Assembly (NCBI GenBank): GCA_008330645.1
Contig: VLTN01000033.1
Span: forward strand, 351,008 to 415,007
Length of the DNA: 64,000 nt
Source of the DNA: Cafeteria roenbergensis
Lineage: Eukaryota; Sar; Bigyra; Bicosoecida; Cafeteriaceae
Direction: 5' to 3'
This document shows, one piece after another, positions 1 to 64,000 of this stretch (position 1 is the first letter of the stretch; each line of letters opens with the position of its first letter). The position numbers were made by a program, and so were the translations under genes. The notes beneath the pieces are model-generated. The model saw nothing but the letters and a program-made list of their open reading frames with translations, searched no databases and had not been told where the DNA came from.

Positions 1-678
1 AGCAGCCTCCTCAGCGAGGGACTGCGCGTCTCTCACAGAGTACGGCCGGATCGATGCGACCCGCTTGGCCAGGCGGCGGGCCCGTTTCAGCGCGGCGCCG
101 CGGGATGCAAGCAGCGCCGACAACAGCACCGCGCACTGCTCGGACGTCGTCACCGCCTGGCCCGGCACCCACAGCTGCCCAGGCCTCTCGGTCTCAGCCT
201 GTGCGTCTGGCGCTTCGCGTGCCGCCTTGGCTTCCGCCCGGGCAAGCTTGAACACGCGCGGCGTGCCGGGCCCCCGCTTGCGCCTCTTGCCCGCTTTGCG
301 AGTCCTTGTCCGCACTTTGCCTGCGCCCAATGGCAGCTCGTGCATCGACACGTCCTGCCGAACACTAGCTGCGCCTGCGACGGCGCTCGGGGGAGGCGCA
401 TCCGCATCGCGACCAGCGGCTTGCAAGAATTGCGCAACCTCCTGTCCTGCTGCTGCGGTGGGCGTCACCGGCCCCGAAGTGCTGTCGTCCCCGTCCTCAA
501 AGTCGCCATAGCTGGACCCCGACGCCGACTGGCCGTCAGCGGAGTCGCGGGCCGCAGTCTTCCGCTCTGGGCTGCCGTCGCCAAACAGGAGGCGTTGCGC
601 TCCGCCCCCCGGAGCGGCAGCCCCCTGGCCCGTGTCCCGAAGCGGCACGCGCACCGCCGTGTCCGCGTACAGGGCCAT
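1..678 (-). CDS. Partial hypothetical protein, N-terminal 226 residues
   Basis: An open minus-strand frame begins at an ATG at 676-678 (first residues MALYADTAVRVPL) and stays open to the left edge, so the 3' end is missing. It encodes about 226 residues. The N-terminal half is Ala/Gly/Ser-rich with an acidic stretch (GDFEDGDDS). The middle is strongly basic (RTRTRKAGKRRKRG), which looks like a nuclear-localisation or RNA-binding patch. The last part is predicted helical and rich in Leu, Ala and Arg. I recognise no family. The frame is also open upstream of the ATG through the 1020s, so the start is a choice of the first reasonable Met, not proof. Opposite-strand frames here are less protein-like. 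Confidence 0.5.
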   Translation of the reverse strand, partial: MALYADTAVRVPLRDTGQGAAAPGGGAQRLLFGDGSPERKTAARDSADGQSASGSSYGDFEDGDDSTSGPVTPTAAAGQEVAQFLQAAGRDADAPPPSAVAGAASVRQDVSMHELPLGAGKVRTRTRKAGKRRKRGPGTPRVFKLARAEAKAAREAPDAQAETERPGQLWVPGQAVTTSEQCAVLLSALLASRGAALKRARRLAKRVASIRPYSVRDAQSLAEEAA

Positions 679-1114
679 GCGCCCAGGGGCCCCACCGCTC
701 GTCGAAGCGGGGGCTGTGGCCGCGACAAGAGCAACGGCGCCCGCGCTGCTGTGGCGCCCGGCAATGCAGAGCCCGCAAGCACGGCTTGGGTTGCAACGAT
801 TGCGGCCACTCGCGGGCCCGCGCGGCGCGGGTCGAAAGGCGCAATCGACCGCCAACAGGCCTGGCGACTTGGCCTCGCTCGGCAGTCGACCCCGCCGGGT
901 TTGCGATTGGGGGGCCCGTCTCGGTGCAATCTGTGTCTGCTCTTGGGGGTCTCTCTCGGCCACGCAACGAATCAAAACCTCAATACAGCCTCCCCTCCGG
1001 TAGCACGGGGGGATGGCCGTGGTCGAAATACATGCCACCCCCGCCGAGACAGCATGGCAGTTGTGGGCGGGGGGTGGGCGCGCGGCATGGGCACTCGAGC
1101 GCGCGCAAAAGAGG
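679..1114. other. Intergenic, no gene seen
   Basis: This 436-base stretch separates the 5' end of the left partial gene from the 3' end of the R3H gene, both on the minus strand. Open frames here are the low-complexity kind expected at high GC. It should hold the promoter of the left gene and the terminator of the R3H gene, but I see no TATA-like or other clear signal. Confidence 0.4.
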
Positions 1115-3844
1115 TCAGTCCTCATGCAGGGAGCTCTCGCTTGATACAGTCATGGCCACCGCGTTGCCTGACGCGGCGTCGCTTCCCGCGCCCGCTTCGG
1201 GGTCCCGAGGAGTGTGCCGGTGGGCTGGGCGGCCGACCGCGGGCCGCACGTCGGCGCCCACCATGGCGCCGAAGGAGCGGGAATGCTCGCTGGGACCGGG
1301 CTGCGACCGGTGCCACACGTCAGGGGCGCTGTACGTCATGCGCAGGGCAGCGCTTCGCTCCCCCACGGGCTGCAGCCCCCCGCCACTCCGGTATGCCGCG
1401 TCTGCGCTGTAGGGGGTGTCGGCAGCGCTGGCCGGCGCGTCGCCGCCAGCGCCAGAGACAGCGACGGCGGCCCACAGGTCGTCCCCGCCAGCTCCGCTCG
1501 GCGACGCCTCCCCGCCAGCGGGGCGCGGCGGCTTGCCTGTCAGCACAACCGGGCCCGCGGTCGGGGGCGGGCGCTCGTCAGTCGAGGAGTGTGCCGCGCT
1601 GGGACCGACCGCGGCTCTGCCGGCGCCGGCGGTGGCAGCAGCCACGCCCGTCGCCGTTGCGACGTTCCCCGAATGGCTGCCAGGCACTGCGTCGAGCGCA
1701 GCCGCAGCCGCCCCGGCGCTATGAGAGGGGGAGGCCGCCGCCCCAATGCCGCTGATGGGACGACCAGCAGCGGAGGTCGGGGAGCGGCGGCGCGGCGGCT
1801 GCAGCTTGGGCGCCGGGTCGTCCGCCTCGAGCTCAGCCGTTGCGCGCTTGGCCGCAGCGTCGGCCAGTCTGGCCTGGGTCAGGTCCCAGTCCTCCTCCGC
1901 ACCGCGGGGGAGGTGGTCCCGCGCCTGCGCAGCCGAGGCGGGCGCAGGCTGGTGCTGGTGCGAAGGCGGGCGGTGCCTGTCGCCGGCTCCGTTCGCGCGC
2001 GGCTCGCTGGCGGGCTGGGGGGGGCCTTGCTGGACCGGCCGGGAAGCGGCGGCGGGAGCCCCGCCAACCAGCGCAGAGGACGAGGCGGGGGCTGGGTGGG
2101 CCGGGCGGGCTGCCCCGGCTTGGCTGGCCGGACCGACGGAGACGCCACCGAGCGCCGGGGCCGGGGCCAGGGCGCGCTCTCGAGAGCGGACGAAGGCGTT
2201 TCCGTGTCCGGGGTCCGCGGTAGGTGGTGCAGCGACGGGCCTGGCGGCCCGCATGGAGGCCGTGTGAGCAGCGGGCGGCTCCTGGCCGGGGTCCGCGTCC
2301 GCTGGGGGGAAGTGGGGCGGCGGGCGCAGCGAGGGGTCCAGCAGCATCGCGTCGCGAGGGGCGTCGCGGTCGGGGAAGTGTCCAGGGTATGCCGGCATGG
2401 GCGGATAGGGCTGGGCGGCGTGCGGAGCGGCGGCGGGCCGGTGCACGGGAGGCGGTTGGTGGGACATCGCGTCGGCAGGAGGGCCCGGCCCGAAGTGGTG
2501 GTACTGCGGGCGCGGGTGGTACGGGTGCTGCTGCGCCGGCGCCGGCGCCATCGGGGGTGGCGGCGGGGGAAGGGGCTGGTGGTGATGGTGGTGGTGGTGG
2601 TGGGGGGCGTGCTGGTGGACGTGCGTGGCCGGGCCGGCGTCTGCGGCGGCACCGTACGCCATGGAGCCGGAGGGCATCCACGGCATGCTCACCGACCCGC
2701 CGCCGTGGGGCTGGTACCGGGGCTGGGCCGCGCCTGGGTGGGCGTACTGTGCCGCCCAGTCGCCGGCGGGCACCGGCTGCGACTGCGAGATGAACCGCCG
2801 GCCCGCCGTCACGCCCTGGTAGTAGGCGGCGGCGATCTCGGCACTCGCGGTCGCCGAAGGGGCCATGGGCGCCATCATCGGGGGCGGCGGGGGCGGGGGG
2901 TGACCCCCCCTGTAGCCCGCCGGAGGCGGCATGGCCTGGGCGGCGGGGCGCTGGTGGAAGCCTCCCAGGTGGCGGGATTGCGGGGGCGCGCGCGCGTGAG
3001 CGTACGAGATGCCCTGCCCGTAGTGGTGCGAGGGGGCAAACGCGTGCCCACGCGGCGCCTCTGCCTCTGGGCCGCCGCGTTGGGCGCGCCGGGTGCGCCG
3101 GCGCCGCCTCCCGCGCCTTCCAGCGCTGCCGCCTCCGTCGTCCGACCCGTCCCACGCAGCGTGGCCGTCCCCACGGCGAGAGCCGTCCTCCCGGGCGTCG
3201 CTCCGCCCTGCGCCGGACGAGACGGAGCCGGACCGGCCCTCGGCCCCGCCCCTTGAGCTGCTGCGGCCCATCACCGCCTCGCTGTCGTCAGCATCGCTGC
3301 GCCTGCGCCGCGGGGCCACGGGCGCCACGTACCCCACGGACGCTTCCAGCTCCTCGAGCGTCTCGGGGGGCAGGCGCGACTCGTGCGGCGAGAACACAAG
3401 CCGAATGATGGCGGTCGGCGCGGGGTCGCTGCCGCGCGCCGCGCGCCCCCCGCCTCCCGCGCCCTTGAACGTGACCCGGCGCAGGCGAAACCTGTCCGCG
3501 AGCTTGTGGATCAGCATCCGCTTGTATGCGTTCAGGATGGAGGAGTCTCGCGTCAGCAGCTTGCCACCAACTGCAAGGGCTTCCGCCGAGTCGGCAGCGC
3601 CGCTGCCTGCCTCAGAAGCCCCAGCGCCGCCCGCCCGCTCGTCGGGCCCGTTCACCTCGCCGCCGGACGCAATGATAGCCAGCCCCTCCTCGACGAGGCT
3701 TTGGCACTTGGCCTCCTCCTTGAGCAGCCACTCGCGCTCGGCTTGCTTGCCCAATGCTTCGATCAGCTTGCGCGCTCCCACCTCCAGGTCGTGGCTCTGG
3801 CCGTCGATCACAAGGCCGGCGCGGCCTCCCAGCTCGCGGTCCAT
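1115..3844 (-). CDS. R3H-domain protein, proline/histidine-rich
   Basis: About 909 residues from the ATG at 3842-3844 (MDRELGG) to a TGA at 1115. Residues near 105-125 read NAYKRMLIHKLADRFRLRR, which has the R-x3-H signature of the R3H single-stranded nucleic-acid-binding fold; the following I-I-R-L-V-F-S strand fits the end of the domain. The upstream helix (about residues 20-60) resembles the segment before R3H in R3HDM/Encore-type RNA-binding proteins. The rest is low complexity: Ser/Arg patches, a polyhistidine run near 2580-2600, PPPPPP stretches, and Ala/Pro/Gly to the end. A role as a cytoplasmic mRNA-binding protein is inferred from the family. The frame is open further up to 5278 with other in-frame Met codons, and a GTGAGC donor-like site at 5140-5145 follows a short ATG frame, so a 5' exon or longer N-terminus is possible. 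Confidence 0.7.
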   Translation of the reverse strand: MDRELGGRAGLVIDGQSHDLEVGARKLIEALGKQAEREWLLKEEAKCQSLVEEGLAIIASGGEVNGPDERAGGAGASEAGSGAADSAEALAVGGKLLTRDSSILNAYKRMLIHKLADRFRLRRVTFKGAGGGGRAARGSDPAPTAIIRLVFSPHESRLPPETLEELEASVGYVAPVAPRRRRSDADDSEAVMGRSSSRGGAEGRSGSVSSGAGRSDAREDGSRRGDGHAAWDGSDDGGGSAGRRGRRRRRTRRAQRGGPEAEAPRGHAFAPSHHYGQGISYAHARAPPQSRHLGGFHQRPAAQAMPPPAGYRGGHPPPPPPPMMAPMAPSATASAEIAAAYYQGVTAGRRFISQSQPVPAGDWAAQYAHPGAAQPRYQPHGGGSVSMPWMPSGSMAYGAAADAGPATHVHQHAPHHHHHHHHQPLPPPPPPMAPAPAQQHPYHPRPQYHHFGPGPPADAMSHQPPPVHRPAAAPHAAQPYPPMPAYPGHFPDRDAPRDAMLLDPSLRPPPHFPPADADPGQEPPAAHTASMRAARPVAAPPTADPGHGNAFVRSRERALAPAPALGGVSVGPASQAGAARPAHPAPASSSALVGGAPAAASRPVQQGPPQPASEPRANGAGDRHRPPSHQHQPAPASAAQARDHLPRGAEEDWDLTQARLADAAAKRATAELEADDPAPKLQPPRRRSPTSAAGRPISGIGAAASPSHSAGAAAAALDAVPGSHSGNVATATGVAAATAGAGRAAVGPSAAHSSTDERPPPTAGPVVLTGKPPRPAGGEASPSGAGGDDLWAAVAVSGAGGDAPASAADTPYSADAAYRSGGGLQPVGERSAALRMTYSAPDVWHRSQPGPSEHSRSFGAMVGADVRPAVGRPAHRHTPRDPEAGAGSDAASGNAVAMTVSSESSLHED

Positions 3845-6174
3845 GCCCGTTGCGCGCGCCGGGCGCGCGGCGCGGGCCCCCGGGGCGTCGCTGCCGCCGC
3901 CGTTTGACGCATGGTTCCCCGCGCGGGAGTGGATTGGCATTGGGCCCGCGCTCGTCGCCCACGGCACCGGCTGCTCTCCGTGCATGGCACGGTGAGCAGC
4001 TTCCCAGTCGCCATGGGAGGGCGCGTGGGCTGCGGAGGGTCTGGCGTGGTGGTCGGCGGCAGCCCGAGGCCCGCGTTCCCCCGCGTCCCTGCGGGGCGAG
4101 CGACGGCTCCCCGCGTCCGGCCAGCCTCGGCTGGGCGCCGTTTCGCCCGCGGCAAAGCTGGGGCTCGGCAGGACAGCGGCGATACTGACCCCGCCGGGGG
4201 CCGCGAGGGGCCCGCTGCCCCAGAACGTGGAAGAGGTATGGCCCGGCGGCGTGAAGGGCACGATGGGCGCAACTCGCCTCGAAGGGCTTGGCGGGTGCTC
4301 CATCGCTGCGGCGGACTGCTGGCACCTCGTCCGCGGCGAGACGGCAGCTGCGCGGGGCGGCTCTCTGGCCCACTCGTGGAAGCGCCCGCGAGAGTGGCCG
4401 CCGTGCTGGGGCAGGGCGCCGAAAACGGTCTGCGGACCTGCTGCAGCTCGCGGTGGTTTGGAGGCAGATCCCGGCGCTGCTCGAGTTCGGGATGCCCTGC
4501 AGAAATCCAAGCCCTCGGAGCGCAGTCGCCTCGCCGCGCGGAGCTGAGAGCCCGGGGAGGGGGCAGCCGCGATCGCGGCCTCCCGAAGCTCGGCTGGCCA
4601 CGGGTGCGGCGGCCCGGAGCTCCAGAGTTGCTCGCTGCAGGCTCCGCCAGGTCTGGGCGCCTCGGCCGTGCGCCCTTGCAGCCCGGCGGCGGCGCCCCGC
4701 TTGGGCTGCAACGCCGGACCAGCGGCGCGCCCTGCATCGTCGTTGTGCGAGGCAGGGGCAGCGCGAAGGCTGCAGTGCATGTCCGCACTGCGGGGGCGGC
4801 GCGGGGGCTCGCGGGGGTGCGGGGGGGATTTGGGGGACCTTCGAGCAGCAGGCGAGGTGAAAGCTCTAATGCACGCAGATGCCTCGCTGCCCCTCTTGCA
4901 CGGGCCGCTGAGCACGGGCCCGACGCAACTTGGTGGGGGGAGGTCTCCTGGTGCGCCGAGGGCCTCGTGGCGCACCCACCCGGCCCAAGTCGCCTTGCCA
5001 GACCGGGGCGCCATGAGGCAGCCGCGAGCGGTTCTCCGTCGCTCGCGCACCTCCCGCCGCCCCCCGGGGTTGCATGCACGCGCGACATCGCCTGCCCTCC
5101 AGCCCCGGTGCGGCGATTGAGAGCGCTGGCCAGCGCGGTGCTCACGGCTTCTCCTCCGGGGCTTGACCAGCTGGGCGCGAGTGCGGCCGGCTGGGCTCAA
5201 CTCCGTTCGGCGAGGCGACTGCAGCGAGAGCACAGCAGGCCGCGGAGAAGAGCGCAGACATCCCCGGCGAAGGTTCACCCTCGCCGATTGGGGGCGGAAC
5301 GCCAGGCGACGCGCCCGTGCGCGCCCGGTCGGCGCCGCCTCCGTCCGGGCCGGCGGCGCGCGGCTCCGCCCAGGTGTCCACCCGCAGGGCCGGTGCGCGG
5401 CGCCGGAGCGGGAGCGCTCGGGGTGGAGCTGGGTCCTCGTCTGCGAGGCTCATCGCGACGCTTTGCCTGACGCCGCAACTCATTTTGGCGGAAACGGCTG
5501 CCTCGGCGAGGCCGCGCGTCCCGTCAGTTGGGGGGCAAGGGAGGGTGGGCGGGCCGCTCCGCGAGCAGCGCAGGCAGCCGGGCTCGGCCGCGCGCAATGT
5601 GGCGCACGAAACTGGCAACCTCGATCCCTGCCAGAGCCCGAGCCACGGGCGGGCTGGCTCCTGCGAGGCGGCACGGACTGTTCGCCCTGCTGGTGGACTG
5701 CCGCGCGTCTTCCGGGCCTCGCAGGCCCACAGCTGCCGCACCGCAGCGGAGGCCCGCTCGCCCGCCGGCTGGGGCGCCCGACGAGGCGCTGGGGGGCGCG
5801 AGGTCCCGCAGCGGCGGCGGCGGAGCAGCTCGCGAGCGGGCGTTTCCGGCCAGCCGGAGCTGCTGTCTCCGCATCAACGAGGGGCTGCTTCGCATTGCAC
5901 GCCGCCAGGCTGCGGCGCGTCGCACTGGCGCGACGCCGCCCGCGTCGCGCCCGGCGCGAGGCCGCGTGCCGCCACTTCGGCCAGGGCCGCGGGCGCCAAC
6001 AGGGCCGGCGCCCAGCGGCCAGAGGCCGGCGCTCCCAGCGCAGCGCCGCCCTCGCCGCAGCGGGCCTTTTGCCGCGGCAGAGGGCGGGCTGGTCGATCGC
6101 AGGCCGCGGGGACGATCGACCAAGCGCGGCGCATCGGCGCGGCATTCCCCTGGCCCAGAGCGCACAGAGCGGAA
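3845..6174. other. Upstream region between divergent R3H and CHMP5 genes
   Basis: The 3845-5278 part is open in the frame of the R3H gene and could contain its 5' UTR, an upstream coding part or an intron. The remainder to 6174 is the presumed shared promoter region of two divergent genes. On the minus strand an ATG frame at about 5260 (MSALFSAACC) runs into a GTGAGC donor-like site at 5145, a candidate first exon for the R3H gene. I could not find a phase-matched acceptor with certainty. Confidence 0.35.
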
Positions 6175-7322
6175 ATGTTCGGGCGCGTGTTCGGCCGGGC
6201 TCCGGCCCCAGCGGCGCCCGCCGCCCCGGCGGCCCCTGTGCGGAGCCTTGCGGAGACCATCGAGGACGCTGACAAGCGGGGCGCGCACATGCAGGCCAAG
6301 GTGAGGCTTTGCCTCGACAGCGACGCGCGCACCGCTCCGGCGCCCGCCCCGAGCGTGCACCCGTCGGGCGCTGCGGGGTCGGTCCTACCATCATGCTCGA
6401 GGCGGGCGGGGCGCGAGGTGCCTCGAGCTGGGAGGGGGGGGGCGTGGGCTGGGCTCCGCCTGAGCCGCGCGTGGGTTCCGAGAAGCTTCCGGCAGCGGCC
6501 AGGCCGCACCTACGCCGAGGCCAGGCGCCGGCAGGACCCGGCTCCGGCCGACCGTCACGCCAAGCTGGGGCCGTCGGCCCGGCCCGCGGTGGCTGCCCTC
6601 GATCGGCAGCCGCGCCTCCCGGTTCTGCGTCCCATTGGCTCGTGCATTCCCTGCTGGCCTCCAACCTCGCCTCCGCCCCCGCCTCCCCGCCGCGCCTCTG
6701 CTCGCAGATTGCGGCGTGCAACAAGGAGCTCCACGGGCTGAAGCAGCAGCTTGCCCGCACGCGCTCCCCTGCCCAGCAGAACCTGATCAAGAAAAAAATG
6801 CTGGCGATTCTGCAGCGGCGCAAGCTCTACGAGCGCAACGCCTCGCAGATGATGTCAGTAGCCACCAAGATGGAGTCCACCAGCATGGCGATTGAGTCTG
6901 CGGAGATGGCCACGAACCAGGTCGCCACCATCCGGCAGCAGGTGGGCGTGCTCAAGGACAAGACCGCTGAGCTGGACCTGGACGCGCTCGAGGATGCGCA
7001 GGATGACTTGGAGGACCTCATGGGCGACGTCGACGAGGTCCACGAGATCATGGGCCGCTCCTTTGGCATGGATGAAGTGAGCGACGCCGACCTCGACGCG
7101 GAGCTGGCGCTCATCGGGGAGGAGGATGGGCTGGATTTGGGCGAGGAGTTTGACGGCATCGAGGCCGGGCCTGGCGGCGTGTCGGACCCCTACGCGATGC
7201 CCGCCGTCCCGGCTGCGGCTGCGGCGTCCTCAGCGGGGCCTGTGCCGGTCGCCGCGGGAACGGCCATGCCCGCTGTTCCCGCTGCCAGTGGCAGCCACGA
7301 CGCCTACGGCGGCACTCTGTAA
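6175..7322 (+). CDS. CHMP5: ESCRT-III subunit CHMP5/Vps60 (Snf7 family)
   Basis: Two exons, 6175-6300 and 6708-7322, joined in phase 0 across a 407-base intron (GTGAGG...CTCGCAG), give 246 residues; human CHMP5 is 219. The protein starts MFGRVFGR, like the MNRLFGK start of CHMP5. It continues with the basic helical hairpin (residues about 23-110, including KKKMLAILQRRKLYE, the counterpart of the CHMP5 KALRVLKQKRMYE segment). Then come the acidic helices LEDAQDDLEDLMGDVDEVHE and the SRSYG-like GRSFGMDE, which are diagnostic of CHMP5/Vps60 rather than Snf7/CHMP4. The Ala/Pro-rich tail carries a few extra residues. Vps60 acts late in ESCRT-III remodelling on endosomes and binds the Vta1/LIP5 cofactor of Vps4. 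The start is the first Met in the exon and has an A at -3. Confidence 0.93.
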
Positions 7323-7338
7323 GCGGCCCGAGCGCCTC

Positions 7339-7369
7339 GTGTGTGCGTGTGCGTGTGTCTGTGTGCGTC
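7339..7369. repeat. TG-rich microsatellite in CHMP5 3' region
   Basis: An imperfect (TG)n/(CGTGTG)n tract begins 17 bases after the CHMP5 stop codon, in the 218-base gap before the convergent coiled-coil gene. It probably lies in the 3' UTR. Confidence 0.7.
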
Positions 7370-7540
7370 ATCTCCACCCCTTCACGTCGTTCATGCGTGC
7401 ATTTGCTGCCGGGCATACGCCAGTCTTTCACAGCGGGCAGCGACCGGCAGACTCGGTGCAGCGCAGGGCCGGGCAACGCCCCGCGCACGCTCTGCAAACA
7501 GCTCCCCACCAGCGCCCGTCGCGCCCGCTCACCGGCCGGG

Positions 7541-10500
7541 TCAGCGCTTCGCCGTAGCTCGCTTCGTCGCCTTCTTCTTCTTCTTCTTGCCCGACGGCTT
7601 GGGCTTGGTGCCGAGGCCGAGAGCGTCGCGGAGCTCGGGGAAGGGGTGGCGCTCGAGCGCCACGCCGGGAAGGCTCACGCCCCGAGCCTCGATTGCGGCG
7701 GCCGCGGACGTGCTGCCGCCTGCCGCCCGCCCCGGGGCTGCGGACGCGGACGCTGGCCGGCCGGCCTTGGCGCCGGCTGCTGCTGCCTTGGACGCAACCC
7801 TCCCCGCGGTCGCCGGCCTTGCCGGCTTACCGGTGCCCTTGCTGGTGCCCTTGGCAGCCTTCTTCGACTTGGGCTTGGAGGCCTTTGCAGCCGCTGCTGC
7901 TGCTGCGGCAGCGGAGGCGGCTGCCGCGGCAGCAGCTCCTCGGCTCTCGATGGACCGGCGAACGGCCGCTTCGCGCTCCGCCTGCGCCTCTGCAGCGCGG
8001 CTCTTTGCGGCGAGGCTTGCCTCCCAGGCCGCGGCCTCTTCCTCGGGGGAGAGCACTAGCGCGCGAGCGAGGCTCTTGGCCGGCGGCAGCATCGACGCCA
8101 GGCCAGCTCGCTCGAAGGCCGCGCGGATGGCATCGGCGCTGTCGGTGACCGCGCGTGTCCCCCTCGAGGAAGCAGGGCGCTGGCCGGACGTCAACCGGGG
8201 GCGCTGCACCGGCCGCCAGCTGGACCTCAGGAACCCGCTGGCGGCAGGGGCGTCGCCAGGCCCGCTGAGCCCCTCGCCTGCTCGCGCTGCCGCCCCACCG
8301 TCCGCCCTCCCGGCGGAGGGAGGCACTGCGGGCGCGGCCGGTTCCAGATGTCCCGCTTCAGGGCCGCGGGCGCCGCCGCTGCGCGGAGACTCGGCCCGCG
8401 ATTTGGCCTCCTCGCTGGCCGCCGCCGACGCGGACGCGCTGGTGCTTGCGCTCGATGACGTGCCCCCTGGGCGGCGGGAGCGGCGCGAGGGCGGCGAGGG
8501 CGGCGCGGACGACTCAGCGGACCGCCACCCGTGCGTTCCCGCGTCGCCCAGCCGCATGAAACCCCTCGCCGAGGGCCTGTCCTTGGCCTGGCCGCGGTTT
8601 CGCCTCGCACCGGCGGCTGCGGCCGCAGTTGCGAGCGGCGGCACGGGCGGCGGGGCGGCGGAAGCCGGCACGGCCACAGGCTGCGGCAGGCGCGCCCTCA
8701 CGGCAGAGGCCGGCCTACCGCCAGTGCCGGTGCTGGCGTCGTGCACAGAGGCAGTGGCGCTCCACGGCCGCCGGTCAGAGGGCCGCACGCTGGCCAGCGG
8801 GGCGCGGCCGGTGGCCGGGCCGCCAACTGCCCCGGCTTCGGCCACAGCCTGCGCCATGCCGCTGGCAGAGCCGACCGGCCGGCCGCTGGCACTGAAGCCT
8901 CGCCCCGCCCCGCGCTGAGATCGGCCCGCCGAGGATCGCTCGGCCCAGCCCTCGCGGCCTCTTCCCGCCCCCGTGGCGGCCAATGAGCCGAGGCCGTCGA
9001 ACCCGTCCAGGCCATCGTCGTCGTCGTCGTCGTCGTCATCCACTCTGATCGCAGCTTCGTAATCGTCACGTACAATCGCAGCCTCGTCATCATCGAGCGC
9101 ACTGGCGGTGCCTCGAAGCCCGAGGCCTGGGCCCGGTTCCAGCACATGCCTGCCTTGTGTCACCGCGAAACCGCCGTTGCCCGTGGGCACAAGCCTCCTC
9201 CCCCCCGTGCTGAACAGGTCGTCGTCGGCGGCCGCCACGGCCACTGACGCCGCCGTGGCCCGTGCCCGTGCGCCCGCCCCTCTGGCGGCGGTGAGCGCGC
9301 TCCTTCGAGTGTCGCCCGCCTGCGAGTCGGCAGCGGCCCGCAGACCCGTGCTGGCAGGGCGCGCTGAAGCAGGCCGGGAAGGCCTCCCCCCCGCCCGCGC
9401 AGACGCCTGCTCGATGACGGACGCCACCCCCCTGCCCAGCGAAGCGCCCTCGGGCACGGCGGAGGCCGGACGCCTCCTCGCCGCCAGCCGCCTCGTGGTC
9501 TCGGACCGCGCCGCCGCTCGCCGCTGCTCCCACTCCTGGAGCGTTGCTTTGAGCGACGCTGCGTCTCTCGCCTTGATGTCGGACGTCGCCCGACGCTCGG
9601 CCCACACAGTGGCCAGGGAGCCATCGTCCCCAGCCCGAAGAAGCGCAGCCGTCGCGCGCATGTGCGCGGGCCGGCGGCCCAGAGGTATGGCCGACAGCGG
9701 GCGGCTCCTGGCAGAGCCCGTTCCGGTAGAGCCCGCGCCCAGGCCGGATCGAGCGCTGGCGAGCGGCCGGGCAAGCCTGGCCTCGGCGCGCGCAGAGGCC
9801 GCCTCCATGCGGCGCGCAGACTCCACAGCCTCGCGGTGGATCTGCGAGCGGCGCTTGAGCTGCCAGCGGACCGAGCTCGTCTCCGCAGCCACGGACTTGG
9901 CAGCCGATGCCTCGGCGTGAGCGGCCTGCCTGGCGGATGCCGCAGCATCCAGAGACAGCATCAGCCGGCGCCTGGCGCCCGCAGCAGCCGTTGCGGCTCC
10001 GACGGCTGCCTTGTCCGCCTCTTCAGCGGCCGCCTTGGCCGACGCCACCTCGGGAAACCGAGACGCCAGCTGCCGATCGCGAGGCACCCGCGAGCTCGTC
10101 GCAGCCGATGCCGCCACGGCCCCGCCGTCGCCCTCGGCCTGCAGCAGGCGTTCCGCAGCATCCATGGCCTCGTCCAGCTCCCGCTCAGCTGCGTGCGCGG
10201 CTCGCCTCGCGTCCGCCGCGACGCTGTCCAGCGTCGCACACTCCTCTTGCAACGCCAGAGCAGCAGCGTCGGCGCGCTCGGCGCGCTCACGCAGTGCGCC
10301 AGCTGCCACAGAGGCCTCGGCTTGGCGCCGCTCAAGCCGGCGAGCGTGCGAAGACAGCACATCGCGGCGCTTGAAAACGGACAGGGGCTTGGCAACCACA
10401 ACGGGCTCCACCGTCCGCGACGGGTCCTGAATGATTGCGCCCCTCCCAGACACCAGTGCGGACGCGGGCCGGCTCCATGCGACCGGGCTGCTCTCGCGCG

Positions 10501-10588
10501 GCGTCGCCGAGGCGCCCCTCCTCGTTGTCGACAGCCGAGCGCTCACTGGCCGCACGCGGCGGTTGAGACCGGCGGCTCCCGGCTCCAT
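7541..10588 (-). CDS. Coiled-coil protein with repeated RPxSA motifs
   Basis: About 1,015 residues from the ATG at 10586-10588 (MEPGAAGLNRR) to a TAG at 7541. Roughly residues 70-300 are Ala/Glu/Arg-rich heptad-like sequence (for example RRLERRQAEASVAAG and ELDEAMDAAERLLQAE), predicted coiled coil. About eleven short RP-x-S/T-A motifs are scattered through the protein (RPVSA, RPASA, RPLSA, RPWSA, RPATA). An Asp run of eight, coded by GAC/GAT repeats at about 9012-9042, sits mid-protein. The C-terminus is Lys/Ala-rich and ends KKKKKKATKRATAKR. I recognise no catalytic domain. In my experience RPxSA-type motifs are common in flagellar and microtubule-associated proteins of protists, so an axonemal or cytoskeletal role is a tentative inference. 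The frame is open up to 11233, but the sequence upstream of 10588 is less protein-like. Confidence 0.65.
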   Translation of the reverse strand: MEPGAAGLNRRVRPVSARLSTTRRGASATPRESSPVAWSRPASALVSGRGAIIQDPSRTVEPVVVAKPLSVFKRRDVLSSHARRLERRQAEASVAAGALRERAERADAAALALQEECATLDSVAADARRAAHAAERELDEAMDAAERLLQAEGDGGAVAASAATSSRVPRDRQLASRFPEVASAKAAAEEADKAAVGAATAAAGARRRLMLSLDAAASARQAAHAEASAAKSVAAETSSVRWQLKRRSQIHREAVESARRMEAASARAEARLARPLASARSGLGAGSTGTGSARSRPLSAIPLGRRPAHMRATAALLRAGDDGSLATVWAERRATSDIKARDAASLKATLQEWEQRRAAARSETTRRLAARRRPASAVPEGASLGRGVASVIEQASARAGGRPSRPASARPASTGLRAAADSQAGDTRRSALTAARGAGARARATAASVAVAAADDDLFSTGGRRLVPTGNGGFAVTQGRHVLEPGPGLGLRGTASALDDDEAAIVRDDYEAAIRVDDDDDDDDDGLDGFDGLGSLAATGAGRGREGWAERSSAGRSQRGAGRGFSASGRPVGSASGMAQAVAEAGAVGGPATGRAPLASVRPSDRRPWSATASVHDASTGTGGRPASAVRARLPQPVAVPASAAPPPVPPLATAAAAAGARRNRGQAKDRPSARGFMRLGDAGTHGWRSAESSAPPSPPSRRSRRPGGTSSSASTSASASAAASEEAKSRAESPRSGGARGPEAGHLEPAAPAVPPSAGRADGGAAARAGEGLSGPGDAPAASGFLRSSWRPVQRPRLTSGQRPASSRGTRAVTDSADAIRAAFERAGLASMLPPAKSLARALVLSPEEEAAAWEASLAAKSRAAEAQAEREAAVRRSIESRGAAAAAAASAAAAAAAAAKASKPKSKKAAKGTSKGTGKPARPATAGRVASKAAAAGAKAGRPASASAAPGRAAGGSTSAAAAIEARGVSLPGVALERHPFPELRDALGLGTKPKPSGKKKKKKATKRATAKR

Positions 10589-11346
10589 TTTTGCTGCTTC
10601 GCACGCTCGCCGACGTCGAGGCCAGCTGCCCGGTCGCGAGTGACAAGTGCGGGCGATCGCCTCGCGCGCCGCCGGGCTCGTCGGGGGGCCTGTGAAGCCG
10701 ATTGGGGCGCCGCAGCGCCGCCTTTTTGGCCAAACGATTGGGAGCGGGGTTGCTGGCAGAGCCGCAGGGCGTGGCCAAGCAACGGAGCAGGATGGGTCTG
10801 CCTGTGGGCGCGCAAGCACGCCTCCAGCCAGAGCGCCAGCGGAGGCAGCGCGTCGGTACCAAGCCGACAGGGCTGATCTGGAAGCCGGGACGCGCGAAGG
10901 CGGCTTGGGCAGTGTCGGGTTGCAGAGCCGAGCAGGAGCTGGCGAACCCGCCGCCGGCGCAGCGCGTGTGTGGCGCTCGTGCTGGATGCGTCGAATGCAC
11001 CCGTCCACAACCCGCATGACAGCGGGAGAGCGATTGCGGCTCTTCGCCCGAGCATTGCGCTTTTGCTGAATCCGGCGCATGTTTGGCACCCATCGCCACG
11101 CGAAGCGAAGGGCCGCCGCACATGGCTGGCCCACGCACCGCGGAGCCTTGCCGGGCTCCAGAGGACAGTTTGCTGCCCACTGAAAATCAAGTTCGCTAGG
11201 CACGCGTGCAAACGCTGCCAAGCGGCCACGCAAAATTCATGCCGCGCACCCGGAGCAGCGCAGGCAGGAGCGCTTCTCAAGCCTGACGAGCAGATGCAAA
11301 GCACATGCAGCTGCGAGGCGTAGGCGCCCATGCCTGCGCCGGGGAG
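10589..11346. other. Intergenic, no gene seen
   Basis: 758 bases between the 5' end of the coiled-coil gene and the 3' end of the PH-domain gene, both minus strand. It is less GC-rich than the flanking coding sequence (for example around 11160-11240). It has no frame with recognisable protein features and no clear promoter motif. Confidence 0.45.
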
Positions 11347-14300
11347 CTACTTGGCTGGGAGCCCACGGCCGCGCCCCCCGACGAAGCGCCTGCCGCCCGC
11401 CCTGCGCGCCTGCGCACCGCCGGCAGTCGAGCCGGAGCGGCGCGCCAAGGCCTGCTCCTTGGTCATGGACATGGCGGCCTGGGAGTGCCTGAACGCCGCT
11501 GCGCTCGACCACTGCTCGAGAGTGAGCTGCTCCTGGCGCTTGCGCCACCAGAGCTGCCACACCTTGAGCATGCGCACCCACTCGTCGCGGTAGGCCACCT
11601 TGTGGCACTGAAGGCGCAGCGCGCGGTCCACGAGGTCCGCGTTGAGGGTGGCGGACTCCACGCGGGGCATGGCGCCGGTCTCCATGGGGTTCGACCCCAG
11701 CCGGGCGCGGGTGGTGGCGATCATCACCCTGGCCGCCAGCCCGGGGGGCGGCGTGTCCGGGACGGGCGGCTTGGTCCTGGGCTTGGGGGGAGTGATGCAG
11801 CGGCCGTTGGCCAGCTTCGTGCCGGAGAGGGAGTCCCCGCGGTCCTGCCTGCCGGCCTTGGAGGGGCTCGCCCCCCCGGCCACATCCGTGCTGGCCATGA
11901 GGCTGCTGTAGCGCCGGCCCGGGATGCTCGCCCTGCCCTTGCCCTTCCGTTGAGGGGTGGCAGACGACGCTGCCGCAGCCGCCGCGGCCCCGGCTCCTGC
12001 ACCCGTGGCCGCTGCGGCGCCCTTGCCGTCCTTGCCACCGCCGCTGCCGCTACCGCTGGCGCCGTCGGCGTCGGCGTCGGCGTCCGCGTCGGCGCCGGCG
12101 CCAGCTCCGGCGCGCGCGGCCCGTGCCGCCCGGCTCCTCTCCTTGGCCTCCCTGGCAATGGCCTCTGCCGCCTGCTCGTCGCCCCGCTCTGCGGCCAGGA
12201 CTGCCCCGGTGTCGAGGTCGCCCAGGACGTCGTCCGTCTCGTCCTCCTCCGTGTTGGCCTTGATCGTGACAATGTGCTCCAGGCCGATGCGCGCGCCCAG
12301 CCTCATGAGCCGCCTCGGCTTCTCGCCCATGGCCCTGCCCGTCATGTGGCCGGTGGCGGAGATGCCGGCGTCGGCCTCTGAGCAAAAGTACGCGAGGAAG
12401 TAGGGCGTGAGGACGAAGAAGCGGTCCTTCGGCACGCCCATCGAGACGGCCGACTCCGCGTCCTTGGTCATCCAGCCGCTCATGAGGGCCAGCGGGTTGC
12501 CGTCGCGGTCCTCTAGGTAGGAGCGGAAGCGGTCCTCGACCACCGTGTGCAGCGTGGGGGTCATGCTGATCTCCTCCTCCGTGGCGTCCGGGCCGGGCTT
12601 GGGCGCCCGCCAGAAGCGAGGCCGGAACCTGGCCTCGGTCTCGGCCTTGAGCTTGAGCACTGCCTCGAGGCTCATCTCGGCGCGGCGTTTGGCCTCCTCT
12701 GCGTGGTGCTGCTTCGCCAGGATGACGGCCTTCTTGCGGTCCACCTCCCGCTGCCGGGCGGCCTCAGCGTTGGCCAGGCGCCGCTCCTCCGCCTTGCGCG
12801 CCCGCTCCTCCTCCGCGGCCTCGGTGCGCTCGTGCCTGGCGTGGCGCTCGGCGTTGGCCTTGGCCTTGCGCTCCGCCTCCGCCTTGGCCTTCTCCTCGTC
12901 GGCTCTCGCCTTTTCCTCGTCGGCCTTGGCCTTCTCCGCCTCGGACAGCTCCGCCTTGGGGGCGCGGCCAAACATCCTGCCCAGGAGCGTTGGGCGGCGG
13001 GTGCGGCCGCCCGCCCCCTCGGCGGTGGGCGGCGCCGCGGCATTGTCTGCGTCCTTGCCCTCCGTCGACGCCCGGCGCGACCCCTCAGCGGCGGTGGCAG
13101 CGGCGGCGCCGCCTTCCGCGGCTGCCGCGTCGCTCCCACCGTCACCTGCAGCTGCGGCAGCTGCTGCTGCTGCGCCGCCGCTGCTGGCGGCGCCGGATCC
13201 GGCCTCGTCGTCGTGGACCGGGCCGTCCTCCTCGGCGCTGCGCAGCTCCTCGATCGCGTCGCACCACTCGCGGCACTCCTCCTCGGTGGAGGCGCGCAGG
13301 ACGACCTCGCCCCCCTCGGAAGCTGGGCGGGAGAGCGCGAGCGACCGGTCCGCCACGTTGAGGCGGATGCCGGTCACGTCCCGCAGCCAGATGCGCGCGC
13401 CGTGCGTGCGCATGGTGAACCTGCCGGGCAGGTTGGGGAAGTCCCACTCCGCCAGCAGGTACCCCGACGAGGACACGCGGGCGTGCGCCGCCGAGGCGAA
13501 GTACACGAGAGCGCGCGGCGTGAGCACGAAGTAGCGGGCCTTGACCGTCTTCTCCTTGGCCTTGATCCGGCTGAGCCAGCCCTCCGCGGCCACGGCGGGG
13601 CTGTGCTCCCGCTCCGCCACGCCCTGCACCGCTGCGATCTGCTCTGCCAGCGAGTAGGCCGCGTAGTTGGCGGAGCGCCAGTCGATGGAGTCGGGGTCCG
13701 GGGCGGCGCCCCGCGCCTTCTTGGCCGCAGCGTCCAGCGCGTCCAGCTGGTCGGGGGGGCAGTCGCGCTGCTTGGCAAGCGAGAGGGCCTCCTCGGCGTC
13801 GTCGGCGTCGCGGAGGAGGGCGCGGGCGCGGCGGGCCTGGGGCGGCCACTCCTCGGCGCGGGTCACCCACATGCGCAGGCCGCCGCCCTCGGGCGGCTGC
13901 TGCTCCCGGGAGGGAATGCGGGTGACGTCCGCTTTGCGGGAAAAGTCATGCTCCGCGACGGACGGGGACGCGGTCGGGGACGCCGGGGAGGAGAGGCGCT
14001 TGCCGGAGGGGCTGCGGCGCAGCGGCGAGTCCCCGGCGCCGGCCAGCTCGGCAGAGAGGTCGCCCTCGGCGTCCACCTCGGCCTTGTCGTCGCTGAGGGA
14101 CACAGCGAGCGCGGCGGGCGCGGGTGTCCGCGGGGCCTCGGGCGCGTCAGCCGCCTCGGCGACCGGCACCTCTGCGCTGGCGGCAGCTCCGGCTGCCGGC
14201 GACTCGGCCGGCGCAGCTGAAGCGCCGCCTTCGGCCGCCGGCTCGGTCTCCTTAGGAGCAGCAGCCGGCTCGGAGTCAGTGGCAGGTGCCGCCTTGTCCG

Positions 14301-14538
14301 GCTCGGCCGTCGACGACGCGGCGGCCTCGACCTGGGGTGCTTCAACGTGCGCAACGACTGCGGGCTCGCTCGGCGACTCCTCGGCCTTGGCCTCCGCGGG
14401 CGGGTCGGACGGAGTCCCGGAGGCTCCGCTTGCCGGGGCATCAGCTACGGCCGGCTCTGGCGCCGTGCTCGCGGGCCCGGGCGCGGGGGCATCGGGTGTG
14501 GCAACTGCATCTGCAGCCACGTGCTCGGCGTCAGCCAT
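11347..14538 (-). CDS. Protein with two pleckstrin-homology (PH) domains
   Basis: About 1,063 residues from the ATG at 14536-14538 (MADAEHVAADAV) to a TGA-type stop at 11347. The first 300 residues are Ala/Pro/Glu-rich and probably disordered. A first PH domain lies at about residues 318-430: EGWLSRIKAKEKTVKARYF with the beta-strand pattern, ending in the typical C-terminal helix EECREWCDAIEELR. Residues about 525-615 are a Lys/Glu/Ala/Arg-rich single helix or coiled coil. A second PH-like domain follows at about 686-770 (SGWMTKDAESAVSMGVPKDRFFVLTP pattern, shortened here). The two domains share the KxRxFVLTPxxLxYF core, suggesting internal duplication. The C-terminus holds a Trp/Arg-rich helix (VWQLWWRKRQEQ). 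Phosphoinositide-dependent membrane binding is inferred from the family. The frame extends to 14745, so a start 69 codons earlier is possible. Confidence 0.75.
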   Translation of the reverse strand: MADAEHVAADAVATPDAPAPGPASTAPEPAVADAPASGASGTPSDPPAEAKAEESPSEPAVVAHVEAPQVEAAASSTAEPDKAAPATDSEPAAAPKETEPAAEGGASAAPAESPAAGAAASAEVPVAEAADAPEAPRTPAPAALAVSLSDDKAEVDAEGDLSAELAGAGDSPLRRSPSGKRLSSPASPTASPSVAEHDFSRKADVTRIPSREQQPPEGGGLRMWVTRAEEWPPQARRARALLRDADDAEEALSLAKQRDCPPDQLDALDAAAKKARGAAPDPDSIDWRSANYAAYSLAEQIAAVQGVAEREHSPAVAAEGWLSRIKAKEKTVKARYFVLTPRALVYFASAAHARVSSSGYLLAEWDFPNLPGRFTMRTHGARIWLRDVTGIRLNVADRSLALSRPASEGGEVVLRASTEEECREWCDAIEELRSAEEDGPVHDDEAGSGAASSGGAAAAAAAAAGDGGSDAAAAEGGAAAATAAEGSRRASTEGKDADNAAAPPTAEGAGGRTRRPTLLGRMFGRAPKAELSEAEKAKADEEKARADEEKAKAEAERKAKANAERHARHERTEAAEEERARKAEERRLANAEAARQREVDRKKAVILAKQHHAEEAKRRAEMSLEAVLKLKAETEARFRPRFWRAPKPGPDATEEEISMTPTLHTVVEDRFRSYLEDRDGNPLALMSGWMTKDAESAVSMGVPKDRFFVLTPYFLAYFCSEADAGISATGHMTGRAMGEKPRRLMRLGARIGLEHIVTIKANTEEDETDDVLGDLDTGAVLAAERGDEQAAEAIAREAKERSRAARAARAGAGAGADADADADADGASGSGSGGGKDGKGAAAATGAGAGAAAAAAASSATPQRKGKGRASIPGRRYSSLMASTDVAGGASPSKAGRQDRGDSLSGTKLANGRCITPPKPRTKPPVPDTPPPGLAARVMIATTRARLGSNPMETGAMPRVESATLNADLVDRALRLQCHKVAYRDEWVRMLKVWQLWWRKRQEQLTLEQWSSAAAFRHSQAAMSMTKEQALARRSGSTAGGAQARRAGGRRFVGGRGRGLPAK

Positions 14539-15159
14539 CAGCGCGGACGCGGGGATGCCAGGGGTGGGCGAGGGGGGCGCTGTCGGTGCGGCTCCGAGCG
14601 GGGCACCTCGCTGCGAGCGGAGGGGGGTCGGGGGAGCGGCGGAGGGCGCGGCGGCGTGGAACCTTGCGGTCGCGCACTCGTGAACGCGCCTCGGCTTGGG
14701 GCTGTTGCGGTCGCGGCAGGGCAGCGCGCCCCCCCCAGGCCCCATCTGCGGCCGCGGCCGCGCGCTCGCGGGCGTGGTTCGAGCCCCGGCGCGGCCCTCC
14801 CCCCACCGCGGCTGGTCAGGGCTGGCTGGGGCGCTGCGCCGAGAGACGGAGCCTGGAGATGCAACGCTGGCGCCTGCGCGCCACGCGCATCATCCAGAGC
14901 GCTCCGCCCCCCAGCCCATTCCGAGGCCGCCCCTGTGGCGCCCCCGCCGCGCAAAGCGGCGCAAACGGCCGAATGGCCCGATTGCAGGCTCACCTGAGGC
15001 GGGTGGCGGCCGGCTTTCGGTCTCCGCGGTGGGCGTTGCGCAGCCATTCGTTCGGCAGCGCGCCGCGGACATGGGCCGGCTGCCGGCAGAGCGAGCGTGG
15101 GCAGAGCGAAATTGCAACTCGGCTGGAACTGGCAACTGGGCCGCCCCACATCGGCCGCC
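14539..15159. promoter_or_regulatory. Divergent upstream region of PH and EXD2-like genes
   Basis: 621 bases between two head-to-head genes, so both promoters should be here. No canonical TATA element is evident. GC is slightly lower towards the EXD2 side (15060-15140). Confidence 0.35.
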
Positions 15160-18100
15160 ATGGGCACCGGAACCTCGCGAACTGCGCCCGCTGTGGTTGC
15201 TTCGGTTGTGGCCGGGGCTGCCGCCTCGTGGGTGCTGTACCAGCTGTGGAAGTCGGCGGAGGAGCCGAGCAGCGGAATCGAAACGTGGCGGCGCTTCCGG
15301 CCGCGCCTGCTTGCAGGGGACGCCGCGCGACGAATGCAGCTGGCCGCGTTCGAGAAACGCGGAATCGCAGAGGCTGCTGCCAGGAGGGCCCTGAGCGCTC
15401 TGAAAGAGGCGTGCGACCCTGTGAGCCAAGCGAGACTTGTGCTTGCCCCAAATAAAATTCCTTGCTCGCCCCCCCCCCTCCCCGGCACTGCAAGCAGTCG
15501 TGCTATGCGCGCCCTCGCTTCCGCCCCTGCTGCTGGTCGTGCGATCCCCGCAGAAGGCGATCCCCGCGGCGGCTGGCAAGCGCCTCTTCGTGGCGCGAAC
15601 CGGGCCGGACGCTGTGGCATTGTGCGCTCGCCTTGAAGCCGAGTTGCGTGCGGGCCCCGCCGTCCTTGCGCTGGATTCGGAGCATAACAAGTCGGGCACA
15701 ACGAGTGGGCTGCTGTGCGTGCTCCAGGCGTCGACGGTTCACTCTGACGTCATTTTTGGTGAGTCGCAGCCGCGCGCCCTGCTGCAACCAGCGTCCACGG
15801 CGTCGCGCGGGCCTGCATATTTTGTTTCTTCTTCTCCCCGTGCTAAGCCAGGGATCGATGCCTGCCCCATGCCTGCCTTCGCGTGGCCCCGGCCGCAGAC
15901 CTCTGCAAGGAGGATGTGCGGTTGGCGCTGAGCGGCGTCGACGGGCCATTGGCCGCGCTTTTGAGCGACGCGGAGTCCCTCAAGTTGCTCCACGGGTGCA
16001 GCAACGATGCCGTCTGGCTTGCCACGAATCTGGACGTGGCGGTGTTGCCGCCCATCCTGGATACGCAAGAGGCCGCCCGCTGCTGCTCCATGCCCACGAC
16101 TGCGGTGAGCCCATGCCCTCGGGCGCAGCATCCTCTCACGAACACGGGCGGCGGGGCGGCGGGGCGGCGGGGCGGCGGGGCGGCGGGGCTACAACTAAGG
16201 CTGCGGCAGCGACCGGGGAGGTGTGATGCCCGCGCTCGTACGCCGATGGCCAAACCACGCGCGTCCATCCGCGGGGCGGTCGTGCAGGGGCGATGCGAGC
16301 GCCAGAGGCGCAGGCCAGCCGACCGCAGTGGCCCCTTCGATACCCCCTGCCCTGCGTGCCGCAGTTCGGCGCCCTGGCCACCGAGCTCCTGGTGGAGGCA
16401 TCCACAGGCCGCCCCCCGCGCCCGGACAAGCGCCTTCAGACCTCCGACTGGCGCCGCAGGCCGCTACCCGCGAACATGCTGGCTTACGCCCGGGACGACA
16501 CCCGGCTGCTGCTCCCCGTGGCCGCAGCCCTCAGCGGCAGGCTCGAGCGACGCACCGGCAAGGGAAAAGCGGCCGCCGCCGGCGCCGCGGCCAGGAGCAC
16601 GCTCTCCCACGCGCTCGCGCGGTCCGCTGCCGCCGTCATCCCCGCTCCAGCAGGCAGCGGGAGGATTCGCCTGCCGGTGGCTTGGTCCTCCCCCGAGGCC
16701 GCGCTGGCGGAGGCGCTCAAGGCAGCCCGCGGAGCGCTCGCTATGCCGCTCATCGCGCCAAAGACGAGGGCCCCGCCGAGCCTGCTGCGCGCGGCCTGGC
16801 AGCACGCGCGTGACCGGCCGCCGGCCGGCGCGGCCCGTCCTCCACAGGCACTGGTGGCGGCGGCGGCGGCCGTGGGCTGGCGCTGGCGCCACGAGCTTGC
16901 CGTCCGTACCAACTGCTCCGAGCAGACGCTCCTCCCGGAGGCAGAGCTGGCTCGCGCCGCCAGCACCGCAGCAGAGGCCCTGGCGGGCGGAGGGAGCGAT
17001 TCGCAGGCGGCGGTTGCGGGTGTGGCGACGGAGGTGTTCGTGCCGCGAGCCGGCGGGCACGTCGGAAGCAGGGCGGCCGGCAGCGGCGAGGGGGCCGCGG
17101 TTGACTGGCGGTCCACGCTGGCGGCAGAGTGCGCGCAGGCAGCCGGCAAGGAGGCTGCGAGCGTGCTCTTCAGAGACATGGCAAGCGGGCTGGCGGAGGC
17201 GTGGTCCGGCGCGCTGACTGCCGCGGCGCTCGGCAGCGGCAGCGACCGGGCCGAAGAGCTCGCAAGAGCGGCCGCAAGCGCCTGCGCGCACGCCGGCTGG
17301 GACGAAGCTGCCGTCGCGGCCGCGCTGTCCTCGCGCCCCGGCGCCGCCGCTGGCGGCTGCGGATGTATGACCAGGGACCGGCTGGCGATGAAGCGAGCAC
17401 GGGGCGCCAAGGCGCTGATCCCGCGACGGACTCGCATGTACGACAACATTGAAATGTGGGACGCGCCCCCGAACAATGCCCTCCTGGCCAAGGTGGGCCG
17501 TCGCAAGGCCGTGTGGTACCTGTCCCGCGACCTGGGGTACTTTCAGCTCACCACGGGCGAGCGGGCTGTCCTGGCCGAGCTTGGGGCGCGCGGCGAGGCG
17601 GCGGCCGCGGCCAAGGCCTCAGAGCTGGGCCTCTCCATGACAGCGCGGGGCGGTGCCGGGGCGAGGGAGGAGGACGTCCGCCGCTTTGTGGCCGACGCGC
17701 CCCCCGCCGGGGACAACGGCCTGCCGCCTGGAGTGAGCGCGGCAGAGTTCGCCTCCGGGGAGGTGTTCTCCTCGCTGGGTCGCGCCATGATGGAGCTGGA
17801 TGCCGCAAGCGCCGCGCGCGCCGCCGCAGACCCCGGCAAGCTGCGCCCTGTGCGGCTGCGGCTGCGGCAGCCTGCCCGCGGCAAGGGAATGGGCGGGGAC
17901 GCCTTCCACCTGGAGGACAAGGTGAACTGCTGCGTTGTGTGTGGGTCGGCGGAGCGGCTGACCCGACTCTACGTGGTGCCCAAGCCCATCAGGGTGTGCA
18001 TGCCTCCCCAGTGCAAGAGCCACAACAGCCACGACGTCGTGCTGTGCTGCACCAGCTGCAACGTCATCGCCGACAGCGAGCTCAGCGCCCACGTGCGCTC

Positions 18101-19550
18101 TTGGCTCTCGCGCCTCGGCGTCAGCTCCGGCAGAGCCGCGACCCAGGAGCTCTGCCGCAAAACGGCCTCCCGCATCGCGAGTGGCGCTCTCGTGGTTGGA
18201 GGCGCAGCCGGGGGCGGCATGGCGTCGTGGAGCGACTCCCCGTTGCCGCTGGCGCCGGTGAACGACACGGTTCGCGCTTGGCAGTCGGTGATGGACAAGA
18301 CTGATCTGGGCGCAAGCGCGCCCATCAAGGGGCTCATGGAGGTCCTGCGGTGCGTCGTTGAGACGGGGCCAGTGTGGGGACCCCACTCCGTGGGGCCGGA
18401 TGGGCGGCCGATGGACTTTTGCGCAGACCCGGCCGGAGCCCCCACTGCTGCAGGCGCTGCTGCAGTGGCCGACTCTGCGGTGGCGGCGACGGGGCCTGAG
18501 GGCAGTGGACGCGGTGCCAGCACTGGCGGCAGCGGCATCCCGGGCGGAGGCGCAGGCCGGATGCGAGCCGCCGAGGACGAGTCCGCAATGCTCAGCAACG
18601 CCGAGGGCGAGGGCGAAGACGCTGCTGTTGACGAGGGTGGTCCAGCCGAGGACAGGGACAAGGACGACGAGGACAAAGACGGGGATGACGACGAGGACGA
18701 CGACGAGGACGACGAGGACGACGAGGAGGAGGACGACGAGGAGGAGGCGGACGACGACGAGGATGCCAAGCTGCCTCTGGCCAGGCGCATTGCCCTTGCC
18801 GGGGCTCGCCGCGTTCTGCCGCTGCTGCTGGCTGGCGCGCGGCTTGCCGGGTCCGAGCGGCGGTCGCCTCCGGCCGACGTCCTGGCCCGTGCCCGCAGGC
18901 GCGCGGCGCTGCTTGTCACCGTCATGGCTCCCCCCGACTGCCCTGTGGCACTTGACGCGCAGCTTCCAGCGGCGAAGAAGCTCCGCTCGCTGAGCAGGCA
19001 CAACAGCACTGACGGCGCCACGATGCTCGTCGACGCGATGGCCGCCGGAACGGTGTCGCCCGCAGACTTGCTCGCCGCCCTCGACAGCGACCTGACGGTG
19101 GTGCCGTGCGTTGAGCCGCCGCGGATCGAAGCGTTTTTGGTGGCCAGTGGCTGGCTCGGGGCCTCGGCCACTGACGGCGCAGCGCCGGAGAGCGGGTCGC
19201 CATTGGCTTCGACTGGGCTGAGCGAGCGCGCATCGCTGTCCCTTTTCGTGGCCGAGCGGGCCAACGGCAAGGCATTTGCCGCGCGAGCGGTCCGGCTGCT
19301 GGTCGCGGGACCGACCGCGGCCCTAGGGCTGGAGCGCTGCTCTGTGTGGGCGGAGGAAGAGGCAGCGCTGAGCCCCGAGCAGGCCAGCGGAGGCGTGGCC
19401 GTGACGGCGCTGGGCGCCGCCGCGGAGAGGAGGCTGAACCAGTTCGTCAGGTCCTTCCGGCAGCACTTCAAGGACAGAATGCAGCCCAAGGCGCTGCAGC
19501 GCAACTGGAGCGTTGACTACCCTGCGGTGCTGGACAAGGGCGGCAGGTAG
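15160..19550 (+). CDS. EXD2: EXD2-like 3'-5' exonuclease with long acidic C-terminal extension
   Basis: Four exons: 15160-15420, 15554-15758, 15899-16104 and 16365-19550. Introns of 133, 140 and 260 bases all start GTGAG and end GCAG, and the phases fit, giving 1,285 residues. The N-terminus carries a hydrophobic segment (VVASVVAGAAASWVLYQLW), as in EXD2, which is anchored in the mitochondrial outer membrane. The DEDDy exonuclease fold is complete: motif I LALDSEH, motif II near GCSNDAVWL, motif III ANMLAYARDDTRLL. Further on is the EXD2-specific region starting MYDNIEMWD, then a Cys/His module with CVVCG, AHNSHDV-like SHNSHDVVL and CTSCN, matching the EXD2 C-terminal domain. Human EXD2 is about 620 residues; the extra length includes an Ala-rich insert after motif III and a C-terminal extension with a Glu/Asp run (18661-18763). 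EXD2 works in mitochondrial RNA turnover and DNA-end resection; which applies here is unknown. Confidence 0.88.
16146..16189 (+). repeat. GGGGCGGC tandem repeat inside an intron
   Basis: Five copies of an 8-base G-rich unit lie in the third intron of the EXD2-like gene. The plus strand is G-rich with runs of four Gs, so a G-quadruplex in the pre-mRNA is possible. Confidence 0.75.
18661..18763 (+). repeat. GAC/GAG codon repeat coding an acidic run
   Basis: A purine-rich GAC/GAG/GAT triplet tract within the last exon of the EXD2-like gene. It codes for almost uninterrupted Asp and Glu over about 34 residues, likely a disordered polyanionic segment. Confidence 0.85.
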
Positions 19551-20183
19551 CTCCTTTGGCGCAGGCTTGGGCAGCGTCGGCGCCTGCGCCGCGCCCCGGC
19601 GGTCCGCTGTCGCCTGTGAGAGGATGCGCAGCCAGTTGCGAGAGGGGCGCGAAAGGACGGCCTGCTTGTTGCTTGTGTGTGCCACCTACGGCCCCGGGTG
19701 GATGGAAGAACGAGGAACGGTTGGATGGGCCAGTCAGGGCTGGGCCGGCTTGCCGAGCCGCCCCCCACGCACACAGCACACACATCCGAAATCAGGAGCC
19801 AGGCGAGTAGGGAGAGCGAGAGAGACGGCGAGTGGGACAGCTGGCGCATGCGCGCGAGCGATGCAGCACGAGCAGCTCGGGACGAGCAAGCGGAGGATTC
19901 CTCCGGACCGCGCAGCTGGAGAGCCGAGCCGCGGCGCAGACCCCCTTCGCTCCTTTCCCCGCGAGCCGGGAGACGAGCGTCCGCACGGGCAGGGTGCACC
20001 GCTTCCCAAGGGCCCGGGCGGCCAGGCACAGCGGGTCAGCATCACGCACTGCCATGCGCCCGCCACTCCCCGGGGAGTGGCGGCAGGGCCATGCGGTGAG
20101 TGGGGCGGAAGGCAGCGTGCCGTCCGCGCCACCGGTCGGGGGCCGCTGAGGCAGCATGCAGCTCTCTCGGGGCGGGACGATGC
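19551..20183. other. Convergent intergenic region, no gene seen
   Basis: 633 bases between the stop codons of the EXD2-like gene (+) and the OGDH E1 gene (-). It should hold both 3' UTRs and polyadenylation sites. No AATAAA is visible. A near-duplicate element, a short imperfect copy of CCCCGGGGAGTGGCGG/TGCCATGCGCC sequence, is present near 20050-20090, without clear meaning. Confidence 0.4.
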
Positions 20184-23100
20184 TCACTCGCGGTCGAGCG
20201 TGGCGTCCATGATGGCCTCCTGCTCCTGCTTGTGCACGCGGCCGAAGCCAGCGGCGGGCGAGGCCGACGAGTGGCGGCCGACGTAGCGGGGGCGGACAGC
20301 GGCGCCGTTGAAGTGCTTGGTGGCCGTCTCGATGCGCGGCGCCACGTGAGCCCAGTAGCCCATGTTGCGCGGCTCCTCCTGGGTCCACACGACGTCGGCG
20401 GCGTTGGGGTAGAGCTTGATAGCCTCCGCGACCTTGTCGAAGGGGAAGGGGGCAAGCTGCTCGATGCGCACAATGGCGACGTCGTCGACCTCCTTGTCTC
20501 TCCTGGCCTGGATGAGGTCGTAGTAGACCTTGCCCGTGCAGAAGACGACGCGGCGCACCTTCTCGGGGTCCTTGACCATGACGCCGTCGTCGGGGTAAGC
20601 GCGGATGAACTTGGTCCCCTCGGACATCTCGGCGAAGGAGGACACGGCCTCGCGGTGGCGGAGGAGGTACTTGGGGGACGGGATGATGAGGGGCTTGCGG
20701 AACTGGCGGTGGAGCTGGCGGCGGAGGACGTGGAAGTAGTTGGCCGGGGTGGAGGCGTTGACGACCTGCCAGTTGGTTGCCTGCACCTGGTTGCGGGCGA
20801 ACTCCTCCATGTTGGGCACCACGTCTTCGGGCTCGTCGCACATCTGGAGGAAGCGCTCGATGCGGCAGGAGGAGTGCTCGGGGCCCTGGCCGTCGTAGCC
20901 GTGGGGCAGGAGCAGGGTGAGGCCGCACATGCGGTACCACTTGGCCTCGCCGGAGGAGAGGAACTGGTCAATGATGACCTGGGCGCCGTTGCTGAAGTCG
21001 CCGAACTGCGCCTCCCAAAGGTTGAGCTGCTTCGGGGACTCGATGTTGTAGCCGAGCTCGAAGCCCATCACGGCAAACTCGCTCAAGTTGGAGTTGGCGA
21101 TGGTGACGGGTGCGGCGTCCTCGCCCATGTGTGCGAGGGGCATGTGGAGGGAGTTGTCGCGCTGGTCGTGCAGCACCGAGTGGCGGTGGGAGAAGGTGCC
21201 GCGCTGGCAATCCTGGCCGGACAGGCGGACGCGGTTCCCCTCGCGGGCCAGAGTGCCAAAGGCCAGCGCCTCGGCGGTGCCCCAGTCGATGCCCTCGCCG
21301 GCCTCGATGGCGCTACGCTTGGCCTTCATGATGCGGTCGAGCAGGGAGTGAAGCTGGAAGTCCTCGGGGACGTCGACCAGGCGGCGGCCCACCTCCTTGA
21401 GCTCCTCCAGCGGCACGCCGGTGTCGCGCACGGCGCTGTGCTGGCTGGGGCCGAAGAAGCCGCTCCAGCGCGAGGAGAGCCACTCGATTCCGGCCTCCTT
21501 GTCGTCCGACGGCTCGGCCTTGCTCTCGTACGCGGTGTTGAAGGTGTCCCAGGCCGACTTCTCCAGCTCGGTGGCGCGCTCCTCCGTGAGGGAGCCCTCC
21601 TCCACCAGCTGCTTGTGGTAGAGCTCGCGGGCCGAGGGCATGGACGCGATCTTGGTGTACTTGATGGGCTGCGTGAACATGGGCTGGTCAATCTCGTTGT
21701 GGCCGTACTTGCGGTAGCCGATGAGGTCGATGATGACGTCCTCCTTGAACTCCATGCGGTACTCGAGCGCGATGTTGAACACGCGGGTCACGGCCTCCGG
21801 GTCGTTGGCGTTGACGTGGAAGATGGGAACGTCAAAGGCCTTGCCGAGGTCGGAGCTGTAGAGCGTGGACCGGCCGTCGGTGGGGTCCGTGGTGAAGCCC
21901 ACCTGGTTGTTCACGATGACGTGGACGGTGCCGCCGGTGCCGTAGTGGCCGAGCTGGGAGAGCATCATGGTCTCGTAGACCACGCCCTGGCCGGCAAACG
22001 CGGCGTCGCCGTGCATGAGGAGGCCCAGGGTGGACGACGCGTCCGCACCCGTGGCGGCCTTGTTCAGGTCCTGCTTGGCGCGCACCTTGCCGCAGACGAC
22101 GGGGTTGACTGCCTCGAGGTGCGAGGGGTTGGCCACGAGGCTGAGGTTGATCTTGCGCCCGTCGGGGTAGGTGCGGGTGAAGGACGTGCCCAGGTGGTAC
22201 TTGACGTCGCCGGACCCGGTCCAGGCGACGTAGCGGTCGCCCGACTTGGGAAGGGTGTCCTTGAGCGCGACATGGGACTCGGTGAACTCGCGGAAGAGGG
22301 CCTTGGCGGGCTTGCGCACCACGTTGACCAGCGTGTTGAGGCGGCCACGGTGGGGCATGCCGATGACGATGTCGGTCACTCCGAGCTCAGTGCCGCGGTC
22401 GATGAGCGACTTGAGGCCCGGGATGAGCGTCTCGCAGCCCTCGAGGCCGAAGCGCTTGGCAGTGTTGAACTTCTTGGCGAGGAAGGTCTCGAGCGTGTCG
22501 GCGTGCACGAGGCGGTCGAAGATCTGCTCCTTGGCCTCGGGGCTGAACTCAAACGCGGAGTCGAGCTCCACGCGCTCGCGGATCCAGTTGCACTTGGAGC
22601 GGTCGAGGATGTGCATGTACTCGAAGCCAGTGGAGCCGCAGTACACGCGGCGAAGGCGCTCGATCAGCTCGCGCACGGTCGCCTTGCCGGCGTCGGGGCC
22701 GAGAAAGCCCTTGAGGCCCTCGAACCCGGCAGCATTGACGGGCTTGTCGAGGTCGGCGTCCTTGAGGCCGTAGGACGCCGGGTCCAGCTCCATGGCCGCG
22801 CGCTCCGAGGGCTTGGTGAAGCCGAGAGGGTCCAGGTTGGCGGCCTCGTGGCCGCGCACCTGGAACGCACGCACCATGTGGAGGACACGGGGGTCGCCAC
22901 CGCCGACCGAGGACGGGGGAGCGTGCGCGCCGGTCAGGATGGGGACCTTGGACGGCGCCTGGATGCTTGGGGGCGCCTGGAAGGCCATGCCAGGGGGCAT
23001 GCCGGCGTCCACGTTGCTGAAGTACGTGGCCCAGGACTTGTGCACCTGAGAAGGGTCCTCCTTCCACAGGCGCCACATCTCCTCAAAGTACACCGCGTTG

Positions 23101-24165
23101 GTGCCCGAGAGGAACGCCTCGCTCGGGTGGGTAGGGGGCTTCGCGGCTGCCACCGTGGTGGCGATGCGACGGCGAGCGGCGCCCGTGAGGCGCGCCGACG
23201 CGCTGCCTGCGGGGACACAGAGGTTGTGGAGCGGGGGGCCGGTGTGACAGAGTTGACTGGGGCGACGGCACGGGGCCCGGAGGCCATCGACGTCGCGGCG
23301 CCGCGTCAGCGCGCTTGGTCAGGTGAGCGTGTCCGCTGCACGGGGGCCCGCACGAGGAACGGGCATGGAAGCCACCGCCAGCCACCCCGCAAGGCTGAAC
23401 GACAGCACCCCCGAGCACCCGGAGCACCCCGCGGCAAGGCCGCCGGGGCAAGGGCCGCGTGACGTGGGGGGGAAGGGGGGGCGACGGCCAACCGCGGAAA
23501 TCCGCGCAGGTCGCACTATTCCCCTGCACCAACAGCAGTGGGCCGCTGCCACGGTGCCCGGCGACCGCCAGCACGACCCTGCCGCGCAAGGCCCCAGCGC
23601 GGATCTGTGCTGCCCCCCCTCGCACGCGGCAGCCATGATGGGGCGGGTGGGGCGCGGGCGGGTGGCGAGCAGAACATTTGCGCTTGCTTGGCACCGCAAA
23701 CAAACGGAGAGGTTCAAGCTGCTGCCCCGGCGCGCGCGGCAAGGCCGTGGAGCCCGCCACAGCTTGGCGCACGACAGTGGCGGGCCGCCAACTCCTGGCT
23801 CGAGGGAGAAAGCGGCCGTCGAACGCGCGCTGGGCGCGTGGGCCGCGTTGCGGGAGGAGCGCGAGAGCCAATTGCGCAAGACGGCTTTGCAGAGGCACCG
23901 AAGGCACCGAAGCGCCCGGAGCGCGCCCGCGGGAGGGCTAGCCCTCGCCGCCTGCCCCCCGATCGGCCCGGGGAGGCGCTTTCGCGCGGGCGGCACGACG
24001 CCGGGCCCACGCCCGCCCGCTCCCCGCGATGCCCGAGGTGGAGCCGCCGCGAGCGGGGAGAGGCTGGTGGTGGTTGGGGAGCGCCGTTCGCGAGGAAGCG
24101 CCGGCCCGCAGGCGGCTGCACACACGCGCCGACTCACCTGCTGTCCTTGCTGCACGTGCAAGCAT
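20184..24165 (-). CDS. OGDH: 2-oxoglutarate dehydrogenase E1 component, mitochondrial
   Basis: Thiamine-diphosphate-dependent E1 of the 2-oxoglutarate dehydrogenase complex (TCA cycle, 2-oxoglutarate to succinyl-CoA), expected in the mitochondrial matrix. The large exon (23206-20184) begins near HPSEAFLSGTNAVYFEEM, the usual start of mature E1o. It contains KRFGLEGCETLIPGLK, GMPHRGRLNTLVNV, the ThDP/Mg site GDAAFAGQGVVYE...IVNNQVGF, and the C-terminal transketolase-like half with SHRHSVLHDQ and QEEPRNMGYW. There is no Met at the start of this exon. A first exon at 24165-24138 (MLARAARTA) with a GTGAGT donor at 24137 joins in phase 1 to the CCCCGCAG acceptor at 23207. This yields an Arg/Ala/Ser-rich presequence (MLARAARTAGSASARLTGAA) typical of mitochondrial import. 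The total is 1,016 residues, normal for the family. The splice choice is inferred from phase and consensus, not from RNA. Confidence 0.93.
23207..24137 (-). other. Long first intron of OGDH (inferred)
   Basis: 931 bases from GTGAGT to CCCCGCAG, two to nine times longer than the other introns in the window (103-427 bases). It separates a 28-base coding part from the main exon. A shorter alternative exists (ATG at 23287, donor GTGCCG, 65-base intron) but its donor does not fit the local consensus. No other gene is evident inside. Confidence 0.65.
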
Positions 24166-25338
24166 GGCTGGGGCGCAAGGGGGACGACCCGAGGGTCAGG
24201 TTTTCGGCACGGCGGCCGTGGGTGACGCACACCTCCGGCGGCTCCGCAGGCTTCGGGGGCGGCGGGCGGCGGCTCTGCCCGAGCTCCGTCGCTCACTGCG
24301 ACGCCCTGTGCTGGCAGTGCCGAGCGTCGGAGACAAGACGGGCGCCGGACGCGTCGCCTGGGACGCCCGGCGCACCCCTGCGCGCCGTGCGCACGGCCTC
24401 CCGGCCCAGCCCTCTGCGCGGCTGGTCCGCCTCTGCTGCCGCTGCGCGCAACCTCGGGCTGCGCCACAGGATTGCCGTTCGCCGATCATCGAGGTCATCC
24501 GTGAGATCGCGGGAACGCCTGGCCGCCCTCCTCCCGCGCAGCGCGTCGCGCCGCTGCCGGCGGCGCATCCTCGGCCTCCCCGCTCGATTGGGCGCCTCCG
24601 CGCGCCAGGGGGCAGCGCGGAACACGCGTCGGCGCGGCATGATTTCGCCGGCAAGGGCTCTCGCTCTGCTGCTTGGCCCGATGTGCCCCCGCTGCTGCGC
24701 GGGGGCGAGCCCCCGCACCCCCGCCCCACACCTATGGGGGGTTGCCTCCCCTGGATGGCGTCCTTGCGTGGGGAAGTCGGCCCTCCGATAAATCGCGGAG
24801 TCGTGCGGCCCGTGGTCGCTGCTGTAGCCCCGTTCGCCCTTGCTGGGCGCGACTCCAGCGCATGCCGGGCAGCTCGGAACGGGACGCCCCCGGCAGAAAA
24901 AAAAATGCGTGCTGCCGCATCGCGGAGCCTGGATCCAGGGGACCCAGCCGCTTTGGGTGGCTGGCGGTCTGCCAGGCGGCGAGGGCAGTGCGGCGCCGGC
25001 GCGAGGCCTGGAAGCCCCTGCCCTGTCTGAACCAGGGGCCACCGCCGCCGGGCGCGTGCGTACGCGCGCATACCGCTTGACTCCGGCGCTTGGCGCGCCA
25101 AGGGTGGAGTCTCCCCAGTGGTTGTCGTGTTGCCCGCATCGCCCAGCCAGGCCAAAAGCGTGTCGCGTCCCGAGCCGCCGCTCGTCCGTCCCGCCCCCGG
25201 CGCCCTCCCCCCCCTCCAACGCAACTCCAGCCCCCCCCGTCCCCCGGTGCGTGTGCTCCCTTCCCCGTCCACTGCTGCCTTAGCTTCCCGCTTCGCCCGC
25301 CGCCCGCTCGCTCGCCTCGCAGAGGATCCGATTCGACG
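24166..25338. promoter_or_regulatory. Divergent upstream region of OGDH and the myosin-like gene
   Basis: 1,173 bases between head-to-head genes. It includes a run of nine A at about 24897-24905 and a C-rich tract just before the myosin-like start (25190-25330), probably its 5' UTR. No tRNA or small gene was seen. Frames here are low-complexity and lack family motifs. Confidence 0.35.
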
Positions 25339-28300
25339 ATGTCCTCTCTGGACCCTGCCGCCTCCTTCGCGGCATCCCCTGCCCCGGTCGGCAAGCGCGT
25401 CGCGGCGCCCGCGTCGGCGCCGCGCTCGACGTCGTTCACCGCTGCCGACTCGAAGCCAGCCCGGTCCGCCGGGTCCGGCTCCGGAGGCCTGGCCCAGCCG
25501 GCCGCCCACCAGCACTCGACGGCCTTCCGCCCGGGCATGCGGGTGTGGATCAGGAATCCGTACCGCCGCGGTGACGAGCGGTACCGCGCCGCGTGGCTTC
25601 CGGAGCGCCTCTCCGGCCGTCCCCTCTTCGTCCCGGCCGAGGTGCGCAGCCTCGCCGGCTCGCAGCACGGCCAGACGCAGCTCTCCGTGCAGACGAGTCT
25701 TCCGCCCCGTGCGCCGCTGGTCGTGGCCGCAGAGGACGCGCTGCCCATGAACGCCGTGACCTCGCTGGCCGAGGTGGCCGACTTCGCCCACCTCCACGAC
25801 GCGGCCCTCCTCTACTCCACCCTCCGCCGCTGCGTGGACGAGCGCATCTTCACGCGCGCTGGGCCCCTCCTGCTCGCCGTGAACCCGCTTGCGTACGTGG
25901 CGGACGCGGACGGCGTGGCGGTCCTCGACGCCCCCTACGCAGAGCGGTACGCCGCCGTGCCGCCCTCTTCGGCAGTGAACGCGCTGCCCCCCGCCAAGGC
26001 GAAGGGCTTCCGGAACCCCCCGCACATCTTCGGCGCCGCTGAGGCAGCGGTCCGCGCCCTGGCCAAGTCGCACATGCACCTCTCGCAGGCCGTCGCCTTC
26101 CACGGCCTCGCTCGCTCCGGCAAGTCAGAGGCCGCCAAGCACGCCCTCCAGTACCTGCTCAGGAGGCCGCTCGTGCTCGCCGACGTGGACGCGCGCCGCC
26201 GTCGGGCTGAGGCCACGCCGCTGACCACCGGCCTGCGCGCCGCGCTGGGCTCGGACAGCGCCTCGGCCGACACGCGGCGCCGCCGCTCCATCCGCCGCTC
26301 GGGCCTCCTGTCGCCCAGGCAGGCCCTCTGCCTGGCCCTGGCGTCCCAGGCCGCCGCGGCGGCCCCCTCCGCAAGCGACGCCGACCCGGCTGCCGCCGGA
26401 GCCGCAGCGCCTCTCAAGTCGCCGTCTGGCAGAGTGGTGCTCCCCGCGACGTCACTCAGCAGGCGCGGCGCGGCGCTCCGTCCGGTGCCCCCCCCCTCCA
26501 GCAGTGAGGTTGCCGAGGCCGCGGAGGAGTGCGGCCGCCGCGTGGTGTTCATGGCAGCGGCTGCGGCCACCGTGGGCAGGCACTCCGATGCGTTCCCTGC
26601 GCACGCGGGCCCTGTCGTGGACGACGACGGCGCAGACGGGACGGGCGGGGCCTTTGCCGGCGCAGGCCGGGATCCCAAGGACGCCCTCGCCGGCCCCCCC
26701 TTGCCCCTCCCTCTCGGCACCCGGGGCAACCCCTTCATCGGCCTCGGGCTCGTCCCGCAGCCCGGAGACTCGGGCGACCCTAGCAGCGCGGGCTGGCATG
26801 GCCCGCGAGGCATGGGCGTTCCCCCCTCGGCCTCTCCCTCGGCCTCTGCGGCGGTCTTCGCGCACCTGGGCAAGCCCGCCTGGCCCGTCCCGGAGGTGGC
26901 GCTGGGCGGGTCGGCGGCGGCCACCACCCCGCTGGCAGCCGCGCTCCTGAGCGGCATCGCCGCCCTTGACGCCCTGGAGAGCGCTCGCGGCCCGCTGACT
27001 GCAGGGCCTGTCACCGGCCACGGCGCCAGCCGCGCTCTCCGCGCCGTTCGCGTCTTCCACGCCCCGGTGTCAGCGCTTGGCCTCGCTCGGCCTCCGTTGA
27101 GCCCTCGGCCCGGGCCGCCGTCCTATTCAGGCCTGTTCGCCGACCTCGGAGCGGCCGCTGGCGCAGCGACCAGGCGCTCGCCCTCCCCGCCCGCGCCTGC
27201 CGGCGATGCTGGCAGCCCGACCGATGTCGCCAGCCCTGCTGGGGCGACGCTGGCAGCAGCAGCAGCAGCGCCGGGAGCAGCGCCGGGCACCGTGTTCACC
27301 GGGGCCCGCATGGATTCCGACCCACAGGCCATCGCTGCTGCGGCTGCCGGCGTGCTGCCGCCGCTGCCTGCCCCTGGGACCGAGGCCGAGGCTGCCTCCG
27401 CCTCCGACGCTTGCTGGCCGCCGCAGTGGGACGCCGACCTCGGCTGGTCCGTGGTGCCTGTCGGGGCCCGGGTGGACTCCGTCTTGGTCGATCGCACCCC
27501 CGCCATCGCAGGGGGCCTGGGCCTGGTCGCTGGGGCCCCCGCGTCGGCATCGCTCGTCTCCCCCGCCGACAGGCTCTCGGCGGTGTGCCCCCGCCCTGGC
27601 TTCACCGCCCTTCACCGCCTGGTGGAGGGGGCGCCCGAGCCTCTCCGCTCCGCCCTGCGGCTGGACGCGCACGCCGGCGTGGCGGCCGTGCGCGGAGCCC
27701 TCCCCTTCCTCCCGCCGCAGGCCCTTGCCGCCGCTGAGGCGCACGTCGCTGCTACGCGGCGAGGACCCTCCCCCTCCGCAGCAGCAGGCGCCAAGGCAGC
27801 CGCCCAAGCCGCGGCCGCCGCACACGCCGCGGCTCTGCCCGGCTGCGGGTTCCGCTACCTCTCGCCCCTGCGCCTCGACGGCCGCCCGTGGACCCACGCT
27901 GCCTGGGCCAGGGCAAGCAGGGTGGCGGCCGAGGACGACACGGCCGAGTTCATTGCTCTGTGCCGCTCCCTCCGCCTCGGCGCTGGCCTCGACTCTGACG
28001 CCCTCTCCTCCTTCTGGCACGCCATGGCGGGCATAATGCACATCGGAAACATCCGGTTCAGGCCGCGCGATGCAGCGGCCGCCAGGGCAGCCAATGCAGC
28101 CGCCAATGCAGCCGCGGCCGCCCCGGCGGTCCAGCCTGCCGACACGCCCGGCGCCGCCAAGCGCGCAGGCTCGCCGCCAAGCGGTGGCAGGGGCTCTGCC
28201 ACCGGCGCGACCGGGGACGCTGCGGCGGCGGCGTCGGCTGCGGGAGGCGTGCTTGCCTGGGGGCTGAGCGTCGACGCGCCTCCCCGCCGCCTGCAGAGCT

Positions 28301-31300
28301 TCCCGGGGGGCCCCTCGATGCTCGTGGCCGACCCTGCCCTTTCACAGGCCGAGGCGGAGCACATGGCGGACAACGCGGCCTTGGCGGATGCAAAGGCCGC
28401 GGTGGAGGCCGCCGCGGCGCTGCGCCAGGCTGAGGACGCTTCGGCATCAGACGCCGAGCGAGCTGCCACTGCAGCGTCTGGAGCCGCTCTGCAGGCAGCT
28501 GCGGCATGCCTGGGAACCACGACGTGGGAGCTGGCCGCGACGCTGGCCGACATCGCCAGCGGGAGGTCTTGCGATCTGGGCGTGTCCGCGCCAGGCCAGC
28601 AGGGGGGGAGGGCGGCATCGCCCCCCAAGCGAGCGGCGGCGGCGGCGTCGCCGGGCGGGCCCGCCGGGGGCGCTGCGGCTGGCCTGGCCCCTCCCGTGAC
28701 GGGTCTCATCTTCGCGGGTGCTGACGAGGGCGTTGCGGCCCTCACCGGCCGCCCCTCGACCGCGGAGGCAGCTGACATGGGCAGCAGGCGGTACTACAGC
28801 GCCAACGTGGACGCGGCTGTTGCAGCGGCGTACGAGGCGCTGCACGCCTGGGTCGTGTCGCAAGTGAACGCTGCCGCCGTTGCAGCGGCTGGCGAGCTGG
28901 CCACCCGCGCTCGCGACTCGTCTCTGCGGCGCTCCGGCCGGCCGGCACCGCACCCCGCGACGAGCAGCGGCAGCGATGCCGGGGGCACTCGCCGCGGCGG
29001 GCGCGCGGACTCGGGTGCCGCCGAATGCCTCGCGGCCTCGGCCGACGAGCTCGAGGCGGCTGGCGTGCCGTTCGTCGCCCTGGTGGACTCCCCGGGACCC
29101 GAGGGCTTCGCCACATCCAGAGCCGGCGAGGAGGATGGCGACTGGAACGAGGCGCCCCCTCGCGCCAGCGAGCAAGAGGCGCCCCTCTCCGTCATCGGCC
29201 CCGCCCCTGCCGCCCTGGGCCGCCTCCTCTCCAACGCCGCCGCCGAACGCTCCCACGCGGCAATGCTGGCCGCCGTCTTCACGGCCGAGGAGCGCCTCTA
29301 CCAGTCAGAGGGCATCGAGTTCCGCAGCGTGGCCCCGGCAGGCAACGACGAGGCTGCGGAGCTCTGCGAGGGCCGCCGCGCTGGCGCGCTGCCCTTGCTT
29401 GAGGACGCTGCCCGGCGTGCCTCTGCCGCCGCGCAGCGAGGCCGTGCGGCCGCCGCCCTCTCCCGCTCGCTCAGCGCGACCAGCATGGGCGGAGCGGCTG
29501 GGCTTGCGTCCTCCGTGTCGGCCGCGGAAGCGGTGGCCGCAGTCTCCCCTCAGGGCGGCGCGGCAGGCTACGGCACGGCGACAGAGGACAAGGCCGTGCT
29601 GGGCAAGCTTCACGGCGTGGGGCGCCGCTTCGAGACGGCCTACTGCCCGCTGGAGACGGCGGCGCTGGCATCGGCGGCTGCGCTGTCGGCCAAGCCGCTG
29701 CTGACGCCAGCCGCTTCCCCGCGAGCCAGCGTGGCGCGCTCGGCCCCGGACGACAGCCCCGTGAGCAGCGCCTTGGCGACTGCGGGGTCGTCCTCCCGCG
29801 CCTCGGCCGTGGCCGCTGCGTCGGGGGCATGGCCGACCGACCGCTTCCCAGTCTCCGACGCCGAGCGCCGCGCTGCCCAAACCGCCCTCGTCGCCGCGCA
29901 CGGCATCGACGACCCCGAGGTGCTTGGCTCGCCTGCCCTGGCTGTGTCGCCGGCCACTCACTTTGCGGTCAGGCACACTGGCGCCATCTGCGCGTACGAC
30001 ACGCGAGGCCTAGCAGCGGCCAACGCAACCGGCGGGGCGGAGCGGCTGCTGCTCGGCCTGCTGGCCACGGCGTCCGCCTGCTCCGTGGCCACGGACGCTG
30101 CGGCCGGATTCGTCCGCATGCACTCGGAGGGGGCGGCTCCCCTGGCCTTCGCGGGGCACGGCTCCTTCGGGCCGGGCGCAGACGGCTCGGGCGCTTCGGA
30201 GGCCCTCGTGCCCCGCCACGGCGCGCCCCTCGTGCCGCTGTCGCAGCGCGTGCGCGAGGCCGTTGCCGACGTCATCGAGCCCCTCCTCGCCTCTCTCCCT
30301 CCCACGGGAGCCGACTCGGGCCATGGCGGCGACGCCGACGACTTGGCTTTTCAGGCGGGCACCCCCGCCCTCTCGGGCCCCGTGCGGCCCCGTTTCGTCA
30401 TCTGCCTCCGCCCCAACGCCCGGCACGTTCCCCGGTACGTCGACCCCGCCCTCCTCCACAAGCAGCTGGCCTCCCACTGCGTTCTGCAGGCGGTGGCCAC
30501 CCGCCACGCGGGCTTCGACCACCGCCTCGCCTACGCCGCCTTCTTCGCCCGCTTCGTCGTCCTCGCCCCGCCAGGCTCGGGTCAGGAGCTCCGCTTCCCG
30601 CCACCCCCCGGCACGCCGCTGCGCCAGCTCTGCCGCCGCCTCCTGGTGCTGGTGATGCGCCACCCCGTCTTCGAGGGCGTGGAGGCCCGCGCCGCCGTCC
30701 AGTTCGGCGTGGCCCGCATCTTCGTGAAGCCCCACCTGTGGCAGGCCCTCGAGACCCTGCGGGAGCACCGCCTGCAGCTCATGGACCGCCTGGCGGAGGG
30801 AACGCAGCGCCTGTGGCGCCAGCACCGCAGCCGCCGCCGCAGGGCAGAGCTCGCGCACGGGCTGGAGCGCCTTCAGGCCTCCTGGCGCTGCCTCCTCATG
30901 CGCAGCCTCTGGCGCCGACGCCGCCACTGCGTCGTCCTCATCCAGCACCGCTGGCGCGGCTACCGGCTCTACCGCCTCTTCGTGAAGATGCGCGAGGCTC
31001 TGGTGAAGCTGCAGGCGTGGGCGAGAGGCATCGCCGCCCGCAGCCGCCTGGTGCGCTACCGCGCGGCGCTCCTTCGCCTTCACACGCTCTGCCGCGGCTT
31101 CGTGGTGCGCACGCACGTGACGGCGATGCTCGAGTGCCAGGTGCGCATCCAGGCCGTGGCTCGGGGCTTCATCGCGCGCCGCTGGCTCAGGAGGCGCAAG
31201 CACGACGCCGCCACGCTCCTGCAGGCGGCCTGGCGCGGCTTCGCGTTCCGCTGCCGCCGCGAGGACTTGATCGACTACCTGACTCTGCGTCGCGTGGAGC

Positions 31301-34300
31301 GCGGGACGCAGACGGCGGCGGCGAGGGTGCAAGCGGCCTTCCGCGGAGCGCTCGTGCGCGGACGGCACGCGCAGCTCCGCGAGGCCGCGGCCGTCGTGCA
31401 GGGCTGGTGGCGGGCGCGGCTGCAGCGCCGCTGGTTCGGCGTCGTGCGCAAGTCGAGCCGCACTCTTGTGCGGGCCTTCCGAAGGTGCCTTGCGCTCCGC
31501 AGCGGCCGCGAGCTCCAGACGCGGCTGCTGGTGGCCGACTCCTTGTGGAACAGACAGGTCGCGCGGGAGCGGGAGGCCATCGCCCTGACCCTCACGGCCT
31601 CGGACGCGGTGCTCCTGCGCAGAGCGCGAGGCCTCGCCGTTGCCGCCACGGGCAGCATGGCCGGGGGGCGCAGGAGGGGCGGTGGCGCCGCGACCGCCGC
31701 TCGCTCCCGCAGCCCGGGAGACAAGTCCGGGACGCCGCGCGCCGCTGGCAGCGGTGGCTATTCTGGCAAGGCCCGCACCGCGGCGCGCGACGCGGCCGGG
31801 GGCGGCGGCGCCTTCCGCCCCTCGGCCTTGGGAACCCCCCCGGGACCCTCCTCCTTCGAGCAGGGGCTCATCACCACCGGGTACTTGTCCGACACGGGAG
31901 CCGCCACGGGCATGGCCCGCCATCGCGGCACGGGGGCAGGCCTTGCCGTGCTCGCTGCCGGGGGCGGAGGGGCGGTGCCTGCACTTGTCGCCAGCGGGCG
32001 CTGCTACAACGCGCAGGCTGCCCTGACGGCTGCTGCGATCGAAGCCGCGTCCGTGGCCCAGGCCCTCGCCCTGGCCGACGCGCAGGCAGCGACTGCGGCG
32101 GCCTCTGCGCCGGACCGCGACCCCCGCTCCGCCTCGTCCTCCGCCTCGTCGTCCCCTGCCCACCGCGGCCTTCGCCGGGCCGCGTCGGGGACGTCGGCCT
32201 TTGCTGATGCGGCCCCCGCGGCCTCGACCCCCACTGGCGCTGCACGCGGACCCCCAGCTGCAGCCCGGGCGTCGCCAGGGTCCCCACGGCGAGTGCCCCA
32301 CCAGCGCCTCATCGCAGCTCTCCTTCGCATGCCCTCCGCCACGCTGCCCTCGTCCTCTGCCGCCTTCTCCCCCTCCACGGCAGGCTCGCCCTCTGGCGGG
32401 AACCGGGGCGTGCTGGCTTCGCCGCGGTCTCCCGACGCGGCTTCGCTCGCCATGGTCTCCTCCAGCGGCAACGGCAGGCTCTGGCGCTCGCCAGGGGCGG
32501 CAACGGCCTCGCGCGACCGCGGCGGGCTCGCGCTGTCGGGCGGCGCCGCCCCCTCCAGCCCGACTGCGCCGCCCATGCGCCGCGGCAACTCCGCCGGCGC
32601 CTCCGCCGCGGTCACGGCGGCCGCGGTGATGGCGGCCACTTCCGTGAATCCGGCCGACGGCGCCGCCCTCGCCGGTGATGTTGTCATGACCGTTCCGCTT
32701 GACTGCCAGCCGCTCAACGACAACGGCATGCAAGCAGGCCCCTACCCCGACGGCTGGGTCGCAGCGGCGTCTGCCCTCGACTGCCAGCTTGACGCCGGCT
32801 GCGGCGTCGACCTGCGCTTCCTCCCGCCCCCCGCTCGCGGCGTGGCCCGGGCGGCGAGCTCCAGGCCCGGCTCCCCGTCGGCCTACACGCGCCTCCTCAC
32901 GCGGGACGGCCGCCTCTCCGCCCCCTCGGTGCCGGGCGCCGTCCCCGTATCCCCCGTGAGGCCCTCCGACGTGCTCGACGACCTGCCGCTGCCCGTCACC
33001 GCAGCACTGTCGCTCGAGCCTGACCGGCTCACGCGCGCCCTCGTGCCCCAGGAGCTCGAGGCACTGGCAGCCCACGGCGTGGGCAGCCCTGTGGGCGGCC
33101 CCTCGGGCGCCTCCGGGCCCCGCCGCAGCGTCCTGGCTGCTCTCCTGAACCTGCCGGCCGGCCACTCGGTGGCAGCCGCGCTCGGGGCGGGCCGCCGTGA
33201 GCGGGTGGACGCCATCGCCGTGGGCTCCGCCCACACAGTGGCCCTTACCGACGCCGGCCGCGTCTACACCTGGGGCTTCTCCGCCCGCGGCCAGTGCGGC
33301 CACGGCTCCGAGTCGGCGGAGCCCGGGCCTCGCCTGGTGGAAGCCCTCCTCTTTGAGCCTGCGGTCCCGGAAGAGCTCATGTCGCCATCGGCTGCGGCTG
33401 CGGCGTCGCGCCGGCGGGCGCGGGAGCGGCAGCTCGAAGCAAAGCGAGCCGCCCGAGCTGCCCTGCCCCGCGACGCCACGCCCGAGCAGGTGGCAGCAGC
33501 CGACGCTGAGGCGGCGGCGTCAGTTGCCATGGCCACTGCTTCGGCTGTGCGGCGCGCCCCTTCGTCCGGCGTTGGCGGCCTCCCGCTGCGCGTCGTGGGC
33601 ATCGCCTCCGGGGAGGACCACACGCTGGCGCTGACGGAGCATGGGGCCGTGTTCAGCTGGGGCAGCAGCAGGCGCGGCCAGCTCGGCATCGGCGTCTGGA
33701 GCCATGCCACCGTGCCCGTGCTGGTGGAGGGGCTGCCCCGCGTCGCGCAGGTTGCAGCCGGGGCACGCCACAGCGTGGCCCTGACCGCGAGCGGCGTCGT
33801 CTTCACCTGGGGCGCCGGGCCGTGCCTCGGCCGCTCCGCATCCCCCACCGCCCCGGACTGCGTCGGGGCCCGCTTCAGCGACGACGAGTCTGCGCCTGAC
33901 AGCTGCAGACCAGCCCCCGTCGGCGCGGAGACCTCTCCCGGCAAAGGGCTCGCCTCGTCAGCTGCGGCGCTGAGTTCACCGCGGCCACCACGCACGCGGG
34001 CGATGTCTTCACCTGGGGGCGGGGAGAGCGCGGCCAGCTCGGCCTCGGCGCCGCCCACGCCACCACCCCTCTGCTCTACCCGCGGTCTGTCATGGAGGGG
34101 CGCCGCGGCGGCCAGGACCGACACTCTCGCATCGTGGCCTGCGTCTGCGGGACGCACCACTGCATCGCCGTGTCGTCCACCGGCCGCGTCGCGGCGTGGG
34201 GCGCCAACGACTTTGGCCAGCTCGGCCTGGGGGATGCACGGGACAGGCGCTCCCCCGCTGCCCTGCGCTCTCTCGCTCAGCGCCGCGTCGTGCAGGCCGC

Positions 34301-37112
34301 GGCGGGAGCCAGGGCCACCTACGCCCTCACCGACTTCGGGGAGGTCCTGGCCTGGGGCGCGACCGCCGCCCTGCGCCCCAGCACGCTCCCTGCCGTGGAG
34401 GCCGTCGGCGCCGGATCCGCCGACCCCGCGGTGGAGGCGTTTGGCGGAACGATGGTGCGCACCCACTTCGCCTCTTCGCTGCCGGCCGAGGTCCCGTCTC
34501 ACGCCGTCGCCGGCCGCACCCCGCGCCGCCTCATTGCTGCCTCCAGCGGCGCCCTCACCGTCGCTGCTCTCGTGGTGTACCAGACCCCGCTGCTGCCCTC
34601 AGCCGCCCTGGACGCCCGCCGCGAGCGCCGCCGCCGTGCTGCCGAAACCGCCGCCGGCCGCCTCCGCCGGTACACCGTGCTCTCCGCCGGCCTCCGCGGC
34701 CGCGGCCGGGACGGAGCCGCGTCGCCGATGGTTCGCGCGTCCCCGCAAGGCTCCCCTCCCCCGCCCGTGTCTCCAGACGTCCTCCTCCTCCCCCGCCTCG
34801 CTGGGGGCTCCGCGTCGCTTGCTGCCGCCGCAGAGGCTGGCGGAAGGCTCGCCGACGTCGTGCCCGTGCACAGTCCCCGGTCGGCCGTGGACGAGGCCCG
34901 CCGGCAGGTCTCTGCCCCCGCAAGGAGTGGAACCGGTGGAGCCGACGACCAGGCTCTGGCTGCTGACGGTGCTGCCGACAAGCTTGGCTCTCGCCCGCCC
35001 TCCTGGCGCCGCCCGGCTCACTCGCCCTCGCCGACCCCCGATCCGCTGTTGGCAGGGGTCCTTCTGGCCGGCGCTGGCGCTCCGCCCACCCACGCCAGCG
35101 CCTCGCGAGTCTTCGAGCGAGCAGGAGCTTACGTGTCGGGGGCCAGCAGCACGCCCGCCTCCATTGCCGGGCCGCTTGAGGTTCAAATGGTGTCGGTCAC
35201 TCCCAACGCCTCTCCGTCCGCCTCCCCCCAGGGGTCAGTCTCTGGCGGCCGGGCAGGGCTCGACGATGCGGCAGCCCATCACGCCAGCTCGTCGCCCGCT
35301 TGGCCGGCCGACGCCACCGGCGGAGCGGCCCCACCGCCCAGCATTTTCACGGACGCGCGTGCCGTGGCGCCGGCAAGCAGTCGCGCCGGCACCCGCACCG
35401 CCGACGACGAGGCCGACGACTGGGAGGAGGACGCGCGGTCGGATGAGGCGGACGGGTTCAGCGACGGCTTGCCCGGATCAAGCGGCCGCCGGGGTCGCCC
35501 CACGCCGTCAGGCTCGTGCCGCCCATGGCTGCACCCCAGAGCCGCAGCGGCGCTTGCGCAGCTCCCGCTGCGTCAGCTCCGTGACATGCCTGACGACCAC
35601 TACCTCGCCGTCGCGGAGCGCCTCGACGCTCGAGCAAGGCTCGCGGACAGGCACAGGCCCGCGTCTAGCAGCACCGACCCGGCTGTCGGGGGCGGCCCTG
35701 CTGCGTCCGCCCGCTCCCAGCCGGCGCCGCTTGCCGTCATCATCGCCGCTGCTGAGGCAGCTGCCATGGATGCGGGCATCAGCGCAGTCTCGGCTGCGGC
35801 CGCAGCCGCTGCCAAGGAGCGCTTGCCGATGGCAGCTGGCCGGCAGAATGCCTTTGGGCACACGGCCGACCTGGCCGCTGAGGCCCCCACAGCAACCAGC
35901 TCGGCCGTGACCTCCCCAGAGCACGCTCGGCTCGGGCAGTCCGGCCTCCTAGGCGCGTCCGCCCGCTCACCTGCCGCCAGGGCCGCCGCTGCAGCGACCG
36001 CTGGTGCAAGCGGGGATGCTGCGGCCAGCTCCTCCGCGCTAGCAGCGACTGGCGCACCCGGTGAGGCCACCGCAGCTGGAGCTGCAGCAGCGTCTGGGCC
36101 CGGTGCCTCGCCCAACGGCGGACACGACTCCCCCTTTCGCTTCGGCGGACCAGGAGGAGGGGGGGGGCGCCGTCGTTCCCCCGCCAGCATTGGCACGCCG
36201 TCGGTGCGCCTCCGGCAGACTCTCCCTCCGTTTTCGTTCGCTGAAGCCGAGGCCAGCGCCAGCCCGGCCGACGTTGCTGCGGGGCGCGTGCGTCCGGTTG
36301 CCTCCAGAAACCCAACCCCGGCGAGATCCGCCAGTGGCAGCCCGGACACGAATGCTCGCAGCGCTGCCGAGCATGCAACGCGCTTCCTTGACGGAGAAGC
36401 TTCTCCGCGCGCGGCTGGCCTTGCGCCGCAGGGCCAGTCCACGGCTCACACGGACGCAGAGGACTCGAGGCCTCCGCCGCCCCCTCCCCCTGGAAGCCGG
36501 CGGACGCCGCAGAAGCAAGACGCCACCTTCCGCCTCGGAGAGCCTCCTCGGCCGGCGCTGGCTCCGCCCCTCCAGCCGCCGCCGGCGACGGCCCCCGCGC
36601 CGTCGCCGCCCCGCCGGGAGTCTGACTCGCTCCAAAGGCTCTTTTCCCCTTCTGCCATGGTGCAATCGGCCCGCAAGCGCATCCCCTCGCCGTCCCGCAA
36701 CGCAGCCAGCCGTCGTGAGGTCGAGGTGGCCGCGGCTGCCGAGCGGCAGGTTTGGGATGACGCGGGGCCGAGACCGCCCTCGGTCCGCGCCATGATGAGC
36801 GGGTCGCCCCCCGCGCCAGCAGACTCCGATGCGGAGGCCGTTGCGCTTCCCAGGGAGGCGTCGGCGAGCCCTGAGCCTGCTGCGCAGAGCCGTCGGGCAG
36901 TTGTTTCAGTCTCCCCTCACGATGCAGCGTTTCGGGCCGCGGCGGAGCACTCAGGCGCTCGGACAGCAAGCGCGCGCCAGGCCACGAGGGAGGCGGCGAT
37001 GGCTCTTGCCGACGCTGGCGACGAAGAGGCCGCCGCCTCGCTCGCGCTCGCGGCCATGGAACGCATTCGCGCTGAGGCGGCTCAGCTGGGTGAACGAATG
37101 CACTCGCAGTGA
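25339..37112 (+). CDS. Giant degenerate myosin with IQ motifs and RCC1 repeats (one frame break)
   Basis: Starts at ATG 25339 (MSSLDPAASF) and codes for about 3,920 residues if one missing base near 33914-33950 is allowed for. Domains in order: SH3-like start; myosin motor with LLLAVNPLAYV and a P-loop FHGLARSGKSEAAKHAL (residues about 254-270); long Ala/Pro/Ser inserts; a helix block ending FWHAMAGIMHIGNIRF; VALVDSPGPEGFA where switch II (DIxGFE) should be; FTAEERLYQSEGI; VICLRPNARHVPRYVDPALLHKQL (about 1686-1710), the actin-binding 'CIKPN' region; and VARIFVKPHLWQALE before the lever arm. At least six IQ-like motifs follow (about 1818-2040), then a disordered stretch. RCC1 repeats start near residue 2623 (VYTWGFSARGQCGHG, VFSWGSSRRGQLGIG, VFTWGRGERGQLGLG, RVAAWGANDFGQLGLG). 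The Ala/Ser/Pro tail runs to the TGA at 37110. Switch I (NNNSSRFG) is not found, so ATPase activity is doubtful. Confidence 0.85.
33898..33960 (+). other. Frame break inside the RCC1 repeats of the myosin-like gene
   Basis: Upstream of here the RCC1 repeats read in the frame of the ATG at 25339. Downstream they continue in a frame that needs one extra base. The second frame is blocked by a TGA just upstream (about 33898-33900), so the shift must occur in roughly 60 bases that contain a run of five C (33914-33918) and GCAAAGGG. No GTGAG donor is present, which argues for a one-base deletion or sequencing error rather than an intron. Confidence 0.75.
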
Positions 37113-37730
37113 TTGCCGGGTGCACGACGAATTTGTCCAGCGCTGACGTCGTATGTCGTGTTGTAGTCGCACTGCAAGCATTCATTAGACCACACGGCCG
37201 TTTTCGGTCTTGGCCGTCTCTGCATCGAACCGCCTTGAATGCTGCGATGACAGCAAGATTGCTTGTCGTGGGCAGAGCCCTTGGGCAGCACCCGCCGGCG
37301 CCGCCGCGCAGTCCCCCCGCACCCAACGCCAATTGCGCGGGACCAGCGCGCTGCTCTGAGCCAGCCGGGTCGGGAGTGAGCGCTGCGTGCGCCTTGTAGC
37401 CTCGCGAGGCCTGCCCCGCCTGAAACATGTCGAGTTCGGTGGATCTGCCGAGTCTCGGCGACACTGACCGCCGCGCGCTTCGACTGGCTTGTTCGCGCGC
37501 GCTCCGGCTCCCCCAAGCTGACGGGCGCGGGAGAGGCCCTGCGCTGTATGTTCCCGCTCGCGTGGGGAACCACGGGGAGCCCGGCCACTGCTCCCGTCGA
37601 TGCTGCGACAAGCGCCCATGACATCTGTGCCCGTTGTGCAACCTTGTCGCTTTGCGCAGGCCGAACACCGCCTCGAGGCTTTCCCACGCCGCCCGGGCCG
37701 AAGTCCCCCAGTCATTGCGTCTGTTTCGGC
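37113..37730. other. Intergenic, no gene seen
   Basis: 618 bases between two plus-strand genes. GC is visibly lower around 37130-37270 (for example GTCGTATGTCGTGTTGTAGTC). It probably includes the 3' UTR of the myosin-like gene and the promoter of the WW-domain gene. No RNA gene was recognised. Confidence 0.45.
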
Positions 37731-40700
37731 ATGGCAGACCGCCATGACCAGTGGTTGGCGCAGCAGCGTGAACTGAAGCGCCAAAAGCAGGCCTCAGCCG
37801 AAGCGGAAGAAGCTGCGCTGCTGGCTTCGATGGACGACGACGAGCGCGAGGAATACCTGGAGGCAAAGCGCCAGGAGGAGCTTCGCCAAGCCAAGAAAGA
37901 CAAGTCCCTGAAATCTGGGATGAAAGCGTTCAAGGCGTCAGGGAGCTCGAGCCGAGGGAGGGGTCGAGGCAGAGGGCGAGGTCGTGGTCGCGGCCGCGGA
38001 GGGGGGAGTGACTCCCGCAGGGGCTCCAGGTCGCCCGCTGCAAGCCCTTCGCTCTCAGCCCGCGACGCTGACGATCTCAGCGACTCGAGCGACGGCGAAT
38101 CTCCCACACAACTCGCCCCCGTGTCACAGAGGGTCCAGCCACCCGGCCCGCCCCCACCGATGGACTCCGCGCCAGTGGTGACTGGGAACAATGCTCCGCC
38201 CGGCCCGCCCCCAGCACCGGGAGCGGCGAAGCCTCCTCCGGCTGGCGCCTCACCCGCGCCGCCCGGTCCGCCAGGCCCGCCCCCAGCACCGGGAGCAGCG
38301 AAGCCTCCTCCGGCTGGCGCCTCACCCGCGCCGCCCGGTCCGCCAGGCCCGCCCCCAGCACCGGGAGCAGCGAAGCCTCCTCCGGCTGGCGCCTCACCCG
38401 CGCCGCCCGGTCCGCCAGGCCCGCCCCCAGCACCGGGAGCAGCGAAGCCTCCTCCGGCTGGCGCCTCACCCGCGCCGCCCGGTCCGCCCGGCCCGCCCCC
38501 AGCACCGGGAGCAGCGAAGCCTCCTCCGGCTGGCGCCTCACCCGCGCCGCCCGGTCCGCCAGGCCCGCCCCCAGCACCGGGAGCAGCGAAGCCTCCTCCG
38601 GCTGGCGCCTCACCCGCGCCGCCCGGCCCGCCCCCAGCACCGGGAGCAGCGAAGCCTCCGGCTGGCGCCTCACCCGCGCCGCCCGGCCCGCCCCCAGCAC
38701 CGGGAGCAGCGAAGCCTCCTCCGGCTGGCGCCTCACCCGGTCCGCCCGGCCCGCCCCCAGCACCGGGAGCAGCGAAGCCTCCTCCGGCTGGCGCCTCACC
38801 CGCGCCGCCCGGCCCGCCCCCAGCACCGGGAGCAGCGAAGCCTCCTCCGGCTGGCGCCTCACCCGCGCCGCCCGGCCCGCCCCAGCACCGGAGCAGCGAA
38901 GCCTCCTCCGGCTGGCGCCTCACCCGGTCCGCCCGGCCCGCCCCCAGCACCGGGAGCAGCGCAGCCTCCTCCGGCTGGCGCCTCACCCGCGCCGCCCGGC
39001 CCGCCCCCAGCACCGGGAGCAGCGAAGCCTCCTCCGGCTGGCGCCTCACCCGCGCCGCCCGGTCCGCCAGGCCCGCCCCCAGCACCGGGAGCAGCGAAGC
39101 CTCCTCCGGCTGGCGCCTCACCCGCGCCGCCCGGCCCGCCCCCAGCACCGGGAGCAGCGAAGCCTCCTCCGGCTGGCGCCTCACCCGCGCCGCCCGGCCC
39201 GCCCCCAGCACCGGGAGCAGCGAAGCCTCCTCCGGCTGGCGCCTCACCCGCGCCGCCCGGCGCGCCCCCAGCACCGGGAGCAGCGAAGCCTCCTCCGGCT
39301 GGCGCCTCACCCGCGCCGCCCGGCCCGCCCCCAGCACCGGGAGCAGCGCAGCCTCCTCCGGCTGGCGCCTCACCCGCGCCGCCCGGCCCGCCCCCAGCAC
39401 CGGGAGCAGCGAAGCCTCCTCCGGCTGGCGCCTCACCCGCGCCGCCCGGCGCGCCCCCAGCACCGGGAGCAGCGAAGCCTCCTCCGGCTGGCGCCTCACC
39501 CGCGCCGCCCGGCGCGCCCCCAGCACCGGGAGCAGCGAAGCCTCCTCCGGCTGGCGCCTCACCCGTGCCGCCCGGCCCGCCCCCAGCACCGGGAGCAGCG
39601 AAGCCTCCTCCGGCTGGCGCCTCACCCGCGCCGCCCGGCCCGCCCCCAGCACCGGGAGCAGCGAAGCCTCCTCCGGCTGGCGCCTCACCCGCGCCGCCCG
39701 GCGCGCCCCCAGCACCGGGAGCAGCGAAGCCTCCTCCGGCTGGCGCCTCACCCGCGCCGCCCGGCCCGCCCCCAGCACCGGGAGCAGCGCAGCCTCCTCC
39801 GGCTGGCGCCTCACCCGCGCCGCCCGGCCCGCCCCCAGCACCGGGAGCAGCGAAGCCTCCTCCGGCTGGCGCCTCACCCGCGCCGCCCGGCGCGCCCCCA
39901 GCACCGGGAGCAGCGAAGCCTCCTCCGGCTGGCGCCTCACCCGCGCCGCCCGGTCCGCCCGGCCCGCCCCCAGCACCGGGAGCAGCGAATCCAGCGGATG
40001 CGGATGCGGAGCCAGATGCCAAGGCCGCGCCTGCGGATGCGGATGCGGAGCCAGAGGCCAAGGCCGCGCCTGCGGAGCCAGAGGTCAAGGCCGTGCCTGC
40101 GGATGCGGATGCGGAGCCAGAGGCCAAGGCCGCGCCTGCGGATGCGGAGCCAGAGGCCAAGGCCGCGCCTGCGGATGCGGATGCGGAGCCAGAGGCCAAG
40201 GCCGCGCCTGCGGATGCGGATGCGGAGCCAGGGGCCAAGGCCGCGTCCGCGGATGCGGAGGCCAAGGCCGTGCCCGCGGATGCGGAGTCAGAGGCTAAGG
40301 CCGCGTCCGCGGATGCGGATTCAGAGGCCAAGGCCGTGCCCGCGGATGCGGAGCCAGAGGCCAAGGCCGCGCCTGCGGATGCGGAGTCAGAGGCCAAGGC
40401 CGCGCCTGCGGATGCGGATGCGGATGCGGATGCGGACGCGGATACGGAGGCCAAGGCTGTGCCCGCGGGTGCGGATTCAGAGGCCAAGGCCGCGCCCGCG
40501 GATGCGGATTCAGAGGCCAAGGCCGTGCCCGCGGATGCGGAGTCAGAGGCCAAGGCCGCGCCTGCGGAGCCAGAGGCCAAGGCCGCGCCTGCGGATGCGG
40601 AGTCAGAGGCCAAGGCCGCGCCCGCGGATGCGGAGTCAGAGGCCAAGGCCTCGCCTGCGGAGCCAGAGGCCAAGGCTTCGCCTGCGGAGCCAGAGGCCAA

Positions 40701-41397
40701 GGCCTCGCCTGCGGATGCGGAGTCAGAGGCCAAGGCCGCGCCCGCGGATGCGGAGGCCAAGACCGTGCCCGTGGATGCGGAGTCAGAGGCCAAGGCCTCG
40801 CCTGCGGAGCCAGAGGCCAAGGCATCGCCTGCGGATGCGGAGTCAGAGGCCAAGGCCGCGCCCGCGGATGCGGAGGCCAAGACCGTGCCCGTGGATGCGG
40901 AGTCAGAGGCCAAGGCCTCGCCTGCGGAGCCAGAGGCCAAGGCCGCGCCCGTGGATGCGGAGTCAGAGGCCAAGGCCTCGCCTGCGGAGCCAGAGGCCAA
41001 GGCCGCGCCCGCGGATGCGGAGTCAGAGGCCAAGGCCGCGCCTGCGGATGCAGAGTCAGAGGCCAAGGCCGTGCCCGTGGATACGCAGGTCAAGGTTCAT
41101 GCAGCTGGCCCAGAGGCTGTGCATGGCAACGGAGCTTCAAAGCCACCGGCTGGCCCGCCCGAGCACTGGGAGGCGCTCTTCCTCGAAGATGGGTGGCCGT
41201 ATTTCCACAACATCAAGACTGACGAGGTGTCCTGGCTGGCCCCCGAGGGCTTCACCTGCCCACCACCGGACGCTGAGCTGCCCCCTGGCTGGTCCGAGTT
41301 TCGGACTGAAGATGGCTTTAGATATTACTTCTACGAGCGCGAGCTGGAAGACGGATCGTTCGTCACGAAGACAACGTGGGGGCGCCCTTCTGTTTGA
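37731..41397 (+). CDS. Pro-rich tandem-repeat protein with two C-terminal WW domains (frame break in repeats)
   Basis: Starts at ATG 37731 (MADRHDQWLAQQRELK) and ends with TGA at 41395, about 1,222 residues once a two-base loss near 38880-38895 is allowed for. Order: a charged coiled N-terminus (MDDDEREEYLEAKRQEELRQAKK); an RG-repeat run (about residues 72-86); a Ser/Asp-rich linker; about 27 copies of a 21- or 24-residue unit with core APGAAKPPPAGASPAPPGPP; then about 360 residues of repeats around DAESEAKAAPA; and finally two WW domains, WEALFLEDGWPYFHN...VSWLAPE and PPGWSEFRTEDGFRYYFYE...TTWGRP. WW domains bind Pro-rich peptides, so the tail may bind its own repeat array in cis or between molecules (inference). 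At 38880 one repeat unit lacks one C and one G relative to its neighbours, which throws the frame; later repeats and the WW domains read in the new frame. Confidence 0.8.
38194..39990 (+). repeat. Coding minisatellite, about 27 units of 63 or 72 bases
   Basis: Near-identical head-to-tail units code APGAAKPPPAGASPAPPGPP(GPP)P. Variants include Q for K in GAAQ, GAPP for GPPP, SPG and SPV. The 72-base form (extra GPP) clusters at the start and recurs at the end. The high identity implies recent unequal exchange or conversion and makes the copy number in the assembly uncertain. Confidence 0.92.
39991..41090 (+). repeat. Second coding repeat, Ala/Glu/Lys/Asp type
   Basis: An irregular array of units built from GCGGATGCGGAG(C/T)CAGAGGCCAAGGCC, coding (DA)nE(P/S)EAKA(A/V/S)PA. 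Units are 21-45 bases with internal GATGCG expansion, for instance at 40415-40440. It is predicted to form a long charged helix between the Pro-rich array and the WW domains. Confidence 0.9.
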
Positions 41398-42150
41398 GGC
41401 TGCTTGTGACCCTGATGCATCCGCTGCGCTCATCCTCTGCGAATCTGCACAACCTGGATGCGCCTCGCTGGTCCTGCATCACTCGCAATAAGGCTGCGAC
41501 TGCTGACGCGCTTGAATGGCTCTGCCCAAACGACCGTGCGGCGACTTGCCCCGATGCCGTGCCGAGCGCGATGCCTCATGCAGTGCACCTTGCTGCGTGA
41601 CTCGGGGCTGGCGCGGGCAAGCAGGCTCAGCAACCCGTCGGGCTGGAGACCAGCCGATCCCGCGCGCGCCAGAGACTTCCACCAACTCGTGAGACTCTCC
41701 AGTCGACCAGGGCGCGCCACGCTCCGAGCCAAGGGCCCCCGCGCCTCCTCCCACAGCTCGCTCGACAGTGCGAGCGTGTCGCCGTCGAGACGGGGCTGCC
41801 CCAGTCGCGGCCTACGGGGCCGGCTTGGATAGCTGGGCTGCAGGAGTTGAGGGCGAAGGATCGTCGGGGTTGTTGTGCAACGCTTTGCTGGCGCTCCCCA
41901 GGCCCCTTGCTGCCTTGGCACCCCGCGGGGCCACACATGCTTTGCAAGAAAGCCCAGAGTTTGCAGGCTTGCGCGTCAGACTGCGAGCCGATGCGGGCTC
42001 CGTGATGTCCATTTTGCGGTCCGCATCACCGGACTGGGCGCTGGTTCGGCTGGTGGTTCGCTTTTGCCCGCGTCGCACTGATCCTCTCTCCCGCCCCCAA
42101 ACGGGTGTGCTTTGCGGCTCCGTTGTCATGTGCAGGCAGTTCGTTTGGCA
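41398..42150. other. Intergenic, no gene seen
   Basis: 753 bases between the WW-repeat gene and the fimbrin fusion, both plus strand. Base composition is closer to 62-65% GC than the coding flanks. Frames here show no recognisable domain. It should carry the promoter of the downstream gene. Confidence 0.45.
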
Positions 42151-45100
42151 ATGAGCGCCACGGGCGAGCCGGCCGCTGAGGCCAGGCCCCAAGCACCGGG
42201 CGGAATGGTTGGAGCGCTCGCGGCGCTGGGGCAGCTGCTTTCTGACGCGGCCTTCAGCGGCGATACCGCGAAGGTGGACCACCTCCTTCGGGAAAAGAAG
42301 ATCCCGGTCAATTGCAAAGACAACGTGAGCTTCCCTGACCCTGCTTGCTGATTCTGCGCGCGCCTCCCGAGCCGGCCAGCTTTACACCGACGCGCTCGGC
42401 TGAGCCACCGCTCGCAATTTCCCGCAGGACGGATTCACTGCGCTGCATCGCTCCTGCGTGACAGGGAATGTGGACATGGTAAACTTTCTTCTCAACGCCG
42501 GGGCTATGGTTAACGAAAAGGACGCGTACGGCGACAGCCCCTTGCACTACGCATGCTTTTGCGGCCACAAAGCCGTGGTTGCGCTCCTAGTGGACCGTGG
42601 CGCCGACCCAATGCGAGTGTCAGCCGATGGCAAAACGCCCGTCCAGTCTGCAGAGGAGGAGGGGCACGCCGAGGTGGTCGAGCTGCTCAAGTCCAAGGGC
42701 GCCAAACTCGATGCTCCCAGCGGTGCGACGTCGGGCCCCGCGCCTGCCGCGCCCATGACTGGCCCGCCCAAAAGCGTGCCCACGAGGCGCCTGATCGCAG
42801 GGCTGGACTTCAGCGTCGGCGTGGTGCTTGAGGGGGAGCTTCGCAAGAAGCGAGCCAACAAGCTGCAAAAGTGGCGGCGCAAATTTTATGTCATGTCGGC
42901 CACATACGGAGCGCTCTTCTTTTGGACGGGGTCCTCGGACAAGGTGGAAGGCGTCATCAAGAAGGTTCGGTTCGAAACTTTCTTTGCGGTCCGTCACTTT
43001 CCTTCGAAGCAGGGGGGGAAGCGCTTCGACATCCAGGTGGTCACTGGCCGGACCATGCAGCTGCTTGCGGACTCCCCGGAGCTGGCGCTCAAGTGGGTCT
43101 CCACTCTGCGCGAGTACATCGGCAAGTCCATGGGCGCGCTGCGCATCCAGTCCGCATGGCGCGGGCATGTGGCCCGGCTGAAGCTTCGCCACGTGAAGGA
43201 CGAGCGCTCGCGCATCGTTGCCACGGCTGGGGCCGCCGCTGCTGCCGGCACGGCCAAGGAGGGCGCGTCCTCCACCAGCCACATCCTCATCGAAGGCGCC
43301 CTCAAGAAGAAGAACAGCAAGATCTCCGCGTCCCTCCTCTCCGCCTTTCGCACGCGCTACTTTGTCCTCGACGCTCGCGAAGGCGCCCTTCTCTACTACA
43401 AGTCCAAGGCCCTCCGAAACCTCGGCGAGCCCCCGGTTCGCGTCCCAATGGTTTCCTTCCTCGCCGTGGACCCGATCAAGGACCGAAAGGGGGGCTTCAC
43501 CCCGCGGTTTCACCTGCGCGTCACCGCCGGTCGTGTGTTCATCTTTGAGGCGCCGTCCTCGGAGGAGGCGGTGGCGTGGATGACCGCCCTGCAGCGGGCC
43601 ATGCCGCGCGACAACATTGCGGCTATTGTCGTCCAGCGCGTGTATCGCGGCCACCTGGTGCGGAAGCGCGCCAAGGTTGCAAAGTCCGAGGCGGCTGCCC
43701 GGACGGCCGCGCTTGCGGCTGCCTACTGCAAGCCAGAGGAGCGCTCCTTCGACGACGTGGTGGCAGCCGCTACCAAGATCCAGGCTGTGGTCCGAGGGTC
43801 GAGGGGCCGGAAGCACGCGCACGCGCTGGCGCTCGCGCAACGGCGGAAGGAGCAGGCGCGCGCGTCGCGGCTCTATCTCAAGTCTGGCAAGCACCGGTCG
43901 CCGGCCGGGAAGCCCGCTGAGCGGTCCAAGGCGCAGGAGTCGCGAATGCAGCGGCTGATGCGCCTTCGCGCAGCCAAGGAGGCCAAGCAAGCTGGTGCGG
44001 CAGCGGCAAAGGCGGCGGACGCGGGGAGCGCACCCCTCCCCCCTCCGCCAAGCGTGTGGGTGAAGCACACTGATCCTGACGCTGGCCGCGACTACTGGTT
44101 CAACTCCGAGACTGGCGTGACCACCTGGACAGACCCAGCTCTGCCGCGCTTCGGGCCGTGGGTCGAGATCACCGACGACGAGGGCGACACCTTTTACACC
44201 AACGAGACCACGGGCGAGAGCCAGTGGGACCCCCCTGAGGAGGTGCTGGCGGCCAAGGCCGCAGCAGCGTCCCGGGAAGGCGAAGCGGCGGCGGCCCCAG
44301 CCCCCGCCGCCCCGCCAAAGGGCCTTCCGCCGCCGTGGGTGGCGCAGAAGAACCCGGATGACGGCAGTGTCTTCTACGCCCACCAGGAGACCGGCCAGTC
44401 GCAGTGGGAGAAGCCGGACGGCTTCGACGAGCAGTTCCCCCCTGTCGGCAGCTACGCTCTCTGGACCCGCGTGGAGGACGACGACGGCGACGTTTTCTTC
44501 ACCAACAACCGCACGGGCGAGTCGCAGTGGGACGTGCCCGAGGACTACGTGGCGCCTGAGGCCTCGGCGTGGAGCAAGGAAGTGGACCCGGTCACGAACA
44601 AGCCGTACTGGTTCAACGCCACCACCGGCGAGAGCCGCTGGACAGACCCAGCGGCCTCGGAGGACGAGGCCGCCTCCGGAGCGGGGGGCGCGAGCAAGCC
44701 TACGCCGATGGCCTCGCCAGCCCTCGGCGCTGCTGCGGCAGGCGCCGTCCCCCCGCTGGCCGCTGCTGAGGCTGACGCGTCGGAGGTCATGACCTTCACC
44801 TCCTGGGTCAACAGCACAATCGCCGCCCACCCCGGGCAGCTCCTGGTCGACGGGGCGGAGGGCGCCGCCGCCGCTGCGGTCGGCTGGCTCGAGTCGCAGC
44901 TGCCCCTTGACCTCGCGGCTGAGTCGCCCGCCCTGTTCCAGGCAGCGCGGAACGGCGTTCTCATCGCCAAGCTTGCCAATGCCGTGGCGGCCATCCACGG
45001 CGGCGACGCGGCGGTGGACGAGCGCGCGCTCGAGACCTCGGCTGCTCCCAAGGACGAGGAGGAGGCCGCAGCGGCCGCTGCCGCCGCCGACGACCACGAG

Positions 45101-46762
45101 CTCTTCTTCTTCGCCAACGCGGCCACGGACCCCGCCCTGGAGAACGCCCAGCTCGCCCTGTCTGCCGCTCGCGCCTCGGGCGCAATGATCCCGTCCAGCG
45201 TGACCGCGAGGCAAATCACCCTCGGCCAGCCCGCAGCCGTGCTGGACGTGGTCTGGGGCTTGTGGAAGCGCAGCCTCACGGACACCGTGTCGGTCCGCGC
45301 CCGCCCCGAGGCCGTGTGTCTCATTGACGTGGGCAGCGGCGAGGAGCTCGCGGACCTCCTGCGCCTCAAGCCCGAGGAGCTGCTCCTCCGGTGGGTGAAC
45401 CACCAGCTTGACCTCGCGGACTCGTGGTCGTCCGAGGAGCGGTGCACTGCCTTCGGGCCGCAGCTGGCCGACTCCAACATGCTCTCCGCGGTGGTCCGCA
45501 GGCTCTGCAAGGAGGACGAGCACAGGGACCTGCTCCCGGCCGACGACGAGGCCCGCGCTGCGCTTGATGCCCACGACCTGGCGAGCAACACAATCTGGGT
45601 GGCATCCCGCCTTGGTGTTCCCGAGTGGTTCAGCGTGGAGGCCGTGACGAGCGGCAACGTCCGGCTGCAGCTGGCCTTCGTGGCAATGCTCTGGCAGCAG
45701 GTGGAGGCCTCCATGGGGCCAAGCACCACCCCGCAGCTCGAGCGCCGCCGCAGCAGCTCCGTTGCCGTTCGCCGTCGCACGATGGACACGCACAACCTGG
45801 CAGCCGTCAAGAACGAGCTGGCCACGATGATCAGGGACGAGCTGGGAGACGCAGACGCGGCCACCATCACCCGGGAGAACCGCGTCCAGCGGCAGTGGAT
45901 CAACTCCCTGGGGATTCCCGGAGTTGCCGTGCACGACCTGGCCTCCGACGTGCGCGACGGCGTGGTGCTCCTGCAGGTGGTGGACCGCATCGAGCCGGGG
46001 CTTGTCAACTGGAAGCGGGCCCACGCCAAGCCGCGCAACCGCTACCAGCACGTTGAGAACTGCAACATCCTTCTCCGCGTCTGCAAGGCCATGGAGATGT
46101 CCATCGTCAACCTCTCGGGCCCCGACATCGCAGCCGGCAACCCCAAGCTCGTCGCAGCCGTTGTCTGGCAGCTGATGCGCCACCACACCCTCCGCATCCT
46201 CTCCGCAGTTGCCTTCTCCGGCTTTGACGTCAGCGAGGCCCAGATTCTGGAGTGGGCCAGCCAGCGCCTGGAGCCCGAGCACCAGTTCAAGACCTTCGCG
46301 GACCCCTCGCTCGCCACGGGCATCTCCCTGCTGCACCTGATGCACAGCGTGCGGCCGATGGTAGACTGGTCGCTGGTGTCGGCTGGCGACACGGAGGAGG
46401 AGCGCCGCACCAACGCCCTGTACCTCCTCTCCGTCGCCCGCAAGATGGGCGCTGCTGTGTTCTGCACCTGGGAGGACATCGTGCAGGTCAAGCCCAAGAT
46501 GGTGATGACGCTGCTGGCGTCCGCCATTGTCGTTGACCAGAAGACGCAGGGCGGCGCAGAGCGCCTCGCCCGCGCGCAGTCGGAGGGCGCCGACGCCCTC
46601 GCCGATGCGCATCAGGACGACGACGACGAGCTCATCGCCGCAGCGGCCAAGGCTGCGGCAGTCACCGACTTTGCCGTTGACAGCGACGACGATGACGACG
46701 ACGAAGAGGAGGACGGGAGGGGCGCGGCGGCAGCCGCTGCGGCCTCGAGCGGGGCTGCGTGA
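42151..46762 (+). CDS. Ankyrin-PH-IQ-PH-IQ-WW(5)-fimbrin fusion protein
   Basis: Two exons, 42151-42324 and 42428-46762, with a 103-base phase-0 intron (GTGAGC...CCCGCAG), give 1,502 residues. Ankyrin repeats at about 20-155 (DGFTALHRSCVTGNVDMVNFLL, DSPLHYACFCGHKAVVALL). PH domain at about 183-292, IQ motif near 296-315 (ALRIQSAWRGHVARLKL), second PH at about 345-449, and IQ motifs near 455 and 506. Five WW domains follow at about 600-800, each ending W-x-D/x-P (TTWTDPA, SQWDPPE, SQWEKPD, SQWDVPE, SRWTDPA). The C-terminal 660 residues match the four calponin-homology domains of fimbrin/plastin, including LKPEELLLRWVNHQL, SGNVRLQLAFVAMLW, ENRVQRQWINSLG, AAVVWQLMRHHTL and VKPKMVMTLL. Fimbrin normally has EF-hands before its CH domains; here they are replaced by the ankyrin/PH/IQ/WW module. 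Actin bundling at membranes, with calmodulin and Pro-rich ligands, is inferred. It ends in an acidic run. Confidence 0.92.
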
Positions 46763-47241
46763 CACCCGAACAGGGTATGCGGAGGCGCGCTCCGTCCGCT
46801 CCGCGGCCGCGTTCTCGTTCGTGCCTGCTGCTCTGTGCTCGTGCGCACCCCCCCCCCCACGCTTGCTCAGGTGCGCCAAGAATCAAAATCCAACGTGCAA
46901 GACTTTGCGTGCGGCTGTGTTGCTTGTGATTGTGGCGCTCTGAAAGGCTCCGCCAAGTTGGCTCCTGGCCATGGCCACGAACAGCGACCCGCCTCTCTCC
47001 CGCCCACCAGCGCGTGCCCCGCATGAGAATGAGCTTGGAAACAGCCAGTTGACACGGTGCTGCTGAGTTTGACTGCAAGCGCTCGGAACCGCGCGACAGC
47101 CACGGGGCGCAACGAGTGTTGCGAGTGGAAATGGCAGCCCGTCCCGTGCCGACACCGTCTTTCCGCCGCAGGCTGCCAATGCTCACGCGCTGGACACGCA
47201 AAGGAGCACGGGACAACCAAGATCGAGGGAGGAATAGCCCT
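46763..47241. other. Convergent intergenic region, no gene seen
   Basis: 479 bases between the stop codons of the fimbrin fusion (+) and eL42 (-). GC is lower than in coding sequence (for example AGAATCAAAATCCAACGTGCAAGAC at about 46878-46902). A run of ten C ends near 46859. No RNA gene seen. Confidence 0.45.
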
Positions 47242-47886
47242 TCACTTCTTGGACTTGGCCTGGAACTCGATGTGCTTGGTGCGCTTGAGGGCGCGCAGAG
47301 ACTGAGCCTTGCACTTCTTGTCCGCGCACTCGAGGCGAAGCACGATCTTCTTCGTGGTCTTGGCCTTCTTGTGGAAGACGGGCTTGGTCTGGCCACCGTA
47401 GCCAGCCTGCTTCTCGTCGTACCGACGCTTGCCCTGGGCGAAGAGGGAGGCCTTGCCCTTGGCGGCCTGGGAGACCTTCACCTCAGTGTGCTTCTTGCAC
47501 TTCTTGCAGAAGGTACGCATGGTCTTGGGAAGGGAGACCTGCGCGGGGACGGAAACGCAGTCGGTCGGGAGGGAGCGGCGGGCGGAACGCGGTGGATGCG
47601 TGTTTCTGCCACCAGCTCTGCGGCGCCGCCGCGGAGGGGCGGGCCCAGGCCGCCTGGGGCCGCCTTGGGGTTGTCTTGGCCCACCGGACCACCAGACCCA
47701 AACCCTTAATCAGCCAGGGGCGTCGGCTCCGCCAGAACCGGCGTTCCGGGCCGCCAGGGAGGCCGCTGCCGAGCCTCGGATGCGCGCCAGCGCTCGCAAC
47801 CACGCCCCTGGGCCGCCTCCCCGCCCTTGCAGTCCGCTGGCTCGTGGCACGCGCCGGAATGCGGTCCGGAGAAGCCGCCTCACCAT
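47242..47886 (-). CDS. RPL36A: 60S ribosomal protein eL42 (L36a/L44)
   Basis: The main exon (47538-47242) codes [14 protein letters not shown]..., matching the universal VNVPKTRRTFCKKC start of eL42 without a Met. Immediately upstream is a CCGCGCAG acceptor (ends 47539). The only fitting start is ATG at 47886-47884, followed directly by a GTGAGG donor at 47883, so the first coding exon is just the start codon and the intron is 345 bases. The product is 99 residues. It keeps both Zn-ribbon Cys pairs (FCKKCKKH and LECADKKC), the [18 protein letters not shown] core and [13 protein letters not shown]. The C-terminus is shorter than in animals (106 residues). eL42 sits at the E site of the large subunit. 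The intron after the ATG is common in ribosomal-protein genes. It shares a 202-base upstream region with Yos1. Confidence 0.93.
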
Positions 47887-48088
47887 CTCAACCGACCCTG
47901 GAACTCGGTGTCCGGCACGGGTGCGCGCCAGGAGCGCGCGGGGCACCGAGAAGAGCAACGTCGTCACGGTACCGCGACCGCTGGTCGATCGCCTCTGCCA
48001 GGGCCGCCCGCCAGCGGCAGAGCCGGCCCCACTCCCGCCCAGCGCGGCTGCGAGGCCAGGGGAGAGCGGCCCAGCCGGCAGTGTCGCC
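47887..48088. promoter_or_regulatory. Short bidirectional promoter region, eL42/Yos1
   Basis: Only 202 bases separate the start codons of the divergent eL42 (-) and Yos1 (+) genes, so their promoters and 5' UTRs must overlap or abut. No TATA box is evident. Confidence 0.5.
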
Positions 48089-48630
48089 ATGGGCTTCAGC
48101 CTGTACAACATCCTCAAGTTCGGGGTGCTGATTTTCAACGCCCTGGCCATCCTGCATGACAAGCGCGTCCTCGCCCCAAGTGAGGGTCAGGAACGGCCAC
48201 CCGCCACGCCGCGCGCCGCTCCCAGCGCCGACGGCTCCGCGCTCCCCCCTCCCCTGCGCGAAGCGGAGTGCCACTGCCTCGCACTGGCGCCCGCCTCTGG
48301 CTCCTCGCGTCCGCAGTGGGCTTCTCCCGCGTCGCGTCCGCGGAGCCAGTCGAAGCAGACGACTCCGGCCCGAACTGGAAGCGCCAAGTGGGCGAGCTGT
48401 TGGCCTACGCCAGGCTCTTTCAATGTGAGCCGACCTAGCAGCCGTTGCTGTGCCGGCGCGGCGCCTGCGTGGGATCCCGCGGCGCGGGCGCCCCTTCTGC
48501 GCGCCGCCTCCAGTGGCCGAGCGTTTCCTCAACACGTGTTCCGGCTGCACGCGTGTCGCGCGTCGCAGGGCCTCTTGTGATTGCCAACGTGACGATCATC
48601 ACCCTTGAGCTGCTCTTTGGTGGGGGGTAG
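48089..48630 (+). CDS. YOS1: Yos1/IER3IP1-like ER-Golgi transport protein
   Basis: Three exons, 48089-48179, 48317-48424 and 48569-48630, with introns of 137 and 144 bases (GTGAGG...TCCGCAG and GTGAGC...GTCGCAG), both in phase 1. The spliced product is 86 residues, the size of the family (82 in human). The first exon codes MGFSLYNILKFGVLIFNALA then ILHDKR, closely matching MAFTLYSLLQAALLCVNAIAVLHEERF of IER3IP1. The last exon codes PLVIANVTIITLELLFGGG, the second membrane segment. Yos1 is a small two-span membrane protein that works with Yip1 and Yif1 in COPII-dependent ER-to-Golgi transport. The gene is easily missed because no single frame shows it. Confidence 0.92.
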
Positions 48631-48890
48631 GCCCCTGCAGCCCCCGGACCGCCTGCTTCCATGCGTAAAACCTTCGTGTGCGTGTTTTGCGTGTGTGCTT
48701 GTTTGTGCGCCTGTGAGCGCCGTCGCGAAGAGGTGCCTCGGTCACAACGCCACCCCTTCCCTCCCTCTCCGCCCACTCGCTGCACGCCTCCACTCAACAA
48801 GGTTGCCTGCGTCGCCCTCGAGCCGGGACGCAGCTCGTGCGCCCGCAAACCGGTGCCGTCGCTCCAGCCGAACGCACCGCCTCGCGCGGC

Positions 48891-51800
48891 CTACTGCCTC
48901 GAGCCAGACATGGCGGAGCTGCGAGCGCTCGACCGCCCAGTGCGCCCACCCCTTCGCGAGCTCTCGTACGCGGCGGCGGCGGCGTCCTCCTCCTGCAGCT
49001 GGATCTCCTGCAGGAAGCTCGTGACGAGCTCCTCCACCGGCGGGACGCGCCGCAGCAGCGAGTGGTGCCGCCTGTGGTGCCCGCACACGTCGCACACTTC
49101 CTGGGCGAAGAGGCGCGGGATGAAGCCTGTGCACGCCTCCTGGCCATCCTGCCCGCTCCTTCCCGACACGGAGGTGTCTCCCGGCGCCGGCATGCCGCGA
49201 TCGGCCCTCTCCTCTGCATCCCTGTCCATCTCGCTGCCCGTCCTGCCGGACGGCTTGCCTCGCACCAGGTCGAGCATGGAGCGGCCGCTCTTGGCCGCAG
49301 GCGCCGCGCCAGGAGGCAGGGGCGGCGCCAGCACACACAGCGGCCGCGTCCGGTTCAGCTGGTGGATGCGCTGCTGCTCCAGGCGCGCGCGCTCCATCGC
49401 GAGCTTGTACCTGTCCTCCGCGTCGGCCTGCTCCAGCTGCTGCATCATCGCCGACCGCCGCTCGCGGGCCGCGTCGATGGCCTCCATTTCCTCCTGCTTC
49501 CAGTCGGGCCACGCCCGCGGGTTGTACGGCGCAGTGACCACGAAGGTGCACCTGTCCCCGCACGCCACAGAGATGGCTGGCCCCACGCCGAACTCGCGCA
49601 GCCCCTCTGCCCTGCCCGGAAGCGGCGTGTACGCAGGGTACCCTGCCGCGCTCAGCTGCGCGGGCCTGCCGAGACAGTTTCCGGCGGCAGAGCCCCAAGT
49701 CCACACCTCGCCCTCGGTGGAGAGCACAGCGCAGTGGAACGCCCCGGCAGAAACCTCCACGGCCACCACGTCGCGCTCCAGGAGGCTCTCCACCAGCCTC
49801 GGCTCCCAGGCAGTGGACGCATCCAGCAGCCCCAGCTGCCCCACCGTGCCAGTCCCGCATGCGTACACCCACCCGCCCTCGTGAAGCGGCGGCACCTGCA
49901 CCAGGAAGAGCGTGTGGTACGCGGCAGCGCTCACGTCCAGCACCACCTCCCCCGCCAGCGCCTTGACCAGGGTGGGCAGCGGGCGGTCCAGCGCGGACGG
50001 GAGGACGGGAGGCGCGCCGCCCGCCGCGCCCCCCCTCGTCATGGTGGCGGAGCGAGCCTCGGCCTCCTCCGCCTTGCGCGGCCGGCCAATCCCCAGGCGG
50101 CCCCCCGCGCCGCTGCCCCACGAGTACACGCCGTTGTCCGTGAGCGCCACTGTGTGCGCCGCCCCGCAGCTCACGCGCAGCACACGCCGCCTGTGGGCAA
50201 GCTTCCCTGCCGCCGCAGCGGCCGCGATGGAGAAGAAGGGGACGGGCACCGGCACCGTGACGTGCGCGGGCGTCAGCATGTCCGTGCCAGCGGCGGCGGC
50301 CCTGCCCTCGGGCGTGTGCGAGAGCCCTGACAAGTTGCCGCCGCCCCAGGGCGTGGCGCCCACCCTCCGCTGCATCGCGCTCCGGTGCAGCGGAGGGCCG
50401 TGGGCGCGCACCCCTCCCAGGCCGAGCCTTCCCATGGCCGAGGACCCTGCCACCAGCAGCTCCCCCTGGTCCGTCACCAGGGCGGAGTGCAGCGGCCCCA
50501 CCGACGCCGAGACGATCCTTCCGCCCGCCGGGAGCCCGAGGTGCTCTCGCGAGTCTACCAGCGTGGGGTACGCCTTGAACTCCCCGCTGGCCCCCATGCC
50601 ATGCTGCCCTGCCGGGTTTCCGCCCCACACGAAGACGTCACCGCCACTGGTGACGGCCAAGCCGTGGTTCTTGCTCACCCCCACCTGCAGCACGCACTCG
50701 CCCCGGAGGCCCCTCACCTCCGTCGGGGGCGCCCACTCGGAGTACCCCCGCATGTCCGCATCCACAGCCCGCTCGATGTCGCGGTAGTTCCGCTGACCGC
50801 CAAACTCCGCAGCGTTAAACTCCCAGTCAGCTGGGCCGCTCCACCCAGCCCCGCCGCGGCCGCTGCCGCCGCCGGTGCCGGGCGCAAACCTCACGCCCTT
50901 CCCGCCGCCACCGCCGCCAGCGGCAGCAGCATCGGCGCCAGAGGCCCCGCCAGCCGGCTTCGCAAGCACGCCGTCCAGTTTGGCCCGCGACAGGCCTCCA
51001 ACGGACATCTCCCACCACGGCTCCCTCGTCTTGGCGTCGTACTCCGCCCAGTGCGGGTCGTCGGGGTCCACCTCCAGCCCCTGCGGCAGCTGCCTCACCA
51101 GTGCAAAGCCCGCGCCGCTGCCTCCAGGCCCGAGCTTTGACTTGTCCGCGCCTGTCCCGCCACCGTCGCTGCCGTCTGCCGCGCCTGCCCCGCCCTCCGC
51201 TCCCGCCCCGGTCTGGGCCGGCCGGTGGCCCCCCTTGGCCATCTTGCGAAGCTCGTCGCGGGTGAACTCGCCTTCGTCCCCAACCGGCCCGAAGCGCCGC
51301 AACAGCAGGGAATGCTTCAGCGCCGTTCGGGGCGTCACAACCCTCGAAATTCCCTCTCCCTCGGGCTCTGCCAGAGGTTGCCCGCTCAGCGGAAGCAGCC
51401 GCACCTTGCCGCCTGCCGCCCCGCCGCGCGCCGCCGCCGTGCCCAGCGCGAACAGCCTCTCGCGCGTCCCCATCTTGGTCGGAACGAGCGCTCCGCCCCC
51501 TGCTCCGTAGCTGCCCCCGCCGACATCGTCCTCCATCGTTGGAGGTGCAGACTTGTCCGGCTGAATGATCCCCCGGCGGATGAGCTCCGACTCCACCGCC
51601 GCGTCGCGCGCCTTGCCCGGAAGCTCCTCCCACGCGTCGCGCCGCCCCGCGGCCTCGGCCCTGGCAGCCTCCCGCGTTGCCGCCTCCCCGAGGGCCGTGC
51701 GGACCTTCCTCTCCGCCGCACCACGCCGCGCGGCCCCGGCAGCGTCCCCGACCACCGCCCCCTCGCCCCGCTGCCGCCACCGCCTACGGTCCTTCTTCGT

Positions 51801-54783
51801 CAGCCAGGGAATGCTCACGTCCCTCGGCCCCGTGGGGCCCCCGGGAATGCCGCCGCCCGGCGCTTTGGCCAGCCTGGAGGCGCCCGACCCCTTGCGCGGC
51901 CCGCTTCCCCGCGTCGCTGCGCCGCTCGCTGGCGCTGTTTCGGCACTTGCGGCGCCAAGCGACCTCGACGACGCTCTGCCGTGGCCGATGCGAGGCAGCG
52001 ACACGGCGGTCTGAAGGCCGCTGCGGCTCCCGCCAGAACGGCTCCCGCCAACCCCCCGCCAGCCCCGCTGCCATCGTCGAGCCCGCTGTCCTCGTCGCCG
52101 CTCCCGCCCTCCCCGTAGCCGCCCCCGCCGGCGGCCAGGATCACCGCCCGGCTGCGAGACCCGGCGGCCGTGGCCCGCACCCCAGAGCGGTCGTTGGCCC
52201 CCGGCGGCTCGACCGCGCCCCGCGCCGCCAGCGCTTCGGCGTGTTCCTTGGGGTCCGTCCACCCCACCCGGTCCACGGCGCGGCGCCGCCGCCGCTCCTC
52301 GCGCCTGGCCTCTGCCCGTGCAGCAGCCTCCGGCCCCATGGCCTTCGCCACGCGTCCTGCCGCGGGGTTCCCGCTCTCGTCCAGCCCGCTGCTCTCACTG
52401 CTGTCCGCCTCGTCGTCTGCCCCGGCCCCTCCGCCGGCCGCGTCCTCGCCGTCCACGTCGGGGTCGCCAGCCTCCAGCGCCTTCACCTCCGCCCTCTCCC
52501 TCCGCCTTGCCCGGCGCCGCGCCTTGGCCGCCTGCCGCTTGCGCTCCCTCTGCCGCTCCCCCTTGGCCCTGGCGTTCTCCTGCATCTCCCCAAGGCGCTT
52601 CTTGGAGATGTCGAGTTGCGCCTTGGCGTCGAGGCCAGACAGGTCATCAAAGCCGCTCTGCGCAGCGGCTGCTGCCAGGTCCTCCTCCGCCTCCGGCCCG
52701 CCCCCGTACCTGCTCGCCACCAGCTTGGTCAGCGCGCCCAGCCCCATGCCCTCGGACGCCTCCGCTCGCTTCTTCTTCTCGGCCTCTCGCTCGGCACGCC
52801 TGTCCGCCTTGGTGGCCGCCTTGGCCGCCTCCAGCCCGGGGCCCTCCCGCGGGTCCACAACCCGCCGCACGGGCACTCGCCGCAGCGGGGCCTGCGCCCC
52901 GGCCGGGTAGTTGCCCTCCCCGGCCTTGCTCGCCACGCGCTCGAACATGGGCTGCAGCGGGAGCGCAGGCGCCGAGCCGCCCTCAGGCGGCTTCGTGGCC
53001 TCGTGGACCATCATCTTGCCCACGCTGTCGTCGTCGCTGCTGTCGAGCGGCTCCAGCCCCGCAGGCCCGGCCATGGACGGCCTCCGGCCCCGCTCCCTGT
53101 GCTCGGCAAAGGGCACGTGCCCGCCGGTGTGCCCGGCCCACTCCCCCCGCCGTGCGGCCGGGCTGCCGCGGCGGACGCGCGCCCGTGATCTCGCCCGCCG
53201 CCGGACACGCGTGTGCCCCCCGCCCCGGCCATGCTGCCGGGGAGCTCACCGGGCCCCGCCCCGCTGCGGAGGCCCCCCGCGGGTGCCTGAGCCCAGACAC
53301 CAAGCTGCGCGCCCCGCCGTCCTCGCCGTCGCTCCAGGCCCCCTCGCTCTCCGCCTCTGCCGTGGCCGACGCGGGCTCGGCATGTGCCCACCGCTGAGCG
53401 CCCGCGAACGACGACGACAGCGGTCCCTGGGGCAGGGGCTGCCTCGGCTGGAGCTCCTCCGGCACGGCCTCGTCGACGTCGGTGCGGAGGCTGAGCCCCA
53501 CGCCAAACTCCGACGGCCCCGGCTCACCGCCAGGGCCTGCGCCAGCGGGAGCGGGCTGGAAGGACACGCGCCCGGCTGCCGCGTCGTCCTCGTCGCTCTC
53601 GGACTCCCCTGGCAGAGCTGGCAGCCCCCCCACCGCCCCGCTTGCAGCCGCACCCTGCAGCCCTCGCCCGTGACCGCTCACGAAGAGCTCCTCCCTCCGG
53701 TTGCCCCTCGCACGGCGCGACTTGGAGTCGGGGTACCCCAGCGGGGCCTGCTGGTCAGGAGTGCATCCACCGAAGGACACGACGTCGCCACTCTCCGTGA
53801 GACAGGCGGCCACCCGGGCGTCGAAGGAGCAGGTCACCTGAACCACCCCCCGGCCGCAGAGGGCCTGCATCACGGAGGGGGACCCGCGGACGAAGAGCCG
53901 GTCCCAGCAGTGCTGCTCCGGCCCGTACCCCACCCCGAACGCAATGACCGTCCCCTTGGCCTCCCCGCGTCGCTCTCGCTGCAGCTTCTCGAGGGCTTCG
54001 GCTCGGGCGACGCGCTTCAAGTCCCGCCGCTGCTGCTGCAAGATGCGGTCAATCAGCTGGGCGCGCGTCCCAATCTGGTCCAGGTCGCGGGAGGCCAGCG
54101 CCACCCTGAGCTCCCGCAGGCTCCAAGCCATGAGCTCCTCCAGGGTCACGTTGAGCCAAAAGTCCTCCAGCTCCACCATGCGCTCCGCGTTGCGCTTCAT
54201 GACCGACATGGCGCGCGCCTCGCGCTTCTTCTGCGCGCCCACACACCGATCGCGCAGCGAGGCCGGGAGGAGAAGCGCGCGTTGCTGGGCCGTCCGAGGC
54301 GGCTGGCACACGACGCAACCCCCAAGTGCCAGGAGGAGCCCCCTCAGCGCCGGGCTACATCGCGCGCACCGCACGGGGATCACAGGCCACCCGCCGCGTC
54401 GACGCCTGCACGGCGTCCCGGCCCTGGGGAGGCGCGGCCGGGCTGCAGCCTCGCGATTCGCCGTCCCTCGGCACTCGCCCACCGCCCAACGCGCTGTCCC
54501 CGAGCCCCGCCCCCGTGGATGCCACGCCAGCGCGTACGCAGCGCGCCGCCCTGCCAGCTGTGCGCGCCGCTTCCAGCTGGGAGCCGTGGGGCGGAGCGCA
54601 GGCGCGGCAAGGCATCGCAGCGAAAAATGACCGGCAACTGGGAGTTGCAAAACTAACCTCCAACGTCCGGACCGCCTTGGACTTCCATTTCTGGATCTTC
54701 CGGACCAGGTCCAGGGTCAGGTCTGCCGAGGCAGCGCCCCTCCCGGAGCGCTGAGCCCGGTCGCGCCGCAGCGCAAGCGCCAT
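48891..54783 (-). CDS. SAP-domain plus RCC1-repeat protein (multi-exon, one or two unresolved joints)
   Basis: First exon 54783-54658 (MALALRRDRAQRSGRG...RTLE), donor GTTAGT. Second exon 54230-53250, acceptor GCGCGCAG, donor GTGAGC, phase 0 on both sides. The remaining coding runs from about 53140 or 53101 to TAG at 48891. Exon 2 has a SAP-like DNA/RNA-binding helix pair (SLRELRVALASRDLDQIGTR then AQLIDRIL), and a first RCC1-like block (VVQVTCSFDARVAACLTESG). After about 400 residues of charged, Arg/Glu/Ala-rich sequence come further RCC1 blades: VFVWGGNPAGQHGMG, VYSWGSGAGGRLGIG, VYACGTGTVGQLGLL, VWTWGSAAGNCLGRP. The C-terminus has a coiled helix and Cys/His residues. RCC1 propellers bind chromatin or act in GTPase regulation; the role here is unknown. 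The exon 2/3 acceptor is not resolved, and near 52040-52060 (a run of six G on the coding strand) the frame changes with no intron signal. Confidence 0.78.
52010..52080 (-). other. Frame break in the SAP-RCC1 gene at a G homopolymer
   Basis: Coding sequence from about 53100 down (ending ...DDGSGAGGGLAGA) reads in one frame. From about 52010 down (TAVSLPRIGHGRASSRS...) it reads in another, consistent with one missing base. The coding strand has GGGGGG at about 52052-52057. The only GT...AG pair in the gap would remove 33 bases and would not change frame, so a small intron does not explain it. Confidence 0.65.
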
Positions 54784-55192
54784 GGCGGGCAGCCGTGGCA
54801 ACGGGCACCGGACTCTGCGACAGGCAGACCAGGAACTCACTCTGCCGGCTATGGATCAGGCAGTCCGAATTGAGGACGTTCCCGCGTCACGGCCAGCGTC
54901 GCGCGGCATTTCTCGCACGGATCTGCCCTATGCCGTCGCGAGCGAGAGTTGGGTACGGGGACCTGCGACAGGCAGAAGGAGTCGGGCCGCGTTTGGGGTC
55001 CGTCAGGGGTGCGAACAACAAGCTCGTGCGGCGCGCGCTGAAGCGGGGTTGCGGCTGTGCTGGTGAATCGCCGTGCTGGGAGTTGAACTCCAAATGGGCG
55101 CTGGCTGGGGGTCGCTCTGGCCACGCTGCTTCGGCGCCGCCCGCGCCCGCAGCACTCCCCGCGCAGCCTCGGCTCGACCTCGCCGTCCAGTG
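54784..55192. promoter_or_regulatory. Divergent upstream region of SAP-RCC1 and CCCH genes
   Basis: 409 bases between head-to-head start codons. It is lower in GC than the coding flanks (around 54840-54960). No TATA-like element stands out. The 55070-55090 stretch contains GGGAGTTGAACTCC, which loosely recalls a tRNA T-arm, but no cloverleaf forms around it. Confidence 0.4.
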
Positions 55193-58100
55193 ATGGCGGG
55201 CCCGACGGGCTACGGTGGCCAATGGCCCCCGCCGCCGCCCTCGGCTGGCGTGGGGGGCGCGATGCAACCTGCCGGGGGGGCTGGCGTCTCTCGAGGCCCT
55301 CCTCGCCGCCGCATGGACTCGCGCCGGTCCACCGAGCGCTACAAGTCCAAGGTGGGCGCCCGCTCCAAGCGAAAGCCCGCGCGGGCCCTCGCTGTCCTCG
55401 CGTGGCTGCCGGCGACGGCCGCTCGCAACCCCCGGGCGGCAGTCCCCGCGCGGCGTTGGGCACGCTCTTCCTTTGCCGCTGCTCCTGTCGGCTGCCGCCC
55501 AGCGCGCCCTCGCCTCGCTGGGAACCCCGCAGTCTCGGTCTGGCCAAGGCTGCCCCAGGGGCGGTCTGCCTTCGCGGGCCACTCGCCCCTCGCCGGCCCT
55601 TCCCACTCGCCGCCGCCCCTGTCCCCGAGTCCGTTTTGGCCCCGCGCAGATCTGCCTGTTTTGGCTCCAGCCCGAGGGCGTGAGTCCCGCTGAATCAGCC
55701 GCCGCCCTCCGCTGCGCCCGCCCCGCACGGCTGGCCCCGCTCCAGCCCCGCTCCGCCCGGCGCTTGCGGCTCGCCGTGGGCGCTTCTCGCACGCGACGGC
55801 GGCTGCGGCCTGCCGCCAGCGCGACGCCCAGCAGCAACGCGCTGCTTGCCTGGCAGCGCAAGTTGCCTCTGGCATGGCCGAACATCGCGCCCAAAGATGG
55901 CCAAGTCTCACGCCTCGCCCAGCCCCCTCCGCGTCGCGGCCCCCCGCGCGCCCCCGGCCTCCCCGCCCCCTCGCAGTGTCGCTACGGCAGCGACTGCTGG
56001 TTCGCCCACGGCCCGGACGAGATCCGGACGACCGCGAACAGCAACACGCCCGGAAACAGCCCCGCAACCAACCTGCGGTGAGCGACACGTTCGGCTGCGG
56101 CGGCGCGCCTCTCTGCCCTGCGACTGCCCCAGCCCCCTTGCGGGCCGCCACGTCGCAGCCCCCACCGACTCTGTCGCGCCCCGCCCCCGCAGCTACAAGG
56201 TCCGCATTTGCCGCCACTGGTCGGAGTCTGGAGGAGACTGGTGCCCGCACGGCGTGAGGCTCCCTCGTGTCCTGAAGCAGCCTGCCCAGCGCTTGCAGCA
56301 GCTCTCCACGTCGCGCGCGCGCGCGCCCGGTTGTGACAGCATCACGGACTGCCGTCAAAGTGTGTTTCTCTTGGCTGCCCGCAGGTCCGCTGTACGTACG
56401 CGCACGGAGAGGACGAGCTGCGCACCCCGAACGACAACGTCGCGCTGGCGGGACGCGAGCGCGGCAGCACCGACGATGACGCCACGGACGAGGCCTCCGG
56501 CGCCGGGGCAGCCCTCCCGGAGAGGCGCGCGCCATTGACGACAGCGCACCGACGCAGTCCCACTCGTGGGACCGGCGTGGCGGCCACCGCGATGGCGGCG
56601 GCGGCGCGCTCAGCACCTCGACCGCGGGTCCGCGTCGGGTGGGGAACGGGCGCGGAGGCCCCTCTGGCCCCGGCGGCCGGCACGCCCACGGACACGGACA
56701 CGCGCACGGACACGCGCATGGACACGCGCACGCCCACGGAGCGGGTCGCCAGCAGTCCCGGTGGGCCAGCGCCGCCGCCGACGGCCGCCACCCGGGCATG
56801 AGCGGCGCCCACCCGCACGCGCCGCCTCCTGGCATGCGAGGCCCCGCCCCGGGCTACGGTCACGGGTCCTGGGACTTCCACGCGGGCGGCTTTGCCCACT
56901 CCCACGGGCGGCCCCTTCCCCTCCCGCAAGGCAGCGCCGGGGGCCACCCAGGAGCTGCGCCCGGTGGCGCGCAGGCTCACCGCGGCCCGACCCCCGTCTC
57001 GGTGGGCCAGCCCGCCTCTTCGCCGCCGGCGCCCGCCCACGCCAAGCTCGGCCCCATTGACGAGGCCGAGGTTCGCGTGCTCGTGGCCGCGGCCGCGCGC
57101 TGGATGGCGGCGAGCAGCGGGGGCGGGACGCCGAGCGGCGGGGAGCCGCCTGCCGACGGAGCGCCGGCCGGCCCCGCCAAGCCCTCGGACGACCCTGGCA
57201 AGCCCTCCGGCGACGGCCGGGCGGCCGGGCAGGCCATGGCGGACTCCAAGGACGACGCCGGCACCTCCGCCCCGCCCTCAAGTGCGGACGAGGCTGGCAA
57301 GGCCGCGGAAGGGGCATCTGAGGCCGACGTCGCCTCCCTTCGGCGCCTCGCCGCCTCCCCCGCCTCCGACCCCGCGGCGGTGTCCCGGGCGCAGATGCAC
57401 ATCCGCTATCTCGCCGCGCAGGACCAGGCATCGTTCCTCGACCAGGTCCGCTCCCTCGCGGGCAAGGAGGACTACAAGGCCGCCATCGCCGCCCTGGCCC
57501 TCGGCCACACCGTCCAGCCCGCCGCGGGGTCCGCCCCGGCCTCGCGCAGCCCCGACTCGGCCATGCCGGGCGGTGGCCTCCAAGCCGGCGTTCCGGGGAA
57601 AGCACCCCCTCGGCCCGCCGCGGCCGGACTGGGGAGGGCCGCCTCGCGACTCTGCCCGGCGCCCAGCACCGCTATCGGTGCACGGCGACGGCCCCTCGCG
57701 GGGTCCCGGCGGGCCTGGCACGCCTCCCAGCTTCGGCGGCCACGGCCAGTACAGCCCGGTGGTCTCCGGCGCAGGCAGACACCCGCCCTCCCGCCCCTAT
57801 CCGGGGGGTGCAGGCCGCGGCGCCCCGTCCTTCCCGGGGATGCGGCACGCTGCCGGGACCCCGCCTCGCCACTTTGCCCCGGCGTTCTTCGACGGCCGGC
57901 AGATGTACTTCCAGCCGCCCCCAGGCACGCCCCCCGCCCAGGCCATGCCCGCGGGCGGCTTCGGCTACCACGAGGCCGCGGGCCACGGCCCTAGGGGCCC
58001 CCCACGGTTCGGCACCCTTCCCCCGCAGCAGCAGTGGTCCGACCCCGCCACGGGGTATGCACCCCACCCTGCCTCCCCCGGCAGCGCCGCGGCCCGCGGC

Positions 58101-58712
58101 CACTACCGCATGTCCGGTGGCCCTCCCGGGGCCGGCCCGGGTGCGGCCGGCCCGGAGTTTCACTTCGCCGACGGCGGGGTGCCATCTGCGCGAGAGGCTG
58201 CGCCGCACGGCCACCCTCTGCATGGCGACGTCCGGAAGGGGTATGGGGCTCCCCCTCCGCAGGACGCTCGCCGGCCGCGCGAGACCCCGAGCGCGCACCA
58301 CGCGCCAGACGAGGGCGGCGTGGCTGCAGCGGCGGTTGCGATGGCCTCCCTCCAGCTTGACGACGAGCCCTCGTCCAGCCCCGACCACCCGGCCCACAAG
58401 TGCCGCGCTTCCGGCGGCTTCCCATGCCGCCCAGGGCCTGAGAGCACCGACTCCCCCGCCTTCAGCATGGACTCCTGGCCCTCCCTGGCCCACGACGCCG
58501 CAACGGCACCCAGCGACGCTGCCGGCTCGCAGCCCCGACTGGAGCTCGGGTTCGGCGGCGGGGCGCTGTCCTCCGGCCTGGGAAACTACGGGGCCACCAG
58601 CCTCGACGGGTCGGGCTCGCTCGGTCTGTGGCACGCATCGGCCCTGCCCAGCTTCGGTCTCTCCCAAGACGGCCCTGCGCACGAGGTGGGCGGCGCCGAG
58701 GACCTCATGTGA
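55193..58712 (+). CDS. Tandem CCCH zinc-finger protein (five exons incl. a 30-base microexon)
   Basis: Exons: 55193-55351, 55650-55679, 55977-56077, 56193-56253 and 56385-58712; donors GTGGGC, GTGAGT, GTGAGC, GTGAGG; acceptors all GCAG. The first finger is built from three exons: ...RYKSK | ICLFWLQPEG | CRYGSDCWFAHG, an exact C-x8-C-x5-C-x3-H. The second is built from two: YKVRICRHWSESGGDWCPHG | VRCTYAHGEDEL, C-x10-C-x5-C-x3-H. Both are preceded by RYK-type residues, as in TTP/Nab-like RNA-binding CCCH pairs. The long last exon is disordered: a His/Gly/Ala-rich run (HAHGHGHAHGHAH), Pro/Gly/Ser/Ala blocks and a conserved-looking helix (DEAEVRVLVAAAARW). It ends EDLM at a TGA. Within it the frame changes near 56515-56535 and back near 57590-57605 (next to CCCCCC), about one base lost then one gained. 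mRNA binding is inferred. Confidence 0.8.
56515..57605 (+). other. Pair of compensating frame changes in the last CCCH exon
   Basis: From the last splice site to about 56515 the exon reads in frame (CTYAHGEDEL...GAALPE). From about 56530 to 57590 the protein-like sequence (IDDSAPTQSHSWDRR, the HAHGHG run, LGPIDEAEVRVL) is one frame over. From about 57605 (LGPPRPDWGGPPRDS to EDLM) it returns to the first frame. The 57590s site is a run of six C. Confidence 0.6.
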
Positions 58713-59556
58713 ACCCCAGACGGCCGGACCCATCCCGCCACCACGCTCGTAGGCTGATCGAGCACCGGTTGTCTCCCCTCCCGCGCCCCCCCAACCGCTA
58801 CCGGGCTGAGAGTATGCGCTCGTGCCCCCCCTCCCGCGTTTGCTCTCCCTTCCGCCTGAAGCAGCACTGGTGGCCGGCCCGTCCTGGCTGGCCCGTCTCT
58901 TCCCCTCCCGCGAGGCCGCCCCCCGAGGCCCGCCTGCTACGCGTGGCAACTGTGTTTTGTCTGGCTTCCGCCTGCCCCTCATGTGGGCGCCCAGCGCGCC
59001 GCTGTCGATAAACGGCTCGGCCCAACCCCAACGATCGGATTCTCCGTCTGTTTTGGCATCATGTGTGTTGACGCCGCAGCGCCGCGGCCCGCGCCGCTGT
59101 GTGCTAGGAAGCTGATGGTATGAGCTTGCAGCAACCAGTGGTGCGGGCCGGCCGCATGCGTGCCCAGCCTCCTGCTCCCCCCTGCTGGCGACGATGGTCG
59201 CTTCTGCCGCCCCTGGCCCTGCCTGCCGAGACCGCGAGTCGCAATGCACTTCTACGGCCCCGCCGCTGACGCCCGGCTCCAGGGCTCTGCGGACAGAGGG
59301 CAGCACCGCGGCCAACGGCGCAGTATGAGGCGCCGGGAGCGCATCGTGTGATGTTTGTCTCTTGTCTGTCTGTCTGTTTGTATGTCTGTCTTCTGTGCGT
59401 GCCTCTCTGTGGCGCGCGAATTCGGTCCGCAGCCTCGGGGCCCGCGCGGGCGGGCGGTGCGCATGGCCCGCGTGTCCGCCGCAGGCCCACCTTTCCCGAA
59501 GGGGGAGGGGAGCGGGCGCATTCACGCACGGCCGCGAGCTGGCAAGCAGCGCCAGG
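58713..59556. other. Intergenic between CCCH gene and the mobile element, no gene seen
   Basis: 844 bases with the 3' UTR of the CCCH gene and a TGTC-type microsatellite near 59356-59394. No frame carries recognisable protein features. It ends at the left terminal repeat of the element. Confidence 0.5.
59356..59394 (+). repeat. TGTC/TGTT microsatellite
   Basis: An imperfect tetranucleotide tract (CTTGTCTGTCTGTCTGTTTG type) about 160 bases before the mobile element. Confidence 0.75.
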
Positions 59557-59574
59557 GGTCTGCCGCTCACCTCT
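59557..59574 (+). repeat. Left terminal inverted repeat of the element
   Basis: GGTCTGCCGCTCACCTCT, identical to the reverse complement of 63983-64000. It is followed by an A/T-rich subterminal block with several AATAT/ATATTC inverted motifs (59588-59660), possible transposase-binding sites. Confidence 0.88.
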
Positions 59575-59964
59575 GCCAGAATGGTCTTCGAATATGCTTT
59601 TTAAATATGAATTCGAAACGCTCCTTTCATATTCAGCACATGCTTGCGTCCGAATATTGACTCAGCAGAGCTGGCGGCCGCGGGTTCGCTGCAGCACTCA
59701 ACCGCCCCAAGCGGGCCACCGGGTGCGGCTTGACCCCCAGGAACAACGCTGCCCGACTGAAGCAAGTGATCCCCAGTCTCCATGGCTGTAGCACAGTCTG
59801 AGTCACACTCCATGGCGCATGGCGCCGAGGCATCTCACGCAGGTCAGCATTCGTCGCGGCGGCACGCCTGCCAAGGCGAAGGAATCAGGCGCCATGGCTT
59901 ACGCAGGGGTTGTGCGTTGTGCTTTTCGTTTGACCCGGCGCGCAGGGGCGCCCGGACGGCCTTT

Positions 59965-61484
59965 ATGGACGCGGAGCAGTTCTTTGACATTTTGCGCTCG
60001 TTCAAGGACCGCCTTCCCGGGCTGATTGCCACAGCCAACCACACCCTGAGAAAGGGCACTCACGTGCGACGGCCAGGCAAGGTGAAAGAGTCTACCATGC
60101 GGCTCAGGGTGACGTCTCATCTCAGGCATCAGGTTTGGTCGTACGTGGCAGACCATGTCAAGCTTCCTCACGTGACTGCGGAGTACCTTGATCTGCGATT
60201 CAAGCGTCACTTCAATGCTGCAAATGCTACATGGAAGGTCGCGCAGCAGCAAGCCTCCGAAACTTCAACGGCGACTCAGGCTCGCCGCGCTGCTGGCAAG
60301 CCTGACGTGATCATGACCGTGAACGAAGAGCTGCTGATTTTCTACGCGACGGAGTTCGGTGTCGTTTGCCACCTGGAACTATCCGAATCTATCCGGAAGC
60401 GGGTTTGAAGCCACCGCGCAGCCTCCGCTTCGGGCCCCAGCATCTCATCAGCAGGACTTGGTGGCCGCTGCTTCAGGTTCCGGGCCCTGGTCATTGCCCG
60501 AAGCCGCAACCGACTCTTCGCTCGACTCGAGTGCTGATTCCGACGACGGCGAACTTGTGCCGCCACGCTCGTCCACTGGGGCTTCGGCTGGACGGCCAAG
60601 CCAGACCAGCGGCTCCTGGGTGGGCAGTGATCGTGCTGCGCATGCGGCGGCTGGACAATCTGCCATTGAAGCAGCTCGCTTTGGCCAGACAGCGGGAGAA
60701 GAAGCGTGCTCGTGAAGAGGAGCGCCTCCGGCAGCTGGAAGGATTACGCTCAAAACGGCCGAACACTGCGCTGCTGGCTTCGATGATCGGAGGCGACCAC
60801 GAGCCGCGGGACACAGACCCGCGGCAAATGGCAGTCGAAATGGCTCTCAAAGCGGACGTTTTCCAGGCTATCACTGTGCTTGAAATGTTCCAGGCCCTTC
60901 ACCCCGACGGGTGCGCGCTGCATGGCGTGGCGCTCTCCGCCATCGCCAAGGCTCTCCTGTTCCATCTGTCCGCGGACGACCGCACGCGGCTGGGATTTTT
61001 TCTCATACCCCACCCGGACGCCCAGAAAGCCGTAGTGACCAGACGGCCTCTCTGTCCAACGGACGCACATGCAGTGCTTGACCAGTATCGCACAAGCTTG
61101 GAGTTGTTTGCATCTCTCAGCCCCGCAGCCAGAGTTGTCCTGGAACGGATGGCAGAACGTTCCACCCTGACAAGTATGTCTCCCCCACACCTCGGGACAG
61201 AGCTTCGGCACGGCCGTGGGAGCTGGTCGATCGGAAGCCGCTGCCGCTGCGGCTTCATCGGGGCCTGGAACAGCCACCTCATTGCCTTCCTCTTCCGCAG
61301 GTTGGCAGTCTCGCCTAGACGGCGCCGATCCCAGAACCAACTGAGTCAGAGCAAGCGAACGCGATCTGCGACCCAAGTGCACGTTCGTGGCGGCTGGACG
61401 CGTTTGCGGGCGCTTTGGTCCAAGTCCTGCCTGTCGCCTGCGGCTTTGAGAGCCCGCAGCCAACCTCGGTTGCTTAAAGGTTGA
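59965..61484 (+). pseudogene. Broken plus-strand gene of the transposon, function unknown
   Basis: Protein-like sequence runs through three frames: MDAEQFFDILRSFKDRLPGL... (59965-60408), then FATWNYPNLSGSGFEATA... to about 60640, then RRLDNLPLKQLALARQREKK, a basic coiled helix, and ADVFQAITVLEMFQALHPDG to about 61170. The first part is basic and helical with an FFDILRSFKDRLPGL start; the middle is Ser/Asp-rich; the third part is a charged helix followed by a hydrophobic repeat-like region. I recognise no domain. In PIF/Harbinger elements the second gene is often a Myb/SANT-like DNA-binding partner of the transposase; that role is possible by position only. It may also have undetected introns. 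Confidence 0.5.
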
Positions 61485-61541
61485 GTGTGGCATTCCCTCG
61501 ACGTGTAAAGCCATGCGTGGGTGCACTTGTGTTGGCTAGCC

Positions 61542-62408
61542 CTAAGCTCTCTGGCATTGCTTGTATTTGGGGGTACTTTCGCTCCAAGCAATCCCTTCGC
61601 AGCTCAAACGCTTACGGCTGGTGCAAAACACTGTCGTTCGGGGCTCAGTGCACTTCAAACTCGGCATAGCGCCTTGGGCGTGCTCTCGTTCGGCTCGACC
61701 GAGAAGGCGCGACGCCAGGAGGGGGGTGCTTGGGCGGGCTGCCGCGAAGTGGAGATCGCAAGCAGCGACTCCTTCTGTGGACTCAGCCGCAGCTGTGTGC
61801 TGAGCCTCCTCGGGGCCCACCTCGGACCCTGGCAGGTCCACGTCCAATACGGCGACGACGGGGGCAGACGCTGCAGCCGGGGCTGACGCTTCCGATGCTG
61901 TCGGCACACTGTCCTCGACAGGGCTATCATCCGGGCACGTGGCAAGCACGAACCCGGGCTGCGGTGGCAGCTTGCTCGGCCGCCAAAGAGGTGGCCGCCA
62001 CGACCGCACTGGGGCTGCTCCCTCGCGCCGGCACGTGGGAAAGGTTCCCAGCAGACGATGCCAGGCCAGAGAAGCTGGCGTATTTGGGCGGCAAGCCCAT
62101 TGCAGCCCGCTGCGCCACAACAGCGTCAATCAAGAAGCCGTCTGTTGGCTGTGCAAGCACCATGTTGAACCAAAACAGGTGAAACTTTCTGTCAGGGCCC
62201 ATCCGGACAACGACAGACCTGCCTTGGCAGCAACCCACGCCGTGGCCAGACGGCGGCGGTTGGTCTTGCCTGCCTCTTTGGCCTCAAGGTCGCAACTGGA
62301 CCCTGAGAGCGGTCTAGGCGAACCAGACGAGGTCCTTCCGGAGCAAATCTTCCAGAAGACCTGCACGCGTGCACGCTCCTGCCCAGGCGGCCAGTTCGGT
62401 TTATGGTG
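61542..62408 (-). pseudogene. Minus-strand coding remnants downstream of the transposase
   Basis: Minus-strand segments in different frames read like continuous protein: FWKICSGRTSSGSPRPLSGS, then MGPDRKFHLFWFNMVLAQPT, DGFLIDAVVAQRAAMGLPPKYA, and an acidic Ala-rich stretch (VAVLDVDLPGSEVGPEEAQ) ending at 61542. They may be the C-terminal extension of the transposase or a separate small gene. I do not recognise them, and stops and frame changes interrupt every version. Confidence 0.4.
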
Positions 62409-63888
62409 TCATGTTGGATGCCAAAGCTCATGAGACCAACGCATGTCCGAGCCAGCCTCACAGCCATGTCGGGTCCACGCTGCTGGGCCGCGGTCCCGAA
62501 TCGGCGCGCACATCTGTGTCAGCCTGCCGTTGAAGTGCTCAACCTTTTGGCGAGCAGCGCTGAGAAAGAAGTTGAATGCAAGCATCTCCAGAGGGCAGAG
62601 CTCACGCTCCACGGAGTGCTCCAAAAATGGAGTCATAAAGCCAGTCCCGAATCATGTACGCGGAGTCGGCAATGACCACCCTGTCCTTGGGTACTTTGGG
62701 AGACTTCATGGTTGTAGGACTCCGGGTCCTCCATGGCCTTCCACAGAGTGCTTGAGCGAAGGGCCGTCACATCGTTCGTGCTGCCTGAAAGCCGCCCATG
62801 ACAAACCTCGGCGTTTGGGCGTCGTCGACAGCATATCCCATTGTAATGAACGGGCCCTTGGTACCCACAGTAGTAGGCACTGCGCTCGCTTGGCGCCACA
62901 GGGTGCTTTGCAACCCACCTTGTGGCCGTCGACGGCAAGAATAATGCACTTCACCCCCACATACTTCGCGAAGCCAAACGCTGCGAGTGTCCTCCAGTCC
63001 TCGCCACCGGGAGGGACGTAGTCAAATGGCATTGACCGGATGCGAGAAAAGCAGGACCTCAGCATCCCGCAAGCAGCGGCGCACAGTGTCCGGGCTAACG
63101 CCACAACGCCATTCCCAACAGACGGTACCGCCCTCCTGCACAGGGGCACAGGGGGCGCAGGCAGCGGCGAGGGGGGTCGCCGGAGGAAGAGCGGCGCGAA
63201 CGGAGGTGCTCCGAGTTTTGCACTGGCTCACCGTTGTGCAGATGAAGCAGGCGCGATGAGAAGACGCTCTCGTGCGCGCTTAGTGCCAAGGAGTTTGCAG
63301 TCCGCCCTCGTTGCAGGCGCGCTTCAGAGAGCTGCACGAGCAGCTCAACGGCAGGCTCGCTGAGGCCAAACATGTCCTTGAAGATTTCTGCCGAAAAAAC
63401 GGCGCGCCTGGACGAGGAGACCAACAGAACGGAAGGTGGCATTTTTCCTTCAGGGAATGGACACGCTGAGCTTGAGCTGCCGCCTTCCTGAACTCTGAGG
63501 CGAAGGCGTCCTTGTGGCCGACAACTGGCAAGCGCTCTGATAATGACGCTCCTTGCGAACGCCCCCCAACTCTTGCTCCATGAAAAACAGTCCATAGACA
63601 TTTTCCGGTCATGCTGGGCGACGAGCAGCGAGGCTTGCTGATGGACAGCGGTCAGGAGCGCGCGGTCAAGTGGGGACGTAAAAAGCCTCTGCGTCTCCTT
63701 CGACAGCCAAGACAGCCAGATTCGTCGAAGAGTTGGCGAAGAGCCTGCTCTAGATCCTCAGAGCGGTCATGCTGGTTCCTCGCGGGGCCATTGGGCTCCT
63801 TCTGCGGGTGCGGCGGCCATTTCAAGTGGCGACCATTTTCTGGCAAGCGGCTGGTTTCTGGGTATGGTTTATCAAAATCAGGCGTCAA
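62409..63888 (-). pseudogene. DDE transposase, PIF/Harbinger (HARBI1-like), multiply frameshifted
   Basis: Read from 63888 down, the fragments occur in the order expected for a Harbinger transposase. First a basic RRRRRGFLRPHL start, then EIFKDMFGLSEPAVELLVQL (the FxxxFxLS helix), then HLHNGEPVQNSEHL. GVSPDTVRRCLRDAEVLL is the helix-turn-helix-like segment. IILAVDGHKVG carries the first catalytic Asp (62928-62930). YYCGY-GP and GSTNDVTALRSSTLW match the GSxHDSRVLRxS block. VVIADSAYMIRDWL carries the second Asp (62665-62667). SAARQKVEHFNGRLTQM carries the Glu (62538-62540). All three acidic residues are thus preserved, but they sit in different frames with at least four shifts and in-frame stops, so no intact enzyme is encoded here. 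Confidence 0.75.
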
Positions 63889-63982
63889 ATCCTGACTAGA
63901 ATTTGCGACTCAGAATTTTGGGTTAAAATGGTGCTTCTGCCAGTCGAAATGCTGAATTTGGGTGTATTTATGCCATTTTCAA

Positions 63983-64000
63983 AGAGGTGAGCGGCAGACC
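63983..64000 (-). repeat. Right terminal inverted repeat of the element
   Basis: AGAGGTGAGCGGCAGACC on the plus strand, the exact reverse complement of the left repeat. It abuts the window edge, so its outer limit is unknown. The subterminal 120 bases are A/T-rich. Confidence 0.88.

Follow-up and report, generated by a model that had tools for sequence, protein, structure and literature searches.

The Cafeteria roenbergensis gene analyzed here joins the four CH domains of a fimbrin core to an N-terminal cassette of ankyrin repeats, PH, IQ and WW domains. It lies on the forward strand of a window of 64,000 nucleotides (contig VLTN01000033.1, positions 351,008 to 415,007), to which the coordinates below refer. 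We propose, with a probability of about 0.5, that its product is a fimbrin-derived second protein in which the scaffold cassette replaced the EF-hand headpiece, and that it chiefly serves, under regulation, to tether actin to membrane and partner proteins.

Domain architecture and fimbrin identity

The gene and the predicted domains of its product are as follows.

42151-46762, + strand: whole gene, two exons, 1502 aa, start ATG at 42151
42151..42324, + strand: exon 1, 58 codons beginning with the start codon; the ankyrin stack up to about its middle
42325..42427, + strand: intron, 103 nt, GTGAGC...CCGCAG
42428..46762, + strand: exon 2, 1444 codons plus stop
42428..42715, + strand: ankyrin repeats, second part (Pfam; end approximate)
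42821..43117, + strand: PH1, imperfect phosphoinositide motif RRKFY (Pfam E 6.2e-8)
43136..43189, + strand: IQ1, IQSAWRGHVAR (Pfam, 25.8 bits)
43286..43603, + strand: PH2, contains the K-x(n)-[KR]-x-R-hydrophobic motif as FRTRYF (Pfam E 1.8e-12)
43619..43675, + strand: IQ2, VQRVYRGHLVR (Pfam, 28.1 bits)
43763..43819, + strand: IQ3, IQAVVRGSRGR (17.6 bits, Pfam cut-off 20.3)
44048..44137, + strand: WW1 (Pfam)
44153..44236, + strand: WW2 (Pfam)
44324..44416, + strand: WW3 (Pfam)
44462..44539, + strand: WW4 (Pfam)
44567..44650, + strand: WW5 (Pfam)
44870..45265, + strand: CH1, diverged, with two insertions (Pfam extent; first helix may start near 44786 by fimbrin alignment)
45368..45697, + strand: CH2, diverged (Pfam, alignment)
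45698..45874, + strand: CH2-CH3 linker, 59 aa, RRRSSS at 45743
45890..46186, + strand: CH3, conserved (Pfam, alignment)
46232..46522, + strand: CH4, conserved (Pfam, alignment)
46616..46723, + strand: C-terminal tail, acidic

The domain scan, run with Pfam profiles on the exon 2 translation, matched 17 families at E values up to 1, including CH (four stretches, E 1.4e-42) and WW (five stretches, E 2.5e-38). The splice keeps the ankyrin repeat in register, with an Ank_2 match spanning the junction (residues 30–120 of the spliced N-terminus, E 1.1e-23). These Pfam matches bear out the arrangement proposed in a sequence-only reading of this DNA, namely ankyrin-PH-IQ-PH-IQ-five WW-four CH in one frame after one intron. 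A third IQ, absent from that reading, is sub-threshold but complete; the three IQ motifs follow the calmodulin-binding pattern IQxxxRGxxxR, although one begins with V instead of I and one scores below the Pfam cut-off, and binding is predicted. Phosphoinositide-binding PH domains carry a basic motif in their first loop, and many PH domains bind no lipid. The K-x(n)-[KR]-x-R-hydrophobic-hydrophobic pattern is found in PH2 and only in relaxed form in PH1, and it also matches once outside the PH domains, at residue 310. PH2 and the IQ motifs retain binding signatures, from which lipid as well as calmodulin binding is predicted. Among the best 60 of 434 matches of the N-terminal half to solved structures, ankyrin repeats dominated, leaving the PH domains uninformed.

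The CH domains form two tandem actin-binding domains (ABD1 and ABD2). The earlier count of four holds outright for CH3 (72.5 bits) and CH4 (49.3 bits), whereas CH1 (23.5 bits) and CH2 (23.2 bits), taken alone, fall 2.5 and 2.8 bits short of the cut-off of 26. The best solved-structure matches of the CH part were fimbrins (1pxy, 1e-69; 1rt8, 4.3e-62; plastin-3, 3.5e-55), and the core scored 239 bits against fimbrin 1pxy versus 53.8 bits against the best other CH protein, the alpha-actinin-like 5bvr. By sequence, the core is nearer to fimbrins than to alpha-actinin, dystrophin or filamin. IQGAP is an actin scaffold with a comparable combination of CH, WW and IQ, built on one CH and a GAP-related domain; the latter is absent among the 17 Pfam families matched in the window protein.

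No EF-hand family was matched in the window protein at E up to 1, and none of the 126 EF-hand matches in the genome fell on its contig (150 of 243 candidates scored). A single fimbrin core, extended by the cassette in one frame and lacking an EF-hand, is supported. PMC10533516 describes fimbrin/plastin as uniform, with an N-terminal headpiece of two EF-hands followed by four CH domains. As this headpiece was not found, we file the window protein as fimbrin-derived and not as fimbrin proper. It shares the two tandem actin-binding domains and an equally conserved ABD2 with T-plastin, the Arabidopsis (1pxy) and S. pombe (1rt8) fimbrins and the ordinary Cafeteria fimbrin, but differs from them by its extension of ~800 residues, the missing EF-hand match, a diverged ABD1 and the acidic tail. 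Its CH2-CH3 linker is also longer (59 aa versus 24, 24 and 30 in three fimbrins).

Relatives within the genome and age of the paralogue

The ordinary fimbrin of this genome (G000:C23) has four strong CH domains and EF-hands in an upstream exon. That it might lack EF-hands was suggested by an empty loop-pattern search upstream, and was rejected once a Pfam search found an EF-hand pair (1.7e-12) on the same strand, ~590 bases upstream of where its CH matches begin. Of six candidate splices that keep the frame, one yields a plastin-like headpiece. Between this fimbrin and the window core, 171 of 568 aligned columns are identical (30%). A second relative, at L033:2472-5585 (G000:C23:201971-205084), carries ankyrins, a PH-like region, an IQ and a WW in the same module order as the N-terminal side of the window protein, with similar ankyrins (40/95 identical) and PH region (50/153 identical, a likeness that includes the window PH1). 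It differs in having only one each of the PH-like region, IQ and WW, and no CH; its PH, IQ (14.0 bits) and WW (18.2 bits) all lie under Pfam cut-offs. The genome search for the cassette scored 80 of 295 candidates, and another full-length relative may exist. Two further CH loci, in stretches of 1968 and 1914 aa, each contain one CH match above cut-off.

With an ordinary fimbrin and a CH-less cassette protein both in the genome, we read the window gene as a paralogue of fimbrin in which the cassette replaced the EF-hand headpiece, probably through fusion. CH3 identity is 34% between the window protein and the ordinary Cafeteria fimbrin, 45% between the window protein and Arabidopsis fimbrin, and 34% between the ordinary Cafeteria and Arabidopsis fimbrins. 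A recent duplication was therefore rejected, the Cafeteria copies being no closer to one another in CH3 than to plant fimbrin, and by the same relation in ABD2 the duplication looks old. A tree placed the two Cafeteria copies as sisters with 77% bootstrap, with neither alternative topology rejected (AU p 0.17 and 0.11).

An old duplication, as judged from the CH3 identities, also speaks for a widespread stramenopile fimbrin paralogue of the same architecture, undescribed yet already in databases. Such a paralogue would be compatible with our explanation and bears on its novelty; we put it somewhat short of an even chance. It gains plausibility from heterokont myosins, for which PMC3942036 reports myosin XXXI tails combining IQ, PH and ankyrins. 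Myosins XXXI and XXI, as presented there, combine an actin-binding part either with IQ, PH and ankyrin or with IQ and WW, but that part is a motor rather than a CH protein, and their PH lies between ankyrins. Scans of viral and prokaryote contig collections, which are uninformative for protists, returned 1, 50 and 172 pattern stretches, none a relative, and this is little evidence against the paralogue. No such fusion was found in a literature search covering titles and abstract openings, with subscription journals largely outside its scope.

Uneven divergence of the core and a working model

Judged by sequence similarity, the two halves of the core differ: ABD2 matches ordinary fimbrin in its degree of conservation and ABD1 does not, a feature that the earlier reading did not include. 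The match to ABD1 structure 1aoa reached 203 bits for the ordinary Cafeteria fimbrin versus 60–67 for the window protein, while the match to ABD2 structure 3byh was 173 versus 187 bits. ABD1 identity to Arabidopsis and S. pombe fimbrins was 26–31% for the window protein and 40–43% for the ordinary Cafeteria fimbrin. In a rate test on only four sequences, the ABD1/ABD2 branch ratio of the window protein was 2.57 (95% 1.79–4.10; medians of the three fimbrins 0.77, 1.04 and 0.90), and its ratio relative to the ordinary paralogue exceeded 1 in 100 of 100 resamples.

The ABS1 aromatic of plastin is not at its usual place in ABD1. Four residues before EN in CH1, the window protein has D, against W, W and F in the three fimbrins and F in plastin-3 (read off alignments). 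According to PMC9478642, the T-plastin mutation F191A reduces bundling and keeps single-filament binding. An insertion in the window CH1 adjoins the F191 place and FFF occurs some ten residues earlier, so the absent aromatic may reflect alignment only. An AlphaFold model of ABD1 built without an alignment had a mean pLDDT of 46.6.

This divergence bears on the activity under control. The sequence-only reading envisaged actin bundling switched by lipid, calmodulin and Pro-ligands; this would be a full bundler with both actin-binding domains functional. All four CH domains are there in order, and an R aligns with T-plastin R594, the CH4 arginine at the CH1 contact (read off alignments); set against these are the low ABD1 identity, faster evolution restricted to ABD1 and an ABS1 aromatic displaced or absent from its place, and we consider a full bundler unlikely. 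Because bundling needs the strongly diverged ABD1 half, it is conjectural that bundling is the activity regulated, and F-actin bundling by the window protein is doubtful.

In the tether model that we prefer, the four CH domains of a duplicated fimbrin would have been joined behind the ankyrin-PH-IQ-WW cassette, which displaced the EF-hand headpiece. PH2, and perhaps PH1, would anchor the protein to phosphoinositide-bearing membrane, IQ-bound calmodulin would confer the calcium control for which ordinary fimbrin has its own EF-hands, and the WW array and ankyrins would collect partners. ABD2 (CH3-CH4) would hold one actin filament. With the diverged ABD1 adding no more than a second grip that is weak or conditional, the protein would be mainly a signal-gated tether that bundles only in some states. 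A bolder extension, which we offer tentatively and consider less probable than the model itself, is that the old duplication divided the job of fimbrin between a calcium-sensing bundler with EF-hands and two grips, and a membrane-actin tether that grips firmly by ABD2 only and is headed by a scaffold for lipid, calmodulin and Pro-ligands. If true, the regulation of fimbrin could be exchanged as a module, and ABD1 would not be needed where a scaffold provides the second anchor. A natural fimbrin variant that has a different head and in which one of the two grips is relaxed would separate the roles of ABD1, ABD2 and headpiece without designed mutants; as ordinary and altered forms occur in one genome, direct comparison is possible. 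It could also reveal how a bacteria-eating flagellate links actin to membrane.

Coding unit and upstream neighbor

The exon 2 frame contains no stops in 1444 codons, against 21 and 22 in the two other frames of the same strand. The opposite strand, too, has a frame that stays open for 1380 of 1445 codons; across 200 codon-shuffled copies of the gene, the open length of that frame reached 1392 aa at most, with a median of 838 aa. Because GC is 72% and the opposite-strand frame is also long, openness alone is weak evidence, and the sequence-based case for the gene and its domains is carried by domain matches far above chance. Continuity between the two halves relies on the open frame and the ~46 codons from WW5 to the probable CH1 start. 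That an ankyrin-PH-IQ-WW gene and an adjacent fimbrin gene were merged through assembly error, strain-specific stop loss or a transcript-unsupported reading is quite improbable: a similar cassette does stand alone elsewhere in the genome, its frame ending after its WW domain, open frames are cheap at such GC and an ATG lies at 44789, just ahead of the probable CH1 start, but the frame is stop-free throughout, the WW5-CH1 gap (219 bases between Pfam extents, ~136 to the probable first helix) offers scant space for a gene end, promoter and leader, and the CH core would also have to have lost its EF-hand exon.

The next gene upstream encodes a Pro-rich protein that had been suggested as a WW ligand. 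This suggestion is weakened by the absence of PPxY, PPLP, PPPPP and PPxR from either of its reading frames, which change between ~38868 and 38929, and the protein appears a poor ligand candidate. PPPAP and PPGP are numerous in these frames, and the Pro-rich protein itself has a WW-like match of 26.2 bits, below the cut-off.

Architecture of the fimbrin-like gene and its neighbours

Two genes of the window are described here:
42151-46762 (+), ankyrin-PH-IQ-WW extension joined to a fimbrin four-CH core; ATG at 42151, one intron (42325-42427), last base of the stop codon at 46762, spliced product of 1502 residues
37731-41397, upstream Pro-rich gene; coding repeats of 63 bases (27 copies) and 33 bases (34 copies)

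The frame and spliced product of the first gene agreed with the sequence-only reading, and Pfam recovered the claimed domain order of ankyrins, PH, IQ, PH, IQ, five WW, and four CH domains. The intron splits one ankyrin repeat, which splicing restores (Ank_2 spans the junction in Pfam). Frame length alone is little proof of the gene because a long frame is also open on the opposite strand (42620-46882 (-), 1420 aa), largely reflecting codon usage at high GC. Pfam placed a sub-threshold third IQ between the second IQ and the WW array, and by motif inspection all three IQ motifs were complete or nearly so. PH2 carries a basic motif often seen in phosphoinositide-binding PH domains; PH1 has only a relaxed form. 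The five WW domains (44048-44650) are nested in likeness, the closest pairs being WW1/WW5 (15/30 identical) and WW2/WW4 (16/29), with WW3 in the middle.

Against solved structures, the CH part scored 239 bits to Arabidopsis fimbrin (1pxy), 213.8 to S. pombe fimbrin, and 191 to plastin-3, compared with 53.8 bits for the best non-fimbrin match; by sequence, it is fimbrin-like by far. The architecture appears novel as judged by the listings from searches of open-licence papers.

The upstream Pro-rich protein had been suggested as a ligand. A motif search of both its frames found no PPxY, PPLP, PPPPP, or PPxR; PPPAP (10 and 12 in the two frames) and PPGP (17 and 14) are numerous and are possible ligands. 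The Pro-rich reading departs from the frame of the start (37731) at ~38868 and resumes in another by 38929. Candidate causes are mis-assembly within a repeat, a broken allele, and an intron. The C-terminal end of the product has a WW-like match. Downstream of the fimbrin-like gene lie an open frame resembling ribosomal protein eL42 (L36a/L44; 47242-47709 (-)) and a frame (48891-52394 (-)) whose repeats, VYSWGSGAGGRLGIG and similar, look RCC1-like by eye.

Ordinary fimbrin and related domain combinations

Across the same genome (G000), eight CH matches (E ≤0.001) were spread over four open frames. Three features on contig C23 are relevant:
G000:C23:68993-70450 (-), CH part of an ordinary fimbrin; four CH stretches, 219.9 bits together
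C23:71039-71212 (same strand, just upstream), EF-hand match; 52.8 bits, 1.7e-12
L033:2472-5585 (a stretch of C23, ~131 kb from the fimbrin), CH-less cassette; ankyrins, PH-like region, IQ, WW, then stop

The C23 fimbrin matched 1pxy at E 5e-120, and six candidate in-frame GT-AG joins would link its CH part to the EF-hand match. One predicted join (GTGAGG...GCGCAG) yields an EF-hand pair, presumably plastin-headpiece-like, then a helix and HTYSEDEKVAF, which look like the plastin headpiece by eye against a plastin-3 alignment. The upstream EF-hand match and this plastin-like join make it very likely that a standard EF-EF-CH4 fimbrin, its splice predicted, is also present. Upstream of this fimbrin, an open frame of 983 aa on the same strand (L038:80-3028 (-), G000:C23:72079-75027) carries a PH match of 35.9 bits.

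In the CH-less cassette, the PH-like region, IQ, and WW each fall under the Pfam cut-off, yet their order is that of the window protein, with identities of 40/95 (ankyrins) and 50/153 (PH-containing stretch). The matches listed for this 36-Mb genome comprise 74 WW (E ≤0.001), many of them within extended open frames, and 50 PH. Among these, a count by eye gave five loci where PH and WW lie ≤5 kb apart on one strand: the window gene, C63, C21, C24, and C19. In the window gene, C63, and C21 (the latter two frames having been read), both fall in one open frame. PH/WW mixing is therefore not unique to the window gene.

Divergence of the CH core and actin binding

Identity to Arabidopsis / S. pombe fimbrin
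Window protein: CH1 31/27%, CH2 26/27%, CH3 45/41%, CH4 44/37%
C23 fimbrin: CH1 42/40%, CH2 43/40%, CH3 34/35%, CH4 55/41%

In a four-sequence maximum-likelihood tree, branch lengths for ABD1 (CH1-CH2) and ABD2 (CH3-CH4) were 1.68 and 0.66 in the window copy, and 0.59 and 0.78 in C23. When alignment columns were resampled 100 times with this tree of only four sequences fixed, median ABD1/ABD2 ratios were as follows: window copy, 2.57 (1.79-4.10); C23, 0.77 (0.42-1.25); Arabidopsis, 1.04 (0.61-1.85); S. pombe, 0.90 (0.53-1.40). Against a neatly lopsided reading, however, CH3 is the less conserved domain of the C23 fimbrin itself, although the estimated C23 ABD2 branch is only slightly longer than that of the window copy. 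The two Cafeteria copies may be sisters (bootstrap 77 on ABD1 and ABD2 combined), with no topology rejected.

The CH2-CH3 linker spans 59 residues in the window protein versus 30, 24, and 24 in three fimbrins, and contains RRRSSS and RRRT, which resemble basophilic kinase sites. As described in PMC9478642, this linker belongs to the hinge of T-plastin, in which ABD2 binds F-actin first while CH4 holds ABD1 shut until its later release toward a second filament. That paper also cites another group, which reported nanomolar affinity for isolated ABD2 and micromolar for ABD1 and placed ABD1 first, and describes F191A in CH1 as reducing bundling without lowering the bound fraction. The residue aligned with F191 lies four places ahead of the EN that begins the following helix. 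C23 fimbrin and Arabidopsis carry W there, S. pombe F, and the window protein D, where the alignment may mislead because an insertion adjoins this position. Read against the T-plastin mechanism, this D and the long linker suggest that the window protein would keep a firm ABD2 grip, with ABD1 weak or conditional. With complete or near-complete IQ motifs and no EF-hand match, calcium control would pass from built-in EF-hands to calmodulin through predicted IQ binding.
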